From assembly GCA_015521775.1 (NCBI GenBank), contig WANN01000008.1, positions 1 to 64,000 on the forward strand: a DNA stretch of 64,000 bases, in the 5' to 3' direction. Every line of letters starts with the position of its first letter. The stretch's first letter is position 1. This document shows positions 1 to 64,000 of this stretch, in pieces. Source of the stretch: Thermoproteaceae archaeon (GTDB taxonomy: Archaea > Thermoproteota > Thermoprotei > Thermoproteales > Thermoproteaceae). Position numbers and translations under genes: made by a program. The notes under the pieces were generated by a model, which saw only the letters and a program-made list of their open reading frames with translations, was not told the DNA's origin and did no database searches.

Positions 1-28
1 ATGGGGCTATTTCTGGGGTAGGCCCGCC

Positions 29-571
29 ATGGCCATATATAGGCATTTCTGGGAGGACTCGGTTGGCCGTACGTATGACAATGAGGAGTACGGCCTGTAC
101 GCTGTGAGCGACCTGTATATAATAAATAATGCTATCCAGAATGGAGTCGAAGTTGGCATGCCTGCCCAGGTGCTTATGGACATGTTGTTTGAGGGGACAG
201 ACCTACAGTACTTCACGACCATATATCCCCCGGGCAGCGGGGCGGGAAGCAACACTGTGCTCCTTAAAGATATAGTCAATGCCTATGACTCGTGCGGCGT
301 GGACTTCGAGATCGGCATACCCGTCGGCGCCATCATAGCCACAATACTTACCGCCAACCCCGTGGCCGTAACGCTGGCCTCCACAGTAGGCGTGACGATC
401 AGCGTAATGGGAGGCACAGCCACGGTGGAAGGACAGATAGCAAATAGGGGAGACCTTGAGGGCGGCATGAATGTTTTCGAGGACATATACGTGGCTGTGA
501 GTAAGTACCAGTATTCTGATGGGAACTGCCTGTACAGGGTGCCGGTCGGCCTGTACGTGAGGAGCTGGTAG
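29..571 (+). CDS. Uncharacterised protein with a central hydrophobic segment, possibly 5'-truncated
   Basis: I do not recognise this protein. From the ATG at 29 it is 180 residues. The N-terminal third is polar and aromatic-rich, a long hydrophobic Ala/Val/Ile/Thr stretch lies around residues 95-135, and a short aromatic tail ends in RSW. Two or three scattered Cys are present. The frame stays open upstream to the window edge, so the real start may lie outside and this may be only the C-terminal part. It is followed by a TATA-like box (574-583) that heads no convincing gene. Secretion or membrane insertion is an inference from hydrophobicity only. Confidence 0.5.
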   Translation: MAIYRHFWEDSVGRTYDNEEYGLYAVSDLYIINNAIQNGVEVGMPAQVLMDMLFEGTDLQYFTTIYPPGSGAGSNTVLLKDIVNAYDSCGVDFEIGIPVGAIIATILTANPVAVTLASTVGVTISVMGGTATVEGQIANRGDLEGGMNVFEDIYVAVSKYQYSDGNCLYRVPVGLYVRSW

Positions 572-745
572 TAGCCATATAAATCCCCCTTTTGCGGAGT
601 TTTTGGTGTTCCCAGAAGGGGGCTCACCATTATGGTTCGCTGGGTCCGGCGCTTGAGCGGCATGCCGTGAATATCGGCTGTGAGGCCTTGATGGGGTTGG
701 GAAAGGGGTTGTCCGGGGATGTGGGCTTGTCTGGCGTTTCCGCCG

Positions 746-1279
746 TCAGTGTGTGTTTTCCGTTGTGGTGGCCTTGCCGCATACCTTGCCGTAGAGGTCG
801 CCTGTCTGCTCGGCGAAGTGCTGTAGGAGGGCGCACGTCAGGTGGGCGGCTGTCCTGTCGTCGGGTATGTCTGTGAGGTAGCCCTCGGGGTCCAGCCCAT
901 TGTACTGGTAGCGGTGCAGTTGCAGGGCTAGCGCCGTGTTTTTGGCCCCGTCGCCTCCCGCGGTCCCCGTCAATAGGGCGGAGATTTTGAGCATGGCCGT
1001 GGTGGGGACCAGCGCTATGACTATGTCGACCTCCTCGACCTCCACCTCCTCGTCCCCCGACCTCACCTTCCTGGCCCCGGGAAACGCGTCCCTCAGCCTC
1101 TCCCTGTGCTCCGCCGCGAGGGCGCCAAGGTACGCCTTCCACGCCTGGAAGGCCTTGCCAGCCGCGTTCCTCACGAGGCCATCGGCGAGGAACTCGAGGG
1201 CGAGGCGGGCCTCGACCGCGGCCTCCCTAAGCCGCGCCCGCCTGTACAGCCCTATATCCCTCCACGGCTTGACCAGCAC
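746..1279 (-). CDS. PaREP1 family protein
   Basis: PaREP1 is an archaeal family expanded in Pyrobaculum and relatives, all-helical and of unknown function, with suggested HEPN-like relationships. The N-terminus KPWRDIGLYRRARLREA followed by a run containing LALEFL, RNAAGKAFQAWKAYL is the family hallmark. A TATA-like box (tttatat on the minus strand, about 1313-1319) lies within the longer possible reading frame, so I place the start at the GTG at 1279 rather than at 1312 or beyond; this gives 177 residues, typical for the family. A divergent HEPN gene starts about 100 bp away. Its presence is one of the best lineage markers in the window. Confidence 0.75.
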   Translation of the reverse strand: MLVKPWRDIGLYRRARLREAAVEARLALEFLADGLVRNAAGKAFQAWKAYLGALAAEHRERLRDAFPGARKVRSGDEEVEVEEVDIVIALVPTTAMLKISALLTGTAGGDGAKNTALALQLHRYQYNGLDPEGYLTDIPDDRTAAHLTCALLQHFAEQTGDLYGKVCGKATTTENTH

Positions 1280-1386
1280 CGGGAACTCACGTGGACGCTT
1301 CCCCCATCCCATATAAACCTTCCAACAGTGAGCCGCCCGGTCCACGCGTCGCCGAAAGGGATTTATCCGGCTTGGGCGTCCGTAAC

Positions 1387-1770
1387 GTGGAGACGTGGGT
1401 GAGGCGGGCGTTGAGGTTTAGGGAGTATGCCCACGAGGACTATAGGGCTGGCAGGTACGACTCGGCGGCATTCTTCGCGCAGCAGTCCGTGGAGCTGGCC
1501 CTCAAGGCCCTCCTGATGGGGCTGACTGGGTCCAGGCCCCAGACCCACGCCACTGGGGACTTGCTCAGGCTCCTGGAGAGGGCCCTGGGGACCTCCTTTC
1601 CCGACGACGTGGTTAGGTGCGCCGAGCTGTTGGAGCAGCATTACATCCAGCCCCGTTGCCCGGACGCCCGCCTCAACGATTACAGGGAGTGGGAGGCCAG
1701 GGAGGCGCTGGACTGCATGGAGAGGCTGTGGGGACATGTCGTGGATAGACATATTCAGGGAGGTGGCTGA
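1387..1770 (+). CDS. HEPN domain protein (minimal, toxin-type partner of MNT)
   Basis: HEPN domains paired with minimal nucleotidyltransferases act as two-gene toxin-antitoxin modules, the HEPN partner usually being an RNase toxin. The start is set at GTG 1387, about 25 nt after the TATA-like box gatttatc near 1359-1366; the protein is then 127 residues. The sequence has the family pattern: RFREYAHEDYRAGRYDSAA, then AQQSVELALKALL, then a variable C-terminal helix. The canonical Rx4-6H RNase motif is not clear: near the C-terminus RLWGH gives only Rx3H, so catalysis is uncertain. It overlaps the downstream MNT gene by 35 bp, a strong sign of translational coupling. Confidence 0.8.
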   Translation: METWVRRALRFREYAHEDYRAGRYDSAAFFAQQSVELALKALLMGLTGSRPQTHATGDLLRLLERALGTSFPDDVVRCAELLEQHYIQPRCPDARLNDYREWEAREALDCMERLWGHVVDRHIQGGG

Positions 1771-2143
1771 GGAGAGGGGGAGGAGGGCCGAGGAGCTGGT
1801 CAGGCGGCTCTGCGGGGAAGGGGGAGCCCTGCTCCTCTTCGGGTCGCGGGCTCGGGGAGGGGGACACCCCTTCAGCGACTGGGACCTGGCCCTCATAGTG
1901 AGGGCCGGCGACTACGAGGTTAGGAGCACCGGCGTCGGCCAGCTCTTCGTAATACCGCTGGACAGGCTGGACGAGCTGCTCGCCACGAGCATGGTCATAC
2001 TCGACATACTTGCGGACGGCGTGCTGCTCTGCGGAGACAGGGCGCTCTACGAGGAGGCCCATGCCAAGTTTAGGCGCTACGTGGAGGAGCGGGGACTCGT
2101 CAGGAGCAGGCTGGGGTGGGTGCCCGCGGGCTGGGCCGTCTGA
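1736..2143 (+). CDS. MNT-type nucleotidyltransferase (antitoxin partner of HEPN)
   Basis: Minimal nucleotidyltransferases of the DNA polymerase beta fold modify or bind the HEPN toxin as antitoxins; several are known to AMPylate their partner. This 135-residue protein has the signature GSRARGG followed, nine residues later, by SDWDLALI, giving the two metal-binding Asp residues. A third acidic residue in the C-terminal half (VILDILADG) fits the family. It begins inside the HEPN gene (35-bp overlap) and is the last gene of the pair. The active-site motif is intact, so it is likely functional. Confidence 0.85.
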   Translation: MSWIDIFREVAEERGRRAEELVRRLCGEGGALLLFGSRARGGGHPFSDWDLALIVRAGDYEVRSTGVGQLFVIPLDRLDELLATSMVILDILADGVLLCGDRALYEEAHAKFRRYVEERGLVRSRLGWVPAGWAV

Positions 2144-2325
2144 CAACTTCCTCACAACCATTTCCATATCCCTTACATGATTCTTCATTGGTTCCCTCCT
2201 CACCAGCACCGTGGGGCCGTGAGGGGCCGAGCCCAGAGGCACGGGGCTCCCATACAGGGCCGTAGAGCGTTGCGCCCCACGGATCTATAGCAACGCACTA
2301 CAGGTCTTCGAGCCAAATGGGTAGG

Positions 2326-2841
2326 CTAACGTTTCTGCCCCTCGCCCCCCTCCTGGAACAGCTTGTAGGCCCTGATAGTCCAGGCGATTAGGAAGAGCTT
2401 GTACGCCTCTTCCTTGCCCTCCCGGTACCACCACTGCTTGGCTATCTCTGCCGCCCTCTCGAGCTCCTCCACGGTCATCTCCTCGACGGGCTTGCTGAAC
2501 ACACTCTTCAGGAACTCGAGCTCCTCGGCGGTGATCGGGTTGACCTTCACCATGGACAGGAGGCGGGAGGCCTCCCTGGACAGAAAGGCGGTCTCCTGCT
2601 GGGTCAACACCCCTTTGAGGCCCAGGTATTCCACTAGCAGGGAGTTTATGGCCACCACACTGGACCTGAGGGAATCGGCGAACAGCACCAGCTTCCTTTC
2701 CATATCCTCGAACCTCCTATCGATGTCCTCGAACCTCTTGTCGATCGTGGCGAACCTCTTTCCGAGCCAGTACAGTGCTCCGCCCAGCATACCGATGATC
2801 GTCAAGGAGAATCCGATTATGTAGACCACAACATCGTTCAC
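2326..2841 (-). CDS. Membrane-anchored coiled-coil protein, unknown function
   Basis: One transmembrane helix sits near the N-terminus (VVVYIIGFSLTIIGMLGGALYW), followed by a coiled coil with repeats of the form RFxxIDxRFEDMER, then a helical domain rich in charged residues ending in a basic tail. Similar small membrane coiled-coil proteins are frequent and often multi-copy in Thermoproteales, but I know no function. GTG 2841 is chosen because a TATA-like box (minus strand aaaaatatta, about 2862-2872) lies about 25 nt upstream. It stands alone between the HEPN/MNT pair and a degraded gene. Confidence 0.6.
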   Translation of the reverse strand: MNDVVVYIIGFSLTIIGMLGGALYWLGKRFATIDKRFEDIDRRFEDMERKLVLFADSLRSSVVAINSLLVEYLGLKGVLTQQETAFLSREASRLLSMVKVNPITAEELEFLKSVFSKPVEEMTVEELERAAEIAKQWWYREGKEEAYKLFLIAWTIRAYKLFQEGGEGQKR

Positions 2842-3135
2842 AGGTAAACATGGCCGCAATCTAATATTTTTTCCGGTGGCGCCATGTTCCTCACCCTGAG
2901 AGCATTAATACGCGGTTTTTGCCGAGCGATGGTGGGAGCCTATACACGCGTTGTTGAGAGGGGTACATAGCTACGGCGACATGTCCCACGTGTCTGCCTT
3001 GGAAGGCAGGCGGTTAGAGGTTGGCCTATGGGGCGACGCGATAGAGCGGCTGCACGTTTCCCCTATGTGGGTGGGGGATGGCTATACGTCTCCACAGTCC
3101 CGATGGGCGTCGTTGGAGCGGCATGGCGCGTCTAT
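2842..3135. other. Non-coding or degraded stretch
   Basis: Between the coiled-coil gene and the degraded CobY-like gene I see no convincing gene. Open frames exist on both strands (for example + strand 2951-3301) but their residue content is arbitrary and none shows a family motif. The left edge holds the TATA-like box of the coiled-coil gene. The region may be further decayed sequence continuous with the pseudogene. Confidence 0.35.
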
Positions 3136-3768
3136 CTACGGGTATTGCGGGGATTGGGGACCCCCTTCTTCTTGCCCCATCGACGAGGCTGCACCCGATA
3201 ATCGCCCTGCATGTCCACGCGTCGACAGCTGCGAGGAGGCCGGGATGGGATCGGCATCGATGCACTCCGCGCCCACGCGCACCGATTCTGGGTACAAATA
3301 GGCGGGGTATAGCGGCGGGTCCGATGCCTCCGCCTCAATGTGGTCCTGCCATGCATTGACGTTGTGCAGTGGGGGCACCTCGACCAGGGCCCACTCGGAT
3401 AGGCTGAGCTTAGGCGCCCATGGAAGGCCCACGTACCCGCCGCCGGCCATCGCCGTTGCGAACACATCGCTGCGCAGGAGGGGAAGTACGCGGCTGGGGT
3501 CAGATCGGCCAGGTCGCACGGCGCTATGGGGACCGGGGCACGGCTGTCCACCACGCACTCGTCCTCATATCCCCTGCCCTCAGTGTACTCCACCTTAAGG
3601 CCCCATGTCTCGGCCAGCCATGCCACCCCCACGTGTCCAGGGGTGGTCACCACTACTATATCGCTGAAGCCGGCCCACGTCAACGCGCCCACAACCCTCA
3701 GCAGTAGGGGCACGGCACATACGGGAAGCAGGCACTTCTCTGGGTCCTCGTCCCCTTGCCCCCGCCAT
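3136..3768 (-). pseudogene. Frameshifted CobY/MobA-like nucleotidyltransferase
   Basis: Stitching three frames on the minus strand rebuilds a GTP-dependent nucleotidyltransferase of the CobY (adenosylcobinamide-phosphate guanylyltransferase) / MobA type. Pieces are MAGGKGTRT, then EKCLLPVCAVPLLLRVVGAL, SDIVVVTTPGHVG, VPIAPCDLADLTPAAYFP, then GGGYVGLPWAPKLSLSEWALVEVPPLHNVNAWQD. The breaks fall near 3757-3760 (G run), about 3742 (CCC) and about 3477-3485 (CCCC on the minus strand). Each looks like a one-base change in a homopolymer, so sequencing error is the main alternative to real decay. Family similarity stops near 3319; the frame stays open to 3136. The ATG would be at 3768. Confidence 0.65.
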
Positions 3769-3802
3769 TATTGCCGTCCTCGCCGCGCGGCGCCTCGGGC
3801 GG

Positions 3803-3815
3803 AACATATATTTAT
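3803..3815 (+). promoter_or_regulatory. TATA-like box upstream of the thiolase-fold gene
   Basis: The AT-rich run acatatatttat in a GC-rich surround is placed about 25 nt before ATG 3834, as for a leaderless archaeal transcript. The same run reads as a TATA-like box on the minus strand toward the degraded nucleotidyltransferase gene, but there the spacing is about 42 nt. Confidence 0.55.
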
Positions 3816-3833
3816 GCCGTGGGCGGGGAGTAC

Positions 3834-5009
3834 ATGCTGGGCTTTAAGTATAGGGTGGCCGTGGTTGGGGCTGGGCTGACCCTCTTCCGCCGCCGCCTCC
3901 TCGAGACCCCGCCCGAGCTGGCCTGGATAGCGGCGAGGCAGGCCCTGGACTCGGCCGGTCTCACCCTTAGGGACATAGACTGCGTGGTCGTGGGCTCGGC
4001 GCCTGACGCCTTCGATGGGGTGCACATGAAGGGCGAGTACCTGGCCGATGGGGCTGGGGCCATGGGGAGGCCCATGGTCAGGGTCTACGTGGGCGGGGGC
4101 ACGGGCGTGTTCGTGCCGGTGGCCGCCTGGTGGCACGTGGCTAGCGGGCTGTGCGACACCGTGCTGGCAGTTGCCGAGGAGAAGATGAGTCACGCCGCGA
4201 GGCCCCACCCACAGTACGTGTTCAGGAACATTTGGGACCCCATAGTGGAGAAGCCCCTCAACCCCAACCTCATATGGATATTCGCGTTGGAGATGCACAG
4301 GTACATGTACAGGTGCGGCGTGTCAAAGGAGGACGTGGCGCTGGTCAGCGTCAAGAACAAGCGCAACGCCGTGGACCACCCCTCGGCCCAGGCGGCCGAC
4401 CCCAACATAACTGTGGAGAAGGTACTCGAGAGCGAGGTGCTCGTGTGGCCCGTGCAGAGGCTCGACATATCGCCGGTCAGCGACGGTGCGGCCGCCCTGG
4501 TCCTGGCCAACGAGAACGTGGCGAGGAGGGTGACCGACACGCCTGTCTGGGTCAAGGGGATAGGGTTCACCCTGGACACCACGCACTGGACCAACAGGGA
4601 CCTGGCGTTCCCAGCCTACGTGCGGAGGGCTGCCGAGATGGCCTACAGGATGGCCGGCATAGACAACCCGCGGAAGCAGATAGACGTCGCGGAACCTTAC
4701 GACCCCTTCGACTACAAGGAGCTGCACCACATGGAGGGGCTGGGCCTCGCCAGGAAGTGCGAGGCACCCCTGATGACCAGGGAAGGCGTCACGCAGAGGG
4801 ATGGGGACCTGCCCACGTCGCCGAGCGGGGGCCTCCTAGGCGTGGGCAACCCCATTGCTGCCGCGGGCCTCATGAAGGTAGCCGAGATATTCTGGCAGCT
4901 GCGCGGCGAGGCGGGTAGGAGGCAGGTCAAGAAGCCGGCCTACACGGGCCTGGCGCAGGCCTGGGGGGACCTAATGCAGGCCGGCACCGTGGTGGTCCTC
5001 GGTGTCTGA
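3834..5009 (+). CDS. Thiolase-fold protein lacking catalytic Cys and His (SCP2-thiolase-like)
   Basis: A 391-residue thiolase superfamily protein like those annotated as acetyl-CoA acetyltransferase or lipid-transfer protein in archaea. The opening RVAVVGAGLTLF, the IDCVVVGSAPD strand and the DISPVSDGAAALVLAN block are typical. However, the nucleophile loop (ACASG in active relatives) reads GGGTG at residues 87-91, the GHPxGATG His motif reads GNPIAAAG, and the C-terminal second Cys is absent. It therefore should not catalyse the usual Claisen reaction. Family relatives such as Ltp2 work as retro-aldolases with a DUF35 partner; no DUF35 gene is in view. ATG 3834 follows a TATA-like box at the expected distance. 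A divergent paralogue lies beyond tyrS. Confidence 0.8.
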   Translation: MLGFKYRVAVVGAGLTLFRRRLLETPPELAWIAARQALDSAGLTLRDIDCVVVGSAPDAFDGVHMKGEYLADGAGAMGRPMVRVYVGGGTGVFVPVAAWWHVASGLCDTVLAVAEEKMSHAARPHPQYVFRNIWDPIVEKPLNPNLIWIFALEMHRYMYRCGVSKEDVALVSVKNKRNAVDHPSAQAADPNITVEKVLESEVLVWPVQRLDISPVSDGAAALVLANENVARRVTDTPVWVKGIGFTLDTTHWTNRDLAFPAYVRRAAEMAYRMAGIDNPRKQIDVAEPYDPFDYKELHHMEGLGLARKCEAPLMTREGVTQRDGDLPTSPSGGLLGVGNPIAAAGLMKVAEIFWQLRGEAGRRQVKKPAYTGLAQAWGDLMQAGTVVVLGV

Positions 5010-5055
5010 GCCGGGGCCCCCAGAAGTGTTTTAAAAGGCCTCCCACACACGGTAC

Positions 5056-6006
5056 ATGGACATAGTCCTCCGCAACGTGGCCGAGGTCGTGACCGAGGAG
5101 GAGTTGAGGGAGAGATGGGGCGGCGTCGGCTACATTGGGTACGAGCCGTCGGGGCCCATACACATCGGGTGGCTGGTCTGGATCTTCAAGGTCAAGGACC
5201 TGGTCGAGGCGGGGTTCCGCATGAAGGTCCTCGAGGCCACGTGGCACGCCTGGATCAACGACAAGGGTTCCTGGGACGAGGTGAGGGAGAACAAGAGGCA
5301 CGTGAGGGACGTATTCGGGAGGCTCGGCGTGGACGTGGAGTTCGTGGACTCGGAGAGCCTCGTCTCGGACAGGGAGTACTGGCGCATGGTGGTCATGGTG
5401 GCCAAGCACTCCACACTGGCAAGGGTTAGGAGGGCCATAACGGTCATGGGGAGGCACGTGGAGGAGGCGGACCTAGACTTCTCGAAGCTCGTGTACCCCG
5501 TCATGCAGGTGGCGGACGCCCTGTACATGGGCGTCGACCTCATGGTGGGGGGCATGGACCAGCGGAAGGCCCACATGTACGCGAGGGACGTGGCCGAGAG
5601 GCTCGGCGTGAGGAAGCCCGTGGCGCTGCACACACCAGTGATATCTGGGCTGAGCGGGGTGGGGAGGATGGAGGGCGTGTCCAGGAACCTGGACGACGCA
5701 ATGGCCTTCGTCAAGATGTCCAAGACGAAGCCCAACGACGCGATTTACCTGCACGACGAGCCTGCCGAGGTGGAGCGCAAGGTCAAGATGGCCTACTGCC
5801 CCCCACGGGAGACCCTGATGAACCCCGTGGTGGACATAGCCAAGTACCTGCTCCTCCCCTACTGGGGTCCCCTCGACGTGGACGGGGTCCACGCGTCGAC
5901 CCCGCAGGAGCTCGAGGAGGGGTATAGGGCGGGGAGGATCGAGCCGGCGGGCCTGAAGAGGGCGGTGTCAGAGGCTTTGATAGGCCTCTTGTCCAGGCTC
6001 AGATAG
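5056..6006 (+). CDS. tyrS: Tyrosyl-tRNA synthetase
   Basis: Class I aminoacyl-tRNA synthetase charging tRNA-Tyr in the cytoplasm. The N-terminal YIGYEPSGPIHIG carries the HIGH-type motif (HIGW, residues 36-39), and VKMSKTKPNDAIYLHD is the KMSKS loop in the TyrRS form (TrpRS would have KMSA). QVADALYMGVDLMVGGMDQRK is the conserved tyrosine-pocket helix. At 316 residues it is a compact archaeal form. ATG 5056 lies about 25 nt after a TATA-like box (ttttaaaagg, 5028-5037). It converges on the second thiolase-fold gene with a 5-bp gap. Confidence 0.93.
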   Translation: MDIVLRNVAEVVTEEELRERWGGVGYIGYEPSGPIHIGWLVWIFKVKDLVEAGFRMKVLEATWHAWINDKGSWDEVRENKRHVRDVFGRLGVDVEFVDSESLVSDREYWRMVVMVAKHSTLARVRRAITVMGRHVEEADLDFSKLVYPVMQVADALYMGVDLMVGGMDQRKAHMYARDVAERLGVRKPVALHTPVISGLSGVGRMEGVSRNLDDAMAFVKMSKTKPNDAIYLHDEPAEVERKVKMAYCPPRETLMNPVVDIAKYLLLPYWGPLDVDGVHASTPQELEEGYRAGRIEPAGLKRAVSEALIGLLSRLR

Positions 6007-6011
6007 GCAGG

Positions 6012-7145
6012 CTAACGCGCCAGCAACGCCACCGCGCTGGTCGACGTGGGCACCCCGCGCCAGGAATGGGCTATGCCCCTCTCCCCACGCCCGTCCCTGA
6101 GGGCCTCCACCAGGTTCAGGACCCGCGCTAGGCCGTGCGCCTCCAGGGGGACCCCCTCGGCCAGCGCGCCCCCGCTGGGGTTCACGGGGAGCTCCCCGCG
6201 GGGCGAGAAGGCCCCGTTGGCTAGGTCCTCGCCCACAGTGTGCCTCGTTGTGAGGCCCAGCGCCTCGAGGAATTGGAGCTCCTTGAAGCTGTACCTGTTA
6301 TCCAGCTCGACCAGGGAGGCCCATTTCCTCGGGGCATCCACCCGCGCCTGCCGGTAGGCCATCGACGCAGCCTCGTGGGCATGGCGGGGAAAGGCCAGGT
6401 CGTGCAGCTCCCAGGTACCGGTCTCCGTGGACCACCCCACGCCCTCCACCCAAACGGGGGCGTCGTTGAGCCTTCTGGCTACGTCCCCCGACGCGAGCAC
6501 CACCACTATGGCCGCGTCTACGAACCCAGCTATGTCGGCCTCGCGGAGGGGCTCGACCACCATGGGGCTCTCCCAGTAATCGTCCCTGGAGGCCCGGGCG
6601 GCGCGTCTCGCCCGCGGGTTGGACAGACCGCTCCTCATGGCCTTCTCCACGACCATGGCCAGGTGCTCCTCAGTGAGCCCCCTGGCCCTCATGTAGGCCG
6701 AGGCCTCTAGGGCGGCCAGCGCGTGGGGGTTGGGTATGGATAGGGGGCGGATCGTCACTGGGTCCATGGCGAAGGAAATGACCTCGCCCAGGGTCTCTAT
6801 GTCGCTGGGCTTGCCGTGCGCCTCCACCACCACCACGTCGAAGAGGCCAGACCTCACCATGGCGTAGCCCTGGGCAAGGCCCTGGAGGCCGTCCCCAGCC
6901 ACCGTGTACACGCTCCTCATGGCTCCCCCAACGGGGTCGGGGGCAAACTCGTCGGATATGGCTATGCCCTCCCAGTAGTCCTCCTGGCACGACACGAAGG
7001 CGTCCACGTCCTTACGGGGGTCCAGGCCCCCCGCGTCCTCGTACGCCCTCATGGCCGCCTCGAACATCATCTCCCTGAAGGAGAGGTCGTGCACGGCCTC
7101 CGCGAACCCCGACCACCCTACGCCCACGATTGCAACCCTCCTCAC
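6012..7145 (-). CDS. Second thiolase-fold protein lacking catalytic residues
   Basis: A 377-residue thiolase superfamily protein, divergent from the one at 3834. It opens with RRVAIVGVGWSGF and keeps the fold-specific blocks (DVDAFVSCQEDYW; NPSGGALAEG). The nucleophile loop reads AGDGLQG (residues 83-89) in place of ACASG, and the His motif reads GVPLEAHG in place of GHPxGATG, so the normal thiolase chemistry is lost here too. Start GTG 7145 lies about 25 nt after ctttatatg (about 7163-7172). It may form a hetero-oligomer with its paralogue across tyrS; that is an inference from co-location only. Confidence 0.78.
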   Translation of the reverse strand: MRRVAIVGVGWSGFAEAVHDLSFREMMFEAAMRAYEDAGGLDPRKDVDAFVSCQEDYWEGIAISDEFAPDPVGGAMRSVYTVAGDGLQGLAQGYAMVRSGLFDVVVVEAHGKPSDIETLGEVISFAMDPVTIRPLSIPNPHALAALEASAYMRARGLTEEHLAMVVEKAMRSGLSNPRARRAARASRDDYWESPMVVEPLREADIAGFVDAAIVVVLASGDVARRLNDAPVWVEGVGWSTETGTWELHDLAFPRHAHEAASMAYRQARVDAPRKWASLVELDNRYSFKELQFLEALGLTTRHTVGEDLANGAFSPRGELPVNPSGGALAEGVPLEAHGLARVLNLVEALRDGRGERGIAHSWRGVPTSTSAVALLAR

Positions 7146-7203
7146 TCGCCACGATGGGACCGGACATATAAAGATTGCCGCGGCAAGGCGTTGAGGGCGC
7201 GGC

Positions 7204-8061
7204 CTATTGGACCACCTTCTCTATGGGCGTTATCACTATGTCCTTGGCGCCGAGGGACTTGAGCCTCATCACTATGTCGGGTATCTCCTCCTCGGGCACC
7301 ACGGTTATGACCTCCCACATGGCCCTACCCGACGCGACGCGGGCCACCGTGGGCCCCTCCATGGCTGGGAGGGACTTGACCACGGTGTCCAGCACCTCGT
7401 CCGGCACGTTGACCAGTAGGAGCTTCTTGCCGGCCGCGTTCCTCACGCTGCTGATCAGCGTGGCAAGCTTGTCGGCCACGTAGCGCTCCTCGCCGCCGAG
7501 GCCGCGGCGGGCCACCAGCACCGCCTCTGTCTCGAGAACGGTCTCTATGGGCACGAGGCCGTGGACGCTCAGCGTGGTGCCCGTGGACACTATGTCCATG
7601 ACCGCATCCGCCACGCCCAGGAAGGGCATGACCTCCACGCTTCCCGAGACCTTGACCACGCGTACCCTGAGGCCCAGCTCCCCGAAGTACCTGTACGCTA
7701 TGTTGGCGTACTTGGTGGCCACGCGGGTGCCCGAGGGGAGTTCGGCCACGCTCCTCACGCCGCTGCCCCGAGGAACGGCCACGACCAGCCTCCCGCGGCC
7801 GAAGCCGAGCTGGGCTATGGTCTCCACCTCGACGCCGCTCTCGACCACGTAGTCGTACCCGGTCACGCCAAGCGCCACGCTGCCCCAGCCCACTATGCTG
7901 GGTATGTCCTCGGGCCTGGCCCTCACCAGGTGCAGTTCCTGCCAGGACGTTGGTAGGACGAGCGCCCTGTCGTCGCTGGCCAGGGGCCTTATGCCCACGG
8001 CGTCCAGCATCCTCATGGTGGGCTCCACTAGCCTGCCCTTGTTAGGCACCGCGAGCAGCAT
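7204..8061 (-). CDS. hisG: ATP phosphoribosyltransferase
   Basis: First enzyme of histidine biosynthesis: condenses ATP and PRPP. The N-terminus LLAVPNKGRLVEPTMRMLDAVGI and the PRPP loop region DAVMDIVSTGTTLSVHGL are diagnostic. At 285 residues it is the long HisG form, with a C-terminal ACT-like regulatory domain ending in VTVVPEEEIPDIVMRLKSLGAKDIVITPIEKV, so it should be feedback-inhibited by histidine without HisZ. It lies 6 bp downstream of hisC, so the two are probably co-transcribed. Confidence 0.95.
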   Translation of the reverse strand: MLLAVPNKGRLVEPTMRMLDAVGIRPLASDDRALVLPTSWQELHLVRARPEDIPSIVGWGSVALGVTGYDYVVESGVEVETIAQLGFGRGRLVVAVPRGSGVRSVAELPSGTRVATKYANIAYRYFGELGLRVRVVKVSGSVEVMPFLGVADAVMDIVSTGTTLSVHGLVPIETVLETEAVLVARRGLGGEERYVADKLATLISSVRNAAGKKLLLVNVPDEVLDTVVKSLPAMEGPTVARVASGRAMWEVITVVPEEEIPDIVMRLKSLGAKDIVITPIEKVVQ

Positions 8062-8067
8062 GGGGAC

Positions 8068-9126
8068 TCATGACGCCCCACCACGCCCGCTTTTTAAATC
8101 TTCAAGTGCCGAGGCCAGGGAGTCCAGGACCCTGTCCATCACGTGGGGTGGGGCGAGGGTTATTCTGAGGCACCTGCCGCAGCGCGGCTTGGAGCTGACG
8201 TCCCTGACCGCTATTCCCCTGGCCAGAAGCGCCTCGGCCACCTTGCTGGGGGAGTCGACCAGCACAGTCACGAAGTTGGCCACGCTGGGCAGGAACCCGA
8301 TGCCGAGCCCCCTGAGCCGCCCCGTGAAGTACGCGTACGCCTCCCTGGCCCGGGCCACGGCATCCTCTACGTACCTCCTGGCCCCGAGGGCCCTCCTCAC
8401 GACGGCCATGGAGTGGGCGGGCAGATTGTGCGGTAGGGATATCCTCGAGACGAACTCCACGAGCGTCGGGTCTGCCGCCAAGTAGCCCACCCGTATCCCC
8501 GCCAGCCCCCACGCCTTGCTGAAGGTCCTCACGAGCGCCACGTTGCGGTACTCCAACAAGTCTACATGGGACTCGCCCCTATACTCCCAGTAGGCCTCGT
8601 CCACCACTAGGAGGCCCTCGAGCCTCGACGCCAGCTCCTCTATGCCCCTGGGCACGTTGCCCGTGGGGTTGTTGGGGCTGCACACGTACACTAGGGCCGG
8701 CCCCCTCCTCACCACGTCGTCCACGTCCACGTCGAACGTCTCGGTGAGGAGCGATTGCTCCGCCCACAGCCCCAGCGACGCCGCGATGGGGCCGACCATG
8801 CCGTACGTGGGCTCGAGCACCACGACCCTCCACCTGGCCAGGAGGGGCAGGTGCATGAGGAGGCGGAGGGCCTCGTCGGCGCCTAGCGTGGCGAAGGCGC
8901 TGCCCTCGGGCAGCCCGAAGCTCTCCTCGAGGAACCGGTTGAAGGACCGGTTCAGGGGCTCCGTATAGTACCTCGCCTCGTCGGGCGACACGTCGACGAG
9001 GACCTCCCTGTAGTACTCCTCGGGGAGGAAAAGGTTCTCGTTGAAGTGCAGCCTCAGCATGTCCCTTCCCACGTTTGGCTCGTTGTACGGCTCCAACGCG
9101 TCCAGGACCTCCCTTGGGACAGCCAC
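8068..9126 (-). CDS. hisC: Histidinol-phosphate aminotransferase
   Basis: PLP-dependent aminotransferase converting imidazole acetol-phosphate to histidinol-phosphate. Motifs include LHFNENLFLP at the N-terminus, YVCSPNNPTGNVP, VVDEAYWEY and the Lys-containing RTFSKAWGLAGIRVGY. The frame extends well upstream, but that part overlaps the Mut7-C gene and has no family similarity. GTG 9126 lies about 25 nt after a TATA-like box (minus strand catttataatg, 9146-9155) and gives 352 residues, the usual length. It is followed by hisG. Confidence 0.93.
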   Translation of the reverse strand: MAVPREVLDALEPYNEPNVGRDMLRLHFNENLFLPEEYYREVLVDVSPDEARYYTEPLNRSFNRFLEESFGLPEGSAFATLGADEALRLLMHLPLLARWRVVVLEPTYGMVGPIAASLGLWAEQSLLTETFDVDVDDVVRRGPALVYVCSPNNPTGNVPRGIEELASRLEGLLVVDEAYWEYRGESHVDLLEYRNVALVRTFSKAWGLAGIRVGYLAADPTLVEFVSRISLPHNLPAHSMAVVRRALGARRYVEDAVARAREAYAYFTGRLRGLGIGFLPSVANFVTVLVDSPSKVAEALLARGIAVRDVSSKPRCGRCLRITLAPPHVMDRVLDSLASALEDLKSGRGGAS

Positions 9127-9146
9127 GTGGTGGGCGGGCGACCACA

Positions 9147-9692
9147 TTATAAATGATCTGCCGCGCCGTGGCCCTCGCCGAGGGGGCGGGGCCTGCAGGA
9201 GGCCGCCACGTCGCCGGCCCTCCGTAATACCTCCCCTATACGCCTCCAGTGCCCACCTATCCAGTAGGCCTTGCCGCATTGGGGGCACCTCCAGTACCTG
9301 TCCGAGCTCACCCTCGGCGGCACGTCCACCGCCTCCCTGGGGACCTCGATAAGCGGCGCGTTGCATAGGGGACACCTGGTCCTCGAGAAGTCCACCTCCA
9401 CGGGGACCCCCTTGACGACGGACACCGCTGCTATCCACGCAACGTGGTCTTCTGTGACTAGGAGGAGCGCGTTGCGTCCCCTACGCCTGAAGAGGCCCAC
9501 GTCCCGCGTCACCAGGAGGCATGGGGTCGCCGCCAGCTCCTCGTCCCCAACGCTCGGGTCGTAGCGCGTGTCGTGGCCTAGGACCCTTAGCCACCTGGCC
9601 AGCCACCCCAGCATGGCGTCAACGTATATGCAGGGGCTACGGTCAGGCAGCTCCCCGACGTAATACGCGCCGCAGCGGTCAAGGGCCATCAT
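9147..9692 (-). CDS. Mut7-C RNase domain protein with zinc ribbon
   Basis: PIN-like Mut7-C domain proteins are predicted RNases. Here the N-terminal part (IYVDAMLGWLARWLRVLGHDTRYDP, with Asp residues of a PIN-type active site; later LLVTRDVGLFRRRG) is followed by a four-Cys zinc ribbon (CPLCN and CPQCG). A strong Shine-Dalgarno-like ggaggt lies 8 nt before the ATG at 9692, so I prefer that start (or ATG 9689) over the ATG at 9710. It overlaps the 3' end of pyrC by about 14 bp, indicating coupling, and sits just upstream of the hisC promoter. Confidence 0.8.
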   Translation of the reverse strand: MMALDRCGAYYVGELPDRSPCIYVDAMLGWLARWLRVLGHDTRYDPSVGDEELAATPCLLVTRDVGLFRRRGRNALLLVTEDHVAWIAAVSVVKGVPVEVDFSRTRCPLCNAPLIEVPREAVDVPPRVSSDRYWRCPQCGKAYWIGGHWRRIGEVLRRAGDVAASCRPRPLGEGHGAADHL

Positions 9693-10872
9693 AGGGGACG
9701 ACCTCCCCATCTACGTAGACCGACCTGGGCGTGGCCACTAGGCGGGCCCTGCCGTACGTGGGCAGGCCCTCCAACGGCGAGAAGCGGCACGAGCCCGAAA
9801 AGGTGGCCGGGTCCACGCGGCCCGGCACCAGCTCCACCACGGCGAGGCCCGCCGGGGACCCCTCCTCTAGGCCCAGGCGCAGCCCCATGAGGCCTCGGGG
9901 CCTCGATGAGTAGAGGCGCACCACGTCGTGTAGCCCCATGAGGCCCCTCCTCACCAGGTCCAGCAGCAGGAAAAGGGCCACGTTTATGCCGCATATGCCG
10001 GGGGGCGGATCATCGGAGGCCTTCTCGTCCCGCCCATGCGGAGCGTGGTCAGTGGCCACGGCGTCCACCATGCCCAGGAGCAGCGACTGGAACAGCCTTT
10101 TCCTGTCCTCCCTGGAGCGGAGCGGGGGACGGACATAGCAGGGCCCCCTCCCGTGCCTGGCCACGCACTCCTCCCTGCTGAGCAGCAGGTGGTGGGGGGT
10201 AACGTCCAGCGTTATCATGGGCCTATAGGCCTGCACTAGCTCGACGGTCCTCGGGTCCGAGACGTGGGTCAGGTGCACCCTGATCCCCCTAGCTACCGCC
10301 CACCTCACCAGTTCATGCGCGCAGAGCAGCTCGGATTCGTTGGGGCCCTCTGCCATTGCGCCTGGCTCCTCGCAGTGGACCACTGCAAGTAGGCCGAGCC
10401 TGTTGGCCATGGCGAGGGTCTCCACTACGTGGTCCCAGCCGTACCTCTCTATGTCGGCCGGGTAAGCCTTGACCCCCACCACGTAGGGCCGCGCCTTGGC
10501 CACCTCCTCGGGGTCCTCGGGAACCCCCATGTACAGCCTATACTCCACGGGCAGCGAGGAGCCGGCGTCCCACCGCTTCTTGGCGAGCCCCGCGTCCCTT
10601 ATATGGGGCACCGTGTTCGGCATGTCGCCCACCGCCACGACCCCGCCCTGAAGCGCGGCGAGGGAGGCCGAGGACATGTCCTCCTTGTGCCTCAGCCCCC
10701 AGTCCCTGAAATGCACGTGCATGTCCACGGCGCCCGGCAGCACGAGGTGCCTCCTGTCGAAGACGTACCTGCGGCATCCCTCCAGCCCCCCACCAGCCAC
10801 CACGCCGTCGGCTATGGACACCGCGGCGCGCCTGCCGTTCCACAGCCTACCGGCGACCTCTATGCAGCCCAT
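9679..10872 (-). CDS. pyrC: Dihydroorotase
   Basis: Zinc amidohydrolase of pyrimidine biosynthesis, closing carbamoyl-aspartate to dihydroorotate. Metal ligands are visible in DMHVHFRD, VVHCEE, LTHVSD and VATDHAPHG, and GVKAYPAD holds the usual carbamylated-Lys position. ATG 10872 is about 25 nt after the minus-strand TATA-like box gtttattta (10890-10899); an ATG four codons upstream is possible. It is divergent from ribK with an intergenic region of about 60 bp containing both promoters. Confidence 0.93.
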   Translation of the reverse strand: MGCIEVAGRLWNGRRAAVSIADGVVAGGGLEGCRRYVFDRRHLVLPGAVDMHVHFRDWGLRHKEDMSSASLAALQGGVVAVGDMPNTVPHIRDAGLAKKRWDAGSSLPVEYRLYMGVPEDPEEVAKARPYVVGVKAYPADIERYGWDHVVETLAMANRLGLLAVVHCEEPGAMAEGPNESELLCAHELVRWAVARGIRVHLTHVSDPRTVELVQAYRPMITLDVTPHHLLLSREECVARHGRGPCYVRPPLRSREDRKRLFQSLLLGMVDAVATDHAPHGRDEKASDDPPPGICGINVALFLLLDLVRRGLMGLHDVVRLYSSRPRGLMGLRLGLEEGSPAGLAVVELVPGRVDPATFSGSCRFSPLEGLPTYGRARLVATPRSVYVDGEVVPYDGP

Positions 10873-10886
10873 GTGCCCAGCCACGC

Positions 10887-10914
10887 GCTGCTAAATAAAC
10901 CCCATCAAATAAAA
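10887..10914. promoter_or_regulatory. Divergent promoters of pyrC and ribK
   Basis: Two AT-rich boxes stand back to back: ctaaataaac (10890-10899), read on the minus strand for pyrC, and aaataaaag (about 10906-10914), read on the plus strand for ribK. Each is about 20-25 nt from its start codon, consistent with leaderless transcripts. The short distance means the two TBP/TFB complexes would compete or be co-ordinated. Confidence 0.55.
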
Positions 10915-10934
10915 GCCCCCCATGACGGTGCCGT

Positions 10935-11603
10935 ATGGACATGGATGACGTGGGGCCCCTCATACTGCTGGCCTCCATGGGCGTGTCCAGCAAGAGGAGG
11001 GCACGGCTGAGGCTTGCCGACATAGCGGCCGCTACGGGCCTCACGCCGCAGGGCGCCTCGAAGCTCGTGAAGCGGCTCATGGACAGGGGCCTGCTCGTGA
11101 GACACGCAGACGGCTCCCTGACGTTCACGGGCAAGGCCGAGGAGGAGATGCGGGAGGCCTTCGGCGTGCTGCTCAGGTACTTCGGCGCCCCCCTGAGGGT
11201 CAAGCTGTCGGGCGCCGTCTTCACGGGGCTGGGGGAGGGAAGGTACTACCTGTCGCTCGAGGGGTACGTCAGGCAGTTCGAGGAGAGGCTGGGCTTCAGG
11301 CCCTACCCGGGCACCCTCAACGTGAGGCTCTTCCCAGAGTACATACCGCATAGGCGCTACCTAGAGCTGCTCCCCGGCATACAGATAAGCGGGTTCAGCA
11401 ACGGCGTGAGGACGTACGGCGGCGTCAAGTGCTTCAGGGCTGAGGTTAACGGCTATCCGAACAGCGCAGTCCTCATAATCGAGCGGACACACTACGGGCC
11501 AGACGTGATAGAGCTGGTCGCTCCGATAAGCCTCAGGGAGGCGCTGGGCCTCAAGGACGGCGACGTGGTGGACGTTGTGGCCAACCTAGAGCTGGGCCTG
11601 TAG
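10935..11603 (+). CDS. ribK: CTP-dependent riboflavin kinase with N-terminal HTH
   Basis: Archaeal riboflavin kinase (DUF120) makes FMN using CTP. The C-terminal barrel carries the hallmark FRPYPGTLNVRL, GGVKCFRAEVNG and HYGPDVIELVAP. The N-terminal ~75 residues form a winged helix (LADIAAATGLTPQGASKLVKRLMDRGLL), the arrangement found in fused archaeal RibK/RibR regulators, so the protein may also repress flavin genes. ATG 10935 fits the TATA-like box just upstream. It is divergent from pyrC. Confidence 0.93.
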   Translation: MDMDDVGPLILLASMGVSSKRRARLRLADIAAATGLTPQGASKLVKRLMDRGLLVRHADGSLTFTGKAEEEMREAFGVLLRYFGAPLRVKLSGAVFTGLGEGRYYLSLEGYVRQFEERLGFRPYPGTLNVRLFPEYIPHRRYLELLPGIQISGFSNGVRTYGGVKCFRAEVNGYPNSAVLIIERTHYGPDVIELVAPISLREALGLKDGDVVDVVANLELGL

Positions 11604-11609
11604 GCCGCG

Positions 11610-12167
11610 CTATTCCCGCTCCAGGTCCAGCCTAAGCACGTTGCCCCTGGCCTCGACGCGGCCCCTCGCGCCGTACGCCTCAAGTACCCCCAAAACGAAC
11701 TCCCTGAACACGTCGGAGAACTGTTCGGAGCCCGGGGGCCCCATCACAGTGACGCGGCATGCCCTCCCCTCATCGTCAAACTCGCAGTGGGCCTTCGCTG
11801 AGAGGTAGAACTTGGTTATGGTGGGGAGCGCCGCGAGCACGTCCTCTAACGCCACCAGGGCCTTCAACGTGTTGCCGACCCTCGTACCCCACTCCCTGAA
11901 CATGCTGGCCGCAGTTGCCTGGTCCACATGGCGCAGCAGTTCAAGGAGGAGCGATGCAGGTACCGGCACTGGGTCGAACACCGATATGGCCCTGTACACC
12001 TTCCAGTATATGGATATGTCGCGGGGCGTGACCCCATCCTCAAGTATGTCCAGGGTAGACCCCATCAGCTCGCTGGCCAACCTAAACACGTTGAACCCGT
12101 GCGCCCTGGCTATGCGCGAGAGGCGCGACGCTACGCCGCGGTCCACAGCGATGGTGGTCTTAGACAT
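11610..12167 (-). CDS. Conserved archaeal protein with N-terminal RHH-like segment
   Basis: A 185-residue protein. The first 35 residues (TTIAVDRGVASRLSRIARAHGFNVFRLASELM) resemble a ribbon-helix-helix DNA-binding unit as found in small archaeal regulators; the remainder is an alpha/beta domain I cannot assign. No enzyme motif is visible. A TATA-like element (cattattatg on the minus strand, around 12190) precedes the ATG. It lies between ribK (tail to tail) and the molybdopterin oxidoreductase gene, with no clear functional link to either. Confidence 0.6.
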   Translation of the reverse strand: MSKTTIAVDRGVASRLSRIARAHGFNVFRLASELMGSTLDILEDGVTPRDISIYWKVYRAISVFDPVPVPASLLLELLRHVDQATAASMFREWGTRVGNTLKALVALEDVLAALPTITKFYLSAKAHCEFDDEGRACRVTVMGPPGSEQFSDVFREFVLGVLEAYGARGRVEARGNVLRLDLERE

Positions 12168-12226
12168 GGGGTACAGTGCGCGGGCATAATAATGCTTTGC
12201 CCCGAAAAAAGGGGGGTTGGCCCGGC

Positions 12227-15200
12227 CTACCAGACTACGTTAGGCTGCTCGAACCTGTGCTTCTTCCCCGTCTTGACGATCCTGGCCGGCGTGTCGAAGT
12301 ACGCCTGTGATGCGCCTATCCACGAGAGGAGGGGCCAGTCGCCCAGCGAGGGGTCCGACGCCTCCACCACGTTGGGGGTCACCCCGTTGAAGCGCCACTT
12401 GTCCACGGCAGCGCCGTCGTAGTAGTCCGATGGGCTCTTAGTGAAGAGCAGCTTCTTGGCGGTCTCGGGCAGCGACCTGACCGGGTTAACGGCCTGGGGC
12501 GGAACCTCGGCGCGCTCCGGCAGCTCGCCCAGAAGCGATGCCAGGCGCGGCTCAGCCGCCTGGAAGTAGCGTGGCCTCACGGCGGCGGTGTCGGCCCACC
12601 TCCCCATGCCGTAGGGCACCATAACGATGCCCGGCGGCACTGTGGGCTCAACCACAGCGGGCACTTCGAGGGACCCGGTAGGCGTCTCCACGCGTATTAC
12701 GTCGCCCGTCTCAACGCCTATGCGCCTCGCATCGCGTGGGGACAACACGGCGAAGTTCTCCGGGGCCACCTGCTTGATCCAGTAGTAGAACTGGCTGCGG
12801 TGCTTCGTGTAGAGGGGCCCGCTGAGGTATATGAGCGTGAGCGGCCACTCCCTGGGCCCGTACAGCTGCCTCAGCGGCGTTCCGTGGGGGCCAGCGTCGC
12901 CCCTCAGCGCGGTTCCCACCGGGGCATAGGTGGCCGGCGGGAAGTACTTTGGGCCTCCCCAGAACTTCTGGCCCGTCACGCTGTTCCGCGTCCTGGCCAG
13001 GTCCTCGTTCCACAGCATCAGCGTGAGCCTCCACCTCTTCCTCTTGCTGGGCACCTTCCTCTTGGAGATGCCCCTCTCGTCGAAGGACTCGTCATAGCCC
13101 GTGAATACGCCGCCCCTTGCCAAGGCATAGGCCATGTACGGCCACTCATCGGGCACCAGGTCCCTGAACCTGGCTATTGGGTAGTTGCGTTCCACCCACT
13201 CGACCTCGTCGCGGGGAACCTCGCTGGGGATCAGCCCCCTGTCCCTAGCATCCATGGCCGCGTTGGCAAAGACGCGCATTACGTACTCCCAGACACAGTG
13301 CAGCGAGTACCACCTCCCCTCGTATTTCCCGAGGCCCGGCATGGCCCTGTCCCCATGCCCCGGCATATCCAGGGCCTTTGCCACGTCTATCAGGAACTCC
13401 CACATGCTTGCGTGCCTGGGATGGCCGTTTGGGCACTCGCCTATGTACTGCGTGAGGGGCATGACCACGGGCGACCTCCAGGCCTCGGCGAGGAGAACGC
13501 TGCCGCTGCTCGCGTAGAGATACTGGACGCCCGTGGTGCCCGTCTCTAGGTATGTGGTGTCCGGCACTATGAGGTCCGCATACATGTAGGTCTCGTTTAT
13601 GGTCGTGGTTATGGCTATGAAAAGCGGCAGCTTCTTCACGTCCCTCAACACCTCCACGAACTTCACCCCGTAGTTGGCCGCGAGCACCGGGTTGGCGTAG
13701 AACAGTATGAGCGCCCTTATAGGGTAGGGATAGGCCTCGGCTATACCCGCGAACAGCTCCGTGTAGCTCTCCTCCACGGTCATGGGGTACCACGGCCTCT
13801 TGGCCGGGTATGCCGCCTTCACCGCCTCGTCCCAGCCCTTGCCCTCCGCCAACGCCCTCTTGACCCTAAGCCAATATTCAAGCGTGTCCTCGTACGCGTA
13901 CCTATGCCTGTCTATGGGCGGCCCCCAGCGCACAGGTTCGCCGAACCCCTTCTTGCCCGTGTTGTACAGGTAATTGTTGTACTTGGTGTGCGCTGCCCTG
14001 CCGAGTAGGCCGCCCTTCCTGTGGTAGTTGCCTATAAGTATGTCCAGCACCCTGTACGCCCACACAGTGTACTCCCCGTTGGGATGCATGCCGGCGCCCC
14101 TGTGTATGTAGGTGGCCGCCTCCGGCGCCGCGTCAGCGAAATCCCTAACCGCGCTTAGGACCAGCCCCACGTACCTGTCGAACTCCGGGGTGCCCACCTC
14201 ATACGGGCTAGCCTCGGCGAGCCACTCCTCGAAGCCCTTCTTGAACGCCTCCTCTTTTAGGATCATGAACGTGGTCTTCACGGCGACCTCTTCGCCGTCG
14301 GCGAGCCGGACGCGGCCGCTGTACTCCAGCTCGGCCGCCTCCACGGCGTCGTACGGCGCCAGCGAGCCGCCCGACACCACTAGGGGGACGTCTCCCCCGT
14401 CCATTCCGACGTCCCTGGCCCTGAGGAACTCGCCCGCCCTCTTCCCCTCGGTTATCACGAGCCACGTGGCGTTGGTGTGGACGGGGTATCCCCTGGCCTT
14501 TGCGGCCTTTTCGTTGGGCGCTCTGAGGAACTCGACGTTGAACTTCCCGTTCTCTATTAGCCACCTAACCATGGCCATTGCCAGCGCCGAGTCGTACCCC
14601 GGCCTGATGGGGATCCACACTATGTTGCCGCGGCACGTCGTCCTAGGAGCGGCCGGGTTAACGTAGTACACCTTGAGGCCGCCCTCACAGGCCCTAGCGA
14701 TCATCAGGCCCTGTCCTGTGGCGCCGGGGTGCTGCCTCCCCATGTTGGCCCCGGCCATTATTATGACGCGCGAGGATACGGGGTCCGGATTGATGTCGTG
14801 GTAGCCCGCCCACAGGTAGTTGCCAACGTAGTAGCCCAGCTGGCACGCCGATGTGTGGCGGAGCCAGTTAACGCTGCCGAACGCGTACGTCCAACGCTGG
14901 TAGAAGTAGTCCGCATGTCCCTGTCCCCTCCCCCTGACGTACACCAGCTGGTTCGCCTTTGTCCCCAGATCAGGCCTGTCCGGGTCTATCAGGATGTCCC
15001 CCAATTCGAGGCCCCTTTCCCCGAGCCTCCGGCCCCACTTAGCCTTGAACTCCTCTATCGCCCTCGCCAAGTCGCCGTACGTCGTCTTGGGGTCCTTGGC
15101 GATCCTGAGCATGCTATCCACGTCCCTCTTCATCTCGGCGAGCACCGCATTGGGGTCGAAGCCGGCGTCCCTCAACTTGCCGTACACAAAGATCTCCCGT

Positions 15201-15757
15201 AGCCCGGGCAGCCTCTCGCCGGTCTCCGGTATCTCGCAACCGTCCACCACGCACCTGATGAGCTCCTCCCACGTTATCTCCTTCCACTTGCCGCTTCCCC
15301 TAGGCCCAGCCCTCCTGAGGGGCCTCACGACCCTGTACGGGTCATACAGATAGTGTATCCCGTCCTGTCCCCTGGGGCACAGGGTCCCCAAGTACCTGAA
15401 CTTGCCGCCGCGGTACACCTCCCCTATGGGCGTGTTGTAGGGGAGGTGCCTAAGGGGAGTCCCCTGGCCGGGGGCGTCGAGGGACTTCGCCCTGTTATAG
15501 GGGTGGTAGGGATTGCCCATGATGCGCTCCACTACATCCACGCCACCAACATTCACCACCCTTGCGATTATGCCGCAACGAACGTTGCAGCCTAAACAGG
15601 ACGACACTACGTACCTAGCCCCCGTCTGCGGATCGGGGCCGTAGCCGCGCCACTTGGGCCTCACAATCTTCTCTATCACGGGCCAGTAGGCCGCTATGCC
15701 TGCGCCTAGCAGCGCTACTCCAAGGGCTCCCCTTATGAGCGCCCTACGGCTGGCCAT
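12227..15757 (-). CDS. ttrA: Molybdopterin oxidoreductase catalytic subunit, TtrA-like (tetrathionate/polysulfide/arsenate family)
   Basis: Large periplasmic Mo/W-bisPGD enzyme of the DMSO reductase superfamily. It starts with a twin-arginine signal (SRRALIRGALG), followed by a CxxCxxxC...C [4Fe-4S] site (SCLGCNVRCG and LCPRGQDG). The Mo-ligand region HTSACQLGYYVGNYL puts Cys in the ligand position, which groups it with tetrathionate, polysulfide and arsenate reductases rather than DMSO or nitrate (Ser, Asp) types. GANMGRQHPGATGQG is the typical cofactor-binding loop. At ~1,176 residues it matches TtrA-like proteins. The start at ATG 15757 overlaps the membrane-subunit gene by 14 bp. The substrate is inferred, and sulfur or arsenate reduction remains possible. 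Confidence 0.88.
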   Translation of the reverse strand: MASRRALIRGALGVALLGAGIAAYWPVIEKIVRPKWRGYGPDPQTGARYVVSSCLGCNVRCGIIARVVNVGGVDVVERIMGNPYHPYNRAKSLDAPGQGTPLRHLPYNTPIGEVYRGGKFRYLGTLCPRGQDGIHYLYDPYRVVRPLRRAGPRGSGKWKEITWEELIRCVVDGCEIPETGERLPGLREIFVYGKLRDAGFDPNAVLAEMKRDVDSMLRIAKDPKTTYGDLARAIEEFKAKWGRRLGERGLELGDILIDPDRPDLGTKANQLVYVRGRGQGHADYFYQRWTYAFGSVNWLRHTSACQLGYYVGNYLWAGYHDINPDPVSSRVIIMAGANMGRQHPGATGQGLMIARACEGGLKVYYVNPAAPRTTCRGNIVWIPIRPGYDSALAMAMVRWLIENGKFNVEFLRAPNEKAAKARGYPVHTNATWLVITEGKRAGEFLRARDVGMDGGDVPLVVSGGSLAPYDAVEAAELEYSGRVRLADGEEVAVKTTFMILKEEAFKKGFEEWLAEASPYEVGTPEFDRYVGLVLSAVRDFADAAPEAATYIHRGAGMHPNGEYTVWAYRVLDILIGNYHRKGGLLGRAAHTKYNNYLYNTGKKGFGEPVRWGPPIDRHRYAYEDTLEYWLRVKRALAEGKGWDEAVKAAYPAKRPWYPMTVEESYTELFAGIAEAYPYPIRALILFYANPVLAANYGVKFVEVLRDVKKLPLFIAITTTINETYMYADLIVPDTTYLETGTTGVQYLYASSGSVLLAEAWRSPVVMPLTQYIGECPNGHPRHASMWEFLIDVAKALDMPGHGDRAMPGLGKYEGRWYSLHCVWEYVMRVFANAAMDARDRGLIPSEVPRDEVEWVERNYPIARFRDLVPDEWPYMAYALARGGVFTGYDESFDERGISKRKVPSKRKRWRLTLMLWNEDLARTRNSVTGQKFWGGPKYFPPATYAPVGTALRGDAGPHGTPLRQLYGPREWPLTLIYLSGPLYTKHRSQFYYWIKQVAPENFAVLSPRDARRIGVETGDVIRVETPTGSLEVPAVVEPTVPPGIVMVPYGMGRWADTAAVRPRYFQAAEPRLASLLGELPERAEVPPQAVNPVRSLPETAKKLLFTKSPSDYYDGAAVDKWRFNGVTPNVVEASDPSLGDWPLLSWIGASQAYFDTPARIVKTGKKHRFEQPNVVW

Positions 15758-16844
15758 GGCCCCCAACCCGCTCGGCCTTTACCGGTATTATTAGCGATGC
15801 GAGGAGCGATAGGCCTAGGAATACCAGCAGTATCGACGCGGCCTCCACGTAGTGCACAGGGCCTATCTGGAGCCCCCCGAGCACTGCAAGCCCCGTCTTC
15901 GACACGCGTTGCAGCTCCACGAAAAACCCCCACCTGTCGATGAGGGTCCCCAAAACGGCGAGGATCCCGGCCGCCGGGGCTAGCCGGTTGAGGAGACCCA
16001 GGATCCCGGCCGCCAGAAACAGCGCCGTAGAAGCCCATATGTACTGCCCCAGGACGGAGGCCAACGCCTCTACCTGGGGGACTCCCCCCAACAATAGGTA
16101 CGCCCTGAAAAGCTCGAGCAGCCTCATGGCGGCCGCGCCCAACGAGGATAGGGCCAATGCCAGGGCTAGGCCGCGCGTAGCGCCCGGGCTCCCGGCCAAC
16201 AACGACGCCAATATCACTGCCCCGGCGCCCACGGCCAGGGACTGGGCCAGGTAGACGGCTGGGAGGAGGGGAAACACGTTGTACATGTAGAGCAATGCCT
16301 CCGCGCTGAACAGGAGCCCGCCGCCGTACACGGCCCATATAAAGGCCAGGACGGCGAGCGGCACCGACAGGGCCCGCGCAGCGGCGAAGTACTTGGGATA
16401 CCTCTCCATCGACGATAGGCCGAGCGCCAACGCGCGGCGGCCCGCCGCCAGCATGTCCGCGGACAGGGCCAACAGCGAGACCAGCACTATCAGTACCAAG
16501 AAGGGTGCCCAGAGGTTGGCCAGCAACGCTATCAGCGATGAGCCGGGCTGTGCGTCGTTCGGCGCTATGTGCGGATTCGTGAATACCAGGGTTGCCCTCT
16601 CGGGGTGCCTCAGGTCGGCCATGGGGCCCAGCAGCAGGGCTGCGGCCGATGCGACGGCCAGTATGGATGCCATGGGTACATAGCGGAGGGACGGGCCGTG
16701 TCTGAACGCCACCGCCAACCCCAGCACCATTGCGGTTCCCGACGCTATCGATATGAGGAGCATGTAGGTGGCCACAACGGGCATCCAGACAAGCGGCTCG
16801 GCCCACTCGTTGGGGTACACGTAGCCATAGGGAAACGCCGTCAT
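15744..16844 (-). CDS. ttrC: NrfD/PsrC-type membrane quinol-binding subunit, TtrC-like
   Basis: Polytopic membrane subunit (about nine transmembrane helices over 366 residues) that passes electrons between the quinone pool and the FeS subunit. The opening YPNEWAEPLVWMPVVATYMLLISIASG and the following LGPMADLRHPERA, with FTNPH, are typical of NrfD/PsrC. The start ATG 16844 overlaps the stop of the FeS-subunit gene in ATGA; a longer upstream frame runs within that gene and is rejected. Gene order on the minus strand is FeS subunit, membrane subunit, catalytic subunit. Confidence 0.88.
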   Translation of the reverse strand: MTAFPYGYVYPNEWAEPLVWMPVVATYMLLISIASGTAMVLGLAVAFRHGPSLRYVPMASILAVASAAALLLGPMADLRHPERATLVFTNPHIAPNDAQPGSSLIALLANLWAPFLVLIVLVSLLALSADMLAAGRRALALGLSSMERYPKYFAAARALSVPLAVLAFIWAVYGGGLLFSAEALLYMYNVFPLLPAVYLAQSLAVGAGAVILASLLAGSPGATRGLALALALSSLGAAAMRLLELFRAYLLLGGVPQVEALASVLGQYIWASTALFLAAGILGLLNRLAPAAGILAVLGTLIDRWGFFVELQRVSKTGLAVLGGLQIGPVHYVEAASILLVFLGLSLLASLIIPVKAERVGGHGQP

Positions 16845-17485
16845 GCCTCCACCTCCCTTGGCAGGCCATCGTAGTATATCTGCGGCCCCGTGCCGTAGGC
16901 TGGCTTCCATACCTGTACCTGGCCTCCCCTGACGTGTTTAGACACCTCAGAGTTGGGGTCGTTCAGGTCGCCGAAAACCCTGGCGCCCGTTGGGCACGCC
17001 TCCACGCATGCGGGCAGCGTGCCGTTGTATATGCGGTGGTCGCAGAACGTGCACTTGTTGGCGGTGCCCTTGACCGGGTCCATGAACCTGGCCCCGTAGG
17101 GACACGCCTTGACGCAAGCCCCGCATCCGATGCACAGTGCGTCGTTCACGAGGACGAGCCCGTCGTCGGTCTTATAGGTGGCCCCAGTTGGGCAGGGCTT
17201 GACGCACGGCGGGTTCTCGCAGTGGTTGCACTGCTTGGGCACGAACACCACGGTGCCGTCCCCCTTGACGACGCGCTCTACCCACGTTCGGAACACTCCA
17301 ATGGGCACGTTGTTCTCGGCGGCGCATGCAGCCACGCATGCGTAGCACCCGTAGCACTTGGCCACGTCAACGTACATGGCCCACCTACGCCCCTCGCCCC
17401 GCTGTCCCTGCGCCGCCGTCGGTGTGGCAGCCAACAGAACGATTCCGGCGGCCCCCTTTAGGAACTCACGGCGGGACAAATCCAT
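16841..17485 (-). CDS. ttrB: Four-cluster ferredoxin-like electron-transfer subunit with TAT signal, TtrB-like
   Basis: Electron-transfer subunit of the oxidoreductase. The first residues (SRREFLKGAAGIVLLAA) are a twin-arginine signal. Sixteen Cys in four groups bind [4Fe-4S] clusters: CYGCYACVAAC, CNHCENPPCVKPCP, CIGCGACVKACP and CTFC...CVEACP. ATG 17485 is chosen because a Shine-Dalgarno-like ggagg lies 9 nt upstream, whereas the longer frame adds seven unsupported residues. It is first in the three-gene operon. A TAT signal on both this and the catalytic subunit places the active site outside the membrane. Confidence 0.9.
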   Translation of the reverse strand: MDLSRREFLKGAAGIVLLAATPTAAQGQRGEGRRWAMYVDVAKCYGCYACVAACAAENNVPIGVFRTWVERVVKGDGTVVFVPKQCNHCENPPCVKPCPTGATYKTDDGLVLVNDALCIGCGACVKACPYGARFMDPVKGTANKCTFCDHRIYNGTLPACVEACPTGARVFGDLNDPNSEVSKHVRGGQVQVWKPAYGTGPQIYYDGLPREVEA

Positions 17486-17577
17486 GGGTGTTTCCTCCGT
17501 GGGCAAATAAAACCCTTATTATAATGGTATATAATACTATATATCAATATTTATTAAGCACGGCGCGGAGAGGTGCC
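17486..17577. promoter_or_regulatory. Divergent promoter region of the oxidoreductase operon and torD
   Basis: The 92-bp gap is very AT-rich. On the plus strand atatttatta (17547-17555) is about 25 nt before the torD ATG. On the minus strand several candidates (tataataag, gttttattt near 17508-17525) precede ttrB. The arrangement allows joint control of enzyme and chaperone, perhaps by an anaerobic or sulfur-responsive regulator, but no operator repeat is obvious. Confidence 0.55.
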
Positions 17578-18030
17578 ATGGACAGGGCATTGGCGTACTT
17601 CGAGCTCGCGCTGGCCCTAAGCCCAAACAGAGAGCTACGCTCATTGACGCCCATGGGCGTGCCCGACCACTGTGACCCGGCATCCCTCAGAGCCGGAAGG
17701 CTCAGGGAGGACTACGACCCAGTTACGAGGAGCCTCCTACCTGGGGCCCTAGCCCAGTTCTACGAGGGACGCGGATTCGAGGCCGTGGACTCGCCGGACC
17801 ACCTGTCGACCATGCTGGCCTTCATGGCCCAGCTGGCCGCGCTGGGACAGTCCGAGGACGTGGTTAGGGCTCAGCTGAGGTTCCTCAACGTGCACCTAGT
17901 GCCCACCCTCACGGCAGCCATACGGGCGGTGAGGTGCGCAGAGGCGAGGCGCGTGTTGAGGCGCGCCCTCAGGTTGGCTTTACTTGACGGGAGACGGCTC
18001 ATGAAAGTGCTGATCACAGGCCCTCCCTAG
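17578..18030 (+). CDS. torD: TorD/DmsD-family maturation chaperone
   Basis: All-helical cytoplasmic chaperones of this family bind TAT signals of molybdoenzymes and hold export until the cofactor is in. The 150-residue protein contains the family signature around SPDHLSTMLAFMAQLAALG (consensus E-x-PDHL-x2-EL-x-FM). It is smaller than enterobacterial TorD (about 200). ATG 17578 follows both a TATA-like box at the right distance and a gagaggtg element. It is divergent from the TtrB-like gene, pointing to the oxidoreductase here as client. Its 3' end overlaps pstA by 17 bp tail to tail. Confidence 0.8.
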   Translation: MDRALAYFELALALSPNRELRSLTPMGVPDHCDPASLRAGRLREDYDPVTRSLLPGALAQFYEGRGFEAVDSPDHLSTMLAFMAQLAALGQSEDVVRAQLRFLNVHLVPTLTAAIRAVRCAEARRVLRRALRLALLDGRRLMKVLITGPP

Positions 18031-18907
18031 ACGTTAGGCGGGCCAGGACGAACACGGCCAGCACCAGGGTAATAAGCACAGCCGCGGCGCCGTAGGCCAC
18101 CTCGTTCTGCACCTCGTAGTTCGTCTGCGCCATGTAATATATGAGTAGCGGTACTGCGCCGACCGGCCCAGTCACGTATTCGTGGGGACTAGCGTAATAA
18201 TAGTCGTTGCCCAGCGCCGTGAAGAGGAGGGGGGCCGTCTCCCCCATTATCTTGGCAGTGCCTATGAGGAAGGACGCGAGGATAGCCCTCCAGGCGGCCT
18301 TTCTGAGCACCACGAAGAGGGCCTTCGCCTCGTCGCCGGTAATCGCATGTGCCGCCTCCCGTAGCTCCCGCCCAACGCTGGCGTACGCGCTGGCCGTGAA
18401 TATGGCCACGTATGGGACCATGACTATGGCAAGGGCTAGGGCCCCAGCCAGGCCGCTGAACTGGGACACCTCTATCCCCAGCGTCGCCCTGAGGACCGGG
18501 TTAACGGCCGGCAACGCCAGCGACATGGCGGCGTACACGAAGAGGCCCACCGCAATTGTGGGGTACTCCACAAGCACGTTGGTGAACGACTGCGACACCG
18601 CGGCCAGGCGCTCGTGCCTGTACGCGCCCAGGTAGACTCCCAGGGGGAAGCCTACGGCTATCCCCATGGCTGCGCCCATGGCAGCCATGACGAGGGTCCC
18701 CACGAGGGCCGGGCCTATCCCCCCTGCCTCGTCCAGCGGTGTCGGGGGGAGACCCGTGAGGAACTCGACAACGCCTATCCTGACTATTGCAGGTACCCCC
18801 CTCGCGTATATATCTACGATCACCAGGACTACCGGGAGCGCCCCCAGCACGGCCAGGGCCACTATCAGCGCCTGGCCAGCCCTATTAATCAACGCCCTGC
18901 GGTTCAT
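18014..18907 (-). CDS. pstA: Phosphate ABC transporter permease PstA
   Basis: Inner permease of the high-affinity phosphate importer, 297 residues with about six transmembrane helices. The EAA-type loop (REAAHAITGDEAKALFVVLRKAAWRAILASFLIG) that contacts the ATPase is present, followed by GETAPLLFTALG, typical of PstA. The start overlaps the end of pstC by 4 bp (ATGA). No pstB follows: the next gene downstream is torD on the other strand. Confidence 0.92.
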   Translation of the reverse strand: MNRRALINRAGQALIVALAVLGALPVVLVIVDIYARGVPAIVRIGVVEFLTGLPPTPLDEAGGIGPALVGTLVMAAMGAAMGIAVGFPLGVYLGAYRHERLAAVSQSFTNVLVEYPTIAVGLFVYAAMSLALPAVNPVLRATLGIEVSQFSGLAGALALAIVMVPYVAIFTASAYASVGRELREAAHAITGDEAKALFVVLRKAAWRAILASFLIGTAKIMGETAPLLFTALGNDYYYASPHEYVTGPVGAVPLLIYYMAQTNYEVQNEVAYGAAAVLITLVLAVFVLARLTSREGL

Positions 18908-19857
18908 CGCCTGAACAGGTACCTCACAGCGATTAGGTTGAGTACCACGCTGACAGATGCGAGGAGCAGGGCGCCCGCGTACAGCGTGGGCACCATGTAC
19001 TGATAGGCATGGGCGTTAGGGAACTGAAGGGCTATGAGGGACGACACGGTTATGCCGGTGTCCGAAAGCGACGTGGGGAGGCGGGACAGGTTGCCGCCCA
19101 CCACCATGGCCACGGCCACCGTCTCGCCCAGGGCCCTCCCAAGGGCCAGGAACATGCCCCCCACTATGTAGCTACGGACATACCTGAGCTTTATCAGTAT
19201 GGCCTCGAATCGGGTGGCCCCCATTGCGTATATGGCCTCCACTATTTCCCGGGGTATAAGGGCGTAGCCCTCCCTTATCACGGCCGCAGCATAGGGAGTG
19301 ACCATGATGGCCAGTAGTACCGACGCCGTGAATATGCCGAGGCCCGTATCTGTAGGTGTGAAGAGCCACCCCACGGGCGGCGGCAGCGACGCCAACAGGT
19401 TGTTGGCCCAACGCGCGAACTGCTGCAACGTGAAGAGGCCCCAGAGGCCGAACACCACTGTGGGCATGGCAGCGCTGAGGTCCATGAGGTTGCTCAGAAC
19501 CGCCTTGAAGCGCCTGTGGGCGTACTCGTTTACGGCGGCGGCGAACGACACGGCGAGGGGCATAGCCATGAGGAGGGCCAACGACGCTGTAAGCGCCGTT
19601 CCTACAAGGGCGTTGAGGAGGCCGTACGCCTCGCGGGGTGGGTCCCACTCGGCCCGCAGGAAGAGGGACGGACCATACCTGTACAACGCCGGCAGCGCCT
19701 CGGCGAGGAAAAGCCCCATCATGGCCCCGACCAGGGCCGCCATGCCCAGGCCGAGGAGGCGCAGCCCCCACCTTAGGCGCAGTCTTACGAGCACCAGCAG
19801 TGAAAGGACGTACGCGGCGACCCCGAAGACTAGGAGTGGACCTGAGATCTCCGGCAT
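18904..19857 (-). CDS. pstC: Phosphate ABC transporter permease PstC
   Basis: Partner permease of PstA, 317 residues with about six to seven helices. The segment PREIVEAIYAMGATRFEAILIKLRYVRSYIVGG is the EAA loop, followed by LGRALGETVAVAMVVGG, which is characteristic of PstC. It follows pstS by 14 bp and overlaps pstA by 4 bp, so the three are one operon. Confidence 0.92.
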   Translation of the reverse strand: MPEISGPLLVFGVAAYVLSLLVLVRLRLRWGLRLLGLGMAALVGAMMGLFLAEALPALYRYGPSLFLRAEWDPPREAYGLLNALVGTALTASLALLMAMPLAVSFAAAVNEYAHRRFKAVLSNLMDLSAAMPTVVFGLWGLFTLQQFARWANNLLASLPPPVGWLFTPTDTGLGIFTASVLLAIMVTPYAAAVIREGYALIPREIVEAIYAMGATRFEAILIKLRYVRSYIVGGMFLALGRALGETVAVAMVVGGNLSRLPTSLSDTGITVSSLIALQFPNAHAYQYMVPTLYAGALLLASVSVVLNLIAVRYLFRR

Positions 19858-19871
19858 AGCGGCGTGGGGGA

Positions 19872-21068
19872 TTACCCCCTGACCCCTTCAAGCGCCTTGA
19901 GCCCTATCCCGGCGACCTCGGGGGGAAGCGGTATGTACCCCTCCACCACGTTCTCAGGCTTCTGCCCCTCCGTCAGGACCCACCTGAAGAACTCCCTTAT
20001 GAGGCTTGCCCTGGTGGCCGGGTCCGCATATCCCTCGGCGCTGTAGTCCCTCCACACGAGTACGTAGGTGAAGGCGGTTATTGGGTAGCCCCTCGGCGGC
20101 GTCACTAGGGCTTCCGTGACTGGGCCCCAGTCCTCGGAGGCCGAGGGATAGGCGCCGTGCTCCTCGGCATACGACCTAAGGGCCTCGGACACGCCCAGGG
20201 CCACCGCGTCCGGCGACGGGAAGTAGTACTCGCCGTCATTGACGTTCAGCACCTCGGCGACTCCCCCCACCTCGTCGTACCTGTCCGCGTTGAGGGACCA
20301 GTACGCGTACTCGACGTAGCCTATCGAGTACGGGACGCGGAGCACTACCTGGGACACGCCCTCGTTGCCCTTAGCGCCTAGACCCCTGGCCACCTTGTCT
20401 GCCGGCCACTCCACCGTGTACCCGTGGCCCACCTCGCTGGCCCACGGCGCGTAGTTCCTGGAGAGCCACAGCGTGAAGGCCCCAGTGGTCCCCGACCCGT
20501 CGGAACGATGGACCGCCACTATGTCCCTACAGGGCAGCCTATCTGCGAGCTCGGGGTTGAGGCGCCTGATCCTCTCGTCGCACCACTGCCTGACCTCGCC
20601 CATGTATATCAACGCAACCACCTCCGGGCTCAGCCTAATGCGCTTGCCCGTCGAGGCGTACGACGCCTCGGGGACGTTGTATATTATGACTATGCTGCCC
20701 ACTATTACTGGGAACTGGTAGAGGCGGCCGCCAAGCTCCTCGAATCTGTCCCTACCCAGGGGCACGTCGGACGCCCCGAAGTCCAGCTTCCTGGCTATGA
20801 GCTGCGCTGTGCCGGCCCCCGACCCAATGGACTGATAGTTAACGGTTACCCGGCCGCCCGTAGCCCTGTAGAACTCGCGGGACCACGCCTGCATCTGCGG
20901 GTTGAGGAACGTGGAGCCCCCGCCCACCAGCGCGCCTCTCAGCTCCCCAACAAGAGGCGTGCCCGGGCCAGCCCCCTGCACCCCACCTCGGCCTGTAAAC
21001 AGCAACGCCGCGGCCGCGACCATTAGGACGGCCGCAGCCATGGCGACCAGCAGCCTGTGAGGCTTCAT
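19872..21068 (-). CDS. pstS: Phosphate-binding protein PstS
   Basis: Extracytoplasmic phosphate receptor, about 398 residues. A short basic N-terminus and a hydrophobic helix (LLVAMAAAVLMVAAAALLF) form a signal anchor. Phosphate-contact loops appear as GGGSTFLNPQMQAWS near the mature N-terminus and RSDGSGTTGAFTLWLS in the middle, both diagnostic. No lipobox Cys follows the signal helix, so anchoring is probably by an uncleaved helix. ATG 21068 is preferred over the ATG at 21095, where a TATA-like gataagct overlaps. A 12-bp palindrome lies about 100 bp upstream. Confidence 0.92.
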   Translation of the reverse strand: MKPHRLLVAMAAAVLMVAAAALLFTGRGGVQGAGPGTPLVGELRGALVGGGSTFLNPQMQAWSREFYRATGGRVTVNYQSIGSGAGTAQLIARKLDFGASDVPLGRDRFEELGGRLYQFPVIVGSIVIIYNVPEASYASTGKRIRLSPEVVALIYMGEVRQWCDERIRRLNPELADRLPCRDIVAVHRSDGSGTTGAFTLWLSRNYAPWASEVGHGYTVEWPADKVARGLGAKGNEGVSQVVLRVPYSIGYVEYAYWSLNADRYDEVGGVAEVLNVNDGEYYFPSPDAVALGVSEALRSYAEEHGAYPSASEDWGPVTEALVTPPRGYPITAFTYVLVWRDYSAEGYADPATRASLIREFFRWVLTEGQKPENVVEGYIPLPPEVAGIGLKALEGVRG

Positions 21069-21164
21069 GGGCCCCCACTTGACATAGCTTATCAAGGTTC
21101 CCCATATGTCCCCGCTGGGAAGTGCACGTCATGCGTCTTGGCCCTGCATGGGGCCGCATATACC

Positions 21165-21176
21165 ATGCATATGCAT
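21165..21176. promoter_or_regulatory. Perfect 12-bp palindrome upstream of pstS
   Basis: The sequence atgcatatgcat is a perfect inverted repeat and extends on the right into a further gcat. It stands in the gap between the 3' end of taw1 and the pstS promoter, about 100 bp upstream of the pstS start. A dimeric regulator site is plausible but unproven. I did not notice the same 12-mer elsewhere in the window. Confidence 0.35.
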
Positions 21177-21192
21177 GCATACGTTCGGAGGC

Positions 21193-22242
21193 CTACAGGG
21201 TCCCCGGCTTGACTATCCAGCGGTCCACGTACCTCTCCATGTTCTGGAGCACCGCTATGCGGGAACGGGGCTCCTCGTCCATGTAGGTGAACCTCTTGCC
21301 GAGCCTGCTCAGCTCCTCGAGGAGCGACATCGCCCACTCCCTCACCTCCCCGTGTTCCAACATGTCGCTCTTCTTCAGGCGCAGGGTGGAGCGGCCTAGG
21401 TGCATGTAGCTCTTCACCTCGACGAAGTGGGGGTTGCCCATGGCCACGAGCCTCGCGAAGCCGGGAATGTGCTTGGCCTCGAAGTTGAGGCTCCTTATGA
21501 GGGTTATCCTCATGACTGTGCGCGTTGGGAGCTCCGAGATTATCTTGAGGCTTTCCAGCCACCTCTCCCATGCGTCCTCCCTGTAGCCCACCGGCACGTT
21601 GACCCTATAGAAGAGGTCCCTGTCAGGGGCATTGGTGGACAGGTAGAGCTGAGTCGGTAGGGCGCCCTCCTCCGCGAGCCTCCTCAGCATCTCGGGGTGC
21701 TGCCCGTTCGTTACCAGGAACACGGACCTGGTGTGGGGCAGGGACAACAGGTGCCTTATCAGGCGGGGCAGCTTGGGGTACAGGGTCGGCTCGCCGCTGA
21801 GCGATATGGCCCAGTGGGTGGGCCTCAGGGCCTCCTCGACCTTCTTCCGGCCCGACCTGGGGTGGCCGTAGTAGCCGCTGAGCAGCCTCCGCCTCTCCCT
21901 GAGTATGCCCTCAACGAGCTCCTCCGGGTCGAGCACCTCGCCGTTGCTCGGCACATAGAAGTCGAACTCCTCGGTGGGCCTCCAACAGTACACGCACCTG
22001 TTGTCGCAGAGGAGGCCCACGGGGCTCATCTCCACGCACCTGTGGGAGCCGCCGGCAGGCGCGTTGTAGAACTTGACCTTGTAGCAGCTCGGCCCGCCGG
22101 TCAACGCCTCCTTGGTCCACTTGCAGAGCTCCACGGTGCCGTGGCCATATACTCCGTACTTCCTCTCCACGAGCTCCCTCGCTGCGTCCACGCGTATGCG
22201 TATCTTTCCCCCCTCAACGGCGTGGTACCTCTGCGTTGCCAC
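21193..22242 (-). CDS. taw1: tRNA 4-demethylwyosine synthase (TYW1/Taw1)
   Basis: Radical SAM enzyme that condenses pyruvate carbons onto N1-methylguanosine-37 of tRNA-Phe to make the tricyclic 4-demethylwyosine. The radical SAM cluster motif CDNRCVYC (CxxxCxxC) sits in the family context CVEMSPVGLLCDNRCVYCWRP; an N-terminal Cys and the CYKVKFYNA segment belong to the second cluster region. SLSGEPTLYPKL follows, as in Taw1. GTG 22242 is about 25 nt after ggtttttattgg (22262-22273, minus strand). 349 residues is normal for archaeal Taw1. Confidence 0.95.
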   Translation of the reverse strand: MATQRYHAVEGGKIRIRVDAARELVERKYGVYGHGTVELCKWTKEALTGGPSCYKVKFYNAPAGGSHRCVEMSPVGLLCDNRCVYCWRPTEEFDFYVPSNGEVLDPEELVEGILRERRRLLSGYYGHPRSGRKKVEEALRPTHWAISLSGEPTLYPKLPRLIRHLLSLPHTRSVFLVTNGQHPEMLRRLAEEGALPTQLYLSTNAPDRDLFYRVNVPVGYREDAWERWLESLKIISELPTRTVMRITLIRSLNFEAKHIPGFARLVAMGNPHFVEVKSYMHLGRSTLRLKKSDMLEHGEVREWAMSLLEELSRLGKRFTYMDEEPRSRIAVLQNMERYVDRWIVKPGTL

Positions 22243-22358
22243 TAGTCATGTGCGACCTACCAATAAAAACCTCCCGTCATCCGGGCCCGCCACCGTCGCG
22301 CCGGCATCAAAATCGCCATAAGGTTGAAAAGCTTTTATTTAATGATGCGTTGAGCCCT

Positions 22359-22769
22359 ATGTTGTATAGGATAGTCGAGGTGGGCGGCGGCTGCGAGGGA
22401 TGCATAGCCACAGGCAACGGCTACTACTCGCTGGTCCCGATCGGGCTAGAGGCCGCAGCAGTGGCTGCCGTCTCCGCCGTGGCGCTGGGCATGGCAGCCT
22501 GGGCGCTTTCCCGTGACTGGGGCCTCCCCCTGCCGGTTATCGTGGCCTCCAGGATCAAGAGAGCGCGCGTCGACGACTCCATCAAGGCCTCCATAATATC
22601 GTTGCTCGAGGAGAGGGGCCCCATGACCATCTACGAAATGGCCAGGGAACTGGGGGTGCAATATGGGGCGGTTAGGTGGCACGTGTACGTGCTGGAGCGC
22701 GAGGGGGTGGTCAAAACCGAGAAAAGGAGGGGGAGGACCTACGTCGAATTGGTGTTTAACAAGTTTTAA
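22359..22769 (+). CDS. Membrane-anchored winged-helix regulator
   Basis: 136 residues. An outward-facing N-terminal part with a CEGC pair is followed by one transmembrane helix (about residues 27-50) and a cytoplasmic winged helix (SIISLLEERGPMTIYEMARELGVQYGAVRWHVYVLEREGVVKTEKRRGRTYVEL) of ArsR/MarR type. The topology suggests a one-component regulator sensing something at the surface, perhaps redox or metal through CEGC; that is inference. ATG 22359 follows a TATA-like gcttttattt (22331-22340). It is the first gene of the surface-protein sorting locus. Confidence 0.7.
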   Translation: MLYRIVEVGGGCEGCIATGNGYYSLVPIGLEAAAVAAVSAVALGMAAWALSRDWGLPLPVIVASRIKRARVDDSIKASIISLLEERGPMTIYEMARELGVQYGAVRWHVYVLEREGVVKTEKRRGRTYVELVFNKF

Positions 22770-22885
22770 AATCCATGTTGTGTGGCACGGCCTAGATGCC
22801 GGGCCGTGTTGGTGGGGCTGCCGTGATGTTGGGAACGTCGCCCATGTCGCACGCGGTCGACATGTAGGCGCGCATTGTCGGGCCC

Positions 22886-24124
22886 ATGACGCGCCTATTG
22901 GCGATCGCCATAATGGCGGCCATATGCGCCGTAAACGTGGCCGGCGCGGCGCAGCTGTTCGTGTCGAGCGACGTGGAGGACGACGTGTTCGCCGTGTTGC
23001 TCTCGGAGAGACTTGGCACGGAGATGCACGTGCTGGTGCTGGAGGACCCGCGCTCCAGGTTCATGTTGGGCAACTACTGGTTTCTGGCCCGCTACGACGT
23101 TGTTTATCTGCTCGACCTCAACTCGGCCTGGTCGTATGGGGGCGGCCTCACCGAGGCCGAGTGGGGAACCATCATGGACTATGTCAGGGATGGCGGCGTC
23201 GCTGTTGTCGGGCTGAACACCGTGGTGGGGAGCCGCGACGTGGACGCGTTTAGGAGGGCGGCCAGGGTGGACGTTAGGCACATCACGATAGAGGGGGCCG
23301 TGCCCCTGATATACGGCGACGCCGAGATACAGCTCAACGGAACCTACGGGCTCCTCGAGGTGTACCCGGCCGTAAGATACACCATAATAGCGAGGCATTG
23401 GTCCGGGGCGCCCGCCATAGTCGTCATGGAGCTCGGCCGAGGGGCGCTGGTCGTCGTGGGGTTTAACGCGGTCAAGGAGGCAGTGGAGAACGGGAAGCTC
23501 GACCTCCTCTCGCCCATCACGGATTCCGTGTACATGGCCCTGCGCATAAGGGAGGGCCCAGGGAGTCCCCTGAGGCCTGTGCTTGCCGCCGTCCTCGGCT
23601 CCCTGTCGCCGCTGGAAATAGCCGTGGTCGCATTCTTCGCCATAATAGGCGCGTCGCTGGTCCTGGCACGCCTTGGGCTACTCCCCTTCATTTTCACCCT
23701 CGGCGTGGTAAAGCTGTTCTCGCCCATAATATGCAGGTCGCTGGACAGTAAGGGGCCCTACGCCGAGATCATAGATCTTCTGCCCACGCGGCTGAACACC
23801 TTCAGGGCTCTCGTGGGGAGGGCGTGGCGTTGGTACCTGTCCGCGCTAACCGTTTCGGGCCACGCCTTCCTAGTCTGGGACGGGGAGTACTTCGTCATGT
23901 CGAGAGACCCAAATAGGCTGGGCGAGCTTGGGGGGAGATATGCGGACGCACTCGGCATACTGTCCGAGCGCAAGGCCATATACCTGGCCCACATGGCAGC
24001 CCTGCTAGGCGTCAGCTACGACATGGCCCTGCGCATAGCCAAGGACCTGGCGAGGCTCAACGTGGTGACCCTACGCAAACACCCCGTCGACCTGATCGTG
24101 TACTATGTAGCCAACCGTAGATGA
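22886..24124 (+). CDS. Membrane protein with DUF4350/GATase1-like ectodomain and C-terminal winged helix
   Basis: A 412-residue protein in three parts. A signal helix (residues 1-20) is followed by a Rossmann-like ectodomain (to ~230; AAQLFVSSDVEDDVF, YDVVYLLDLNSAW, GGVAVVGLN) resembling GATase1-like DUF4350 domains. Then come a pair of transmembrane helices (~232-275) and a cytoplasmic C-terminal domain whose last 80 residues look like a winged helix (KAIYLAHMAALLGVSYDMALRIAKDLARLNVVTLRKHP). Its stop overlaps the glycosyltransferase start by 4 bp, so they are co-translated. The role is unknown; sensing envelope state is one possibility. Confidence 0.65.
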   Translation: MTRLLAIAIMAAICAVNVAGAAQLFVSSDVEDDVFAVLLSERLGTEMHVLVLEDPRSRFMLGNYWFLARYDVVYLLDLNSAWSYGGGLTEAEWGTIMDYVRDGGVAVVGLNTVVGSRDVDAFRRAARVDVRHITIEGAVPLIYGDAEIQLNGTYGLLEVYPAVRYTIIARHWSGAPAIVVMELGRGALVVVGFNAVKEAVENGKLDLLSPITDSVYMALRIREGPGSPLRPVLAAVLGSLSPLEIAVVAFFAIIGASLVLARLGLLPFIFTLGVVKLFSPIICRSLDSKGPYAEIIDLLPTRLNTFRALVGRAWRWYLSALTVSGHAFLVWDGEYFVMSRDPNRLGELGGRYADALGILSERKAIYLAHMAALLGVSYDMALRIAKDLARLNVVTLRKHPVDLIVYYVANRR

Positions 24125-25410
24125 GGGTCGTCCTGCACCTAGCCCTCTCCCTCCTCGTATTCGCCGCCCATATATTCTTCATGGCCATGGCCATAAGCCT
24201 CCTCTTCTCGTCCCTCGGCCTCGAAGTAATGTTCGTCCAGGTGCTGAGCGCCATAGTGACGCTGTTCATAGTTATGGGGGGGACAACGCACATAGCGTAC
24301 TTCACGCTGTTCCTGTACCATGTGGAGGAGAGGAGGGTGATTGACAGGCCCCCCAACTTCGAGGTCCCATACACGGTCATTATACCCGCGTACAACGCCT
24401 CCTCCACCATATGCCAGGTGCTGGACGTGGTGACCAGGAACATAGGCAAGAACTACGTAGTCGTGGTCAACGACGCGAGCACGGACTTGACGCCGCTGCT
24501 GGTGGACAAGTTCAGGGATAGGAATGTGGACCACATAATGCTGCCCTTCCACCTGGGCAAGGCGCAGGCCATGATGTTCGCGTCCAGGGAGGCCCTGACC
24601 CCCGTCATGGTGCTGATAGACGCGGACACCCTGCCCGTGACGGGGCTGGACAGGCTGGTCAGGTGGTTCGTCCACGACGACGTGGTGCTGGTGACCGGCA
24701 ACGTGCTTCCCATGAACAAGCACCACAACCTGTGGACCCGCATGCAGTACATAGAGTACGTCCACTCCAACAGCATCGGGCGCCAGATACAGGGCAGGCT
24801 CAAGTGGCTGCTCATCGCGCCTGGGGCCCTACTCGCCTTCAGGACCAGGTTCCTCAAGCCCATAGTAATGCTCGGCGACACGCTTGCGGAGGACTTCGAC
24901 ATAACGTTGATGTCCTGGAAGGCCGGCTACCGCGTAGTGTTCGACTCCCACGCGTTGGCGTACACCCGCGTCCCCGTCAGGTTGAGGGACATATATAGGC
25001 AGAGGATCAGGTGGTACTACGGGGGACTACAGGTAATGGCGAAGCACAGGGACATGGTCACCTTCAGGAGGGGGGAACGCATTGGCCCGGCACTGCTCGC
25101 CAACCTGCTGCTCGTCGAGTACGTAGTGCCGACCGTATCAGCTCTAAGCATACTCATGTTCCCCCTACTCGTGCTCATCCAGGCGCTTCTGGGCGTGCCC
25201 ATACTGCCGGGCGGGCCCACCTTCCCCCTCATAGCGCTCCTCTACTTCCTACTCTACCCTATACCTGGCATGGCCATGTCGAGCGCCATCGTTGGTAGGA
25301 GGATGTTGCCGTACATAGCCCTATACTACTACGTGTACCTCATAGTGCTTGCGTTCGCCAAGCTGGACGCCACCGTGAGGTACCTAAGGAAGGAGCGCGT
25401 GAGGTGGTGA
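24121..25410 (+). CDS. Processive family 2 glycosyltransferase, membrane-bound
   Basis: GT2 enzyme of the cellulose/chitin/hyaluronan-synthase class, 429 residues. Two N-terminal helices precede the catalytic domain: VIIPAYNAS (nucleotide-sugar site), VLIDADT (DxD metal site), LAEDFDITLMSWKAGY (acceptor ED motif) and RQRIRWYYGG (QxxRW-type motif of processive enzymes), followed by three to four helices that would form a translocation pore. It starts within the stop of the previous gene. Together with the archaeosortase just downstream it recalls bacterial exosortase loci, where surface polysaccharide genes accompany the transpeptidase. The sugar is unknown. Confidence 0.88.
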   Translation: MRVVLHLALSLLVFAAHIFFMAMAISLLFSSLGLEVMFVQVLSAIVTLFIVMGGTTHIAYFTLFLYHVEERRVIDRPPNFEVPYTVIIPAYNASSTICQVLDVVTRNIGKNYVVVVNDASTDLTPLLVDKFRDRNVDHIMLPFHLGKAQAMMFASREALTPVMVLIDADTLPVTGLDRLVRWFVHDDVVLVTGNVLPMNKHHNLWTRMQYIEYVHSNSIGRQIQGRLKWLLIAPGALLAFRTRFLKPIVMLGDTLAEDFDITLMSWKAGYRVVFDSHALAYTRVPVRLRDIYRQRIRWYYGGLQVMAKHRDMVTFRRGERIGPALLANLLLVEYVVPTVSALSILMFPLLVLIQALLGVPILPGGPTFPLIALLYFLLYPIPGMAMSSAIVGRRMLPYIALYYYVYLIVLAFAKLDATVRYLRKERVRW

Positions 25411-25420
25411 GGCGAAGTTC

Positions 25421-25436
25421 AACAATATTTATATAT
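25421..25436 (+). promoter_or_regulatory. TATA region upstream of the archaeosortase
   Basis: aacaatatttatatat contains a strong TATA-like box; the expected transcript start is near 25459, exactly at a short open frame rather than at the archaeosortase ATG (25532). The 10-mer aacaatattt recurs identically at 26041-26050 in front of the candidate substrate gene, which suggests shared control. Confidence 0.55.
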
Positions 25437-25458
25437 TACAGTAGTACGTCACTGCGTC

Positions 25459-25530
25459 ATGGCGAGGCCCACACGCCTTGCGGCCGCTGGGAGGAGTAAA
25501 CGCGCCTATCCGCAGCTGGACGTGGGGTGA
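25459..25530 (+). CDS. Candidate 23-codon leader peptide upstream of the archaeosortase
   Basis: The ATG at 25459 is about 26 nt from the TATA-like box, the usual leaderless position, but its frame runs for only 23 codons of basic, Ala-rich residues and stops with TGA at 25528-25530, one base before the archaeosortase ATG. Termination-reinitiation could couple the two. The alternative is that it is a chance frame and the archaeosortase begins at TTG 25478. Confidence 0.3.
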   Translation: MARPTRLAAAGRSKRAYPQLDVG

Positions 25531-25531
25531 G

Positions 25532-26002
25532 ATGGGGGGCGCAGTCGTGCTGCGCGCGGCCCTAGCCCTGGGCGTGTTCGCCCTCATGTACCTTTACCTG
25601 GTGGACACGGTGGTGTACTGGGAGACGAGGCTCCTCTCGGCGGTCCTCTGGGCCCTGGGGCTCGACCACGTGGCGGGCAGCTACTACGTGCTCCTACTAG
25701 GTATCCCGAAGACCTTCATAGTGTCGGCAGAGTGCAGCGGCATAGTATCCATGTCCGTGTTGTCAGCGCTAATAGCGGCGCTGTGGGGATCCGGAGCGTT
25801 GAGGCGTATGGCCATGGGGCTGGCGGCGCTCTTCGCGATAAACATGGCGCGCATAATTGGGGCGGTGCTCGGCTACCTGGCCTACGGCGATGCGGGCCTG
25901 TGGTCGGTCCACTACGTTATGGGGCCCCTGGCGCTCTACACGGCCGTGCTCCTGATAGTCACCGCACACATAAGGGCCCAGATAAGGACCGGGATTGCGT
26001 GA
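25532..26002 (+). CDS. Archaeosortase/exosortase family transpeptidase
   Basis: Integral-membrane Cys protease-transpeptidase that cuts and re-attaches C-terminally anchored surface proteins. The catalytic triad of the family is visible: Cys68 in SAECSGIVSM, Arg107 in NMARIIG and His127 in WSVHYVMG, each next to or within one of about five transmembrane helices. From ATG 25532 it has 156 residues, a compact form; a TTG at 25478 would add 18 residues. The next gene encodes a secreted protein with a matching C-terminal signal, and the previous gene a glycosyltransferase. I cannot place it in a named archaeosortase subfamily. Confidence 0.85.
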   Translation: MGGAVVLRAALALGVFALMYLYLVDTVVYWETRLLSAVLWALGLDHVAGSYYVLLLGIPKTFIVSAECSGIVSMSVLSALIAALWGSGALRRMAMGLAALFAINMARIIGAVLGYLAYGDAGLWSVHYVMGPLALYTAVLLIVTAHIRAQIRTGIA

Positions 26003-26040
26003 TGTGTGGAGTCACTTCTACCTTAAACGCCGAAAACTTT

Positions 26041-26069
26041 AACAATATTTTTTAATTTGTTTTGGAGGG
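26041..26069 (+). promoter_or_regulatory. Promoter and ribosome-binding site of the sorting-substrate gene
   Basis: aacaatatttttt (26041-26053) is a TATA-like run identical over its first 10 bases to that upstream of the archaeosortase. A strong Shine-Dalgarno-like ggaggg (26064-26069) lies 6 nt before ATG 26076. A purine-rich site of this strength is uncommon in this window and suggests high expression or an internal position in a longer transcript. Confidence 0.5.
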
Positions 26070-26075
26070 AGTGGC

Positions 26076-26717
26076 ATGGCACTGATAATAATCGCGCTGC
26101 TGATGCTGCCCCTGCTGGTCTCCGCGTCGAGCACGATAGCGCTGACAGTAGGCGACAAGGACAACGAGGTTGACGGGGAACTGACCATAGTGTGCGACGG
26201 CGGGTGCACGTTGACGTGTGGGGGCTCGCCCATAGGCGTGTCCCCCGGCGACACGGTCAAGGTCGATATAGACTCTGAGAACGAGGGACTATACGTAAGC
26301 AAGGCGGGCAGCGCCATCACGATCAACGGCTATGTCGAGGAGGTCGAGAAGAACGGCGCCACTGTGTGCAGTGGGGACACGGTGCAGCTTAGCATGGCCT
26401 TCTCGTCGCTGTCCGGCAACCTCGAACTCGAGAGCGAGTCCGACGATGACAACGGTAGGCCTGTGCACCTGGTCGTCGATGGTAACGTGGTGATCAACGA
26501 TCCAGACTCGCTGGACGAGGTACAGGTAAATGTCGATCTGACGTGCACCTTCACCGTTACCCTGGGGGCCAGCAACCTGCAGTTCAACGGGTGTGGGGAC
26601 GCCATAGTCAACGGCAGCTACGTGCCCGAGGCGCCGCTCGTGGCGGTGCCGGCAATAGCGGCCTTAATCGCGCTGTTCGCAGTGGCGTACAGGAACAGGC
26701 TCGCCGCCCGCCGTTAG
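26076..26717 (+). CDS. Secreted surface protein with PEP-CTERM-like sorting signal; candidate archaeosortase substrate
   Basis: 213 residues: signal peptide (1-17, MALIIIALLMLPLLVSA), a beta-rich acidic ectodomain with six Cys (likely three disulfides) and an N-glycosylation sequon (NGS) near the tail, then a C-terminal tripartite tail. That tail has VPEAP (residues 183-187), a hydrophobic helix (LVAVPAIAALIALFAVAY) and a basic end (RNRLAARR). Short motif, helix and Arg cluster are the plan of PEP-CTERM and PGF-CTERM substrates, and VPEAP is close to bacterial VPEP. It begins 73 bp after the archaeosortase. No fold is recognisable; Ig-like is possible. The 3' end overlaps amrS by 4 bp. Confidence 0.75.
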   Translation: MALIIIALLMLPLLVSASSTIALTVGDKDNEVDGELTIVCDGGCTLTCGGSPIGVSPGDTVKVDIDSENEGLYVSKAGSAITINGYVEEVEKNGATVCSGDTVQLSMAFSSLSGNLELESESDDDNGRPVHLVVDGNVVINDPDSLDEVQVNVDLTCTFTVTLGASNLQFNGCGDAIVNGSYVPEAPLVAVPAIAALIALFAVAYRNRLAARR

Positions 26718-27820
26718 GCCTTGACGTACCTTGTGATGGTGTTTATGGGCACGTACGCGAAGCGGTTCCTCAACCTCCACGTGGGGAGCAGGCGGCCCCT
26801 TATCGGGATCTCGTTGCCGCAGTGCCTACAGTAGTACTTTCCCCCCTTCTCCACTAGGTCGACGGCCAGTATGTCGAAGCCGTACCGCTTTATTACCACG
26901 TTGCCGCACTCAGGGCAGTACGTGTGCTCGTACCTGTGGCCCGGGACGTTGCCTATGTACACGTAGCGCGCCCCTTCCCTCCTCGCCACCTCTATGTGCC
27001 TCTCCAGCGTCTCCACCGGGGTCCAGGGAAGGTCGGTCAGCTTGTAGTCCGGGTGGAACCGCAGGAAGTGTATGGGGACGTCGGGGCCCAACACGTCTAT
27101 GACCCTGCGCACAAGCCTCCGGGCGTGGTCCAGGTCGTCGCCTATCCCCGGCACTACCAGGTCCGTGATCTCCACGTGTATGCCCCTCCTCCTGAGCTCC
27201 TCTAGGGCCTGGAATATGGGCTCAGGGTCCTGCACCATTATGTACCTGCGCATGAACCTTGGGTCCGCGTTGCCCTTGAAGTCCACCGTGATGGCGTCGA
27301 GGAACTCCCCCGCGTACTCCACGGCCTCCGGGGTCAGGTAGCCGTTGGACACGAAGGTGTTGAAGTACCCCTTTCTGCGGGCCAGCACCCCCACGTCGCG
27401 GGCGTACTCGATGAATATTGTGGGCTCGTTGTACGTGTATGTGAGGCCGTGGGCCCCGTAGGCCTCGGCAAGCTCCACGGCCTTTTCCGGGGGGAGGTAC
27501 CACCCCTCCACCTTGCGGCGCTGGCTGATCTCGAAGTTCTGGCAGTAGGCGCACGCCCAGTTGCAGCCGTACGTGGCCATGGACAGGACCATGGCGCCGG
27601 GGTAGAAGTGGGTTAGGGGCTTCTTCTCTATGGGGTCCACGGCTATGGCCGATATGAGGCCGTAGTTGGCCAGGTACAGCTTGCCCCCCGTGTTGACCCT
27701 TATCCCGCAGAACCCGTGGAGCCCCTCCGGTATGCGGCACAGCCTGGCGCAGGCCGTGCACAGGGCCCTGCCCCCCTCCAGGGGCCTGTACAGGTCCGCT
27801 TCCCTGAAGGAAATCCTCAT
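26714..27820 (-). CDS. amrS: AmmeMemoRadiSam-system radical SAM protein
   Basis: Radical SAM protein related to pyruvate-formate-lyase activating enzymes; in many archaea it co-occurs with AMMECR1 and Memo, with an unknown protein or RNA modification role. CNWACAYC (CxxxCxxC) in the context MATYGCNWACAYCQNFEISQ is diagnostic. An N-terminal Cys pair region (LCTACARLCRIPEGLHGFCG) and a C-terminal zinc ribbon (CPECG and CRHCG) are present. The ATG at 27820 is about 25 nt after gatttaaataagc (27838-27848, minus strand). Its AMMECR1 and Memo partners are not in this window. It follows the PhoU-like gene by 4 bp. Confidence 0.9.
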   Translation of the reverse strand: MRISFREADLYRPLEGGRALCTACARLCRIPEGLHGFCGIRVNTGGKLYLANYGLISAIAVDPIEKKPLTHFYPGAMVLSMATYGCNWACAYCQNFEISQRRKVEGWYLPPEKAVELAEAYGAHGLTYTYNEPTIFIEYARDVGVLARRKGYFNTFVSNGYLTPEAVEYAGEFLDAITVDFKGNADPRFMRRYIMVQDPEPIFQALEELRRRGIHVEITDLVVPGIGDDLDHARRLVRRVIDVLGPDVPIHFLRFHPDYKLTDLPWTPVETLERHIEVARREGARYVYIGNVPGHRYEHTYCPECGNVVIKRYGFDILAVDLVEKGGKYYCRHCGNEIPIRGRLLPTWRLRNRFAYVPINTITRYVKA

Positions 27821-27824
27821 GTGT

Positions 27825-28712
27825 CTACACCGTTCGCTTATTTAAATCCTCTTGCACCACCCGGACGGAGTCCTTCTCGGCGACGTTCATGTCCAGGAAC
27901 ACCTCGGCCGCGTTGGCCAGGTAGTCGATAACGCGGTGTGCGTGCAGCAGCTCCACGTCGCTGAGCGCGTGTTGGGCCAGGGAGGTCCTGCACCTGGCAG
28001 CCTCGTCGAAGAACCCCAGTATTTCGGCCACGTTGTTCGTGAACACGCTTTCCGAGAAGCCGTGCGCGCAGCCCAACAACGTCACGAACACGTCCGTCTG
28101 GGGCCCCATTCTTGCAAGCTCGACGACGTGGTCCGCGGCCCTCTCTATGTGGCGGGCCAGCTGCACGTGGTGTATGCAGCGCTCGTTGGGGTACTTGTAG
28201 CACATGCGCTCTATCATGAGCCTGTACCTGTCCACCTCGTCGTCTATTGAGTCGAGGAAGGAGCTGTCCAGTTTCGGCGCCTTGACCGCGTAGTCCAACA
28301 TGAACATGAGCACGTTGAACATGCGCGAGAAGAGCTTCATCTTGTCGATCTTCACGTCGTGCACCCTGAACACTATCGTGTCTGGGCCCTCCTCCACAAT
28401 GAACATCTGGAGCCCACGCGCGAAGACCTGGACCGAGTGCCTGAAGTCCAGGGGCATGCCCCTCACCTTTAGCTCTATCATGTCGTGGCCTGTCACGTAG
28501 GCCGACACGATGAGCCTAACTGCGTGGCTCTCCGAGGGCTCGTCCAGCACTATCTCGATGCGGGTGTCCCTGGGCGGCCTGAGCACTAGCACGTCCCCGT
28601 CCCAGCTGAGGGCCACCTCGTTACCATCGGTTATGCCCCGCGACACACACCACTGTTTTGGGAGGTACACAGCGTACGACTGCCTTACCCTGAACACCTT
28701 CCTACGCTCCAT
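27825..28712 (-). CDS. AbrB-PhoU fusion, phosphate uptake regulator
   Basis: 295 residues: an N-terminal AbrB/SpoVT swapped-hairpin domain (KVFRVRQSYAVYLPKQWCVSRGI...DVLVLRPP) followed by two helical PhoU repeats (residues ~90-290). This fusion is the usual archaeal PhoU-type regulator of Pst transport. ATG 28712 lies about 25 nt after gttatatct (28733-28742, minus strand); the longer upstream frame has no similarity. It is about 6.8 kb from pstSCA, on the same strand, not in the same operon. Confidence 0.85.
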   Translation of the reverse strand: MERRKVFRVRQSYAVYLPKQWCVSRGITDGNEVALSWDGDVLVLRPPRDTRIEIVLDEPSESHAVRLIVSAYVTGHDMIELKVRGMPLDFRHSVQVFARGLQMFIVEEGPDTIVFRVHDVKIDKMKLFSRMFNVLMFMLDYAVKAPKLDSSFLDSIDDEVDRYRLMIERMCYKYPNERCIHHVQLARHIERAADHVVELARMGPQTDVFVTLLGCAHGFSESVFTNNVAEILGFFDEAARCRTSLAQHALSDVELLHAHRVIDYLANAAEVFLDMNVAEKDSVRVVQEDLNKRTV

Positions 28713-28755
28713 TTTGATTGACTGGCAATGTCCAGATATAACTGTTAGTCCGCCG

Positions 28756-29871
28756 TCACCGCAAGCGTAGCGATGCCGCAGCGAGCGGGAGGGCGGTAAG
28801 GGACAGGGCCGCAGCGAGCGCGAACATGTGGGTAGGCGACAGGGCTGCGTATATTCCCCCGCCGAGTAGGGGCCCAATGATCCTCCCCATGGACGAGGAG
28901 GCTTGGACGAGGCCCATGGTTGTCCCCCTGAGGTTCTGTGGGGCCATCTTGCTGGCCATGGAGAAAAGCGTGGGCATGGCCAGGCCGGCCCCCATGGATA
29001 TGGCCAGCAGCGACGCGAGTAGTTGGGCCAGGTGCCCAGCGTAGGGCAACGTCAGCAGGCCCACGGCCAGAGTTGTGGTGCCGAGTGAGGCCAGCGCGCC
29101 GTCGCTGGCCCGTTTGCTGAGCCCCCTAATGAGGACGCCTTGCACAAGCGCCGTGACCGCGCCCATGTACATGAAGGCGAGGCCGAGGCCCGCCTGCGAG
29201 AGCCCCACGGAGAACGCCCCGTAATAGGGGAACAGCGCCTCGAACTGGGAAAACGCGGTGTAGAACGTCAGCACCGCGCCGAGCAGAAGCACCAGGGACA
29301 GGCCGACCCTGGGCCTCATGGGCCCCGATGGGGCCGCCGAGACGCTCGGCAACGCGGTCGACGCCGCGGCCGAGGCCAGGGACAGGGCCGCTGCGAGGTA
29401 CAGCGGTGCACGGGTCCCAAGGGCGCCGAGGAGTCCCCCTATGGCGGGGCCCAGGACGAAGCCCAGGCCGAACATTGCGCCGAAGGCGCCCATGGCGCCG
29501 GTCCTCTCCCTGTGCCCGGTCAGGTCCGCCACCATTGCCTGCACGGCGGATATGGTTCCCCCTCCGAGGCCGCCCAGGGCCCTGGAGGCTATGGCCGATG
29601 GCACGTCCCAGGAAAGGGCGAACATGAGGTGTCCCACCCCCATGATCGCTGTCCCTATAGTTATCACGCGTGCCCGACCGAGCCTGTCCGACACGAGGCC
29701 CCACAGGGGGGCCGAGGCCAGTTGGCCTATTGCGAACGTGGAGACCAACGCGCCCTGCACGGTGGGGTCACCGCCTATCTCGGCCACGATGAAGGGAACC
29801 ACCGGTATCACTATGGTGAACCCCAGCATGTTCACGAAGGTGACGAGCAGCAGCACCCTCATCGCGTGCAC
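28756..29871 (-). CDS. Major facilitator superfamily transporter (drug/metabolite exporter type)
   Basis: About 371 residues with 12 predicted helices. The loop between helices 2 and 3 has the MFS signature GLVSDRLGRARV, and motif C of drug antiporters appears as GLGFVLGPAIGG. Start GTG 29871 is about 25 nt after cgctttaagcc (29890-29899, minus strand); an ATG three codons further in is possible. The substrate cannot be told. It lies 40 bp downstream of the KaiC-like gene, on the same strand but with its own promoter. Confidence 0.87.
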   Translation of the reverse strand: MHAMRVLLLVTFVNMLGFTIVIPVVPFIVAEIGGDPTVQGALVSTFAIGQLASAPLWGLVSDRLGRARVITIGTAIMGVGHLMFALSWDVPSAIASRALGGLGGGTISAVQAMVADLTGHRERTGAMGAFGAMFGLGFVLGPAIGGLLGALGTRAPLYLAAALSLASAAASTALPSVSAAPSGPMRPRVGLSLVLLLGAVLTFYTAFSQFEALFPYYGAFSVGLSQAGLGLAFMYMGAVTALVQGVLIRGLSKRASDGALASLGTTTLAVGLLTLPYAGHLAQLLASLLAISMGAGLAMPTLFSMASKMAPQNLRGTTMGLVQASSSMGRIIGPLLGGGIYAALSPTHMFALAAALSLTALPLAAASLRLR

Positions 29872-29911
29872 GGGGGACCACGGACACGGCTTAAAGCGTT
29901 TTTCGTTCCCG

Positions 29912-31111
29912 CTATATCCTTTCAAAGACCACCCTGCGGCCCCTCACAGAGTACCTCAACTTTAGGGGTCCCAGGAAGTTGGGCGTCTTCCTGATCACCA
30001 GGTGCCTATTGGTAAATATGAATATGTAGTCGACGAGTCCGCCCAGGTTTTCGGCCAGCCTATTCCATATCCTTATCGAGTTAAACACGGGGACTGTTAC
30101 GGCCCTGTCGCCCACTAGGTCCCTGTACAGGGACACGGCCCTGTAAATCATCTGCCTACCCACCAGGGGAACCACTATCTCGTAGTTGTCGGCCACGTGA
30201 AGTGTGTAGTTGCCGTCCGTGACTAGGGACGCCGACTTGTACCACCAGCCCACCGACATGTGTTCCTCCACAGGGTGGAAGAGCCACGTTATGTTGGGAT
30301 TGTCCACCCTTGCGCCTAGCTGCTCCGCGAACACCATAAAAGTGGGGAACTTGTAGTGGTGGTGATACAGGACCTTGTACCCCTTCTCGGCCACTGCTAT
30401 CGCTGTGAGGACGAGGAGCTTGCTGGCTATGCCGGTTGGGGGGCCGGCGACGGCCACTATTGACCCGACCTCCACGCCGCCCCCAAGGACGTCGTCAACC
30501 TCGGGGGCGCCAGTGGTTATCCTGTCCCCTCTAATGCCCAGGGGCGTGCCCCTCGGCGTGAAGAACACTATACCCCTGCCCTCCACTATGTCGAAGTACA
30601 CCAGGTGCATGTGGGTGGGGTAGCCGCGCGTCTTCACTATGCGCATCTCCCTGACAAGGGAAAAGCCCCTCACGAATTTGTACCTCAGCTCTACGAGGTT
30701 GTCCGCAATGTAGTCTATCGGAGAGGTGTCGAGGCCCTCCTTTATGGTCAGAAGCGGCGTCACCGATGCGAGGCCCTTGTGTAGGACCAGGTGTGAGAAG
30801 CGGCGCTCGTCCTCCACGTTCAACGCGTTGACGCCGTCCACAACCACTATGTCGGGCCTCTTGTCGGCGATCTTCTCCACCAGGTAGTCCGCTATGATCC
30901 CGTCGCCGAGGGACGGAAGGTCGTATATGTACGTGGGCTCGCATAGGCCCAGCTGCTTCAGCTTGGCCCTAAGCCTCTCCCGCTCCTCGTAAAAGGTGAA
31001 CCACACGATCCTACCATAATTGCAGGCCACAGTGGCGGCCAGAGTCGTCTTTCCCGAGCCCGGCAAACCCTTGATCACCGACAGGCCCTCGCCGAAAAAA
31101 TCGAGTGACAC
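29912..31111 (-). CDS. KaiC/RAD55-like two-domain RecA-family ATPase
   Basis: 399 residues in two RecA-like domains. The first has an intact Walker A (GLPGSGKTT, residues 15-23) and Walker B (DIVVVDGVN). The second starts near residue 190 (RITTGAPEVDDVLGGGVEVGSIVAVAG) but its P-loop reads GPPTGIASK, without the GK[ST], so it is probably inactive. The GxPExDxxLGGG entry to the second domain is the KaiC-family signature. Such archaeal ATPases are often tied to motility, signalling or archaellum-like control. Start GTG 31111 is about 25 nt after ccttaaaatata (31130-31142). No partner is evident. Confidence 0.82.
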   Translation of the reverse strand: MSLDFFGEGLSVIKGLPGSGKTTLAATVACNYGRIVWFTFYEERERLRAKLKQLGLCEPTYIYDLPSLGDGIIADYLVEKIADKRPDIVVVDGVNALNVEDERRFSHLVLHKGLASVTPLLTIKEGLDTSPIDYIADNLVELRYKFVRGFSLVREMRIVKTRGYPTHMHLVYFDIVEGRGIVFFTPRGTPLGIRGDRITTGAPEVDDVLGGGVEVGSIVAVAGPPTGIASKLLVLTAIAVAEKGYKVLYHHHYKFPTFMVFAEQLGARVDNPNITWLFHPVEEHMSVGWWYKSASLVTDGNYTLHVADNYEIVVPLVGRQMIYRAVSLYRDLVGDRAVTVPVFNSIRIWNRLAENLGGLVDYIFIFTNRHLVIRKTPNFLGPLKLRYSVRGRRVVFERI

Positions 31112-31245
31112 GGTGACCGCTACGCCTTGTATATTTTAAGGTTTCTTCCTCTTGGCATAACACGTGTATATAATGGGTTAACCACTCAAGAAATGTAAAG
31201 CGTTATGGGCCAACACCAATATTAACCTAGCCGCTCCCCAACGGC

Positions 31246-31458
31246 ATGGTCAGGATCGAATTCGTGAGGGAGCGCGGCACGGTGACCGTTAAGGTGGACC
31301 TCGGGGGGACACACGCTGTTGCCATAGGCCCCGTGAACGACCTGCCCCGAGTTTTCTCCGTGTTGGCCGAGCAGCTCTATGCGCTGCGGGCGGACCCCCA
31401 CGCAATTGCCGAGGTGGCCAGGGCCCTGTACAGGTATGAGGAAGGTGGGGGTGCCTAG
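31246..31458 (+). CDS. Small uncharacterised protein
   Basis: 70 residues, a beta-rich start (RIEFVRERGTVTVKVDLGG) followed by two helices. I do not recognise the family. ATG 31246 is about 25 nt after a TATA-like caatattaacc (31214-31223), good evidence that it is a real gene. Its stop overlaps that of ubiA by 4 bp tail to tail. Confidence 0.55.
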   Translation: MVRIEFVRERGTVTVKVDLGGTHAVAIGPVNDLPRVFSVLAEQLYALRADPHAIAEVARALYRYEEGGGA

Positions 31459-32345
31459 GCCCCCAACAGCACTGCCAGAGACGTGCCGAGCCCCACCACC
31501 ACGCCCACGTAGAGATTCGCGTTGAACGACTCCATTATCCGTCCCCGGTACGCCAGCAGCTGCCCGTACGCCAATATGGCCGCCGCGATGAGGGACGATG
31601 CAAGGGCCAGCGCGCCCAGGCCAAGCGCCTCCCGTATGAAGAACGCCGCTGCGGCCGCGTGGAACAGCAACGAGGCCGCCTTAGCTGCCCCCACGCCGAA
31701 ACATGCGGGGACGCTCTTGACGCCGAACCTCCTGTCGAAATCCCTATCAAGTATCGAGTACGTCATGTCGAACCCGGCGACCCATAATGCAGACCCTATC
31801 ACGTAATTCCACGGCACCTTCTCCATAACAATATATATATCGTCCCTAGGCCACACGGCTATGGCCCCGCCTATGGGTATGAGGGCGAACACGGCGCCTA
31901 GGTGCAGGTGCGGGAAGCAGTGCACCCTCTTGGCGTACGGATACGCGTATACTATGGCCAGGTACAGCGGCGCCAAGAAAAGCGGGAGGGGGCCCAGCAA
32001 CGCCGCCGATGCCGTGAAGGCGGCCGCTCCCAGGACCGCGGTGAGGTACGCCCCCCTGAGGCTCACCCTGCCGACTATGAGGGGCCTCGCGGCGGTCCTG
32101 GGGTTGGCAGCGTCTATGTCCCTGTCCGCTATGTTGTTCCAGGCCATCCCGAACGACCTCAGGCCAAGCACGGCTAGGCCTATAAGCAGCGCCGTGTCCC
32201 ACCCGATTGCGCCTCCGGCCGATATGAGGGCGGCCGCGTACGCGAAGGGCACGCTGAAAAGCGTGTGGCCCACCCTGAGAAACCTGCCGTACTCGACCAA
32301 CACGGCCACGGGCCTGGGCACGTGCCGGGGATGTGGGCCGCCCAT
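31455..32345 (-). CDS. ubiA: UbiA-family prenyltransferase (4-hydroxybenzoate/MqnP type)
   Basis: Integral-membrane aromatic prenyltransferase (296 residues, about eight to nine helices) that attaches an isoprenoid tail to a quinone precursor. The first Asp-rich motif is NNIADRDIDAANPRTAARPL; the second is YSILDRDFDRRFGVKSVP. This pattern matches 4-hydroxybenzoate or MqnP prenyltransferases rather than heme O or geranylgeranylglyceryl-phosphate synthases. It starts 8 bp after the UbiD-like gene, so the two likely act in sequence in menaquinone-type synthesis feeding the anaerobic respiratory enzymes. Confidence 0.9.
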   Translation of the reverse strand: MGGPHPRHVPRPVAVLVEYGRFLRVGHTLFSVPFAYAAALISAGGAIGWDTALLIGLAVLGLRSFGMAWNNIADRDIDAANPRTAARPLIVGRVSLRGAYLTAVLGAAAFTASAALLGPLPLFLAPLYLAIVYAYPYAKRVHCFPHLHLGAVFALIPIGGAIAVWPRDDIYIVMEKVPWNYVIGSALWVAGFDMTYSILDRDFDRRFGVKSVPACFGVGAAKAASLLFHAAAAAFFIREALGLGALALASSLIAAAILAYGQLLAYRGRIMESFNANLYVGVVVGLGTSLAVLLGA

Positions 32346-32353
32346 GCCGCACG

Positions 32354-33793
32354 TCAGGGAAAGTACTCCGACCAGCGCCTATCCACTAGGCTGACCGTTT
32401 CCGGGTCCGCCTCGACTTCCTCGGGCCACTCCTTCCCATGCATCTCCTCGGGCAGCTTGCGCGTGGCGTCTATGCCGAGCTTGGACCCGTACCCAACCCA
32501 CGGGGTCGAGTGGTCCAACACGTCGGCATGGGTGCCCGGCACCACCACGACGTCCCTCTGGGGGTCCACCGTGCTGGAAACCGCGTATATGACCTGGTCC
32601 ATGTCATGCACGTTAACGTCCGCGTCAACCACAATGATGATCTTCGTCAGCGCCATCTGTCCCAGACCCCATAGCCCCATCATCACCTTTTTTGCGTGTC
32701 CCGGGTAACGCTTCCGTATCGATACCACGGCGAGGCCCTGGAAGAGCCCGTGGGGAGGCAGGTTCATGTCCACAATCTCCGGCATGAGGAACCTTAGGAC
32801 CGGGAGGAATATCCGTTCGGCGGCCTTGCCGAGCCACGCGTCTTCCAGGGGGGGCTTGCCCACGACGGTCCCATAGTAGATTGGGTCCCTCCTCATGGTA
32901 ATCGTCTCAACCTCGAACATGGGGTACGGCGCTGGGGGAGTGTAGTAGCCGAAGTGGTCCCCGAACGGCCCCTCCTCCATCCTCTTCCAGGGGTACGCCC
33001 TACCCTCGACCACCACCTCGGCGTTCGCGGGGACATAGAGGTCGGACGACTCGCACCTAACCACCTCCACGCCGCGCCCCCGCACCATCCCAGCGAAGAG
33101 GATCTCGTCGAGGGGATACGGGGTTGGGAGCACCCCCGATATCATGGTGGCCGGGTCGCCGCCTATGACCACGGCCACGTCTATGCCGTCCCTCACCTTC
33201 TCGCTGGACTCGGCCCCCCTCTTGTGGATCTGCCAGTGCATGAGGGCCCTCTTCCCGCCCAGGAGCTGGATCCTGTAGACGCCTATATTAGTGACGCCCT
33301 TCTCGGGGTCCCTAGTGAAGACCAGGCCATACGTGATGTAGCGCCCCGCGTCCTTGGGCCACGTCTTGAACGCCGGAAGCACGTCAAAAGTAGCCTTGTC
33401 GCCCTCCAGAACGACCTCCTTCACGGGGGCGTTACGTACCTGGCGCGGCATGTACTTGGCCATGCCCATGGCCTCCCTGAACCCCTTCAGCTTGTCCAGG
33501 AAGCCGAGGGGGGGCGGGGCCGATGCAAGCGCCATGAGCCTTTCGCCGATCTCCTCGGGCCTATTGGTCCCAAGGGCCCAGAGCACCCTCTGGTACGTCC
33601 CGAAGATGTTCCCCGCTATCCTCCACCCCGGATAGCCCTCAACGTTCTCGAAGAGTACCGCGGGGCCGCCACTGTACGCCAACCTCCTGATGATCTCCGG
33701 CACTTCCAGTATGGGGGTGACGCGGGCCTTCACCCGCCTAAGCTGGCCCCTGTCCTCGAGAAAGGCTATGAACTCCCTTAGGTCCGAGAACAC
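32354..33793 (-). CDS. ubiD: UbiD-family prenylated-FMN decarboxylase
   Basis: Non-oxidative aromatic acid decarboxylase, 479 residues. It begins with DLREFIAFLEDRGQLRRVKARV and carries the family blocks YPGWRIAGNIFGT, GDHFGYYTPPAPYPMFEV and IVVDADVNVHDMDQVIYAVSS. It needs prenyl-FMN from a UbiX enzyme not seen here. Start GTG 33793 lies about 25-28 nt after gtttatattgg (33816-33826, minus strand). It is in tandem with ubiA, which supports a role in quinone synthesis, although other aromatic acids remain possible. Confidence 0.9.
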   Translation of the reverse strand: MFSDLREFIAFLEDRGQLRRVKARVTPILEVPEIIRRLAYSGGPAVLFENVEGYPGWRIAGNIFGTYQRVLWALGTNRPEEIGERLMALASAPPPLGFLDKLKGFREAMGMAKYMPRQVRNAPVKEVVLEGDKATFDVLPAFKTWPKDAGRYITYGLVFTRDPEKGVTNIGVYRIQLLGGKRALMHWQIHKRGAESSEKVRDGIDVAVVIGGDPATMISGVLPTPYPLDEILFAGMVRGRGVEVVRCESSDLYVPANAEVVVEGRAYPWKRMEEGPFGDHFGYYTPPAPYPMFEVETITMRRDPIYYGTVVGKPPLEDAWLGKAAERIFLPVLRFLMPEIVDMNLPPHGLFQGLAVVSIRKRYPGHAKKVMMGLWGLGQMALTKIIIVVDADVNVHDMDQVIYAVSSTVDPQRDVVVVPGTHADVLDHSTPWVGYGSKLGIDATRKLPEEMHGKEWPEEVEADPETVSLVDRRWSEYFP

Positions 33794-33919
33794 TGGGTTC
33801 CCACGTATCTACCAATATAAACTAAGCGTCGCCCAGGGGCCCACCCCTCTTGGGAGCCGCGTCCCCCAGTAATGTGCGTGGGCCGCATGCCGTCCCCTGC
33901 CACCTCCCGCAAGCGCCCT

Positions 33920-36124
33920 TTACGCGGCTTTCGACCTCGCTTCTGCCAGGGGGAGCCCCACGGCCCTATGGGAACGCTCAGCCTTCCAACCGCATATGTC
34001 GTTCGCGCAGATCATCCCAGATATCACCACGGCCTCAATCCCGGCGCCTGGAAAGGTCGATGCGCCAGCCAAGTACAGGCCTTTTATGGGGGTCTTGAAG
34101 TATGGTCTCTTAACGTCTATTGACTGGTCAAAGGCGTAGATGGCGCCCTCCGGCATGGAGGTGTACCTCTCGAAGGTCTTGGGCGTCGCCGCGTCCCGGA
34201 CAACTATGCGTTGGCTCAGGCCGGGTATGACCTTCTCGGCCTTCTTGATCAGTGCCTCGGCATACGCCCTCTTCTTTTCCAGGTACTCCCTTGTTCCCCT
34301 CCTCGGGAAATCGTGGTAATTGGCGAGGGTCATTATCGTGACGCTTGCCTTGCCCCTCGGCGCCAGGCTCGGATCCGCGTTGGAGTTTATCACAATACTG
34401 TAACCTTCATCCAAGTTTTCTATGATCGTGGGGTATCCGGACAGGTCCATGTCGACCCCCAGGAAGACCATGAACGAGGAGGGGGACATCCTCAAGCCCC
34501 TTATGTATTCGACGAACTCCCTGTCCAGATTCTCCTCGCCGACGAGCTCCAGGAAAGTGGTTTTTGCATTTGCGTTGGCAATTACGATGGGGCTTCTGAA
34601 AATTTTGTCCCCAACCCTTACGCCCCTAACTTCCCCCCTTTCCACCAGTATCCTGTCCACCCTATGCCTCACCAGGACCTTTCCGCCATGCCTCTCGATG
34701 ACCTCCTTCAGGGTATCGGCAAACCTCTGCGCGCTTCCCCTGGGAAAGTGGCCCCCGTGGATGTAGTAGGATACCACCGCAGTTAATGCGCTGCTCGCCG
34801 GCGTCTTATCGGGTTCTGTTCCTAGGTAGCCCAGTAATGCGCAGAGGACGGTCTTCAGATCCTCGTTGACGAAGAACTCGTCGAGCTTCTGCCTGTAGGT
34901 CTTGTTCATCCAGTCGTAGAAGTGCGGATGCTCCGCTGGGTAATCCGCTAGTTTTCTGCTTCCAAGAACCTTGGCGATGAGCTCTGCGGGCAGCGGCGTG
35001 CCGTAGAGCTCGGCCTCCCTGTAGCATTCCTCGTACGCCTTTTTAGCCTCGTCGAAGAAGGCGCGTATGTTTTCCTTTTCCTCGGGGTACATGTCAGAGA
35101 GGGCCCTCACGAACTCTTCCATGTCGCTTGCATCGATGGAGCGGCCCCTAAAAATGAACCTGACCCTGTTCTTCACGAAGAGCTCGTCCTTCTTAAGCCC
35201 CAGCTCCCTAAGGAGGTGGGTTATGGGGCCCCTCTCCCACAGCCCACTGACATTTTCCACCCCAGTGTTGAAAATGAAGCCCTTCCTATTGAAAGCGGAG
35301 CAGTAACCGCCAACCAGGTAGTGCTGCTCCAAAACCAATACCTTGAATCCTCTCTTTGAAAGGAGGGCGCCGCTGGTCAAGCCAGCGATGCCGGAGCCGA
35401 CGATTATAACGTCGTACTCGTCCTCCCCTTTTGGTTTCCGGGGATCCACCTCGACCCTCCAGTCGTATTTCCTGAACTCCTTTGAGGCCAGGTAGGCGGG
35501 CGCCTTCCGCGGAAAAACGGCTGAAAACGCTACGCCAAAGGCAATCAATGCGTTTGAGAGGATTACTGTAGAGGGCATGTCGAGAAACAGGAATATGGCC
35601 GCGTTCGCCAGGAAGATCGTTGCCCACACAGCAGTAATCATGCTGTTAATTGTGAGGAATAGCCTGTCCCTCCAGTAAACCTCAGGGTAGTCTCTTTTCG
35701 ATGCTTGGAGCGTGTACGGGCGTTTGATGGCCAGAGAAAACAGGGCCATAATAAACAGCGCAGTGTAGCCGAGGAAGCCGCTCTCCTCGACGAATATGCC
35801 CAGGTCGAGGATGTAGGTGGCTAGAAACGCCACGCTGAAATAGACAAGTGAGGCAGCATCCATAAGATTCAGATCCCTCCTGCGTATCTGAGGGGCCACC
35901 AAGAGAAAGGCTATCACAAGAGGGATAACCACGCCTAGATTGCTGCCCATGCCGCTTAACGCCCAGTAAACTATCCACGGAATAAAGGAAAAAAGTATGT
36001 GCAACATGCCGGGGACCTTCCTGCTCCCCCGGTATTCCCCAGCCACGCCTTTCCGCCTTTTGCCTATGGAGGAAACGGACAGGGCGTCCCTATCTCCTTG
36101 CCCCCCGTAAATCAGGCCCGTCAT
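33920..36124 (-). CDS. Phytoene-desaturase/CRTISO-like flavoprotein fused to an N-terminal membrane domain
   Basis: 734 residues. The first ~220 contain about six hydrophobic helices arranged as a membrane domain; then comes a complete FAD-dependent oxidoreductase beginning with YDVIIVGSGIAGLTSGALLSKRG (Rossmann GxGxxG) and ending with GLYLAGASTFPGAGIEAVVISG, the C-terminal FAD motif of phytoene desaturases, carotenoid isomerases and retinol saturases. ATG 36124 follows a Shine-Dalgarno-like ggtgagg; a longer frame begins at 36169. The gene looks less GC-rich than its neighbours, with more TTT and AAA codons, which hints at transfer. Substrate is probably an isoprenoid such as a carotenoid, quinone tail or archaeal lipid. 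Confidence 0.82.
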   Translation of the reverse strand: MTGLIYGGQGDRDALSVSSIGKRRKGVAGEYRGSRKVPGMLHILFSFIPWIVYWALSGMGSNLGVVIPLVIAFLLVAPQIRRRDLNLMDAASLVYFSVAFLATYILDLGIFVEESGFLGYTALFIMALFSLAIKRPYTLQASKRDYPEVYWRDRLFLTINSMITAVWATIFLANAAIFLFLDMPSTVILSNALIAFGVAFSAVFPRKAPAYLASKEFRKYDWRVEVDPRKPKGEDEYDVIIVGSGIAGLTSGALLSKRGFKVLVLEQHYLVGGYCSAFNRKGFIFNTGVENVSGLWERGPITHLLRELGLKKDELFVKNRVRFIFRGRSIDASDMEEFVRALSDMYPEEKENIRAFFDEAKKAYEECYREAELYGTPLPAELIAKVLGSRKLADYPAEHPHFYDWMNKTYRQKLDEFFVNEDLKTVLCALLGYLGTEPDKTPASSALTAVVSYYIHGGHFPRGSAQRFADTLKEVIERHGGKVLVRHRVDRILVERGEVRGVRVGDKIFRSPIVIANANAKTTFLELVGEENLDREFVEYIRGLRMSPSSFMVFLGVDMDLSGYPTIIENLDEGYSIVINSNADPSLAPRGKASVTIMTLANYHDFPRRGTREYLEKKRAYAEALIKKAEKVIPGLSQRIVVRDAATPKTFERYTSMPEGAIYAFDQSIDVKRPYFKTPIKGLYLAGASTFPGAGIEAVVISGMICANDICGWKAERSHRAVGLPLAEARSKAA

Positions 36125-36436
36125 CTTGCCGCGGCCCTCACCGTTAAAAATACTCAGAATCCTTAACATTTAAGCCCATCCCAGGCCCCTTGCATCCCAG
36201 AACCCTCCTCTCGTCAAATGGCCCAATCGCCATCGTACAGCTCGAATTCCATATAATTATTTTTTCCTGCTGCCTGGCCCCAGGCGGTCTGTAGAGCGGG
36301 CCTGGCTGCGGGGAACCTTAGTGATCGAATTAGGTAAAAACCAGGTTAAAAGAGCGTCAAGTTTAGGCCGGATACCTATATTCATTATGGTGGATCCCAC
36401 TAGGAAATTTTTTATAGTGGTCCCCAGTGACGGGCC
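36125..36436. other. Intergenic region with overlapping inverted repeats
   Basis: This holds the promoter of the flavoprotein gene on the minus strand, an isolated AT run atataattatttttt (36251-36265), the inverted repeat array described separately, and a TATA-like tttttatag (36408-36416) for the gene at 36437. A minus-strand open frame covers part of it but looks non-coding. Confidence 0.4.
36272..36305. repeat. GCCTGG / CCAGGC / GCCTGG overlapping inverted repeats
   Basis: Three 6-mers: gcctgg (36272-36277), ccaggc (36280-36285) and gcctgg (36300-36305). The middle copy can pair with either neighbour, giving two mutually exclusive hairpins with loops of 2 and 14 nt. A T-rich tract (36261-36266) precedes them on the plus strand. 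It could be a transcription signal or a structured RNA; chance is possible. Confidence 0.35.
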
Positions 36437-36742
36437 ATGGCGGACACGTGCAACGACCACAGGACCTGCCTTGCCCTTTTCCAGAGCGTCAAGGAGAAGA
36501 GCAGCAACATACTTTCCCTTGTAGAGGACACGGATATAGGCCCCGAAAAGAGGGAGCTCATAGAGAAGATAAGGCGCCTCATGGGCGACCTCGAGGAGCT
36601 GCTCAAGACGGCGGAGCTCATAGGGGAGCCCCATGAATCCAATAATCCGCAGCACAAGCTGTTCATTGCCGCCGTCCAGATGCTTATAGAGGCGAACGAC
36701 ATCATGGGCAGGATGGCGACCATACTTGTGGAGTGCAAGTGA
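36437..36742 (+). CDS. Small helical protein, unknown function
   Basis: 101 residues, almost entirely helical, with a coiled-coil-like middle (EKRELIEKIRRLMGDLEELLKTAELIGEP) and three Cys, two in the first 12 residues (CNDHRTC) and one at the penultimate position. No family recognised. ATG 36437 is about 25 nt after tttttatagt (36407-36416), so it probably has a leaderless mRNA. Its stop is one base from that of the phosphatase gene, tail to tail. Confidence 0.6.
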   Translation: MADTCNDHRTCLALFQSVKEKSSNILSLVEDTDIGPEKRELIEKIRRLMGDLEELLKTAELIGEPHESNNPQHKLFIAAVQMLIEANDIMGRMATILVECK

Positions 36743-36743
36743 A

Positions 36744-37451
36744 CTAGCAGTATTTACCCCTCAGGACGGCCCAAGCCGCTTCTGCGAAGCCGAGTCCGCC
36801 CGGCATACTGGTAACATGGCGGGCCGCCGCGCGCGCCTCTGGGTCTGCGTCCGCCACGGCGACACCCACACAGGAACTCAACATGCCGGCGTCCACCGCG
36901 CTGTCGCCGACCGCCAGCACCTCGCTGCACGGGATGCCCAGAGCACTGCAGAGGGCCCTAACCGCAGTGCCCTTATCCACGCCCCGCTCCCTGACGTGCA
37001 GCGCGTAGCCGCTGTACGTGACCTCCACGTCCAGCCCCATAGAATCCAGCAGGCGCCTAACCGCCGCCAAAGCGGCGTGGGGGTCCCCCTCGACGAGGTA
37101 GGCCATGTCGTATATGCGTTGGGCGTTCTGGGGGCTCGGCCTGAGGCCGGCGACGTGTTTGGGGACTACGTCGTCGATCCACCTGAGCTCCCTCTTGCAG
37201 AGCCTCACGACGCGGCGGTCGACCTCCAATATACAGCCGTTCTCGGAAATTATGGGTCCCCCGGGATACACGCCCAGGTACCTGGCTATGTGCCTAGCGT
37301 ACTCGTGGCCGTTGGCTGTGGCTATGCCCACGACAATCCCCCGCCTAAGCAGCGCCCTCAGCGCCGCCAGCGCCTCTAGGGACAGGGCATACGTGTCCCT
37401 CCCCTCGGTCAGGGTGCCGTCTACGTCCGTGATCACCGCGCGGCAAGGCAT
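36744..37451 (-). CDS. HAD-family phosphoglycolate phosphatase (archaeal type)
   Basis: 235-residue HAD hydrolase of the Cof/SPP-like class. The nucleophile motif is VITDVDGTLT, motif II is IATANGHE, and the C-terminal motif AVGDSAVDAGML supplies the metal-binding Asp residues; the cap inserted between is of type C2. Archaeal homologues dephosphorylate 2-phosphoglycolate. It follows the secreted CxxC protein gene with 9 bp between, hence a probable operon. Confidence 0.88.
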   Translation of the reverse strand: MPCRAVITDVDGTLTEGRDTYALSLEALAALRALLRRGIVVGIATANGHEYARHIARYLGVYPGGPIISENGCILEVDRRVVRLCKRELRWIDDVVPKHVAGLRPSPQNAQRIYDMAYLVEGDPHAALAAVRRLLDSMGLDVEVTYSGYALHVRERGVDKGTAVRALCSALGIPCSEVLAVGDSAVDAGMLSSCVGVAVADADPEARAAARHVTSMPGGLGFAEAAWAVLRGKYC

Positions 37452-37460
37452 GGGGACCAG

Positions 37461-38741
37461 CTAGGACAGGAGGCGCCTCAGCCTATCCGCGTCGAACCCG
37501 TACACGACCTCCATCGTCCCATCGCCCACCACCACCACTATGGGGGTCCCCACCCTGTCGCCGACAAGCATACGGGCCAGGAGTAGGGGGGTACGCCCAT
37601 CGAAGGGGCACTGGCCCGCCTTTCCGAGCTCGTCCACTAGGGCCATATACGTCTCCGCGTCGCCCCCAGCGAGGGCCTCATAAACGCGCATCAACGTGTC
37701 CAGCGCCCTTTCCGGGTCCTCATTGTATATGCAGCGTAGCCCCGCATGCGCGCGCCTCGAGCCCTCACGGACCAATAGGTCCACGAGGTAGAGGTCCCGG
37801 GAAAGCAGCTCCCCGCGGAACTCCGTGAAGAGCCTTGCACAGAAGGGGCACGATACGTCGTAGAACACTATCACGGACACGTCGCTGTTGTTGGGGAACC
37901 GCATGGCGATGGGGCCCACAATGTCAAGCAGGGCCCTCCCCAGCTCGGCTCCGGAGACCACGTCCGCGGCGCCCCTTCCGGCCAATACGTCGGGTATCCC
38001 CGCCTCAAGTTCCTCCATGCCGAGAGGCTTGAAGCCGTCGCTGTACTCCTCCAGCCTCGCCTCCAGCCTAGTCTCGACGCAGTTGGGGTCCCGGCACTCC
38101 GTGCGCACCTCCAGAAGGTAAACCGCCCCACCATCCAACGTGCACGTGTCTATGCGGGTGACCGCCCCCGGGGTGGGCACCGCGCTGGAGGAGCAGAGTG
38201 CCGGGCCGAACTCTGTTTCCAGCACACGCGTATCGTTCTGGGGCAGCGTAGGGATGCCGAGCAGCTGGCGTATGTCGCTGAGCGGCGTGGGCAGAGGGCC
38301 GACCGGCGGGAGGCAACGGGACTCGGAATATACAAGCCCTAGCCCGCCAATTACCACCCCGGATGTCCTGTTCTCCACGATGCAAGTGCCGTTATAGAAA
38401 CGGGCCAGCCTCTCAGCCACCTCGCCCACCCGCAACACGTACATGGAGCCGTTGCCTATGAGCGCCTTAACGGAGACGCCCCCCTCTGCCCCATAGGAAA
38501 TATACGTTTTGTCAAGGCCATATGCAAAGTACAGTTCCGCTTGGCTCGTCTCATTGCCGCGGGTGAGGGCTATGCTGTAAAGTGCGCTGTAGCCCCCAGC
38601 GGCCGCAGCGGGCAACTGGAGGCCTGGGGCCGCGGCCCCCCCTTCCACTGCTCCCCGCCCCGTTAGGCCCATATATGCGAGCACCATCACGGCTATGACC
38701 ACTGCCGAAAGCGCCGAAGCTGCTATCAACGCCCTGCCCAT
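37461..38741 (-). CDS. Secreted thioredoxin-fold (DsbA/DsbG-like) protein
   Basis: About 426 residues: a signal anchor (residues 1-28), a long Cys-containing ectodomain with several N-glycosylation sequons, and a C-terminal thioredoxin-fold domain (from ~270) with the redox motif SCPFC in VIVFYDVSCPFCARLF and a GTPIVVVVGDG cis-Pro region. Probably a protein disulfide oxidoreductase or isomerase acting outside the cell, consistent with the disulfide-rich proteins of Thermoproteales. ATG 38741 fits a TATA-like acaaatattta (38758-38770, minus strand). It is divergent from tatC. Confidence 0.75.
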   Translation of the reverse strand: MGRALIAASALSAVVIAVMVLAYMGLTGRGAVEGGAAAPGLQLPAAAAGGYSALYSIALTRGNETSQAELYFAYGLDKTYISYGAEGGVSVKALIGNGSMYVLRVGEVAERLARFYNGTCIVENRTSGVVIGGLGLVYSESRCLPPVGPLPTPLSDIRQLLGIPTLPQNDTRVLETEFGPALCSSSAVPTPGAVTRIDTCTLDGGAVYLLEVRTECRDPNCVETRLEARLEEYSDGFKPLGMEELEAGIPDVLAGRGAADVVSGAELGRALLDIVGPIAMRFPNNSDVSVIVFYDVSCPFCARLFTEFRGELLSRDLYLVDLLVREGSRRAHAGLRCIYNEDPERALDTLMRVYEALAGGDAETYMALVDELGKAGQCPFDGRTPLLLARMLVGDRVGTPIVVVVGDGTMEVVYGFDADRLRRLLS

Positions 38742-38821
38742 ACATCCCATATGGACCCACTAAATATTTGTTCTGGCCGGGCAGAGCGGAAAGGTAATAA
38801 TGTCACGCGCCGTATGGTCCA

Positions 38822-39670
38822 ATGGAGTCCCCGCCGTACGATAAGGAGGCCACTATATGGGAACACTTAGAGGAGCTCGCTGTCAGGTTGAAGCGGCCGG
38901 TGTTGCTGGGCATACTCATATTCATGCTGATGTGGGCGCCCTCACCGATAGAGCCCAAGTCGCCGAAATTGCAGGGAAACCCGGACGGCGAGGCGCCCAT
39001 ATCCGTGGGCTACGTGCCCCTTATAAGCCTCTTCATATACGCGTTTCTGGACATGGCCCTTTCCTACCTGGGGGGCTACATAGTGGCCATTATACCGGGC
39101 GACGTGTACAACCCAATAGGCACAATGGTGTTCATGGCGGTGTACATAACGCTCCTGATAATAGTCCCGTACCTAGTATACGAGGTGTGGCAATACGTCA
39201 AGCCGGCCCTCTATCCCCACGAGATAAGGGTTGTGAGGCGCTACCTTTTCGGGGGCATAGCCCTGTTCTACCTAGGAGTGGTCTTCGGCACCTTCGTCCT
39301 GACGCCAGTCATGTTCCGCTTCTTCATAATGCTGGTCCTCAACTGGATACCAGTGGAGCCCCTTTTCACTTTCGGCAGCATAATAAACGCCATAATAATG
39401 AATGGGCTCATCAGCGGGCTACTATTCCAGGTGCCCATCCTCTTGTCCATACTCGCGGAGCTGGGCCTCCTGGAGCCCCGGGCCCTCAGCGAGTACAGGC
39501 CAGTCATATATGCCGGTAGCCTCATCGTCATAGCGTGGCTGACCCCAGACACCACTCTAGTCTCCACGCTGCTCCTCTTCGTGCCCTTCGCCGTGCTCTA
39601 CGAGGTGGGGAGGATCGCCGTGACGCGGATATGCAGGAGGACTATATGTGGCTCAGAACGGCGCGGATAG
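38822..39670 (+). CDS. tatC: Twin-arginine translocase subunit TatC
   Basis: Core membrane subunit that recognises twin-arginine signals. 282 residues with six helices; the N-terminal WEHLEELAVRLKRP, the loop YLVYEVWQYVKPALYPHE and the late TPDTT segment are the TatC signatures. ATG 38822 follows ggtaataatg (38792-38800). An expanded first periplasmic loop (about residues 40-70) is longer than in bacteria. The TtrA/TtrB-like proteins of this window are obvious clients. No TatA gene is seen nearby. Its 3' end overlaps the VWA gene by 29 bp, tail to tail. Confidence 0.93.
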   Translation: MESPPYDKEATIWEHLEELAVRLKRPVLLGILIFMLMWAPSPIEPKSPKLQGNPDGEAPISVGYVPLISLFIYAFLDMALSYLGGYIVAIIPGDVYNPIGTMVFMAVYITLLIIVPYLVYEVWQYVKPALYPHEIRVVRRYLFGGIALFYLGVVFGTFVLTPVMFRFFIMLVLNWIPVEPLFTFGSIINAIIMNGLISGLLFQVPILLSILAELGLLEPRALSEYRPVIYAGSLIVIAWLTPDTTLVSTLLLFVPFAVLYEVGRIAVTRICRRTICGSERRG

Positions 39671-40952
39671 CGTCCTGGCTCATCTCGCTTATCTTTATGG
39701 TGGGCACCAGCCCCTCGATTATGGGGTTCGAGCCGCCGATCAGTATTGCCTTAACGTCCCTGAAAAACTTCCTGGACGACCTCACGACCTCGGGGTTCAC
39801 CATGTCGTCCTCCCCGTCCGTTATTAGTAGCAGCTTGTAGCTGCGCAGCGACGCGTTCCTGGACGCGTCCGAGATAGCCGTCAGTATGGCCGAGTTTATG
39901 TCGGTGCCTCCCAACGGTATCACGCGTAGGAGCGCCCTTATTATGTCCCGGGGCGTCTGAAGCGGCGGGTGGATGGCCTGGTCGAAGAACCTGACCATTA
40001 TCTTGCCGCCGGTCCTCGCTATCGCTATGGCTATTGCGGCCGCCCAGGTGATCTTCTGTACGGTGTCCATGGAGAACACGTCGTTTATGGAGTAGAACAT
40101 GCTGCCCGACTTGTCTATCAGCATGTATATCTTGTTCCTGCGCTCCACGTGGCGCTCCCTGACGGAAAGGGACTTCGTAGCGAGCTTATATGCGAATAGC
40201 TCCCGCGACGCCGAGTACACGGCCTTGCTGGTTATGCTGGCGTCCTGTATCTCCTTTATGTTGGACATTCGCTTTATGCCCATGGCTATCCCCCTCCGCT
40301 CCACATGCGAGCCCTCCTCCACTATTATGTCCTCCACCGTCTTGGTTATCTCGACGAGGGACTCCAACATCTTGGCGAGACGCGCCCTGTAGGGGTCTAT
40401 ATCCACATCGAAGAGGAGCTCGGCCGCCTCCTTGCCGACGCTGCTGCCGAACCTCACGCTCACGGTCCTCTGGGTCTTCTCTATGCTCTTGGTGGTGCCC
40501 ATGTAGAACCTAAGTATGTTCCCTATCTCGTTGCGGAACCTCTCGTCGTTCATGAGCTGCGACGCGTTCTTGTTCGCCGCGTCCCTCACCGCATTGCTCG
40601 CCCTCCTCTCTATCCTGGCCAGTATACTGTTGTACGCCCTAAGTATCTTGAGGGCGGCCCGCCTCGACATGGAGTAGTTGTACTGGGAGAGCGACGCTAT
40701 GTCCCTGTACATGTCCGAGGAGACATACGTGGATATCAGCGTGTACCATATGGCGTGTTCCTGGCCCACATTGTTGGGGTTTTTAAGGAGGGGCTTCCTG
40801 TAATGCACGTAGAAGCTGTCGGCAAGTATCTCGCCCTGCAGGACCTCCTGCCTGAACGGGAAGCCGAGCCTCCTTATGTACCCCAGCAGCTCCCTTATCC
40901 TAAGCCTCGTCAGCTCCTCCTCGTAGTCCACGTTTATCAGGACCCCGCTCAT
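39642..40952 (-). CDS. VWA-domain protein, ViaA/CoxE-like
   Basis: 436 residues: a helical N-terminal half and a C-terminal von Willebrand A domain (from ~270) with a MIDAS motif DKSGS, the Thr site GGTDIN and LLITDGEDD. VWA proteins of this type work with a MoxR/RavA AAA+ ATPase in assembling or activating metal-containing or membrane complexes. Its ATG overlaps the stop of the AAA+ gene by 4 bp, so the pair is translationally coupled. The client complex is unknown; the molybdoenzyme of this window is one candidate. Confidence 0.85.
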   Translation of the reverse strand: MSGVLINVDYEEELTRLRIRELLGYIRRLGFPFRQEVLQGEILADSFYVHYRKPLLKNPNNVGQEHAIWYTLISTYVSSDMYRDIASLSQYNYSMSRRAALKILRAYNSILARIERRASNAVRDAANKNASQLMNDERFRNEIGNILRFYMGTTKSIEKTQRTVSVRFGSSVGKEAAELLFDVDIDPYRARLAKMLESLVEITKTVEDIIVEEGSHVERRGIAMGIKRMSNIKEIQDASITSKAVYSASRELFAYKLATKSLSVRERHVERRNKIYMLIDKSGSMFYSINDVFSMDTVQKITWAAAIAIAIARTGGKIMVRFFDQAIHPPLQTPRDIIRALLRVIPLGGTDINSAILTAISDASRNASLRSYKLLLITDGEDDMVNPEVVRSSRKFFRDVKAILIGGSNPIIEGLVPTIKISEMSQDAIRAVLSHI

Positions 40953-42049
40953 AGCTGTTGCCTTATCATGTCGAGCGACTGCTTTATCTCGGCCAGTTCA
41001 GACGCGAAGAACCTTTCCATGACGGCGTCGCTACTGATCTGGGCCAAGAGCTCCTCAGCCTCCTTCAGCTTCTCGGATGCATACCCCACCTCGTTGTTCG
41101 CTATCAAGGCCTTGATCTCGCTCACGAGGTCCGAGAGGCGCGCTATGCTGCCCGGCATGTGCGACGACAGGAACGCGTCGTACTCGCTGAGCTGCTCGTG
41201 GGATGGGACCAGGTACTTGAGTATCTTCAGGGTGGCTGCCCTCACCGATGTCGCGTCTATGCCCGACAACGACACGCCCTGCGCGGTTAGGTAGGCCACG
41301 ACGTACAGGGGCACCTTAACCCTGGTCCTATTGCTCACAGTTATGTGGTCGAGGTATGTGGCGAGTATGGGCGATATCAGCCTGGAAAGGCCATCTATGT
41401 TCTCGTACACGTAGGTGGTTATGACCTCGTTGATCTTCTTCACCTCGTCCATTGTCATGATCGGCTCGGCGGCCTCGTAGGCGCGCCTCAGCTTCCACCC
41501 GGCCTTTATAAGGGGCTCCGTCTCCTCGGGCGACGCGTACCGCGTGAACACGCGTAGGGGGAACCTGTCGTAGAGCGCCTGCAGTTCTTCCTCGTCGGGC
41601 ACCCTGTTGGACGCCCCAAATACCGTCCATGTCTTCACTGGGACCACCCTGTCCCCATCGTATAGGACCCTCTCGTTGAGTATTGTTAGCAACGTGTTGA
41701 GTATTGCGCTGGACGCGTTGAATATTTCGTCCAGCAACGCCAGGTCAGAGTCCACCAGGGTGTTCGTGTAGATCCTCTCGACCTTGCCCCTTAGCAGCTC
41801 CACCACGTTTATGGGGCCTATTATCTCCTCGAGCTCCGTGAACTTCGTGAGGAGCCTGTAGAACCACTTGGCCTGGAGCAGTCTCGACATCATCGCCACA
41901 AGCATGGTCTTCGCGGTTCCCGGGGGCCCTATGAGTATGTAGTTCTCCTTGCTGAGCACAGCTATCAACGCACCGTTTACCTCATCGTTGAACTTATAGA
42001 AGTTTGTCGAGAGAGATTTCCTGACCTCGCTTACCCTTGACACTTCCAC
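40949..42049 (-). CDS. RavA-like MoxR-family AAA+ ATPase
   Basis: 366 residues. Walker A GPPGTAKT (near residue 40), the RavA-type stretch TKFTELEEIIGPINV, Walker B LALLDEIFNAS, sensor FGASNRVP and arginine-finger region DRFPLRVFTRY. The C-terminal helical part differs from classic MoxR, as in RavA. Start GTG 42049 follows a TATA-like gttttttatcc (42072-42082). It forms a two-gene unit with the VWA gene and is distinct from the MoxR gene at 50614. Confidence 0.87.
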   Translation of the reverse strand: MEVSRVSEVRKSLSTNFYKFNDEVNGALIAVLSKENYILIGPPGTAKTMLVAMMSRLLQAKWFYRLLTKFTELEEIIGPINVVELLRGKVERIYTNTLVDSDLALLDEIFNASSAILNTLLTILNERVLYDGDRVVPVKTWTVFGASNRVPDEEELQALYDRFPLRVFTRYASPEETEPLIKAGWKLRRAYEAAEPIMTMDEVKKINEVITTYVYENIDGLSRLISPILATYLDHITVSNRTRVKVPLYVVAYLTAQGVSLSGIDATSVRAATLKILKYLVPSHEQLSEYDAFLSSHMPGSIARLSDLVSEIKALIANNEVGYASEKLKEAEELLAQISSDAVMERFFASELAEIKQSLDMIRQQL

Positions 42050-42084
42050 GTTTAATGCATAGCCTTTGAAGGATAAAAAACTTA

Positions 42085-42921
42085 CTACGTTATGATTTCC
42101 AGAAATCCCTCACCGCGGTCCGGTATTATGGTGGCGACCCTATTCAGGCCGTACGTCTTCATAGCCCTGATGGCCCCCATTATGTTGGCCCCTCCCGAGG
42201 GACCTACGAGGATCCCCAGGGACCTGGACGCGAGGCGTATCCCCTCAATGGCCTCCTTTACATTTATTGTCACATGGTCGTCGACAACTTTGTCAATGAG
42301 CTCCAAACGCTCCTGCCCCAACCTAGGGGCCCGCATCCACGGCGCGGCACAGTGCCCACCGCTTAGGACTGGGCACTCCTCGAGCTGCACCCCAATCACC
42401 ACGACGTCGTGCAGGACCTCCCTCACGCGTCTGCCTACGCCCACCAGGGTGGCGCCGCTGACGGCGCCCGCCACGACTGCGTCCACAGCGCCCAACTGCC
42501 TAAGCAGCTCACCGCCGGTCCACTCATAGTGGGTCTCTACAGCCACCTCGAACACGGTGTCCGGGTCCAGCCTCAACGCGCCGTGAGCCTCGCCCATCCC
42601 TCCCTTAGGCTCAACTAGGCGCGCGCCGTAGGCCTCCGCCAGCCTGTCCAGGTATCTGTTGCCCGAGGGAGGCGCAACAACGGCTATCCCATGCGGCGCC
42701 GCCAACGCGGCCATGCTGATCGCAAGGGGGCCGCCCTCTGCCAGCTCGACCGTGCCGCCTGGGGCCAGTGGGCCGCCCATCAATCGCTTCAGGATGTTCA
42801 ACGCTACCCTGTCCTTTAGGCTGCCGGTCAAGTTACATGTTTCCAGCTTCATCAGCAACTCGCCGTCGCCGAACCGCAGTCTCACCGTCGGCGTGTTGCC
42901 GACCAGGAACCATGTGCTCAT
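42085..42921 (-). CDS. Cysteine-synthase-like PLP enzyme with altered substrate loop
   Basis: Fold-type II PLP enzyme, 278 residues. The start VGNTPTVRLRF, the PLP-lysine NLTGSLKDRVAL and the end ATIIPDRGEGFLEI are those of the CysK/CysM family. The Asn loop that holds the amino acid (SGNTG in CysK) reads EGGPL here, and the phosphate loop is VSGATLVG rather than GTGGTxxG. So the substrate probably differs from O-acetylserine. It is the last gene of a three-gene unit (M20 peptidase, ferredoxin, this gene), each joined by a 4-bp overlap. Confidence 0.78.
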   Translation of the reverse strand: MSTWFLVGNTPTVRLRFGDGELLMKLETCNLTGSLKDRVALNILKRLMGGPLAPGGTVELAEGGPLAISMAALAAPHGIAVVAPPSGNRYLDRLAEAYGARLVEPKGGMGEAHGALRLDPDTVFEVAVETHYEWTGGELLRQLGAVDAVVAGAVSGATLVGVGRRVREVLHDVVVIGVQLEECPVLSGGHCAAPWMRAPRLGQERLELIDKVVDDHVTINVKEAIEGIRLASRSLGILVGPSGGANIMGAIRAMKTYGLNRVATIIPDRGEGFLEIIT

Positions 42922-43148
42922 CGCCCTACCTGTATGGCCCTCACGGGGCAGTTGGCCTCGGCCTCCTTGGCCGGGCCCAACAGCTCCCGGGGGATCTCCC
43001 CGACGTCGGGCTGGGGGCCCACCCTGTATTCTGGGGCCACCGCGGGCTTTCCGTCGGCCTCTTCAGGCACGAAGATCATGGGGGCATGTATCATGCAGAG
43101 GCCCGCCACGATGCACCTCTCCCTGTCTATCCTAACAGTGACCCTCAT
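42918..43148 (-). CDS. Single-cluster ferredoxin, likely [3Fe-4S]
   Basis: 76 residues. The cluster motif is CIVAGLC...CPVRAI: where [4Fe-4S] ferredoxins have C-x2-C-x2-C, the middle Cys is Ala, the pattern of [3Fe-4S] ferredoxins that often serve P450 or other oxidoreductases. ATG 43148 overlaps the stop of the peptidase gene, and its own stop overlaps the CysK-like gene. Contrast the intact CIACGIC ferredoxin at 45555. Confidence 0.85.
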   Translation of the reverse strand: MRVTVRIDRERCIVAGLCMIHAPMIFVPEEADGKPAVAPEYRVGPQPDVGEIPRELLGPAKEAEANCPVRAIQVGR

Positions 43149-44329
43149 CGGCCCAGCATGAGGTTCCTGAACACCTTGGACACGGCGACCACCTGGTCTA
43201 TGTAGACGTACTCGTCGGGCGTGTGGGCGGTGTACATGGGGCCCGGCCCATATGTGGCGGTCGGTATGCCGGCCTTGACGAAGAAGCGCGCGTCCAGGCC
43301 GCCTATACATACGGTCCTCCGCGGCTCAGACCCAGTCGCCTCCCTCACCGCGCCGGCCAGCCTCTCCACTAGCGGGTGCGTGGGGTCTATCAGGGCCGCA
43401 TCGGCCACGTTGGTGACTCGTAGCTCCACCTTATAGTCGCCCAGGCCTTTAGACGCCTCCGCCACGAAGTCCTCTATCTCCCTTCTGGCGGCGTCGAGGT
43501 CCTCGTCTGGGAGGACGCGCCTGTCGATGCTGAACGCGAAGAAGCCCGGGACAACGTTGGTCTTCACGCTTCCCCTAACCTCGCCCCCGATGTTTATTGT
43601 GGCCCTCTTCCCATTGGGGTCGTCGTAGTCGTACTTGCTGATCCTCGATTCTATCCTCGGCTTCAATTCGCCTATAATGCGGCTCGCCAGCTTCACGGCC
43701 CCCTCAAAGGCGTTTAGGCCGAGCCACGGGACCGAGCCGTGGACTTGCTTCCCATACACCTCGACCATGAACCAGACCAGCCCCTTGTGGCCGATCCATA
43801 TGTTGTCGTAGCCCGATCCCTCGGCTATGATTGCCCACGGCGCGCGTACACCTACGTTCCTCACGAGGTACCCCGCCCCAGTTTCCCCGCCTATTTCCTC
43901 GTCTGGAACGAGGCTGATCTCGAAGTCGCTGGCCCCCTGGCGCAGCGCCTCTTCGGCCGCGGCCAGTATGGCGGCGACGCCTCCCTTCATGTCCTGCGCG
44001 CCCCTCCCATAAAGCCTATTGCCCGCTATCCGGGGGGTGAAGGGGTCCGTAACAGTCCATCCCTGGCCCGGGGGCACGACATCGTAATGCCCGTTGAAGT
44101 GGAGCCGCGGCTCCCCTATCCTCGCAACCACTATGTACCTAGGATAGTCCGCACACTCGTCGCAGACCCTGGCCACCTCGTGCCTAGGCACCTCGACCAC
44201 CTCCACGTCCATGCCCACGTTCCTCAGCAACTTCTCTGCGTAGTCCACGAACGTCCCGTATTCCCTTCCAGGGGGGTTCACCGTGGGTATCCTAATTATG
44301 TGGCTCAGAATCTCCACGGCCCTCTCCAT
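43145..44329 (-). CDS. M20 family metallopeptidase (ArgE/DapE-like)
   Basis: 394-residue di-zinc amidohydrolase. Metal-binding segments: HFNGHYDVVPPG, YGRGAQDMKGG, and the catalytic Glu pair in LVPDEEIGGETG; GGLDARFF precedes the C-terminal His. Members deacylate or desuccinylate amino acids (ArgE, DapE, LysK) or hydrolyse dipeptides. ATG 44329 is about 25 nt after cctttattaatatc (44344-44355, minus strand). It heads the unit with the ferredoxin and CysK-like genes, which suggests amino acid metabolism with a redox step. Confidence 0.88.
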   Translation of the reverse strand: MERAVEILSHIIRIPTVNPPGREYGTFVDYAEKLLRNVGMDVEVVEVPRHEVARVCDECADYPRYIVVARIGEPRLHFNGHYDVVPPGQGWTVTDPFTPRIAGNRLYGRGAQDMKGGVAAILAAAEEALRQGASDFEISLVPDEEIGGETGAGYLVRNVGVRAPWAIIAEGSGYDNIWIGHKGLVWFMVEVYGKQVHGSVPWLGLNAFEGAVKLASRIIGELKPRIESRISKYDYDDPNGKRATINIGGEVRGSVKTNVVPGFFAFSIDRRVLPDEDLDAARREIEDFVAEASKGLGDYKVELRVTNVADAALIDPTHPLVERLAGAVREATGSEPRRTVCIGGLDARFFVKAGIPTATYGPGPMYTAHTPDEYVYIDQVVAVSKVFRNLMLGR

Positions 44330-44344
44330 GAGAAGCCCCTAAAT

Positions 44345-44358
44345 GATATTAATAAAGG
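44345..44358. promoter_or_regulatory. Single AT element serving two divergent genes
   Basis: gatattaataaagg reads as a TATA-like box in both directions: it is about 20-25 nt from the M20 peptidase start (44329, minus) and about 20-25 nt from ATG 44372 (plus). The two starts are only 42 bp apart. Both genes therefore seem to use the same or overlapping TBP site and could not initiate at once. Confidence 0.5.
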
Positions 44359-44371
44359 TTGCATGGGGGGC

Positions 44372-44680
44372 ATGGAGTACAGCAGGATACATGAGCCCGT
44401 GTTCCAGGAGGCGCAGACATCGCCCTGCACCGCGTCCATGGGACCCCAGCTCGTGGAGTGCGTGAAGGGGCTTGTCGAGAGGCACGGATTCGCCGTCTTG
44501 TCCGTGGAGCTGCTCGACATAAACACGCAGCCGACCGACGACCTGGCCGCTGCAAGGTTCGTGCGGGTCGAGGCACGCATGGGGACAGGCGACGAGAGGC
44601 ACGTGTTCACCTTTGCCGTGGTGAGGATGGGGGAAGAATACAAGGCCATGTGGCTTCAGTCGGCCGTGATAGTTCCCTAG
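44372..44680 (+). CDS. Small conserved-looking protein upstream of the sirtuin gene
   Basis: 102 residues, alpha/beta (VECVKGLVERHGFAVLSVELLDINTQPTDDLAAARFVRVEARMG), with beta strands at the end (HVFTFAVVRMGEEYKAMWLQS). I do not recognise a family. The ATG at 44372 is about 20-25 nt after the AT element gatattaataaagg; the ATG at 44363 is the alternative. The stop codon abuts the sirtuin ATG, so the two are translationally coupled. Confidence 0.6.
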   Translation: MEYSRIHEPVFQEAQTSPCTASMGPQLVECVKGLVERHGFAVLSVELLDINTQPTDDLAAARFVRVEARMGTGDERHVFTFAVVRMGEEYKAMWLQSAVIVP

Positions 44681-45409
44681 ATGGGGCCCCTAAACAGGCT
44701 TGTGGGCGCCCTTAGGGAGGCAAGTCACTGCGTCGCGTTGACCGGGGCGGGGATAAGCGCGGAGGTCGGGATACCCACCTTCCGGGGCAGCGGCGGGCTG
44801 TGGGAGCGGCACAGGCCCGAGGAGCTGGCCACCCCGGAGGCCTTTTGGAGGGACCCCGAGAAGGTCTGGAGGTGGTACGCGTGGAGACAGGAACTCGTGT
44901 TCTCCAGGGGGCCCGGACCAGCGCACACCTACTTGGCAAGGCTGGAGGAGGCGGGCTACGTGAAGGCCGTCATAACCCAAAACGTCGATGGGCTGCACAT
45001 ACTTGCGGGGAGCCGAAACGTCGTGGAGCTGCACGGCAGCATCAGACGCGTGAGGTGCACCAGGTGCGGCCACAGGGAGGAACTGGCCGGCCCCGTAAGG
45101 GAAGTGCCTCCGAGGTGTGCCAGGTGCGGGGGTCTCCTGAGACCGGACGTGGTATGGTTCGGCGAGGAACTGCCGCGGGACGCCCTTTCGAGGGCCCTGG
45201 AGGAGACCGAGAAAAGCGACCTCTTCCTGGTCATAGGGACGAGCGGGGCCGTATATCCCGCCGCCGCGCTGCCTGCCCTGGCCGCTAGGCGGGGCGCCGT
45301 CGTTGTCGAGATAAATCCCGAGGAGACGCCGATAACCCGGATCGCGTCGATGGTCTTTAGGGCCCCTGCCGGAGAAGTATTGAGGGCTGTCTACGAGGAA
45401 TTGTCGTGA
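44681..45409 (+). CDS. cobB: NAD-dependent protein deacylase (sirtuin)
   Basis: Sir2-family enzyme of 242 residues that removes acyl groups from lysines using NAD. Visible: GAGISAEVGIPTFRG (NAD site), TQNVDGLH (substrate groove with catalytic His in VVELHGS), a four-Cys zinc site CTRCG...CARCG, RPDVVWFGE and VIGTSGAVYPAA. In crenarchaea the Sir2 target includes Alba and acetyl-CoA synthetase. It follows the small unknown gene with no gap. Confidence 0.94.
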   Translation: MGPLNRLVGALREASHCVALTGAGISAEVGIPTFRGSGGLWERHRPEELATPEAFWRDPEKVWRWYAWRQELVFSRGPGPAHTYLARLEEAGYVKAVITQNVDGLHILAGSRNVVELHGSIRRVRCTRCGHREELAGPVREVPPRCARCGGLLRPDVVWFGEELPRDALSRALEETEKSDLFLVIGTSGAVYPAAALPALAARRGAVVVEINPEETPITRIASMVFRAPAGEVLRAVYEELS

Positions 45410-45554
45410 GGGCCCACGGCACGGCCGGTCCACTACAGCTTCCAGGGCAAAACGCGCCCGCCGTACGCCACTGCCCCAATCCTTGCCAGGCCCGCGCCAA
45501 CCGGCCCACTACACGCGGACCCCCAAACTTTAAACTGCACGTCGGTTCTCGCAT

Positions 45555-45782
45555 ATGCCGCTCAGGGTCTGGATAGACCACGGGACGTGCATAGCGTGCG
45601 GCATATGCTCCACCTTGTCGCCGCAGGTCTTCGAGGGCAACGAGGAGGGCAAGGCCATAGTTGTGGCGCAGTACAGGACGGGGGCCGACGGCGCCGAGGG
45701 ACGTATTCCCGAGGACCTCAGGGACGCCGCCATCCAGGCCATGGAGGCGTGTCCCACCAAGTCGATACACGTCGAGGAGTGA
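45555..45782 (+). CDS. Single-cluster [4Fe-4S] ferredoxin
   Basis: 75 residues with CIACGIC...ACPTKSI, the complete ligand set for one [4Fe-4S] cluster, in an acidic small protein (VWIDHGTCIACGICSTLSPQVFEG). ATG 45555 is about 22-25 nt after ctttaaactg (45528-45537). Electron carrier in the cytoplasm. It resembles the ferredoxin at 42918 closely in length and layout but keeps the Cys missing there, so the two look like paralogues. Confidence 0.9.
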   Translation: MPLRVWIDHGTCIACGICSTLSPQVFEGNEEGKAIVVAQYRTGADGAEGRIPEDLRDAAIQAMEACPTKSIHVEE

Positions 45783-45834
45783 CCGCCCAGCATAACAAAT
45801 AAATTTCTGGAGCAGAATTTGGGGGCCAGTATGA

Positions 45835-45865
45835 GGGGGAGGCACCTGTGTGGCGGCCCTCCCCC
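45835..45865. repeat. Strong hairpin between ferredoxin and antiporter genes
   Basis: gggggagg (45835-45842) pairs perfectly with cctccccc (45858-45865) across a 15-nt loop. It lies about 50 bp after the ferredoxin stop, preceded by a TATA-like aacaaataaattt, and could be a small RNA, an RNA-stability element or part of a 32-codon open frame starting at 45831. Confidence 0.4.
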
Positions 45866-45938
45866 GACGGGCCCTGAATCCTCGAGGCGTTCCGGACGAT
45901 GGCCAAGACTTAAATATTCGTCGCTGTGAACCGGCACC

Positions 45939-46883
45939 ATGACCATACTGGACGTGGCGTTTATGATCGGCGGCATGGCGCTCGTTATTGTTGCAGGCCT
46001 CATGATAGAGCAATTGATGTACAGGTTCTCCAACGTCCTCAGGAGGGGACTTACGGGGGTAGTCATGATATTGGGGCCCCTGATAACCTCGGCTCCGGAA
46101 CTCGCCATCTACCTCGTGTCGCTGTTCAGAGGCGAGGTAGACGTGGCTCTGGGGAGCGTCGTGGCTCAGCCCTTCATGGCGTCCACAGTGATCTACCCCG
46201 CCATAGTGGTGGTGAGCGCCACGGCGTGGTTGCTTGGGCGTAGGACGCACACCATTCCCCATGTGGAGCGTGCTGTGGCGCTGCCCCTGATCCTATTCAC
46301 CCTGCCCATGGTCCCCTTGGTATACCTCAGGGACCTCGTGTCCATCGCGCCGCAGGTCTTCGGCGCCCTGCTGCTGGCCCTCTACTTCATATATGCCAGG
46401 TACGTGCTCAGACCCGCGGAGAAGGAGGAGGAGGAACGGGAGCTGTGGCTTAGGAGCGCCAAGATACAGCTCCCAGCGTCCATAGCGCTGCTCTACCTGG
46501 GCTCCGAGGGCCTCATCAAGGGCATAGTGTCCGCAGCCACGTCCCTGGGCATGGACGAGGTAGGCATATCGATACTCATAATACCCCTGGCCACAGTGGT
46601 ACCTGAGTCAGTCATAGGTTTCATATTCATATTCAGGCAGAGGGACACCGAGGGAATCGCGGCCGTCGTGGGCGAGAAGGCGCTATACAGCACGTTCTAC
46701 CCTGGGCTGGCCCTGATGATGGGGCTGCCCCTCATCTATAAGCCCATGGCCATACTGGCGCTGGAAATAGCCATAATAGTCTCCATACTGGAGACCGTGG
46801 CCATCTGGTTTAGGCGGTTCGGCCTCACGGCGCCGATAGGGCTATTCGGGTACATATACTTCATCATGGTCCTGTCGGGGTGA
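45939..46883 (+). CDS. Na+/Ca2+ exchanger-family (CaCA) cation antiporter
   Basis: 314 residues with about ten helices in two inverted halves. The alpha-repeat ion-binding motifs are ITSAPELAIYLVS in the first half and ATVVPESVIGF in the second, each with the key acidic residue. A charged cytoplasmic loop (EKEEEERE) separates the halves. ATG 45939 is about 25 nt after acttaaatattcg (45909-45919). Probably exports Ca2+ or another cation in exchange for Na+ or H+. No neighbour clarifies its role. Confidence 0.88.
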   Translation: MTILDVAFMIGGMALVIVAGLMIEQLMYRFSNVLRRGLTGVVMILGPLITSAPELAIYLVSLFRGEVDVALGSVVAQPFMASTVIYPAIVVVSATAWLLGRRTHTIPHVERAVALPLILFTLPMVPLVYLRDLVSIAPQVFGALLLALYFIYARYVLRPAEKEEEERELWLRSAKIQLPASIALLYLGSEGLIKGIVSAATSLGMDEVGISILIIPLATVVPESVIGFIFIFRQRDTEGIAAVVGEKALYSTFYPGLALMMGLPLIYKPMAILALEIAIIVSILETVAIWFRRFGLTAPIGLFGYIYFIMVLSG

Positions 46884-46927
46884 GCCACAATGGCAACCTT
46901 TATCAACGCAGTTGTATTATACACGCC

Positions 46928-47017
46928 ATGGCAGGCCATTTTAAGCCGGTAGCATCCAGCCCGACGGGCGGGACCAAAATGGCCGGGAGTCCGCCGAGGG
47001 GCGCCCCCGCGCCATAG
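46928..47017 (+). CDS. Candidate 29-codon leader ORF upstream of the aldo-keto reductase
   Basis: ATG 46928 is about 26 nt after a TATA-like cctttatcaac (46897-46907); the frame stops with TAG two bases before the aldo-keto reductase ATG. Residues are Gly/Pro/Ser-rich and look unlike a folded protein. A second AT box (gtattatac, 46912-46920) would instead give a transcript starting inside this frame. Confidence 0.25.
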   Translation: MAGHFKPVASSPTGGTKMAGSPPRGAPAP

Positions 47018-47019
47018 CC

Positions 47020-47946
47020 ATGAGGTACAGGAGGTTCCTCGGCGTTGACGTATCTGAGGTAGGGCTCGGGGCGTGGACCATAGGCAGCGACCTGTATGGG
47101 AAAATCGACGAGGAGACCGCTAGGAGGATCGTGAAGAAGGCCGTGGACCTAGGGATCAACATCTTCGACACGGCCGACATGTATGGGCGGGGCAAAAGCG
47201 AGGAGCTGCTGGGCGAGTGGCTCGAAGGATATGACGTACATGTGACCACGAAGGTCGGGTACGACTTTTACGGCCGCGAGAAGCCCCAACGAAACTTCGA
47301 CGCGGAGTACCTCGAGAGGGCCGTGGCCATGTCGTACAGGAGGCTGAGGAGGAGACCCCTCCTAGTGCAGGCCCACAACCCGGGCATCGGGGACGTGGAG
47401 CGGGCGTACGCCGCGCTGAGAGGTCTCAGGGGAACGTATTTCGATCATCTCGGCGTCGCGCTGGGCCCAGAGGTCAACGTGTACGAGGAGGGGCTTGCCG
47501 CCCTGGGCGTGGGGTACGAGTCCATAATGCTCGTATTCAATATACTTGAACAGGAGCCCGGCCACACCCTGATAGGGCTAGCCAACATCCTGGGGAGGGG
47601 GATCATGGTGAGGGTCCCCCATGCCTCGGAGGTCCTCACGGATAGGTTCACGCCGGAGTTCCCACCGCACGACCACAGGTCCCTGAGACCGCGCGAGTGG
47701 CTCCTAAGGGCACGTAGGCTCGTCGAAAACGGCGTGAAGCCACTTGCAGGCGAGCTAGGCTACACCCTTGGCCAGTACGCGTTGAAGTTCATACTTTCCT
47801 TCCCGGTCTCCACTGTGCTGGTTACCGTGCTCAGCCCAGAGGAGCTGGAGGAATACGCGGCCGCCAGCGACGGCAAGGCGCTGCCGGAGCACCACGTCAG
47901 GGAGCTTGTGGCGCTCTACCTCTCCCACAGGGCCGACCTGAGGTAG
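47020..47946 (+). CDS. Aldo/keto reductase
   Basis: 308-residue NAD(P)H-dependent TIM-barrel oxidoreductase. Catalytic tetrad positions are visible: Asp in NIFDTADMYG, Tyr in the same segment, Lys in VTTKVGYD and His in VQAHNPG. LGIGAWTIGS-like start (EVGLGAWTIG) fits the family. The ATG at 47020 has no clear Shine-Dalgarno site and lies directly after a possible leader ORF. Its 3' end overlaps mobB by 31 bp tail to tail. Substrate unknown. Confidence 0.9.
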   Translation: MRYRRFLGVDVSEVGLGAWTIGSDLYGKIDEETARRIVKKAVDLGINIFDTADMYGRGKSEELLGEWLEGYDVHVTTKVGYDFYGREKPQRNFDAEYLERAVAMSYRRLRRRPLLVQAHNPGIGDVERAYAALRGLRGTYFDHLGVALGPEVNVYEEGLAALGVGYESIMLVFNILEQEPGHTLIGLANILGRGIMVRVPHASEVLTDRFTPEFPPHDHRSLRPREWLLRARRLVENGVKPLAGELGYTLGQYALKFILSFPVSTVLVTVLSPEELEEYAAASDGKALPEHHVRELVALYLSHRADLR

Positions 47947-48377
47947 GCCACCACGGCCTCCACGGACCTGTCGACCCCGTCCCTCTCCACCACGGCTATG
48001 GTGTTCCCACAGGCGTAGTCAGCCACTGTGGCCACGGTCGCTGCCCCCTCCATACCGCAGAGCTCCTCCCTGAACCCCTCCACTATAAGTACGTCCAGCT
48101 CCACTGAGAGGGCCCTGGCCGCCTCGATGACCTTGCCCAACGATAGGGGGACCCGCAACGCTATGTGTCCCATGACGGGCGAGGTCCCGGCAGTCAGCGC
48201 AGATCCCGCCATGAACATGCGCCACGTGTCTTTGCCGGGCACGTCGAAGTCATACGTCGGGTGGTGTATGTGCTTCACGGTACCCACCCTGAGGCCGCCC
48301 AACGCCCTTACCAGCAGAGTTATCAGGGTGGTCTTACCACTGTTGCTGGGGCCTATGACCCCTATTATGGCCACCAT
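47916..48377 (-). CDS. mobB: Molybdopterin-guanine dinucleotide biosynthesis protein MobB
   Basis: 153-residue GTP-binding protein that aids formation of the guanylated molybdenum cofactor. Walker A is GPSNSGKTTL near the N-terminus; VGTVKHIHHPTYDFDVPGKDTWR is the hallmark of MobB; DVLIVEGFRE carries Walker B. The cofactor is needed by the TtrA-like enzyme in this window. It follows the HTH gene at 48401 with a 23-bp gap on the same strand. A MobA-like gene at 3136-3768 is broken, so another MobA must exist if the pathway works. Confidence 0.9.
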   Translation of the reverse strand: MVAIIGVIGPSNSGKTTLITLLVRALGGLRVGTVKHIHHPTYDFDVPGKDTWRMFMAGSALTAGTSPVMGHIALRVPLSLGKVIEAARALSVELDVLIVEGFREELCGMEGAATVATVADYACGNTIAVVERDGVDRSVEAVVAYLRSALWER

Positions 48378-48400
48378 GCCGGGGCGCCCACAGTCATGCC

Positions 48401-48760
48401 CTAACGGTCCACCAGGTGTCCTTCGACCCGGGTCCTCGCCTCAAGGCCCTGGTACACCTCGTCTATGGCCACCCTCAACCTGCGTAGGAACAGCAGCGTC
48501 TCGGCCTTGCCCTCCTCCGTGGGCTCTATGATCACAGCCACCCTGGCCCCGTCGAGCACCTTCCGTTTCCTCAGGAAGCCCTGCTCCTCGAGCTTCTTCA
48601 GGTGCGCCTCCACGGTGCTTGGGGCCACGCCGAGCGCGTTGGCGAGCTCCGTCACGGTGCCTCTACGCCTGCCCACTATATATATCATAAGTAGGAGGCG
48701 CGTTGGCGACGAGAAGGTCTCGTTCTCCCTAAAAATGGAAAGTATGTCATACAGGTTCAT
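48401..48760 (-). CDS. Winged-helix (MarR/ArsR-like) transcription regulator
   Basis: 119 residues. A winged helix spans residues ~15-85 (SSPTRLLLMIYIVGRRRGTVTELANALGVAPSTVEAHLKKLEEQGFLRKRKV), then a C-terminal helix likely used for dimerisation. ATG 48760 overlaps the stop of the membrane protein gene by 4 bp, so it is the last gene of the transglutaminase-MoxR-DUF58 operon and may autoregulate it. Confidence 0.82.
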   Translation of the reverse strand: MNLYDILSIFRENETFSSPTRLLLMIYIVGRRRGTVTELANALGVAPSTVEAHLKKLEEQGFLRKRKVLDGARVAVIIEPTEEGKAETLLFLRRLRVAIDEVYQGLEARTRVEGHLVDR

Positions 48761-49347
48761 CGCAGTTTGAGGACCCACCTGGACATGAAGAGCAGGTACA
48801 GTGCTATGGAGGTCACCGACATGGCGGTAGACATGATGCCCCCAAGCAACGTCGCGGGGAACAGGGCAAGGAGGTAGAGGAACGTCGGGAACAGCGGAAC
48901 GTCCCCAAACAGCTTATGCGACACAACCACATTGATTACCCCCACGGTAACTATCCCAGTTATAGAGAGCGCTGCTGCTATGTCGAAGCCTATATAGGTC
49001 AACAGCGTGCCCAGGGCGAACACCAGCGCTATCATGAGCGCCATGACGGAAAAGGCGTTCTTCACGAAGGAGGCCGCTGCTGCGGCCTTCACAACCCTGT
49101 ATATCGCTGAGCCCCTGTCGACGAACCTATACGTCAGGAGGAGCAGTGGGAGTAGCCACGTGAACGCGGCGAGGTATGAATACATGGGCGCGTACGAGAA
49201 TAGGGCGTAGTTTATGAGTACCACGACAGGTATAAGCGATGCCATTTCGCTATACGCCAGCGACACGTCGAATATCACGGCGGAGTATATCTTGCGTTCC
49301 ACCTCCTCCAACTTCTTTACAAAAAGGCCCAATTCTTCCCTCTCCAC
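48757..49347 (-). CDS. Polytopic membrane protein, unknown function
   Basis: About 196 residues with a charged N-terminal coiled segment (VEREELGLFVKKLEEVERKIYSAV) and roughly five to six helices. GTG 49347 is chosen because the TATA-like agatatataacc (49368-49379, minus strand) is about 26 nt upstream; ATG 49362 would lie too close to that box. It joins the HTH gene by a 4-bp overlap. A membrane protein coupled to an HTH regulator could be a signal-transducing pair. Confidence 0.65.
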   Translation of the reverse strand: MEREELGLFVKKLEEVERKIYSAVIFDVSLAYSEMASLIPVVVLINYALFSYAPMYSYLAAFTWLLPLLLLTYRFVDRGSAIYRVVKAAAAASFVKNAFSVMALMIALVFALGTLLTYIGFDIAAALSITGIVTVGVINVVVSHKLFGDVPLFPTFLYLLALFPATLLGGIMSTAMSVTSIALYLLFMSRWVLKLR

Positions 49348-49385
49348 TTTAAAGTTGCCCATAGAACGGTTATATATCTATTGCT

Positions 49386-49727
49386 TCATCGAGTGGCCTC
49401 CGTGCCGTTCCCATAATATGTGGCGTACATATATATAAGCACGACGAGTACGCCCAAAGCGTATTCCGCAGGGTAGTTCACGGTCCACTGGGCCCCAAGG
49501 ACGCGCCCAATAAGCCGCGAGTCCAGCACTATGGCCCTAGCCACGAAGGCCGCCAGGAGCGCCCGCGACGCGTCCCTAGGATTCGCCGAGGCCGCGTACG
49601 CCGACATTAACGCTGCTGCAAAAACCACAAACGTCGTGTCCGGCCAACCGACATATGTCAGCAAGGGCGAGTAAAACACAACTGTGAAGAGGGTCAACGC
49701 TACGGCCAGCCTCACCAGTTTAGGCAT
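49386..49727 (-). CDS. Small membrane protein of the MoxR-DUF58 operon
   Basis: 113 residues with three or four hydrophobic helices (LVRLAVALTLFTVVFYSPLLTYVG; TTFVVFAAALMSAYAA; YALGVLVVLIYMYATYY). No recognisable domain. Its start overlaps the 3' end of the DUF58 gene by 16 bp, so it belongs to the operon. Probably a structural partner in a membrane assembly. Confidence 0.6.
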   Translation of the reverse strand: MPKLVRLAVALTLFTVVFYSPLLTYVGWPDTTFVVFAAALMSAYAASANPRDASRALLAAFVARAIVLDSRLIGRVLGAQWTVNYPAEYALGVLVVLIYMYATYYGNGTEATR

Positions 49728-50617
49728 CGCATTATTGCCAGGGCCACCCTTGTCGGGCTGTCCATGGGGAACATGCTCACCACCCTGGCCCCCCTCTCCT
49801 CCAAAGCCCTATACCTGGGTCGCCTCAACGCGGCTTCCAACGCCGAGTTCAGCACGCCTGTCCCCGACACCACGTCCACTATCACGTGGCCCGAGGACGC
49901 GGGGACGCGCGCCTCCACGTCACGTGCGGCCACGTCGACCACGTAGACCGCGGGGACGTCCAGCCCTTTGGGACGTCCAGCCGACAGCTCGGCGGGGACG
50001 CCCAACATACGCAGCGCGCCCATTATAGACTTGGCCTTTTCCCATAGGGCTGGGTCCGCGTAGACCATCAGAGTCCCACGGGAGGACCGGCGAACGTTCA
50101 CCATCAGCATCCCTGTTTTGGCCGTGGCCTTCCAGTTGACGTCCCTCAAATGGTCCCCCGGCACGTACTGCCTGACATGGTCGAACTCCAAGTAGTCTGA
50201 GACCCCTAGGCGCAGGCCCCTTTGACGGGGATATATGGCGGTCTCCCCGAGCACCACTGAGCGGCTGGTCGACCCGGCCAGGCTGAGCGCCGTGGCCGTA
50301 AGGGGGCCCACCACTGTCGGCCCCTCCACTGCGTATGAAAGGGACCTGGTTATGCGGCCCACGACGAACAGCCTAATAGCCTCCACCCGCGAATCCCCTA
50401 TCCTTTCCCTGAGTTCCACAATGCCGAGCCCCACCGCAGTGACCGTCACATAGACGTTGGTGCCCCTAACATACCTGGACGCGGTGACTTTTGGGGGTCC
50501 AAGGAAAGCGCCGAGCAGGAACATGGCCAGGGGCGCGGACGAGACGTACAGCAAAAGGGGGGTCGCCGTTACGCTTCCCAGGAGAAACATGACGAGGAAC
50601 GCCTTCAACGGGCTCAT
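49712..50617 (-). CDS. DUF58 family protein
   Basis: 301 residues: two N-terminal helices, a beta-rich part, the DUF58 signature YVPGDHLRDVNWKATAKTG, and a VWA-related C-terminal fold. DUF58 proteins are regular partners of MoxR ATPases and transglutaminase-like proteins and are thought to assemble or modify envelope complexes. It overlaps the MoxR gene by 4 bp. Confidence 0.88.
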   Translation of the reverse strand: MSPLKAFLVMFLLGSVTATPLLLYVSSAPLAMFLLGAFLGPPKVTASRYVRGTNVYVTVTAVGLGIVELRERIGDSRVEAIRLFVVGRITRSLSYAVEGPTVVGPLTATALSLAGSTSRSVVLGETAIYPRQRGLRLGVSDYLEFDHVRQYVPGDHLRDVNWKATAKTGMLMVNVRRSSRGTLMVYADPALWEKAKSIMGALRMLGVPAELSAGRPKGLDVPAVYVVDVAARDVEARVPASSGHVIVDVVSGTGVLNSALEAALRRPRYRALEERGARVVSMFPMDSPTRVALAIMRCLNW

Positions 50618-51561
50618 CTCTTGGGTACCGGCACCGAACCCACATGTTCCTCGATCACGTTGCTGGGGTCTAAAAGCGCGGACGGGGCGACGCGTATCCT
50701 GTGGCGCAACACGGGCAACGCGACGGCCTTCACGTCGTCGGGAGTCACATAGTTCCTGCAGTTGGCCAAGGCCAGCGCCCGGCTCAGCTTGAGCATGTAT
50801 ATCCCGGCGCGCGGCGAGGGGCCCACCTCAACCCTCGGATCCTCCCGGATGGACCTGACCAGCGACGCTATGTACTCTAGGACCACGTCATCCACATAGA
50901 TGGACTCGGCGTGGGACTGCAACGCGGCCACGTCGCCGCTTCCCATGATTGGCCTCGCAAAGGCTGAGGGGTCGTCCGTGCCCCATTTCACCCTCCTCCT
51001 GAGCAGCTCCACCTCGTCGGTCAGGGTGGGCGGGTAGCCCAGGCCCACGCTGACCAGGAACCTGTCCAGCTCGGCCTCGGGCAGGGGGTAGGTCCCCTCG
51101 TGCTCGAGGGGATTCTGGGTAGCTATCACTATGAACGGCCTCGGAAGGCTGTAGGTCTCCCCGTCCACAGTTACGTGAAGCTCCTGCATGGCCTCCAAAA
51201 GCGCCGATTGGACGCGGGGAGGGGCCCTATTGACCTCGTCGACAAGGACCATATTGGCGAAGATGGGGCCCGGCACGAACTCGAAGATTCCCCTGTCCTG
51301 GCGCCACACCTTTACCCCAACTATATCGCTGGGGAGCGTGTCAGGCGTCATCTGTATCCTCCTCAACGACAGGCCGAGGAGCCGGGCCAGCAGCTTGGCG
51401 AGAAGCGTCTTACCGGTGCCCGGCACATCGTTAACCAGCACGTGGCCCCCCGCGATTATGGACGCCAACACCATTGAGGCGGGCCAAGAGGCCCCGACCA
51501 GCACTGTGTCGACTGCGTCCATGGCGGCCCGGACCCTGGAGCACAGGTTATGGACAGCCAT
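50614..51561 (-). CDS. MoxR-family AAA+ ATPase
   Basis: 315 residues. Walker A in VNDVPGTGKTLLAKLLA, Walker B in MVLVDEVNRAPPRVQSALLEAMQE, sensor VIATQNPLEHEGTYPLPEAELDRF, and the C-terminal lid (SPRAGIYMLKLSRALALANCRNYVTPDDVKAVA) are all standard MoxR features. It acts as a chaperone-like ATPase with DUF58/VWA partners, here the next gene. It overlaps the upstream membrane protein gene by 14 bp. Confidence 0.93.
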   Translation of the reverse strand: MAVHNLCSRVRAAMDAVDTVLVGASWPASMVLASIIAGGHVLVNDVPGTGKTLLAKLLARLLGLSLRRIQMTPDTLPSDIVGVKVWRQDRGIFEFVPGPIFANMVLVDEVNRAPPRVQSALLEAMQELHVTVDGETYSLPRPFIVIATQNPLEHEGTYPLPEAELDRFLVSVGLGYPPTLTDEVELLRRRVKWGTDDPSAFARPIMGSGDVAALQSHAESIYVDDVVLEYIASLVRSIREDPRVEVGPSPRAGIYMLKLSRALALANCRNYVTPDDVKAVALPVLRHRIRVAPSALLDPSNVIEEHVGSVPVPKR

Positions 51562-52363
51562 GCCTCAACCGCTCCACGGCGTCCTTCAAGCGCCTGTCCA
51601 ACACCGGCTCCACTATGCACGCTATTTCCTGCCAGGTATATCCGGCGGAGGCAAGTCGGGCCGCTATAATCGCGGCCAACCTACTGGCTTTTCCCCTAGT
51701 ATAATCGGCGTACGCCTCTGCGAGGTCGCCCTCAGCCACGGAGCCGTCGGACAGCGTCTCCACAGCCGACACAGCGGCCCTGCCCAGAAAGAGCCTGTAC
51801 ATGGTGGCGGCAACGCCCACCCCAATCAAAGCTCCCCCCACGTACATCGTAAGGCCTTCCCCGAAAAGCGCCAGGAGACCCCCGAGCATTACGGGTGAGG
51901 TGGTCACATGGTACTTGTTACGCGATATGGGAAGCACCGACAGCGCAGCCACGTACGCGGCCGCGGCCAGCAACGGCACCGATATTCCGGGCACTAGGTC
52001 CCTCAGGGCGAAGTAAAGCGACAGGTATATCAGGGCGTAGCCCGACGCCTCGAGGAGGGGGGCGCCGACCCTATCGTACAGCGTAAAGAGGGAGAGGGAC
52101 GCTATCACGAGCGCCACGGGCAACTTCACGAACTCCACAAGGGGCGTGAGTTCGTCCGGTGGGAGCGCAGCCACGTACGCGGCTGTGGCCGCGTGTCTGG
52201 CCACGGAGGCGAGGAGGCGCCGCCTAATGGCCAGCGTGGCCGCATATGCGATCCCCAGCGCAACCGTGAGGCCCTTAGTGGTCGCGGCCTCCACGCCCAT
52301 TGCCCTTTCCAGCGCCACGAGTCCCAACAACAACGCCGCGGGGACCAGAAGGGACCTATACAT
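51548..52363 (-). CDS. Polytopic membrane protein of the transglutaminase operon
   Basis: 271 residues. About six hydrophobic helices fill residues 1-185, then a soluble helical C-terminus (SDGSVAEGDLAEAYADYTRGKASRLAAIIAARLASAGYTWQEIACIVEPVLDRRLKDAVERLR). No family recognised. It lies between the transglutaminase-like and MoxR genes, overlapping both, so it is an integral part of the module. Confidence 0.65.
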   Translation of the reverse strand: MYRSLLVPAALLLGLVALERAMGVEAATTKGLTVALGIAYAATLAIRRRLLASVARHAATAAYVAALPPDELTPLVEFVKLPVALVIASLSLFTLYDRVGAPLLEASGYALIYLSLYFALRDLVPGISVPLLAAAAYVAALSVLPISRNKYHVTTSPVMLGGLLALFGEGLTMYVGGALIGVGVAATMYRLFLGRAAVSAVETLSDGSVAEGDLAEAYADYTRGKASRLAAIIAARLASAGYTWQEIACIVEPVLDRRLKDAVERLRHGCP

Positions 52364-53849
52364 GTCTAAACCTCTCGTATATATCCCGGGTCGCCCTAAG
52401 TCCCCCGTAGAACACGCGTTCGGCTATCAGCGACAGATCCACCATTACCCCCTCGACTTCCCCCGCTATTTCCCTTGGGGTCTTGGCCGTCGGGTCCCCC
52501 CTGTAGTGCCTACGCAGCAGCTTGCCGTAGAGCCTGGCCACCTCCTCCCGGTAGTCCACCACGCGCAGCCTGAACCTGTACCTGAAGGGGCCGCACCCCG
52601 CGTGTATGACCCACAGGCCTTTCCTGGACAGCCGCACCCTGATTTCGCGTCCGTTCCCGGATACGTCGCCCCACAGCCTCAGGCGGGAGCCGCACCTGGA
52701 CAGTATGAGCAGCTCGTCGCCGACGCCTGGGGGCCTGCCGACGATTACCCTGGGCCTCAGGGCCACGTATAGGGCCGCCATTGCCAGGACAGGCACGGCC
52801 GCGTACATGGCCCACCACGGGCTGGGCGCCTCCGCCCGCCGCCTACTAGGTGGGGTCGTGGTGGGCCGCTCCTCCCGTTCGTCCGGCCTGGCGTCACCCG
52901 CCTGCACAACCGCGGGGGGTGGTGGGCCCCTTCCCGGCGTGGGATCGAACCTCACCCAGCCTTTTCCCGGTATGTAGGACTCTGCCCATGCATGGGCGTC
53001 GCACTGTGCCACGACCTCGTCCGTGACGTAGTAGCCGGCCACCAGCCTCGTCGGTACGCCGAGGAGGCGGGCCATGAGGACAAACGCCGTTGCGAAGTCC
53101 ACGCATATCCCCCTCCGCGACTCGAACAGGAACCATTCCAGGGGGTCCTCGCCCATGGGGGCGGGCGGCCTCGAGAGGTCATACTCGTAGTTCTCCTCGA
53201 GGAACCTCTCGAGGGCCCTCAACTTGCCCTCTACGTCGTGTATCCCCGCCGTGACGTTGCTTATAAGTTCCATAAGGGCGTTGCGAAGGTCCTCGGGGAT
53301 CTCCACCTCGAGGTAATGAGGCTCGTCCTGGGGCGGCTCCGGCACCCACCTCTCCACCATAATCCTATAGGCGGGGCGCGGCGACTCCACGATGTAGTAC
53401 CCGTGCGGCTCCACCCAGTATATTTCGCCAAGGTCGGTCCACACAACCCTGTAACGGTCCGGAAACACGAAGGGGAAGGCGGGGTCCGACAGCACGTTTA
53501 TGGTTATAGGCGTGCCGTTGCCGCTGCGCGGCATGGCCAGGGCCTTTCCAGAGGCGGGCAGCCAGGTGCCCTCACCGTAGATGTACCTGTCGAAGACGAG
53601 AGACCGGTAGTAGCCGAGGGGGCCCGAGATGCGCATGACCGGTATGGCGCAGTTGGTGGGGAAGGACCTCAACGAGATCTCGTACGTCCCTACAGGGCCA
53701 AAGCCCACGGCCCGCCCAACCTCGTATGTGTACCCACGCGCGACCTCTACCTGCAGCGGGTCGATGCCGCCCATGAAGCCGGCGTAAAGATGGACCATGA
53801 ATACAGAGGCCGCGACTATCAGAATGGCCCTCAGGACACGCGCCTTCAC
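52356..53849 (-). CDS. Extracellular transglutaminase-like protein
   Basis: 497 residues: signal anchor (~1-25), beta-rich ectodomain, then a transglutaminase-like Cys protease fold with Cys in SRRGICVDFATAFVLMARLLGVPTRLVAGYYVT, His in DAHAWAESYIPGKGW and Asp in VRFDPTPG. A Pro/Arg-rich linker, a transmembrane helix (~330-350) and a cytoplasmic C-terminal domain ending with a DUF4129-like helical tail follow. It may be a cell-surface cross-linking or proteolytic enzyme. GTG 53849 is about 25 nt after cgttttatag (53864-53875). First gene of the seven-gene operon. Confidence 0.87.
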   Translation of the reverse strand: MKARVLRAILIVAASVFMVHLYAGFMGGIDPLQVEVARGYTYEVGRAVGFGPVGTYEISLRSFPTNCAIPVMRISGPLGYYRSLVFDRYIYGEGTWLPASGKALAMPRSGNGTPITINVLSDPAFPFVFPDRYRVVWTDLGEIYWVEPHGYYIVESPRPAYRIMVERWVPEPPQDEPHYLEVEIPEDLRNALMELISNVTAGIHDVEGKLRALERFLEENYEYDLSRPPAPMGEDPLEWFLFESRRGICVDFATAFVLMARLLGVPTRLVAGYYVTDEVVAQCDAHAWAESYIPGKGWVRFDPTPGRGPPPPAVVQAGDARPDEREERPTTTPPSRRRAEAPSPWWAMYAAVPVLAMAALYVALRPRVIVGRPPGVGDELLILSRCGSRLRLWGDVSGNGREIRVRLSRKGLWVIHAGCGPFRYRFRLRVVDYREEVARLYGKLLRRHYRGDPTAKTPREIAGEVEGVMVDLSLIAERVFYGGLRATRDIYERFRHV

Positions 53850-54170
53850 ACCAAGCCCAACGTAAATCTATAAAACGTTTTTTGGATGGTGCCCGCAGAC
53901 GTGGTGCTGGGACCTTCAGGGGAACTGGCGACGCTAAGCGCCCCGCCGAGCGCTTGGAGAGCCGCCTTGAAGGGTGGGTAACGCCTATAAATCGGCGCGG
54001 TCCCCCCACCGTGTTTCCCTTGTCGACAGTTAAAGGCCGTTGCGCGGATCTACCTGCGGTTGCACGTAAACGCATGTATCCCCAGGTAGCGCCATGGTGC
54101 CGCGCCTAGGCCCAACAGCAATGGGCTGCCATCGCCACGAAACGCGCGGACATGCCCAGAGCAACCGCCC
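53850..54170. other. 321-bp gap with promoter-like elements
   Basis: The left edge contains the transglutaminase promoter (minus strand). A clear TATA-like cctataaatc (53983-53992) points right; the next start codon at the usual distance is GTG 54010, opening a 33-codon frame that ends at 54109. The transporter starts at 54171, so either it has a long 5' leader or this box drives a small RNA. I see no tRNA, riboswitch or repeat here. Confidence 0.35.
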
Positions 54171-55010
54171 ATGTTGCCGCTTGTAGCCGCCGCAGTGGCT
54201 GTGGTCTGCTTCAGCCTCAACGCACCCCTCATGGGACTCGCCATGAGGAAGGGGGGCCGACCCGGCGCCATCGTGGCCCTTAGGAACTTCACGGCGGGGA
54301 TCGTGCTGGTCCCCACCACCCTGTTTCTGCTGGGGCCTCCGCCTATGATGTGGGAGGCCGTGGCCTTCGCACTGTTCGCGTCCCTCTTCGGTCCAGGGAT
54401 AGGGGACATACTGTACAATTTCTCCATTCAACGTGTCGGTGCGGCCACCGCGGCCACCCTCGCGTACATGTACATATTCGTTGCGTACTCCCTTGACGTG
54501 TTGGTGCTCGGCGCTGAGCCAAGGGGCGCAGCGGTTATAGGGGGAATATTGGCCCTCATGGGCATAGCGCTTTCCAGCAACGGGTTCAGGGGAAGGTGGA
54601 ACGCGTGGGGGGCCGCCTATGGGGCGCTCACCGCAGTGTCATGGGGCGTGGCCACCGCCGCCCTAAAGGCGGCCACCGATCTTTGGACCCCGGAGCACAT
54701 AGCCATGTTCAGGAGCGTTTTCCTCAGCGTGGTCCTGGGGGCAGCATACTGGAGGGACCTCAAATGGGCCGGGCCCGGGGCAGTCACATGGGGGTCCATC
54801 TCCGGCTTCACGGGCCTCGTCCTTGGGGCGCTGGGCTTCATATACTCTGTAAGGGACCTGGGCGTCACGGCGACGGCCCTCATAACGGCCGCGGTGCCTG
54901 TACTGACTCCGCTGATGGCCAGAGCCATATTGGGGGACCCGATCAGGAGGGGGCAGGCGGTCGGCGCCCTACTTACGGGCACGGGCATAGCTGTCGGGAT
55001 CGCAGCCTAA
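54171..55010 (+). CDS. EamA/DMT-family transporter
   Basis: 279 residues with ten helices in two EamA repeats (first ending near LALMGIALSSNGF; second ending with GALLTGTGIAVGIAA). Drug/metabolite transporter proteins move metabolites, amino acids or sugars; the substrate cannot be read from sequence. GPGIGDILYNFSIQRVGAATAATLAYMY and a matching block in the second half show the internal duplication. No convincing TATA box is at leaderless distance from ATG 54171. The end overlaps the zinc-ribbon gene by 4 bp, tail to tail. Confidence 0.87.
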   Translation: MLPLVAAAVAVVCFSLNAPLMGLAMRKGGRPGAIVALRNFTAGIVLVPTTLFLLGPPPMMWEAVAFALFASLFGPGIGDILYNFSIQRVGAATAATLAYMYIFVAYSLDVLVLGAEPRGAAVIGGILALMGIALSSNGFRGRWNAWGAAYGALTAVSWGVATAALKAATDLWTPEHIAMFRSVFLSVVLGAAYWRDLKWAGPGAVTWGSISGFTGLVLGALGFIYSVRDLGVTATALITAAVPVLTPLMARAILGDPIRRGQAVGALLTGTGIAVGIAA

Positions 55011-55165
55011 CCACACGCACAGCCGCCTCCGGAACCGCTGACTATTTCGTTCGCCTCGTAGAGCTTCGACCAGCATTCGGGGCACACAAGCACGGTGCCC
55101 ATTGTCCTGTGCTTCGCCTCCAAGAGCGCCGTGTCGTCCCTACCGCAGAGGGAACACCTATACAT
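55007..55165 (-). CDS. Mini zinc-ribbon protein
   Basis: 52 residues. Two CxxC pairs (CSLCG near the start and CPECW later) make one zinc ribbon; the tail GSGGGCACG adds two more Cys that could bind metal or be processed. ATG 55165 lies about 25 nt after ccttaaatg (55184-55194, minus strand), which supports it as a real gene. Function unknown; nucleic-acid or protein binding is likely for a ribbon this small. Confidence 0.65.
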   Translation of the reverse strand: MYRCSLCGRDDTALLEAKHRTMGTVLVCPECWSKLYEANEIVSGSGGGCACG

Positions 55166-55267
55166 AGTTGTGGTTGCCCATAGCCACATTTAAGGTTTTC
55201 CGGCCAGACCCAGCGCCTATAGGTCATGACAGCCCAAAAGGCTTTTTTCCCCTAGTAAGTAAACGAC

Positions 55268-56089
55268 GTGCTGGTGCTACTTAACCTCACCCTAGTACCC
55301 GTCATGTACCTGTTCATACCGGCAGCCCTCATCGGCAACGCGACGTTGCCGGCCCCACCGTTGGCCCCCGACCTCATAAGCGCCACCCTGCCGAACGGTA
55401 CCGCGGTACCCGTATGGATAGTGGACAGCAGGGTGTTCGTCCTATCGGGCGGGGAACCGGTGAAAGTGACGTACGTGGCGCGTTACTATAATTCCAGCGG
55501 CACCATCGTGGTGCCCATAGACTCGCCGTACGAGGTCCAGATACGCATACCGCCGGGCACATATCCCGTGGACGTGCCCGACAACGCCGAGATAATCGAC
55601 GTAAACATGAGCGGCGTGTACCTGGCGGTGCCGCCCGGCACGTACAACGTCACATATACCCTGCTGGTAAGGGAGGAGAAGCCCGTTGAGGCCGGTGGGG
55701 GAGGGCAGCCCAATGCCACAGCGGTCCCGCCAACAGATGGTGGGAACGGGAAGGCGGATGGGGCGACGGTCATCGCCACGCCAGTACCGGGGGGCCCCAC
55801 CACATTGCTGGCCCTGGCTCTGCTTATCGGCGCCGTGCTGGGTACCGCGATGTATATGGCGCTCCGTAGAAGGGGGACCGGGTGCGGGGGGCTTGGGGAA
55901 ACGGACCGGCTGATACTCGAGTACTTGGAGAGGGTGGGAGGGGAGGCCTATAGGCAGGACATAGCGCACGGCCTAGGGCTGCCCCCAACGACCCTGCACA
56001 AGCACCTCCACAAGCTTGCAAGGCGGGGCATACTGAAGCTCGTAGACGAGCAGAGGAGGCACAGAGTGGTACTGCTCAGACGGTGCTGA
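55268..56089 (+). CDS. Secreted-domain/transmembrane/winged-helix one-component regulator
   Basis: 273 residues. An N-terminal signal helix (~1-24), a beta-sandwich ectodomain (~25-140) with several N-glycosylation sequons and repeated PPGTYPV / PPGTYNVTY elements, a Gly/Pro/Thr linker, one transmembrane helix (~178-200), and a cytoplasmic winged helix (TDRLILEYLERVGGEAYRQDIAHGLGLPPTTLHKHLHKLARRGILKLVDEQRRHRVVLL). It resembles archaeal membrane-tethered regulators that sense surface conditions. Its stop is directly adjacent to that of the next gene on the other strand. Confidence 0.75.
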   Translation: MLVLLNLTLVPVMYLFIPAALIGNATLPAPPLAPDLISATLPNGTAVPVWIVDSRVFVLSGGEPVKVTYVARYYNSSGTIVVPIDSPYEVQIRIPPGTYPVDVPDNAEIIDVNMSGVYLAVPPGTYNVTYTLLVREEKPVEAGGGGQPNATAVPPTDGGNGKADGATVIATPVPGGPTTLLALALLIGAVLGTAMYMALRRRGTGCGGLGETDRLILEYLERVGGEAYRQDIAHGLGLPPTTLHKHLHKLARRGILKLVDEQRRHRVVLLRRC

Positions 56090-56419
56090 TCACGCGATGC
56101 ACGAGTAGTTGTCGTTGCCCTCGATGCACATGAACCTCTCGCTCATGTTCCTGTCGCTCAGCAGGCCCCTGACCTCTTCATATGTTATGAAACACCCACA
56201 TAGGTTCTTTATCCAGTTCTTGAACGCGTTCACGAATAGGTCCGCGGACGTCGTGCCCGAGGCCGTAGCTATGAGGTTGTAGAGGTCCCACGGCCTCCTA
56301 CATGCCGCCTCGTCTATACGTATACCGAACTTCAGCTGTACCTTGACGTACAACATCCTGAAAAACCACGGGTCTAGCTGGCCCATGAACCTTATCAAGG
56401 CGGTGCACAGGTTCATCAT
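56090..56419 (-). CDS. Small uncharacterised protein
   Basis: 109 residues, helical, with five Cys (LCTAL, AACRR, LCGCF, MCIEG...SCIA has more near the end). The core VQLKFGIRIDEAACRRPWDLYNLIA resembles small archaeal proteins of unknown role in which a KFG segment and a Pro-x2-LY segment recur. Codon use is less GC-rich than its neighbours. No TATA box is obvious; the start could be any of the first Met codons. Confidence 0.45.
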   Translation of the reverse strand: MMNLCTALIRFMGQLDPWFFRMLYVKVQLKFGIRIDEAACRRPWDLYNLIATASGTTSADLFVNAFKNWIKNLCGCFITYEEVRGLLSDRNMSERFMCIEGNDNYSCIA

Positions 56420-56689
56420 CCCTTACGGTGCAATCACCACAGCTCCACTCCATGCGACTCATGCCATCCCACCCCCAAGCAATGACGCCGATAATTTATT
56501 GGGTCACGCATCGCTTAGGCTTGGTCATAAAGGCAAATTTAAATATTACCGTCTCGATGGGTCTAATAGATCCACTACTTAGGTCCTCATGGCATTCTCT
56601 GAAGTACTAATGGTTCTGGGCACGATGTTAAAATAACGAAAACAATAGTGGCAATAATCATATCCCTTCATTACACCTTATTTTAAATG
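56420..56689. other. AT-rich gap
   Basis: A 270-bp gap, the most AT-rich of its length seen here. It contains TATA-like aaatttaaatatta (56535-56548, plus strand) but only short frames follow. No RNA gene, repeat or known motif is recognised. It separates the unknown small gene from xpf. Confidence 0.35.
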
Positions 56690-57352
56690 TTATACGTCGC
56701 GCGCCTTATCGCCGTTCCGCCTCCTGTTGAAGGGCGATGTGAGGACCCTCTCTATCCTCTCGATGGTCGTGTCCGGCACGCCCGCCATGCCCCAACGCCT
56801 GAAGTTCATGAGCGCGTTAATGGGCGTGGAGAACGCCTCGAGGATCGCCTGGGCCCTCCGCGGGCCGATGCCCGGCAACGCGGCGAGTAGGGCCAGCTGT
56901 GCGTCCTCTAGGCCGGACCTCTTGGGCTTGGGCACGCGCAGCCCCTTTCCAGACCTGTCCTCCTGTTTGGCTGCCAGGCATATGGCCGTGCCTGTCTCCT
57001 CCTCGTTCGACGTATACAGTATGGACACGCCCATACGTATAAGGGCCAGCTGGGCCCCAATCACGGCGTTGCGCCTCATCATCCTACCCATAACGGCCGG
57101 ATCCACATCGCCCTCAACCACAAAAACGGGCCTTGCATACGCCTCCCTGAGCCTGTGGGCCTGGTCGAAAAGCCTTCCGTCTATGATGGACGCCACGAAG
57201 TCGCGGGCGGATTTCCGTTCAAAGGCGAGCTCGGAGCTCACGACATAGTCCCCCACGTCCAGTCTGCCCGCAGACACGGAGCACCCCGACAGCTTGATGT
57301 GTCTCACCACTGCACTCCTGTACTCCCTTTCGTCCACTATCACGATAGGCAT
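56690..57352 (-). CDS. xpf: XPF/ERCC4-type structure-specific endonuclease
   Basis: Crenarchaeal short XPF nuclease lacking the helicase domain. The nuclease motif FERKSARDF (GDx(n)ERKx3D type) is preceded by RLDVGDYVVSS and followed by DGRLFDQAHRL; the C-terminal half has a helix-hairpin-helix (LLAALPGIGPRRAQAILEAF). It cuts branched DNA in repair, usually with PCNA, although no PIP box is obvious at the C-terminus. ATG 57352 fits a TATA-like box (57374-57387, minus strand). 220 residues is a normal length. Confidence 0.92.
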   Translation of the reverse strand: MPIVIVDEREYRSAVVRHIKLSGCSVSAGRLDVGDYVVSSELAFERKSARDFVASIIDGRLFDQAHRLREAYARPVFVVEGDVDPAVMGRMMRRNAVIGAQLALIRMGVSILYTSNEEETGTAICLAAKQEDRSGKGLRVPKPKRSGLEDAQLALLAALPGIGPRRAQAILEAFSTPINALMNFRRWGMAGVPDTTIERIERVLTSPFNRRRNGDKARDV

Positions 57353-57373
57353 ATACAATTGCTATTGGGCGAA

Positions 57374-57387
57374 CTATATTTAATACT
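57374..57387. promoter_or_regulatory. AT element between xpf and the C/D guide RNA
   Basis: actatatttaatac is placed about 25 nt from the xpf start on the minus strand. Read on the plus strand it is also a TATA-like box about 40 nt before the C box of the guide RNA, so it may drive both transcripts. Confidence 0.45.
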
Positions 57388-57423
57388 ACGGGTCGCATTC
57401 GCACGGGCGTCGAAACGCGCGGC

Positions 57424-57473
57424 ATGATGAGGATAGCGGTCGCCGACGGTTTGATGAGGGAGGTGAAGGCTGA
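57424..57473 (+). ncRNA. C/D box 2'-O-methylation guide sRNA
   Basis: The full archaeal layout is present in the 128-bp gap between xpf and the adenosine-specific kinase. C box atgatga (57424-57430), a 12-nt guide (57431-57442), D'-like ccga (57443-57446), a 5-nt spacer, C' box tgatga (57452-57457), a second 12-nt guide (57458-57469) and D box ctga (57470-57473). Spacing is ideal for L7Ae/Nop5/fibrillarin assembly. D' is non-canonical (CUGA expected), which is common. Targets by the N+5 rule would lie within cgaccgctatcc and ccttcacctccc in rRNA or tRNA; I have not matched them. Confidence 0.75.
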
Positions 57474-57480
57474 GCGGGAT

Positions 57481-57969
57481 CTAAAGTTTGTACCCCAGTT
57501 TTTCCCTGAGGAGGGCCCTCCTTTCCCGCGCGTCCTCAGGCCCCTCGACCCCGAGAGGCGAGAAGCCGTCCACCACGCCTATTATCCCCCTCCTCTCCGG
57601 CTCCACTTCTGCCACTATCACCTTGAGGGGATTTGCGGTCGCGGCCAGCACCTCGACCACTTCGGGGACGCTTCTTATGGCGGCGAGCAGGTTTATGGGC
57701 CACGCGTTCCGCACGTATATCACGAACGTGTGTCCCGCGCCGATCCTTTTACATGCATCTATGGCGAGCGACCTCAGCTCGTCGTCGTTCGCCTCGTGCC
57801 TCACGAGGCGCTTGCCGGAGGCCTCGCAGAAGCCTATGCCGAATCTAATGCCGGGCACTGCGCTCATAAGCGCCTCGTAGAGGTCCTCGACGGTCTTTAT
57901 GAAGTGGGCACGGCCCAATATGACGTTCACGCCTTCCGGGATCGGTATGTCGACCACGTCGATCTTCAT
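57481..57969 (-). CDS. Adenosine-specific kinase (DUF355 family)
   Basis: 162 residues. The family is recognised by [49 protein letters not shown] and a late block [25 protein letters not shown]. The Pyrobaculum homologue is a structurally characterised adenosine-binding protein proposed to act as an adenosine kinase. A TATA-like aattataag (57982-57993) precedes the ATG. It converges with the guide RNA gene. Confidence 0.92.
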
Positions 57970-58111
57970 GTCGCCCAGAACAACTTATAATTAAAATGTT
58001 GCCCGCTATGTTGAGCCTGTGGCGATGTCGACCGCGCCGCCGATGGGTGACGAGTAAACCCACATCGGACCCACGAGGGACTGCGTGGGCGTTGGCGCGT
58101 CCCAGGCCCCG

Positions 58112-59335
58112 TCACCTCCTGTAGTAGTTGAGCACCTTCCTAATGGCCTTGGCCACGTCAACTGCGTCCTCGGCGGTGTACATGGGGGAGATGGGTATCG
58201 ATATCACCCTCTCCGCGGCCCACTCCGCGTTGGGGCACAGGCCCTTGCCGTACGTGGTTTTCCTGCCGTAGAAGGGGCACGACCAGGGGCAGTGCCTCCC
58301 ATGGCCGACCATGTCCCTGAAGAGGCCGGTGAGGTACAGCGGCTTGGGGTACGCGGCGTATATTAGGCCTATGCCTTCCCTCCTCAGCGCCTCCACTATG
58401 AAATCCCTGTCCTTGCTCAGGGCCTCCAGCCTCAACAGGGCCTGGAAGAGGTGCCAGGCGTGGCGCATGTACGTCCGGGGCCTCGGCACATCAAGTACGT
58501 CCCCCTCGATAGGCGACAGCTCTTCCATGAGCACCTTGGCGAACAGCTCTCTATTCCTGTTCAGTTTTTCGAGTTCCCTGATCTGGTGGTACCCTATGAC
58601 CCCCTGCAGCTCCGTCATCCTGTAGTTGTAGCCCAGGATGGCGTATTCGTACCTGTCCGTCTGGCCGTGGTTCGATATGAGCCGGGCCCTCTCCGCTATG
58701 GACGCGTCGCTTGTCACAACGGCGCCTCCCTCCCCGGTGGTGATGTTCTTCGTAGCGTAGAAGCTGAGGGCGGCCACATCGCCGAGCGAGCCCAATTTCC
58801 TGCCCCTGTATTCTCCCCCAAGCGCCTGGGCCGCGTCCTCCACTACAGGCACCCCCCTTTCCCTCGCCACCTTAAGTATCTCGTCCATCTCTGCGGGCAT
58901 GCCCGCCAGGTGAACCACCACCACGGCCCTGACATCCTCGTCCATTGCCCTTTCCAGCGAGGCGGGGTCCATGTTGAGTGTATCCCTGTCGATGTCCGCG
59001 AAGACCGGGACCGCGTTCGAGTGCAGTATCGTACTAGCCGTCGCCACAAAGGTAAAGGGTGTGGTGACCACCGCGTCGCCTGGCCCCACCCCAATAGATT
59101 TCAACGCGACATGTAGGGCCGCGGTGCCGTTGGAGACGGCTATCGCTTCATCAACCCCAAGGTATTGGGACAGCGAGCGCTCAAAGGCGCGGACCCACTT
59201 GCCGTGGGTCGAGGTCAACAATCCGCTCCTGAGTATCTCCCTTATGTCATCAATCAATTCCTCACTATATATTGATACCCTGTACCTAAGGGGGTCGGCC
59301 CTCGTCGGGGGGCCGCCCTCCACGGCCGGTATCAT
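58112..59335 (-). CDS. DegT/DnrJ/EryC1-family sugar aminotransferase
   Basis: About 407-residue PLP enzyme that aminates nucleotide-linked keto sugars. Internal aldimine Lys is in SFYATKNITTGEGGAVV; NGTAALHVALKSIGVGPGDAVVTTPFTFVATA and VEDAAQALGGEYRG are typical. A C-terminal Cys-rich insertion (GRHCPWSCPFYGRKTTYGKGLCPNAEW) is unusual and could bind metal. ATG 59335 is about 25 nt after acttaagtac (59353-59362, minus strand). Likely supplies an amino sugar for N-glycans or S-layer decoration. Confidence 0.9.
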   Translation of the reverse strand: MIPAVEGGPPTRADPLRYRVSIYSEELIDDIREILRSGLLTSTHGKWVRAFERSLSQYLGVDEAIAVSNGTAALHVALKSIGVGPGDAVVTTPFTFVATASTILHSNAVPVFADIDRDTLNMDPASLERAMDEDVRAVVVVHLAGMPAEMDEILKVARERGVPVVEDAAQALGGEYRGRKLGSLGDVAALSFYATKNITTGEGGAVVTSDASIAERARLISNHGQTDRYEYAILGYNYRMTELQGVIGYHQIRELEKLNRNRELFAKVLMEELSPIEGDVLDVPRPRTYMRHAWHLFQALLRLEALSKDRDFIVEALRREGIGLIYAAYPKPLYLTGLFRDMVGHGRHCPWSCPFYGRKTTYGKGLCPNAEWAAERVISIPISPMYTAEDAVDVAKAIRKVLNYYRR

Positions 59336-59382
59336 GCCAGTGAGACAAGAAAAGTACTTAAGTTTGACAGGCCGCATCTAAG

Positions 59383-59853
59383 GTGCTGACCACTGAGATG
59401 TTTATCAAGGGGGTCCGCCTAGGGACCTCGACGTACCTCTTCACAATGGGCATGGTGCTCATATTCCTGTCCGTGGGGCTCATAAGGCCCAGCGAGCTTG
59501 CCGCCGTAGTTGAGGCGAGTAGGGGCCTGCGGATAAGCCCCGCATTCGCCTTCACAAGCATGTCGCTGCTAATGGTGATACCCACTCTGGCCATAGGGGT
59601 TATAGGTCTCTTCTTCGCCGCATTCCAGGCCTCCATAGGCGTAACCGCGCTGGTGACCGCGGACAACCTGCTAAGCGCGTTTCTCCTCGCCATGATATAT
59701 ATACCGTACATGGCCCTTCTCGGCGTCGTCGCCAACGAGCACCTGTCCATAATAGTGGGTAAAGGGGGGAGAAAGGCGCACCTAAGCGCGTACGGCGAGT
59801 CGGTCCTATACCTGCTGGCGTTGACCGTGGCCTACAGCTACGCGTTTTCATGA
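59383..59853 (+). CDS. Four-helix membrane protein, unknown function
   Basis: 156 residues with four hydrophobic helices (LFTMGMVLIFLSVGLI; LLMVIPTLAIGVIGLFFAAFQ; LLSAFLLAMIYIPYMALLGVV; VLYLLALTVAYSYAF). No recognisable family. It is divergent from the sugar aminotransferase with a 47-bp gap and slightly overlaps a non-coding frame downstream. Confidence 0.6.
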   Translation: MLTTEMFIKGVRLGTSTYLFTMGMVLIFLSVGLIRPSELAAVVEASRGLRISPAFAFTSMSLLMVIPTLAIGVIGLFFAAFQASIGVTALVTADNLLSAFLLAMIYIPYMALLGVVANEHLSIIVGKGGRKAHLSAYGESVLYLLALTVAYSYAFS

Positions 59854-60020
59854 GCGGCGGGACATGCGTGCCGCTGGCCGCATCCCGCACAGGTAAAGGG
59901 GCCATACATCGCGCCGATTCACTGCTGCACGCAGCGCCTAGAGGCCCTTGCCAGGGCCACGCCGATCCGCGTTCCGCCCATGGGACCAATAACGATATAT
60001 CTCCGCCCCGTCGCATTGCC

Positions 60021-60284
60021 GTGGCTGCCCGAAACCCGTTACGCCAGTTGTTCAAGAGGATGTTGCACAGCCCATACGAAGACCCAGCCGATTACACCAT
60101 AGTGATCCTACATAGGGGGGAAAGGGGAGACCGCGTGGAGCTCAGGGGGAGCGAGGTTTCCGCTGCTCGGAGAGACGGGTTTGAGGTGGATCGGGGCGGC
60201 AGGGCCGCCTACATACCCTATCACAGGGTCCTCCTCATCAAGAAGAGGGACAGGGTCCTCTACGTCCGGGGTGGGAACCGGTAG
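60021..60284 (+). CDS. DUF504 family protein (UPF0248)
   Basis: 87 residues. DUF504 proteins are small archaeal basic proteins, probably RNA-associated. The core DYTIVILHRGERGDRVELRGSEV...AAYIPYHRVLLIKK is the family consensus. GTG 60021 is selected because a TATA-like cgatatatc (59993-60002) lies about 25 nt upstream, and because it retains the basic N-terminal helix (NPLRQLFKRMLHSPYEDP). The longer open frame upstream is not conserved. Confidence 0.82.
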   Translation: MAARNPLRQLFKRMLHSPYEDPADYTIVILHRGERGDRVELRGSEVSAARRDGFEVDRGGRAAYIPYHRVLLIKKRDRVLYVRGGNR

Positions 60285-60419
60285 GCCGTGAAGCCCGCGC
60301 CCCATAGGCTGGACACCGCCCCGACCTACGGCGTCGAGGCCCACACCTATCTACGTGGACCCCGGTTAATGCGCAAGCAACGCATACGACACATTTTTAC
60401 CCGCGCCATGTGTGGCCAC

Positions 60420-60962
60420 ATGAGGTTCATGGACGTGCTGGCAAGAGAGCTCCAGATAGGCGAGGAATGGATCGGCGCACTGGAAAGCATGTTCCGGAGC
60501 ACCCTAATATATGTCACGTCCCTTGCCGACAATATAGGCAGGTACGTGCCGTCACGCCTACTCGCGACCTCGATAGCCATGGGCGCCACTTTCAGGCAGG
60601 GGTTCCTTAAGGCCCTGTTTAGGGCCCTGCTCGCCATGGGGCCCAGAAAAGACGTGGAGGACGCACTGGCGATCATGGGGCTCTCCATCGCCCTTTCATG
60701 TCTCCGGGGACGTACAGAGGAGGGGCTTCGCCTAGGGCGGGGAGCCCATGTGGCCAGGGATGTGCTCGGGGAGGCTGGGAACTACGTCTCCAGCGTTTCT
60801 GGGGGCCTACAGGAGGGCGAGTCGCTCGTGCTTTCCCTTGCCCTGGTAAATATGGCTGTGGTTGCCGCTGCCTCCCTGCCCGACATAGACGCTGCCATTG
60901 GCGCCATATTCAACGAAGCGGCCATACCGGCCATTTCAGAGCTGTCCTACGCCATAGGTTAG
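60420..60962 (+). CDS. Helical protein, unknown function
   Basis: 180 residues, all-helical (MRFMDVLARELQIGEEWIGALESMF; ALLAMGPRKDVEDALAIMGLSIALSCLRGRTEEG; SLALVNMAVVAAASLPDIDAAIGAIFNEAAIPAI). No motif or family recognised. ATG 60420 is about 25 nt after cacatttttacc (60390-60399); earlier in-frame Met codons lie upstream of or too near that box. It precedes the aIF5A gene by 47 bp. Confidence 0.6.
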   Translation: MRFMDVLARELQIGEEWIGALESMFRSTLIYVTSLADNIGRYVPSRLLATSIAMGATFRQGFLKALFRALLAMGPRKDVEDALAIMGLSIALSCLRGRTEEGLRLGRGAHVARDVLGEAGNYVSSVSGGLQEGESLVLSLALVNMAVVAAASLPDIDAAIGAIFNEAAIPAISELSYAIG

Positions 60963-61009
60963 CCCGACGCATGCCTACATTATTTATATTCCCCCACATA
61001 TAGTGGCCC

Positions 61010-61408
61010 ATGGCCACAAAATACGCCGAGGCCGGCTCGCTTAAGGAGGGCAGCTACATAGTCATTGACGGCGAGCCCTGCAGGATCGTAGAGATAGAAA
61101 AGTCGAAGACGGGCAAACATGGAAGCGCCAAGGCGCGTATAGTGGCGGTTGGGCTCTTCGACGGGGCCAAGAGGACGCTAAGCGTGCCGGCTGATGCGCA
61201 GGTGGAGGTCCCCATAGTGAGCAAGTTCACGGCACAGGTCATAGCCATGGCCGGCGAAATGGTGCAGCTTATGGACATGCGCGACTACAAGACCATAGAG
61301 GTGCCTTCGTCGTCCATAGACGAAGAGATAAGGAACAAGCTCGCCGTTGGCGTGGAGGTAGAGATATGGGAGATACTTGGCAGGTATAGGGTCGTGAGGG
61401 TACGCTGA
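61010..61408 (+). CDS. eif5A: Translation initiation factor aIF5A
   Basis: 132-residue factor that relieves ribosome stalling, notably at proline stretches. The hypusination site is Lys36 in [10 protein letters not shown]. The second domain is an OB fold ending with [19 protein letters not shown] 61010 is about 25 nt after cattatttatatt (60978-60990), a strong promoter as expected for a highly expressed gene. It converges with DUF655. Confidence 0.97.
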
Positions 61409-61427
61409 CGCGCCTGGGGCGGGCCCT

Positions 61428-62006
61428 CTACTCCTTGGGCGGCTGCGCCACGAAAATGTAGTAGTCTTCGCCGCCCCGCAGCTCCCTGAGTATCCTGTCC
61501 ACTATGAGCTCCTCGGGATCCACGTTGACGCGTCTCTGGATGTCCTCGAAGCTCTCGAAGGGCTTTCTCCTCCTTTCGTCGAGTATCGTCTTGAGCGTCC
61601 TCTTCCCTATCCCCTTGAGAAGCTCTAGGGAGTGCAGCTTTATTGTGACGGGGCCCGCCTTGTTGAAGAACTCAACGAATCTGTGCTCGTTGTCCCTAAC
61701 TATTTTCCTCACCAGTTGCTCCAAGAGCTCGCGCGCCTCCGGCGACAGATCCTCGTACTTGATGCGCCGCACTATCTTCTCCACCTTTTCCCTGACGTTG
61801 GGCCCAATATACACCTTCTCGCCCACCTCCACGGACGCGTTCTGCTTCAGGGTAAGTTCGAGGAGGGTGAAATGGGTCTCGCCGATTGCGTGTACGTACA
61901 CGGCGTTTTTCGGGAAGTCGCGCCTGACGCGCGGCGGTATCCTGACTTGGGCCTCGTCGGGCGTTATTACCTCCAGCACGTAGGCGTATTCCTCTCTACG
62001 CTTCAC
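61428..62006 (-). CDS. DUF655 family nucleic-acid-binding protein
   Basis: 192 residues: an N-terminal S1-like/OB domain (YAYVLEVITPDEAQVRIPPRV), a helical middle and helix-hairpin-helix elements (LELLKGIGKRTLKTILDERRRKPFESFEDIQRRV). DUF655 is conserved in archaea and regularly neighbours rpoF and L21e, as here; a role in RNA or ribosome biology is presumed. ATG 62006 overlaps the stop of rpoF by 4 bp. Confidence 0.9.
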   Translation of the reverse strand: MKRREEYAYVLEVITPDEAQVRIPPRVRRDFPKNAVYVHAIGETHFTLLELTLKQNASVEVGEKVYIGPNVREKVEKIVRRIKYEDLSPEARELLEQLVRKIVRDNEHRFVEFFNKAGPVTIKLHSLELLKGIGKRTLKTILDERRRKPFESFEDIQRRVNVDPEELIVDRILRELRGGEDYYIFVAQPPKE

Positions 62007-62338
62007 TTTCGTGCGCTGTCCATGAGCCTGACCATCTCCTCGAGCTCCTCCTGCGAGAACTCGCGTCTTTCCAGCAGCTCGAGCACCACCCTCAGCTCCT
62101 CGGCCGTCTCAGGCATTATGTTGACGAGCTGTATCGCCGTGGTCTTCACGAGGCCGAACCTGGAAACGAGCTCGTTCACGAGGCGCCTTGCCTCATCGCT
62201 GGAGGCGACCTTGGAGAACTTCCCTAGGTAGTCCATGACGGAGCGTTGCACTTCCGTATTCACGCCTATGCTTGAAAGTATCTCCAGAGCCTCCACATTT
62301 GTAACCTCCTCGCTTCTAACTATCTTCCTAAACGACAT
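62003..62338 (-). CDS. rpoF: RNA polymerase subunit Rpo4 (RpoF)
   Basis: 111-residue Rpo4/Rpb4 subunit that with Rpo7 forms the polymerase stalk. SVMDYLGKFSKVASSDEARRLVNELVSRFGLVKTTAIQLVNIMPETAEELRVVL carries the HRDC-like C-terminal domain. ATG 62338 is about 25 nt after aatttaaaaaatt (62358-62370, minus strand). Divergent from rpl21e and coupled to DUF655, the usual archaeal order. Confidence 0.93.
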   Translation of the reverse strand: MSFRKIVRSEEVTNVEALEILSSIGVNTEVQRSVMDYLGKFSKVASSDEARRLVNELVSRFGLVKTTAIQLVNIMPETAEELRVVLELLERREFSQEELEEMVRLMDSARK

Positions 62339-62357
62339 CAAGTACCCATGGGCCCAA

Positions 62358-62397
62358 TTTTTTAAATTGGTTGTGGCCCAGGATGCGCCATATTTAA
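62358..62397. promoter_or_regulatory. Divergent promoters of rpoF and rpl21e
   Basis: caatttaaaaaattgg (62358-62373 region) serves rpoF on the minus strand and catatttaaaagg (62388-62400 region) serves rpl21e on the plus strand, each about 25 nt from its ATG. The rpoF box lies within an imperfect palindrome. Confidence 0.55.
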
Positions 62398-62420
62398 AAG
62401 GCAGCGCACTGACGGGCGGC

Positions 62421-62774
62421 ATGGTCTCGAGGACGCACGGATACAGATACAAGTCCAGGAAACTGCTCAGAAAGGGGCCGCGCGAAAGGGGGCTAAGGAA
62501 CTTCTCGAGGCTCCTCCACAGGTACAACATAGGCGACAAGGTGCTCATATACGTCGACCCCACGTTCATAGTCAATGCCCCCCACAGGCGCTACCACGGC
62601 AAAGTGGGGACCGTCATCGGCACGCAGGGAAGGAGCTACATAGTCGAGGTGCGCCTGGGAGGAAAAAGGAAGTTGCTCGTGGTTCCTCCACTGCATATAA
62701 GGCCTTTCGGCGCGTCCCAAAAGGCACGTGAGCGGGGCCCAACGCAGGGCGGCTCCCGGGGGGCCGCGCCCTAG
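62421..62774 (+). CDS. rpl21e: Ribosomal protein L21e
   Basis: 117 residues; eL21 begins with SRTHGYRYKSRKLLRKGPRERG and contains YNIGDKVLIYVDPTFIVNAPHRRYHGKVGTVIG, the diagnostic core. The tail is longer and Gly/Arg-rich (ASQKARERGPTQGGSRGAAP) compared with typical archaeal L21e of about 98-100 residues. ATG 62421 follows a strong TATA box. Its stop overlaps the end of pus10 by 4 bp, tail to tail. Confidence 0.96.
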   Translation: MVSRTHGYRYKSRKLLRKGPRERGLRNFSRLLHRYNIGDKVLIYVDPTFIVNAPHRRYHGKVGTVIGTQGRSYIVEVRLGGKRKLLVVPPLHIRPFGASQKARERGPTQGGSRGAAP

Positions 62775-64000
62775 TCGTGGATCGCTAGTACGTCCAGCTC
62801 CACCACGCTGAGCTGCGCCCCCAGGATCTCCGAGACGCTCGGCGTTGTGCGCCCCATGTCCCCATCTATGAACTCCTTCACGTATAGTCCCCCCTGCGCC
62901 CTAATGAAGAGCTCAACTACGTGTGGATCCACCATGTAGGGCCACATGGAGTACACGGTCCTGCGCCTCCTCCTAAGCCTCCTGCGCCTTATCCTCCGCG
63001 GCGTCAGCTGGGAAACGACCAGGTTCCTGGCATCCTCGAGCCTCTTGAGGTCCTCCCCGCTGATAGGCCTATCGGACAGGGCCAGCGCCCTGTACAGCTT
63101 CACGTGCGTCTTCGCCTCGGCCTTTAGCGCGGTCACCTCGCTGGGCGTGGAGTACCTTAGCTCATCCAGCCTAAACACGACCCTGCCGGAGCCGGAAAGC
63201 GCCTTGGCCACCTCGTCGATGGCGACCTCGTAGTTCATGGGCTTGCTCACCTCTATGACCAGCGGACGCCCATTGCCCAGCATGCGTACGTCCATGTCCT
63301 CCCTGCCGGCAGCGTGGAGGCGCAGGTCCTCGGCCATGAAGAGGCGCCTAAGGGGATCAACCTCTTCCCTAATTGAGCCCACCATGCCGGGGACCCTTTG
63401 CACTTGGGTTATGCCCCGCAGGGGCTTTATGTACCTGGTATATATGTATATGGGCATCCGTTCCACGCTTATCGTGCCCCTCTCCACGTCCACCACTATC
63501 ACTATGTCCGGCCTATTCTTGTCCACGGGTTTGCCGAGCCTCCGCCTTATCAGGCGGCCTAGGCGGCGGTTGGCCTCCCGCTTTATGTTCTCCGACGTGG
63601 TTATTCCAAACTCCTTGACAAGCTCCATTTCCCTTGCAAGCACGGATTCGTCTATGCGGGTGCCCACCTCGAACGTGCGGAACCTGATCCCGCTCTTGGC
63701 CACGGCGTCCACAACGCCGTCGGCAAGCCTCTCCACGCGGTCCATAAGGCCGCCACAGATGTGGCAGGGCCTCACGTCGACTTTTAGGCCCAGCGACCTG
63801 ACGTACTCCATTGTGGCCTTGTGCCCCGTGCTCGCCAGAGCCAATAGGCGTTCCAGGCCCCTCCCCTCGCTGCGCACCTCGTACACGTGCAGCATGTTGA
63901 GCAGGTTCATTATAGCCGTGCCCCTTTCATGGTTTTCGAGGCCGTACCCCATGAGGGCGAACAGCCTTCCAAGGCAGTGCGGACACAACGTGTACTTGTC
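62771..64000 (-). CDS. pus10: tRNA pseudouridine synthase Pus10 (5'-truncated by the window edge)
   Basis: Pus10 makes pseudouridine at tRNA positions 54 and 55 in archaea. Catalytic Asp is in AGREDMDVRMLGNGRPLVIEV. The N-terminal zinc site (CPHC, and CHICGG further on) and THUMP-like region are visible. The frame continues past 64000 with DKYTL before CPHC, so the start lies outside the window and only the first few residues are lost. An Arg-rich run near residue 335 (RRIRRRRLRRRRR) follows the catalytic domain and may bind tRNA. Confidence 0.93.
   Translation of the reverse strand, partial: DKYTLCPHCLGRLFALMGYGLENHERGTAIMNLLNMLHVYEVRSEGRGLERLLALASTGHKATMEYVRSLGLKVDVRPCHICGGLMDRVERLADGVVDAVAKSGIRFRTFEVGTRIDESVLAREMELVKEFGITTSENIKREANRRLGRLIRRRLGKPVDKNRPDIVIVVDVERGTISVERMPIYIYTRYIKPLRGITQVQRVPGMVGSIREEVDPLRRLFMAEDLRLHAAGREDMDVRMLGNGRPLVIEVSKPMNYEVAIDEVAKALSGSGRVVFRLDELRYSTPSEVTALKAEAKTHVKLYRALALSDRPISGEDLKRLEDARNLVVSQLTPRRIRRRRLRRRRRTVYSMWPYMVDPHVVELFIRAQGGLYVKEFIDGDMGRTTPSVSEILGAQLSVVELDVLAIHD

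Follow-up and report, generated by a model that had tools for sequence, protein, structure and literature searches.

The window analyzed here, a 64,000-nucleotide stretch of DNA from a hot-spring Thermoproteaceae archaeon, contains between positions 22359 and 26717 five plus-strand open reading frames (ORFs), where the first-pass annotation had placed five same-strand genes in 4.4 kb. All five were confirmed, and the sister genome G044 carries them in the same order, on a contig that breaks within the GT2 gene. The genes and the C-terminal tail of the last one are as follows.

22359 to 22769, plus strand: membrane-anchored winged-helix gene (136 aa; transmembrane segment followed by a winged helix)
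22886 to 24124, plus strand: gene for an ectodomain-transmembrane-winged-helix protein, here called ECTO (412 aa)
24121 to 25410, plus strand: GT2 gene (429 aa; membrane GT2 glycosyltransferase, processive type)
25532 to 26002, plus strand: archaeosortase-family gene (156 aa; most likely start, the ATG at 25532)
26076 to 26717, plus strand: candidate substrate gene (213 aa; signal peptide, beta-rich domain with six cysteines, sorting tail)
26622 to 26714, plus strand: C-terminal sorting tail VPEAPLVAVPAIAALIALFAVAYRNRLAARR (short motif, transmembrane segment, basic end)

The first two genes are separated by 116 nt, the second and third overlap by 4 nt, and gaps of 121 nt and 73 nt lie on either side of the archaeosortase gene. 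The 121-nt gap between GT2 and archaeosortase contains a TATA-like element, tttatatatta. Scanning the locus for promoters and terminators gave matches at chance level only, with bacterial models that are not suited to archaea. Just after the TATA-like box we also observed a 23-codon ORF (25459 to 25530) that ends 1 nt 5' of the archaeosortase ATG; its sister counterpart has 19 codons, and it is possibly a leader. Reading of the translations places a radical-SAM-like gene and a phosphate-transport-like set on the minus strand of the upstream flank, and another radical-SAM-like gene in the downstream flank; these flanking genes are unrelated to the five-gene unit. By comparing the window with its sister, we obtained dN/dS values for three of the genes: GT2 (C-terminus only), 0.114; archaeosortase, 0.138; substrate, 0.195. 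The five window genes are real and constrained.

The archaeosortase and its candidate substrate

The 156-aa protein matches TIGR04178, the exosortase/archaeosortase superfamily HMM, at 32.3 bits (cut-off, 23), and it is the only match to this model in the host genome, which is 81% complete. At least four transmembrane segments are predicted. Cys, Arg, and His are the residues required in characterized relatives; here they correspond to C68 (25733 to 25735), R107 (25850 to 25852), and H127 (25910 to 25912), and all three are invariant in an alignment of 17 archaeosortase sequences. The first-pass reading of an archaeosortase with an intact triad therefore holds at the level of the superfamily HMM. 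None of the models for the named archaeosortases, ArtA to ArtH, reached its cut-off (the best, ArtF, gave 26.3 of 150 bits), and the scores against XrtX (22 of 170 bits) and XrtG (21.2 of 102.75 bits) also fell below theirs; the ArtA model TIGR04125 had no match in the window genome. Identity with ArtA, ArtF, or XrtG is ruled out by the HMM cut-offs. A PDB sequence search with the archaeosortase returned no relatives, only dihydroorotase noise, and in a tree of the family, whose sequences are too divergent, 2 of the 11 inner branches were well supported. Elsewhere in Thermoproteota, archaeosortases of about 700 aa that are fused to a C-terminal soluble domain form a separate class (L028, L029, L031, and L037).

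The candidate substrate ends in VPEAPL, a transmembrane helix, and the basic cluster RNRLAARR, which satisfies the CTERM layout of short motif, helix, and basic end. A homologue was detected in Desulfurococcus mucosus (G138; phmmer, 2.7e-11) with a tail that runs from VPEVTP to RRSRA, and the exact VPEAPL recurs in the Pyrodictium-like genome G247. Between the window and D. mucosus proteins, the tails share 47% identity versus 25% for the mature domains, whereas for a simple anchor one would expect the opposite pattern. A profile of the tail found one protein each in the window genome (G000), G044, G247, and G138. No second tail protein was found in these four genomes with this profile (the window genome being 81% complete), and a set of 24 archaeosortase-negative relatives gave no match at E<0.03. 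The tail model, like the ECTO model used below, was built from positive loci, and only the negative results of the two are independent. One tail match per positive genome fits the single dedicated substrate proposed in the first-pass annotation.

Could the tail be an ordinary C-terminal membrane anchor, with the archaeosortase acting on something else? C-terminal transmembrane anchors are common in archaea, and in G007 and G062, which both have an archaeosortase and a GT2, the tail profile found no VPE-tailed protein, so the VPE tail is not universal. An ordinary anchor nevertheless seems improbable to us, given that the tail is better conserved than the domain it carries, that the VPE motif lies near an archaeosortase in three genera, and that the profile found no other tail protein in the genome and none in the archaeosortase-negative set.

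The beta domain of the substrate is also present without the VPE tail in other Thermoproteota; the G062 homologue, for instance, has no C-terminal transmembrane tail and lies about 100 kb from the archaeosortase locus. The AF2 model of the substrate is all-beta (of five models, the top one reached pLDDT 82 and the others 47 to 69), a fold search with it against the PDB gave nothing better than E 0.02 and probability 0.12, and Pfam and NCBIfam returned sub-threshold noise only. The protein had at first been described as small, secreted, and disulfide-rich with a sorting tail. The signal peptide and the tail stand, while the disulfide-rich character is limited to the window genus, the mature domain of the D. 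mucosus homologue having no cysteines. We also observed proteins with an IPGFP-type tail that are convergent with a short archaeosortase (L068, 6205 to 7323; L069, 8799 to 9905); a comparable protein in L051 looks transglutaminase-like.

Winged-helix proteins and the pairing of GT2 with archaeosortase

As first annotated, the 136-aa protein is a membrane-anchored winged-helix protein: it scores above gathering with both HTH_24 (25.1 bits) and HTH_5 (26.2 bits), hydropathy places its transmembrane segment at residues 25 to 43, and the winged helix spans residues 73 to 128. It shares 124 of 135 residues with its G044 counterpart, in which the CEGC motif is kept. This motif (22392 to 22403) lies in the short N-terminus and may serve in redox or metal sensing.

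ECTO consists of a signal peptide, an alpha/beta ectodomain, a transmembrane region, and a C-terminal winged-helix region. The ectodomain had been called DUF4350-like; Pfam gave no DUF4350 match on ECTO, and this assignment was dropped. The low-confidence model of the ectodomain (pLDDT 62) found its best fold matches in GH42 and related enzymes (E 7e-5, TM score about 0.3), which presumably fit a GATase-like domain and give a weak hint that the ectodomain may take part in carbohydrate sensing. The C-terminal winged helix, also part of the first description, had no significant HMM match in the window protein and is supported through homologues, that of D. mucosus matching HTH_20 at 1.5e-11. ECTO homologues adjoin the archaeosortase in G062, G247, and D. 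mucosus; phmmer links the window protein to G062 (3.3e-18) and G247 to D. mucosus (2e-39), and the two sets are joined via G062. Although the ECTO profile matched in 265 of 398 genomes, nearly always only the winged-helix part was hit. Full-length proteins occurred only in G062 (two), G138, G247, G000, and G044, all of them archaeosortase-bearing, with at most four candidates scored per genome across the 398.

The window GT2 matches Glyco_trans_2_3 (PF13632, 3.2e-18), has six predicted transmembrane segments, and carries the motifs DAD, TLAEDFD, and QRIRW, which bears out the processive GT2 of the first reading. It does not reach the cut-offs of PgaC (TIGR03937; 101 bits, cut-off 422) or of the XrtG-associated glycosyltransferase (TIGR03111; 64.8 bits, cut-off 363.95), so that the position of the latter is taken here by a GT2 of different kinship. 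In order to survey the spread of the unit, a profile built from four archaeosortases was run against 398 Thermoproteota genomes, of which 76 matched at E<=0.1, and the neighborhoods of most short archaeosortases were read. This gave 23 short loci, including the window, its sister, and G353; G223, whose locus holds a GT2, and G176 were excluded, having no clear short archaeosortase. In 15 of the 23 loci, a GT2 in the same orientation lies directly next to the archaeosortase, and the two ORFs often overlap (window, G044, G007, G247, G138, G062, G177, G054, G074, G388, G095, G377, G370, G053, and G152). Of the remaining eight loci, three have an archaeosortase that is truncated or reaches a contig end (G256, G241, and G353). 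The GT2 starts 830 bp off in G096, a convergent tail-bearing protein is present in G261 and G198, and neither an adjacent GT2 nor a tail-bearing protein was seen in G068 and G082. Because the ten genomes sampled have only 2 to 11 PF13641 matches each (G247 has 2), we infer that such adjacency would arise by chance at about one or two percent. The GT2s of the examined loci fall into two deep clades, and the glycan therefore need not be the same across loci.

The strength of this pairing, which extends to lineages whose GT2 gene carries an ectodomain and a tail, together with some archaeosortase-GT2 loci that have no obvious substrate, would also suit a different role, in which the archaeosortase homologue, instead of being a peptidase, would form the membrane part of glycan export or polymer synthesis with the GT2, and the substrate would be a structural partner. 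The invariance of Cys/Arg/His in all 17 members makes this very improbable.

In genomes of family f22, the archaeosortase overlaps a GT2 of 740 to 860 aa with extra transmembrane segments and an ectodomain (L053, 6310 to 8523; L057, 8711 to 11296; L059, 1441 to 3943, with the GT2 split into two ORFs; L063, 8500 to 10962; L065, 5867 to 8374). In L053, L057, L059, and L065 these extended GT2s end in an IPEN motif, a transmembrane segment, and a basic tail. From its sequence, such a synthase resembles a sorting substrate in its own right, as though a fusion had joined the synthase to the sorted protein.

Distribution of the unit

Among 45 Thermoproteales genomes, three pass the TIGR04178 cut-off: the window genome, its sister G044, and G007, in which the GT2 overlaps the archaeosortase. 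G042 was considered as a second Thermoproteaceae archaeosortase and rejected, the match being weak, partial, and antisense to a larger ORF. The unit, which the first-pass annotation had set in Thermoproteales, is thus sporadic there, occurring in two species of one genus and, as a GT2-archaeosortase pair, in a single further genome. It recurs patchily in Desulfurococcus and Pyrodictiaceae and is not characteristic of Thermoproteales. Both the neighborhood and the tail are kept beyond the genus, in D. mucosus and in the Pyrodictium-like G247.

The D. mucosus locus was found from the archaeosortase alone, independently of the window neighborhood. It encodes, head to tail on one strand, the substrate homologue, ECTO, GT2, and archaeosortase; next comes a membrane protein with a PTPS_related match, for which a search for XrtG-locus membrane partners gave no NCBIfam match at 1e-6. 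Among the 40 genomes of the family, that of D. mucosus alone has an archaeosortase. According to the D. mucosus genome paper (PMC3111991), a mucous polymer envelops the cells of this species and is lacking in D. mobilis; a later paper gave the ANI between the two as 99.88%. We hypothesize that the unit is linked to this mucous coat.

G247 has the order ECTO-GT2-archaeosortase, and 150 bp downstream lies a gene whose product matches CanX, a cannula protein (PDB 9h8b, 4.6e-68). Its tail protein, secreted and 380 aa long, is encoded 1.4 kb upstream of ECTO and comprises, in order, an SNase domain (8.9e-12), a beta-domain stretch, and VPEAPLPALLALPVAALLLVLALHIYSQLKRSHSG; with the tail removed, it still matches part of the window-substrate beta domain at 2.6e-9. 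CanX/CanA-like cannula genes were observed directly downstream of this ECTO-GT2-archaeosortase operon (L017, 7205 to 7744 and 9932 to 10336). In G062 the order is ECTO-archaeosortase-GT2-ECTO, and other secreted fiber-like proteins and a signal-peptidase-like gene lie near the operon. One CTERM substrate with an archaeosortase and a glycosyltransferase was found in the window, G044, and D. mucosus, and in G247 with the 1.4-kb gap, so that the independent loci with a complete unit are few: the window genus, D. mucosus, and, with its gap, G247.

Proposed mechanism and relation to known systems

According to the above-described analysis, we favor the reading that the locus is a dedicated surface-protein sorting unit, with one enzyme and one substrate, and that sorting is coupled to the glycan product of the GT2. 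The first-pass proposal of a dedicated set of archaeosortase, GT2, single substrate, and membrane winged-helix proteins is well supported by its conservation beyond the genus. The signal peptide would export the 213-aa protein, and the VPEAPL-transmembrane-basic tail would hold it in the membrane. The Cys/Arg/His site of the archaeosortase would then cut at or near the VPE motif, and the enzyme would transfer the C-terminus so created to an acceptor in the membrane. We propose this half of the mechanism because of the superfamily membership and the precedent of ArtA, which combines C-terminal cleavage with lipid attachment and requires Cys-173 (PMC7157517); cleavage of the substrate by the archaeosortase is very probable. 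For this same step the GT2 would supply a glycan, in the form of a glycolipid or of a polymer outside the cell; the glycan may be part of the acceptor or a matrix decorated by the sorted protein. Judging from the gene pairing, the GT2 probably works in the same pathway as the archaeosortase.

A covalent link between the substrate and the GT2-derived glycan is a tentative and somewhat doubtful proposal, whose chief competitor is attachment to a plain archaeal lipid. The archaeosortase would in that case attach the substrate to an ordinary lipid, as ArtA does, and the exopolysaccharide of the GT2 would be unrelated or merely co-regulated, with no link between glycan and protein. ArtA is modeled with archaetidylethanolamine (PMC7157517), and the bacterial exosortase EpsH is dispensable for methanolan EPS synthesis (PMC1569441). 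However, the unit has no phospholipid gene, and the adjacency of GT2 in 15 of 23 short loci spans very different lineages, although co-regulation alone could still yield adjacency; we consider lipid attachment with an unconnected GT2 rather unlikely. In the favored glycan-coupled sorting unit, the two membrane-tethered winged-helix proteins would most likely set expression from the cell surface, and we lean toward such a regulatory role. The envelope sensing and the linkage to a polysaccharide or lipid that the first-pass annotation had suggested would both fit this picture as possibilities. A bolder version, distinctly unlikely at present, is that the single substrate is joined to the GT2 glycan or glycolipid as a protein-tipped polymer, and that the patchy unit helps decide the mucous coat in D. 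mucosus versus D. mobilis.

The first-pass annotation had likened the locus to exosortase/PEP-CTERM loci. The general resemblance is loose: EpsH-type systems also place a sorting enzyme near polysaccharide genes and use a Pro-Glu motif, a transmembrane segment, and a basic end, but they belong to Gram-negative hosts with an outer membrane and have a median of 8 substrates per genome (PMC1569441), whereas the window unit, in an archaeon, has a single GT2 and one tail match in an 81%-complete genome. The single substrate thus does not fit PEP-CTERM and fits the composition of the XrtG system, which in L. plantarum comprises one Firmicu-CTERM protein, XrtG, and two XrtG-associated glycosyltransferases (PMC12854382). 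ArtA/PGF-CTERM of Haloferax volcanii shares the archaeosortase superfamily, the tripartite C-terminal tail, and the Cys/Arg/His site; unlike the window unit, it has diverse substrates that include the S-layer protein and is linked to the lipid genes pssA and pssD (PMC7157517). The window unit instead has one substrate and a GT2. The thaumarchaeosortase system likewise has a V-P-E-type archaeal tail, and our substrate profile weakly picks up VVPEFG tails of proteins in genomes of family f16. It belongs to a different archaeosortase subfamily, and its tail, named PEFG, carries PEFG rather than PEAP.

Therefore, the best reading by analogy is that the unit is the crenarchaeal counterpart of Firmicutes XrtG/Firmicu-CTERM, rather than of the multi-substrate PEP-CTERM loci. 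Both combine one exosortase-family protein, one CTERM-tailed substrate, and one or more glycosyltransferases per locus, and 16 of the 17 archaeal archaeosortase relatives match the XrtG profile weakly. However, with 21 of 102.75 bits for XrtG and 64.8 of 363.95 bits for TIGR03111, the archaeal unit stays well short of both cut-offs, and it has a VPEAP tail, an unrelated substrate, and added membrane winged-helix proteins. Because the archaeosortase and the GT2 fail these cut-offs, the unit is not a member of the XrtG system; it would work like one if this reading is right.

In a full-text literature search, in which subscription journals were thinly covered, no title or abstract described a crenarchaeal unit of such make-up. 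The unit suggests a crenarchaeal counterpart of the XrtG arrangement of Firmicutes. One of its hosts, D. mucosus, is a type strain in culture whose mucous coat has been published, and the relative D. mobilis, at 99.88% ANI, was reported without such a coat. With one enzyme, one substrate, and one GT2, any attachment of the sorted protein to the GT2 product would become a mass-spectrometry question about a single protein.
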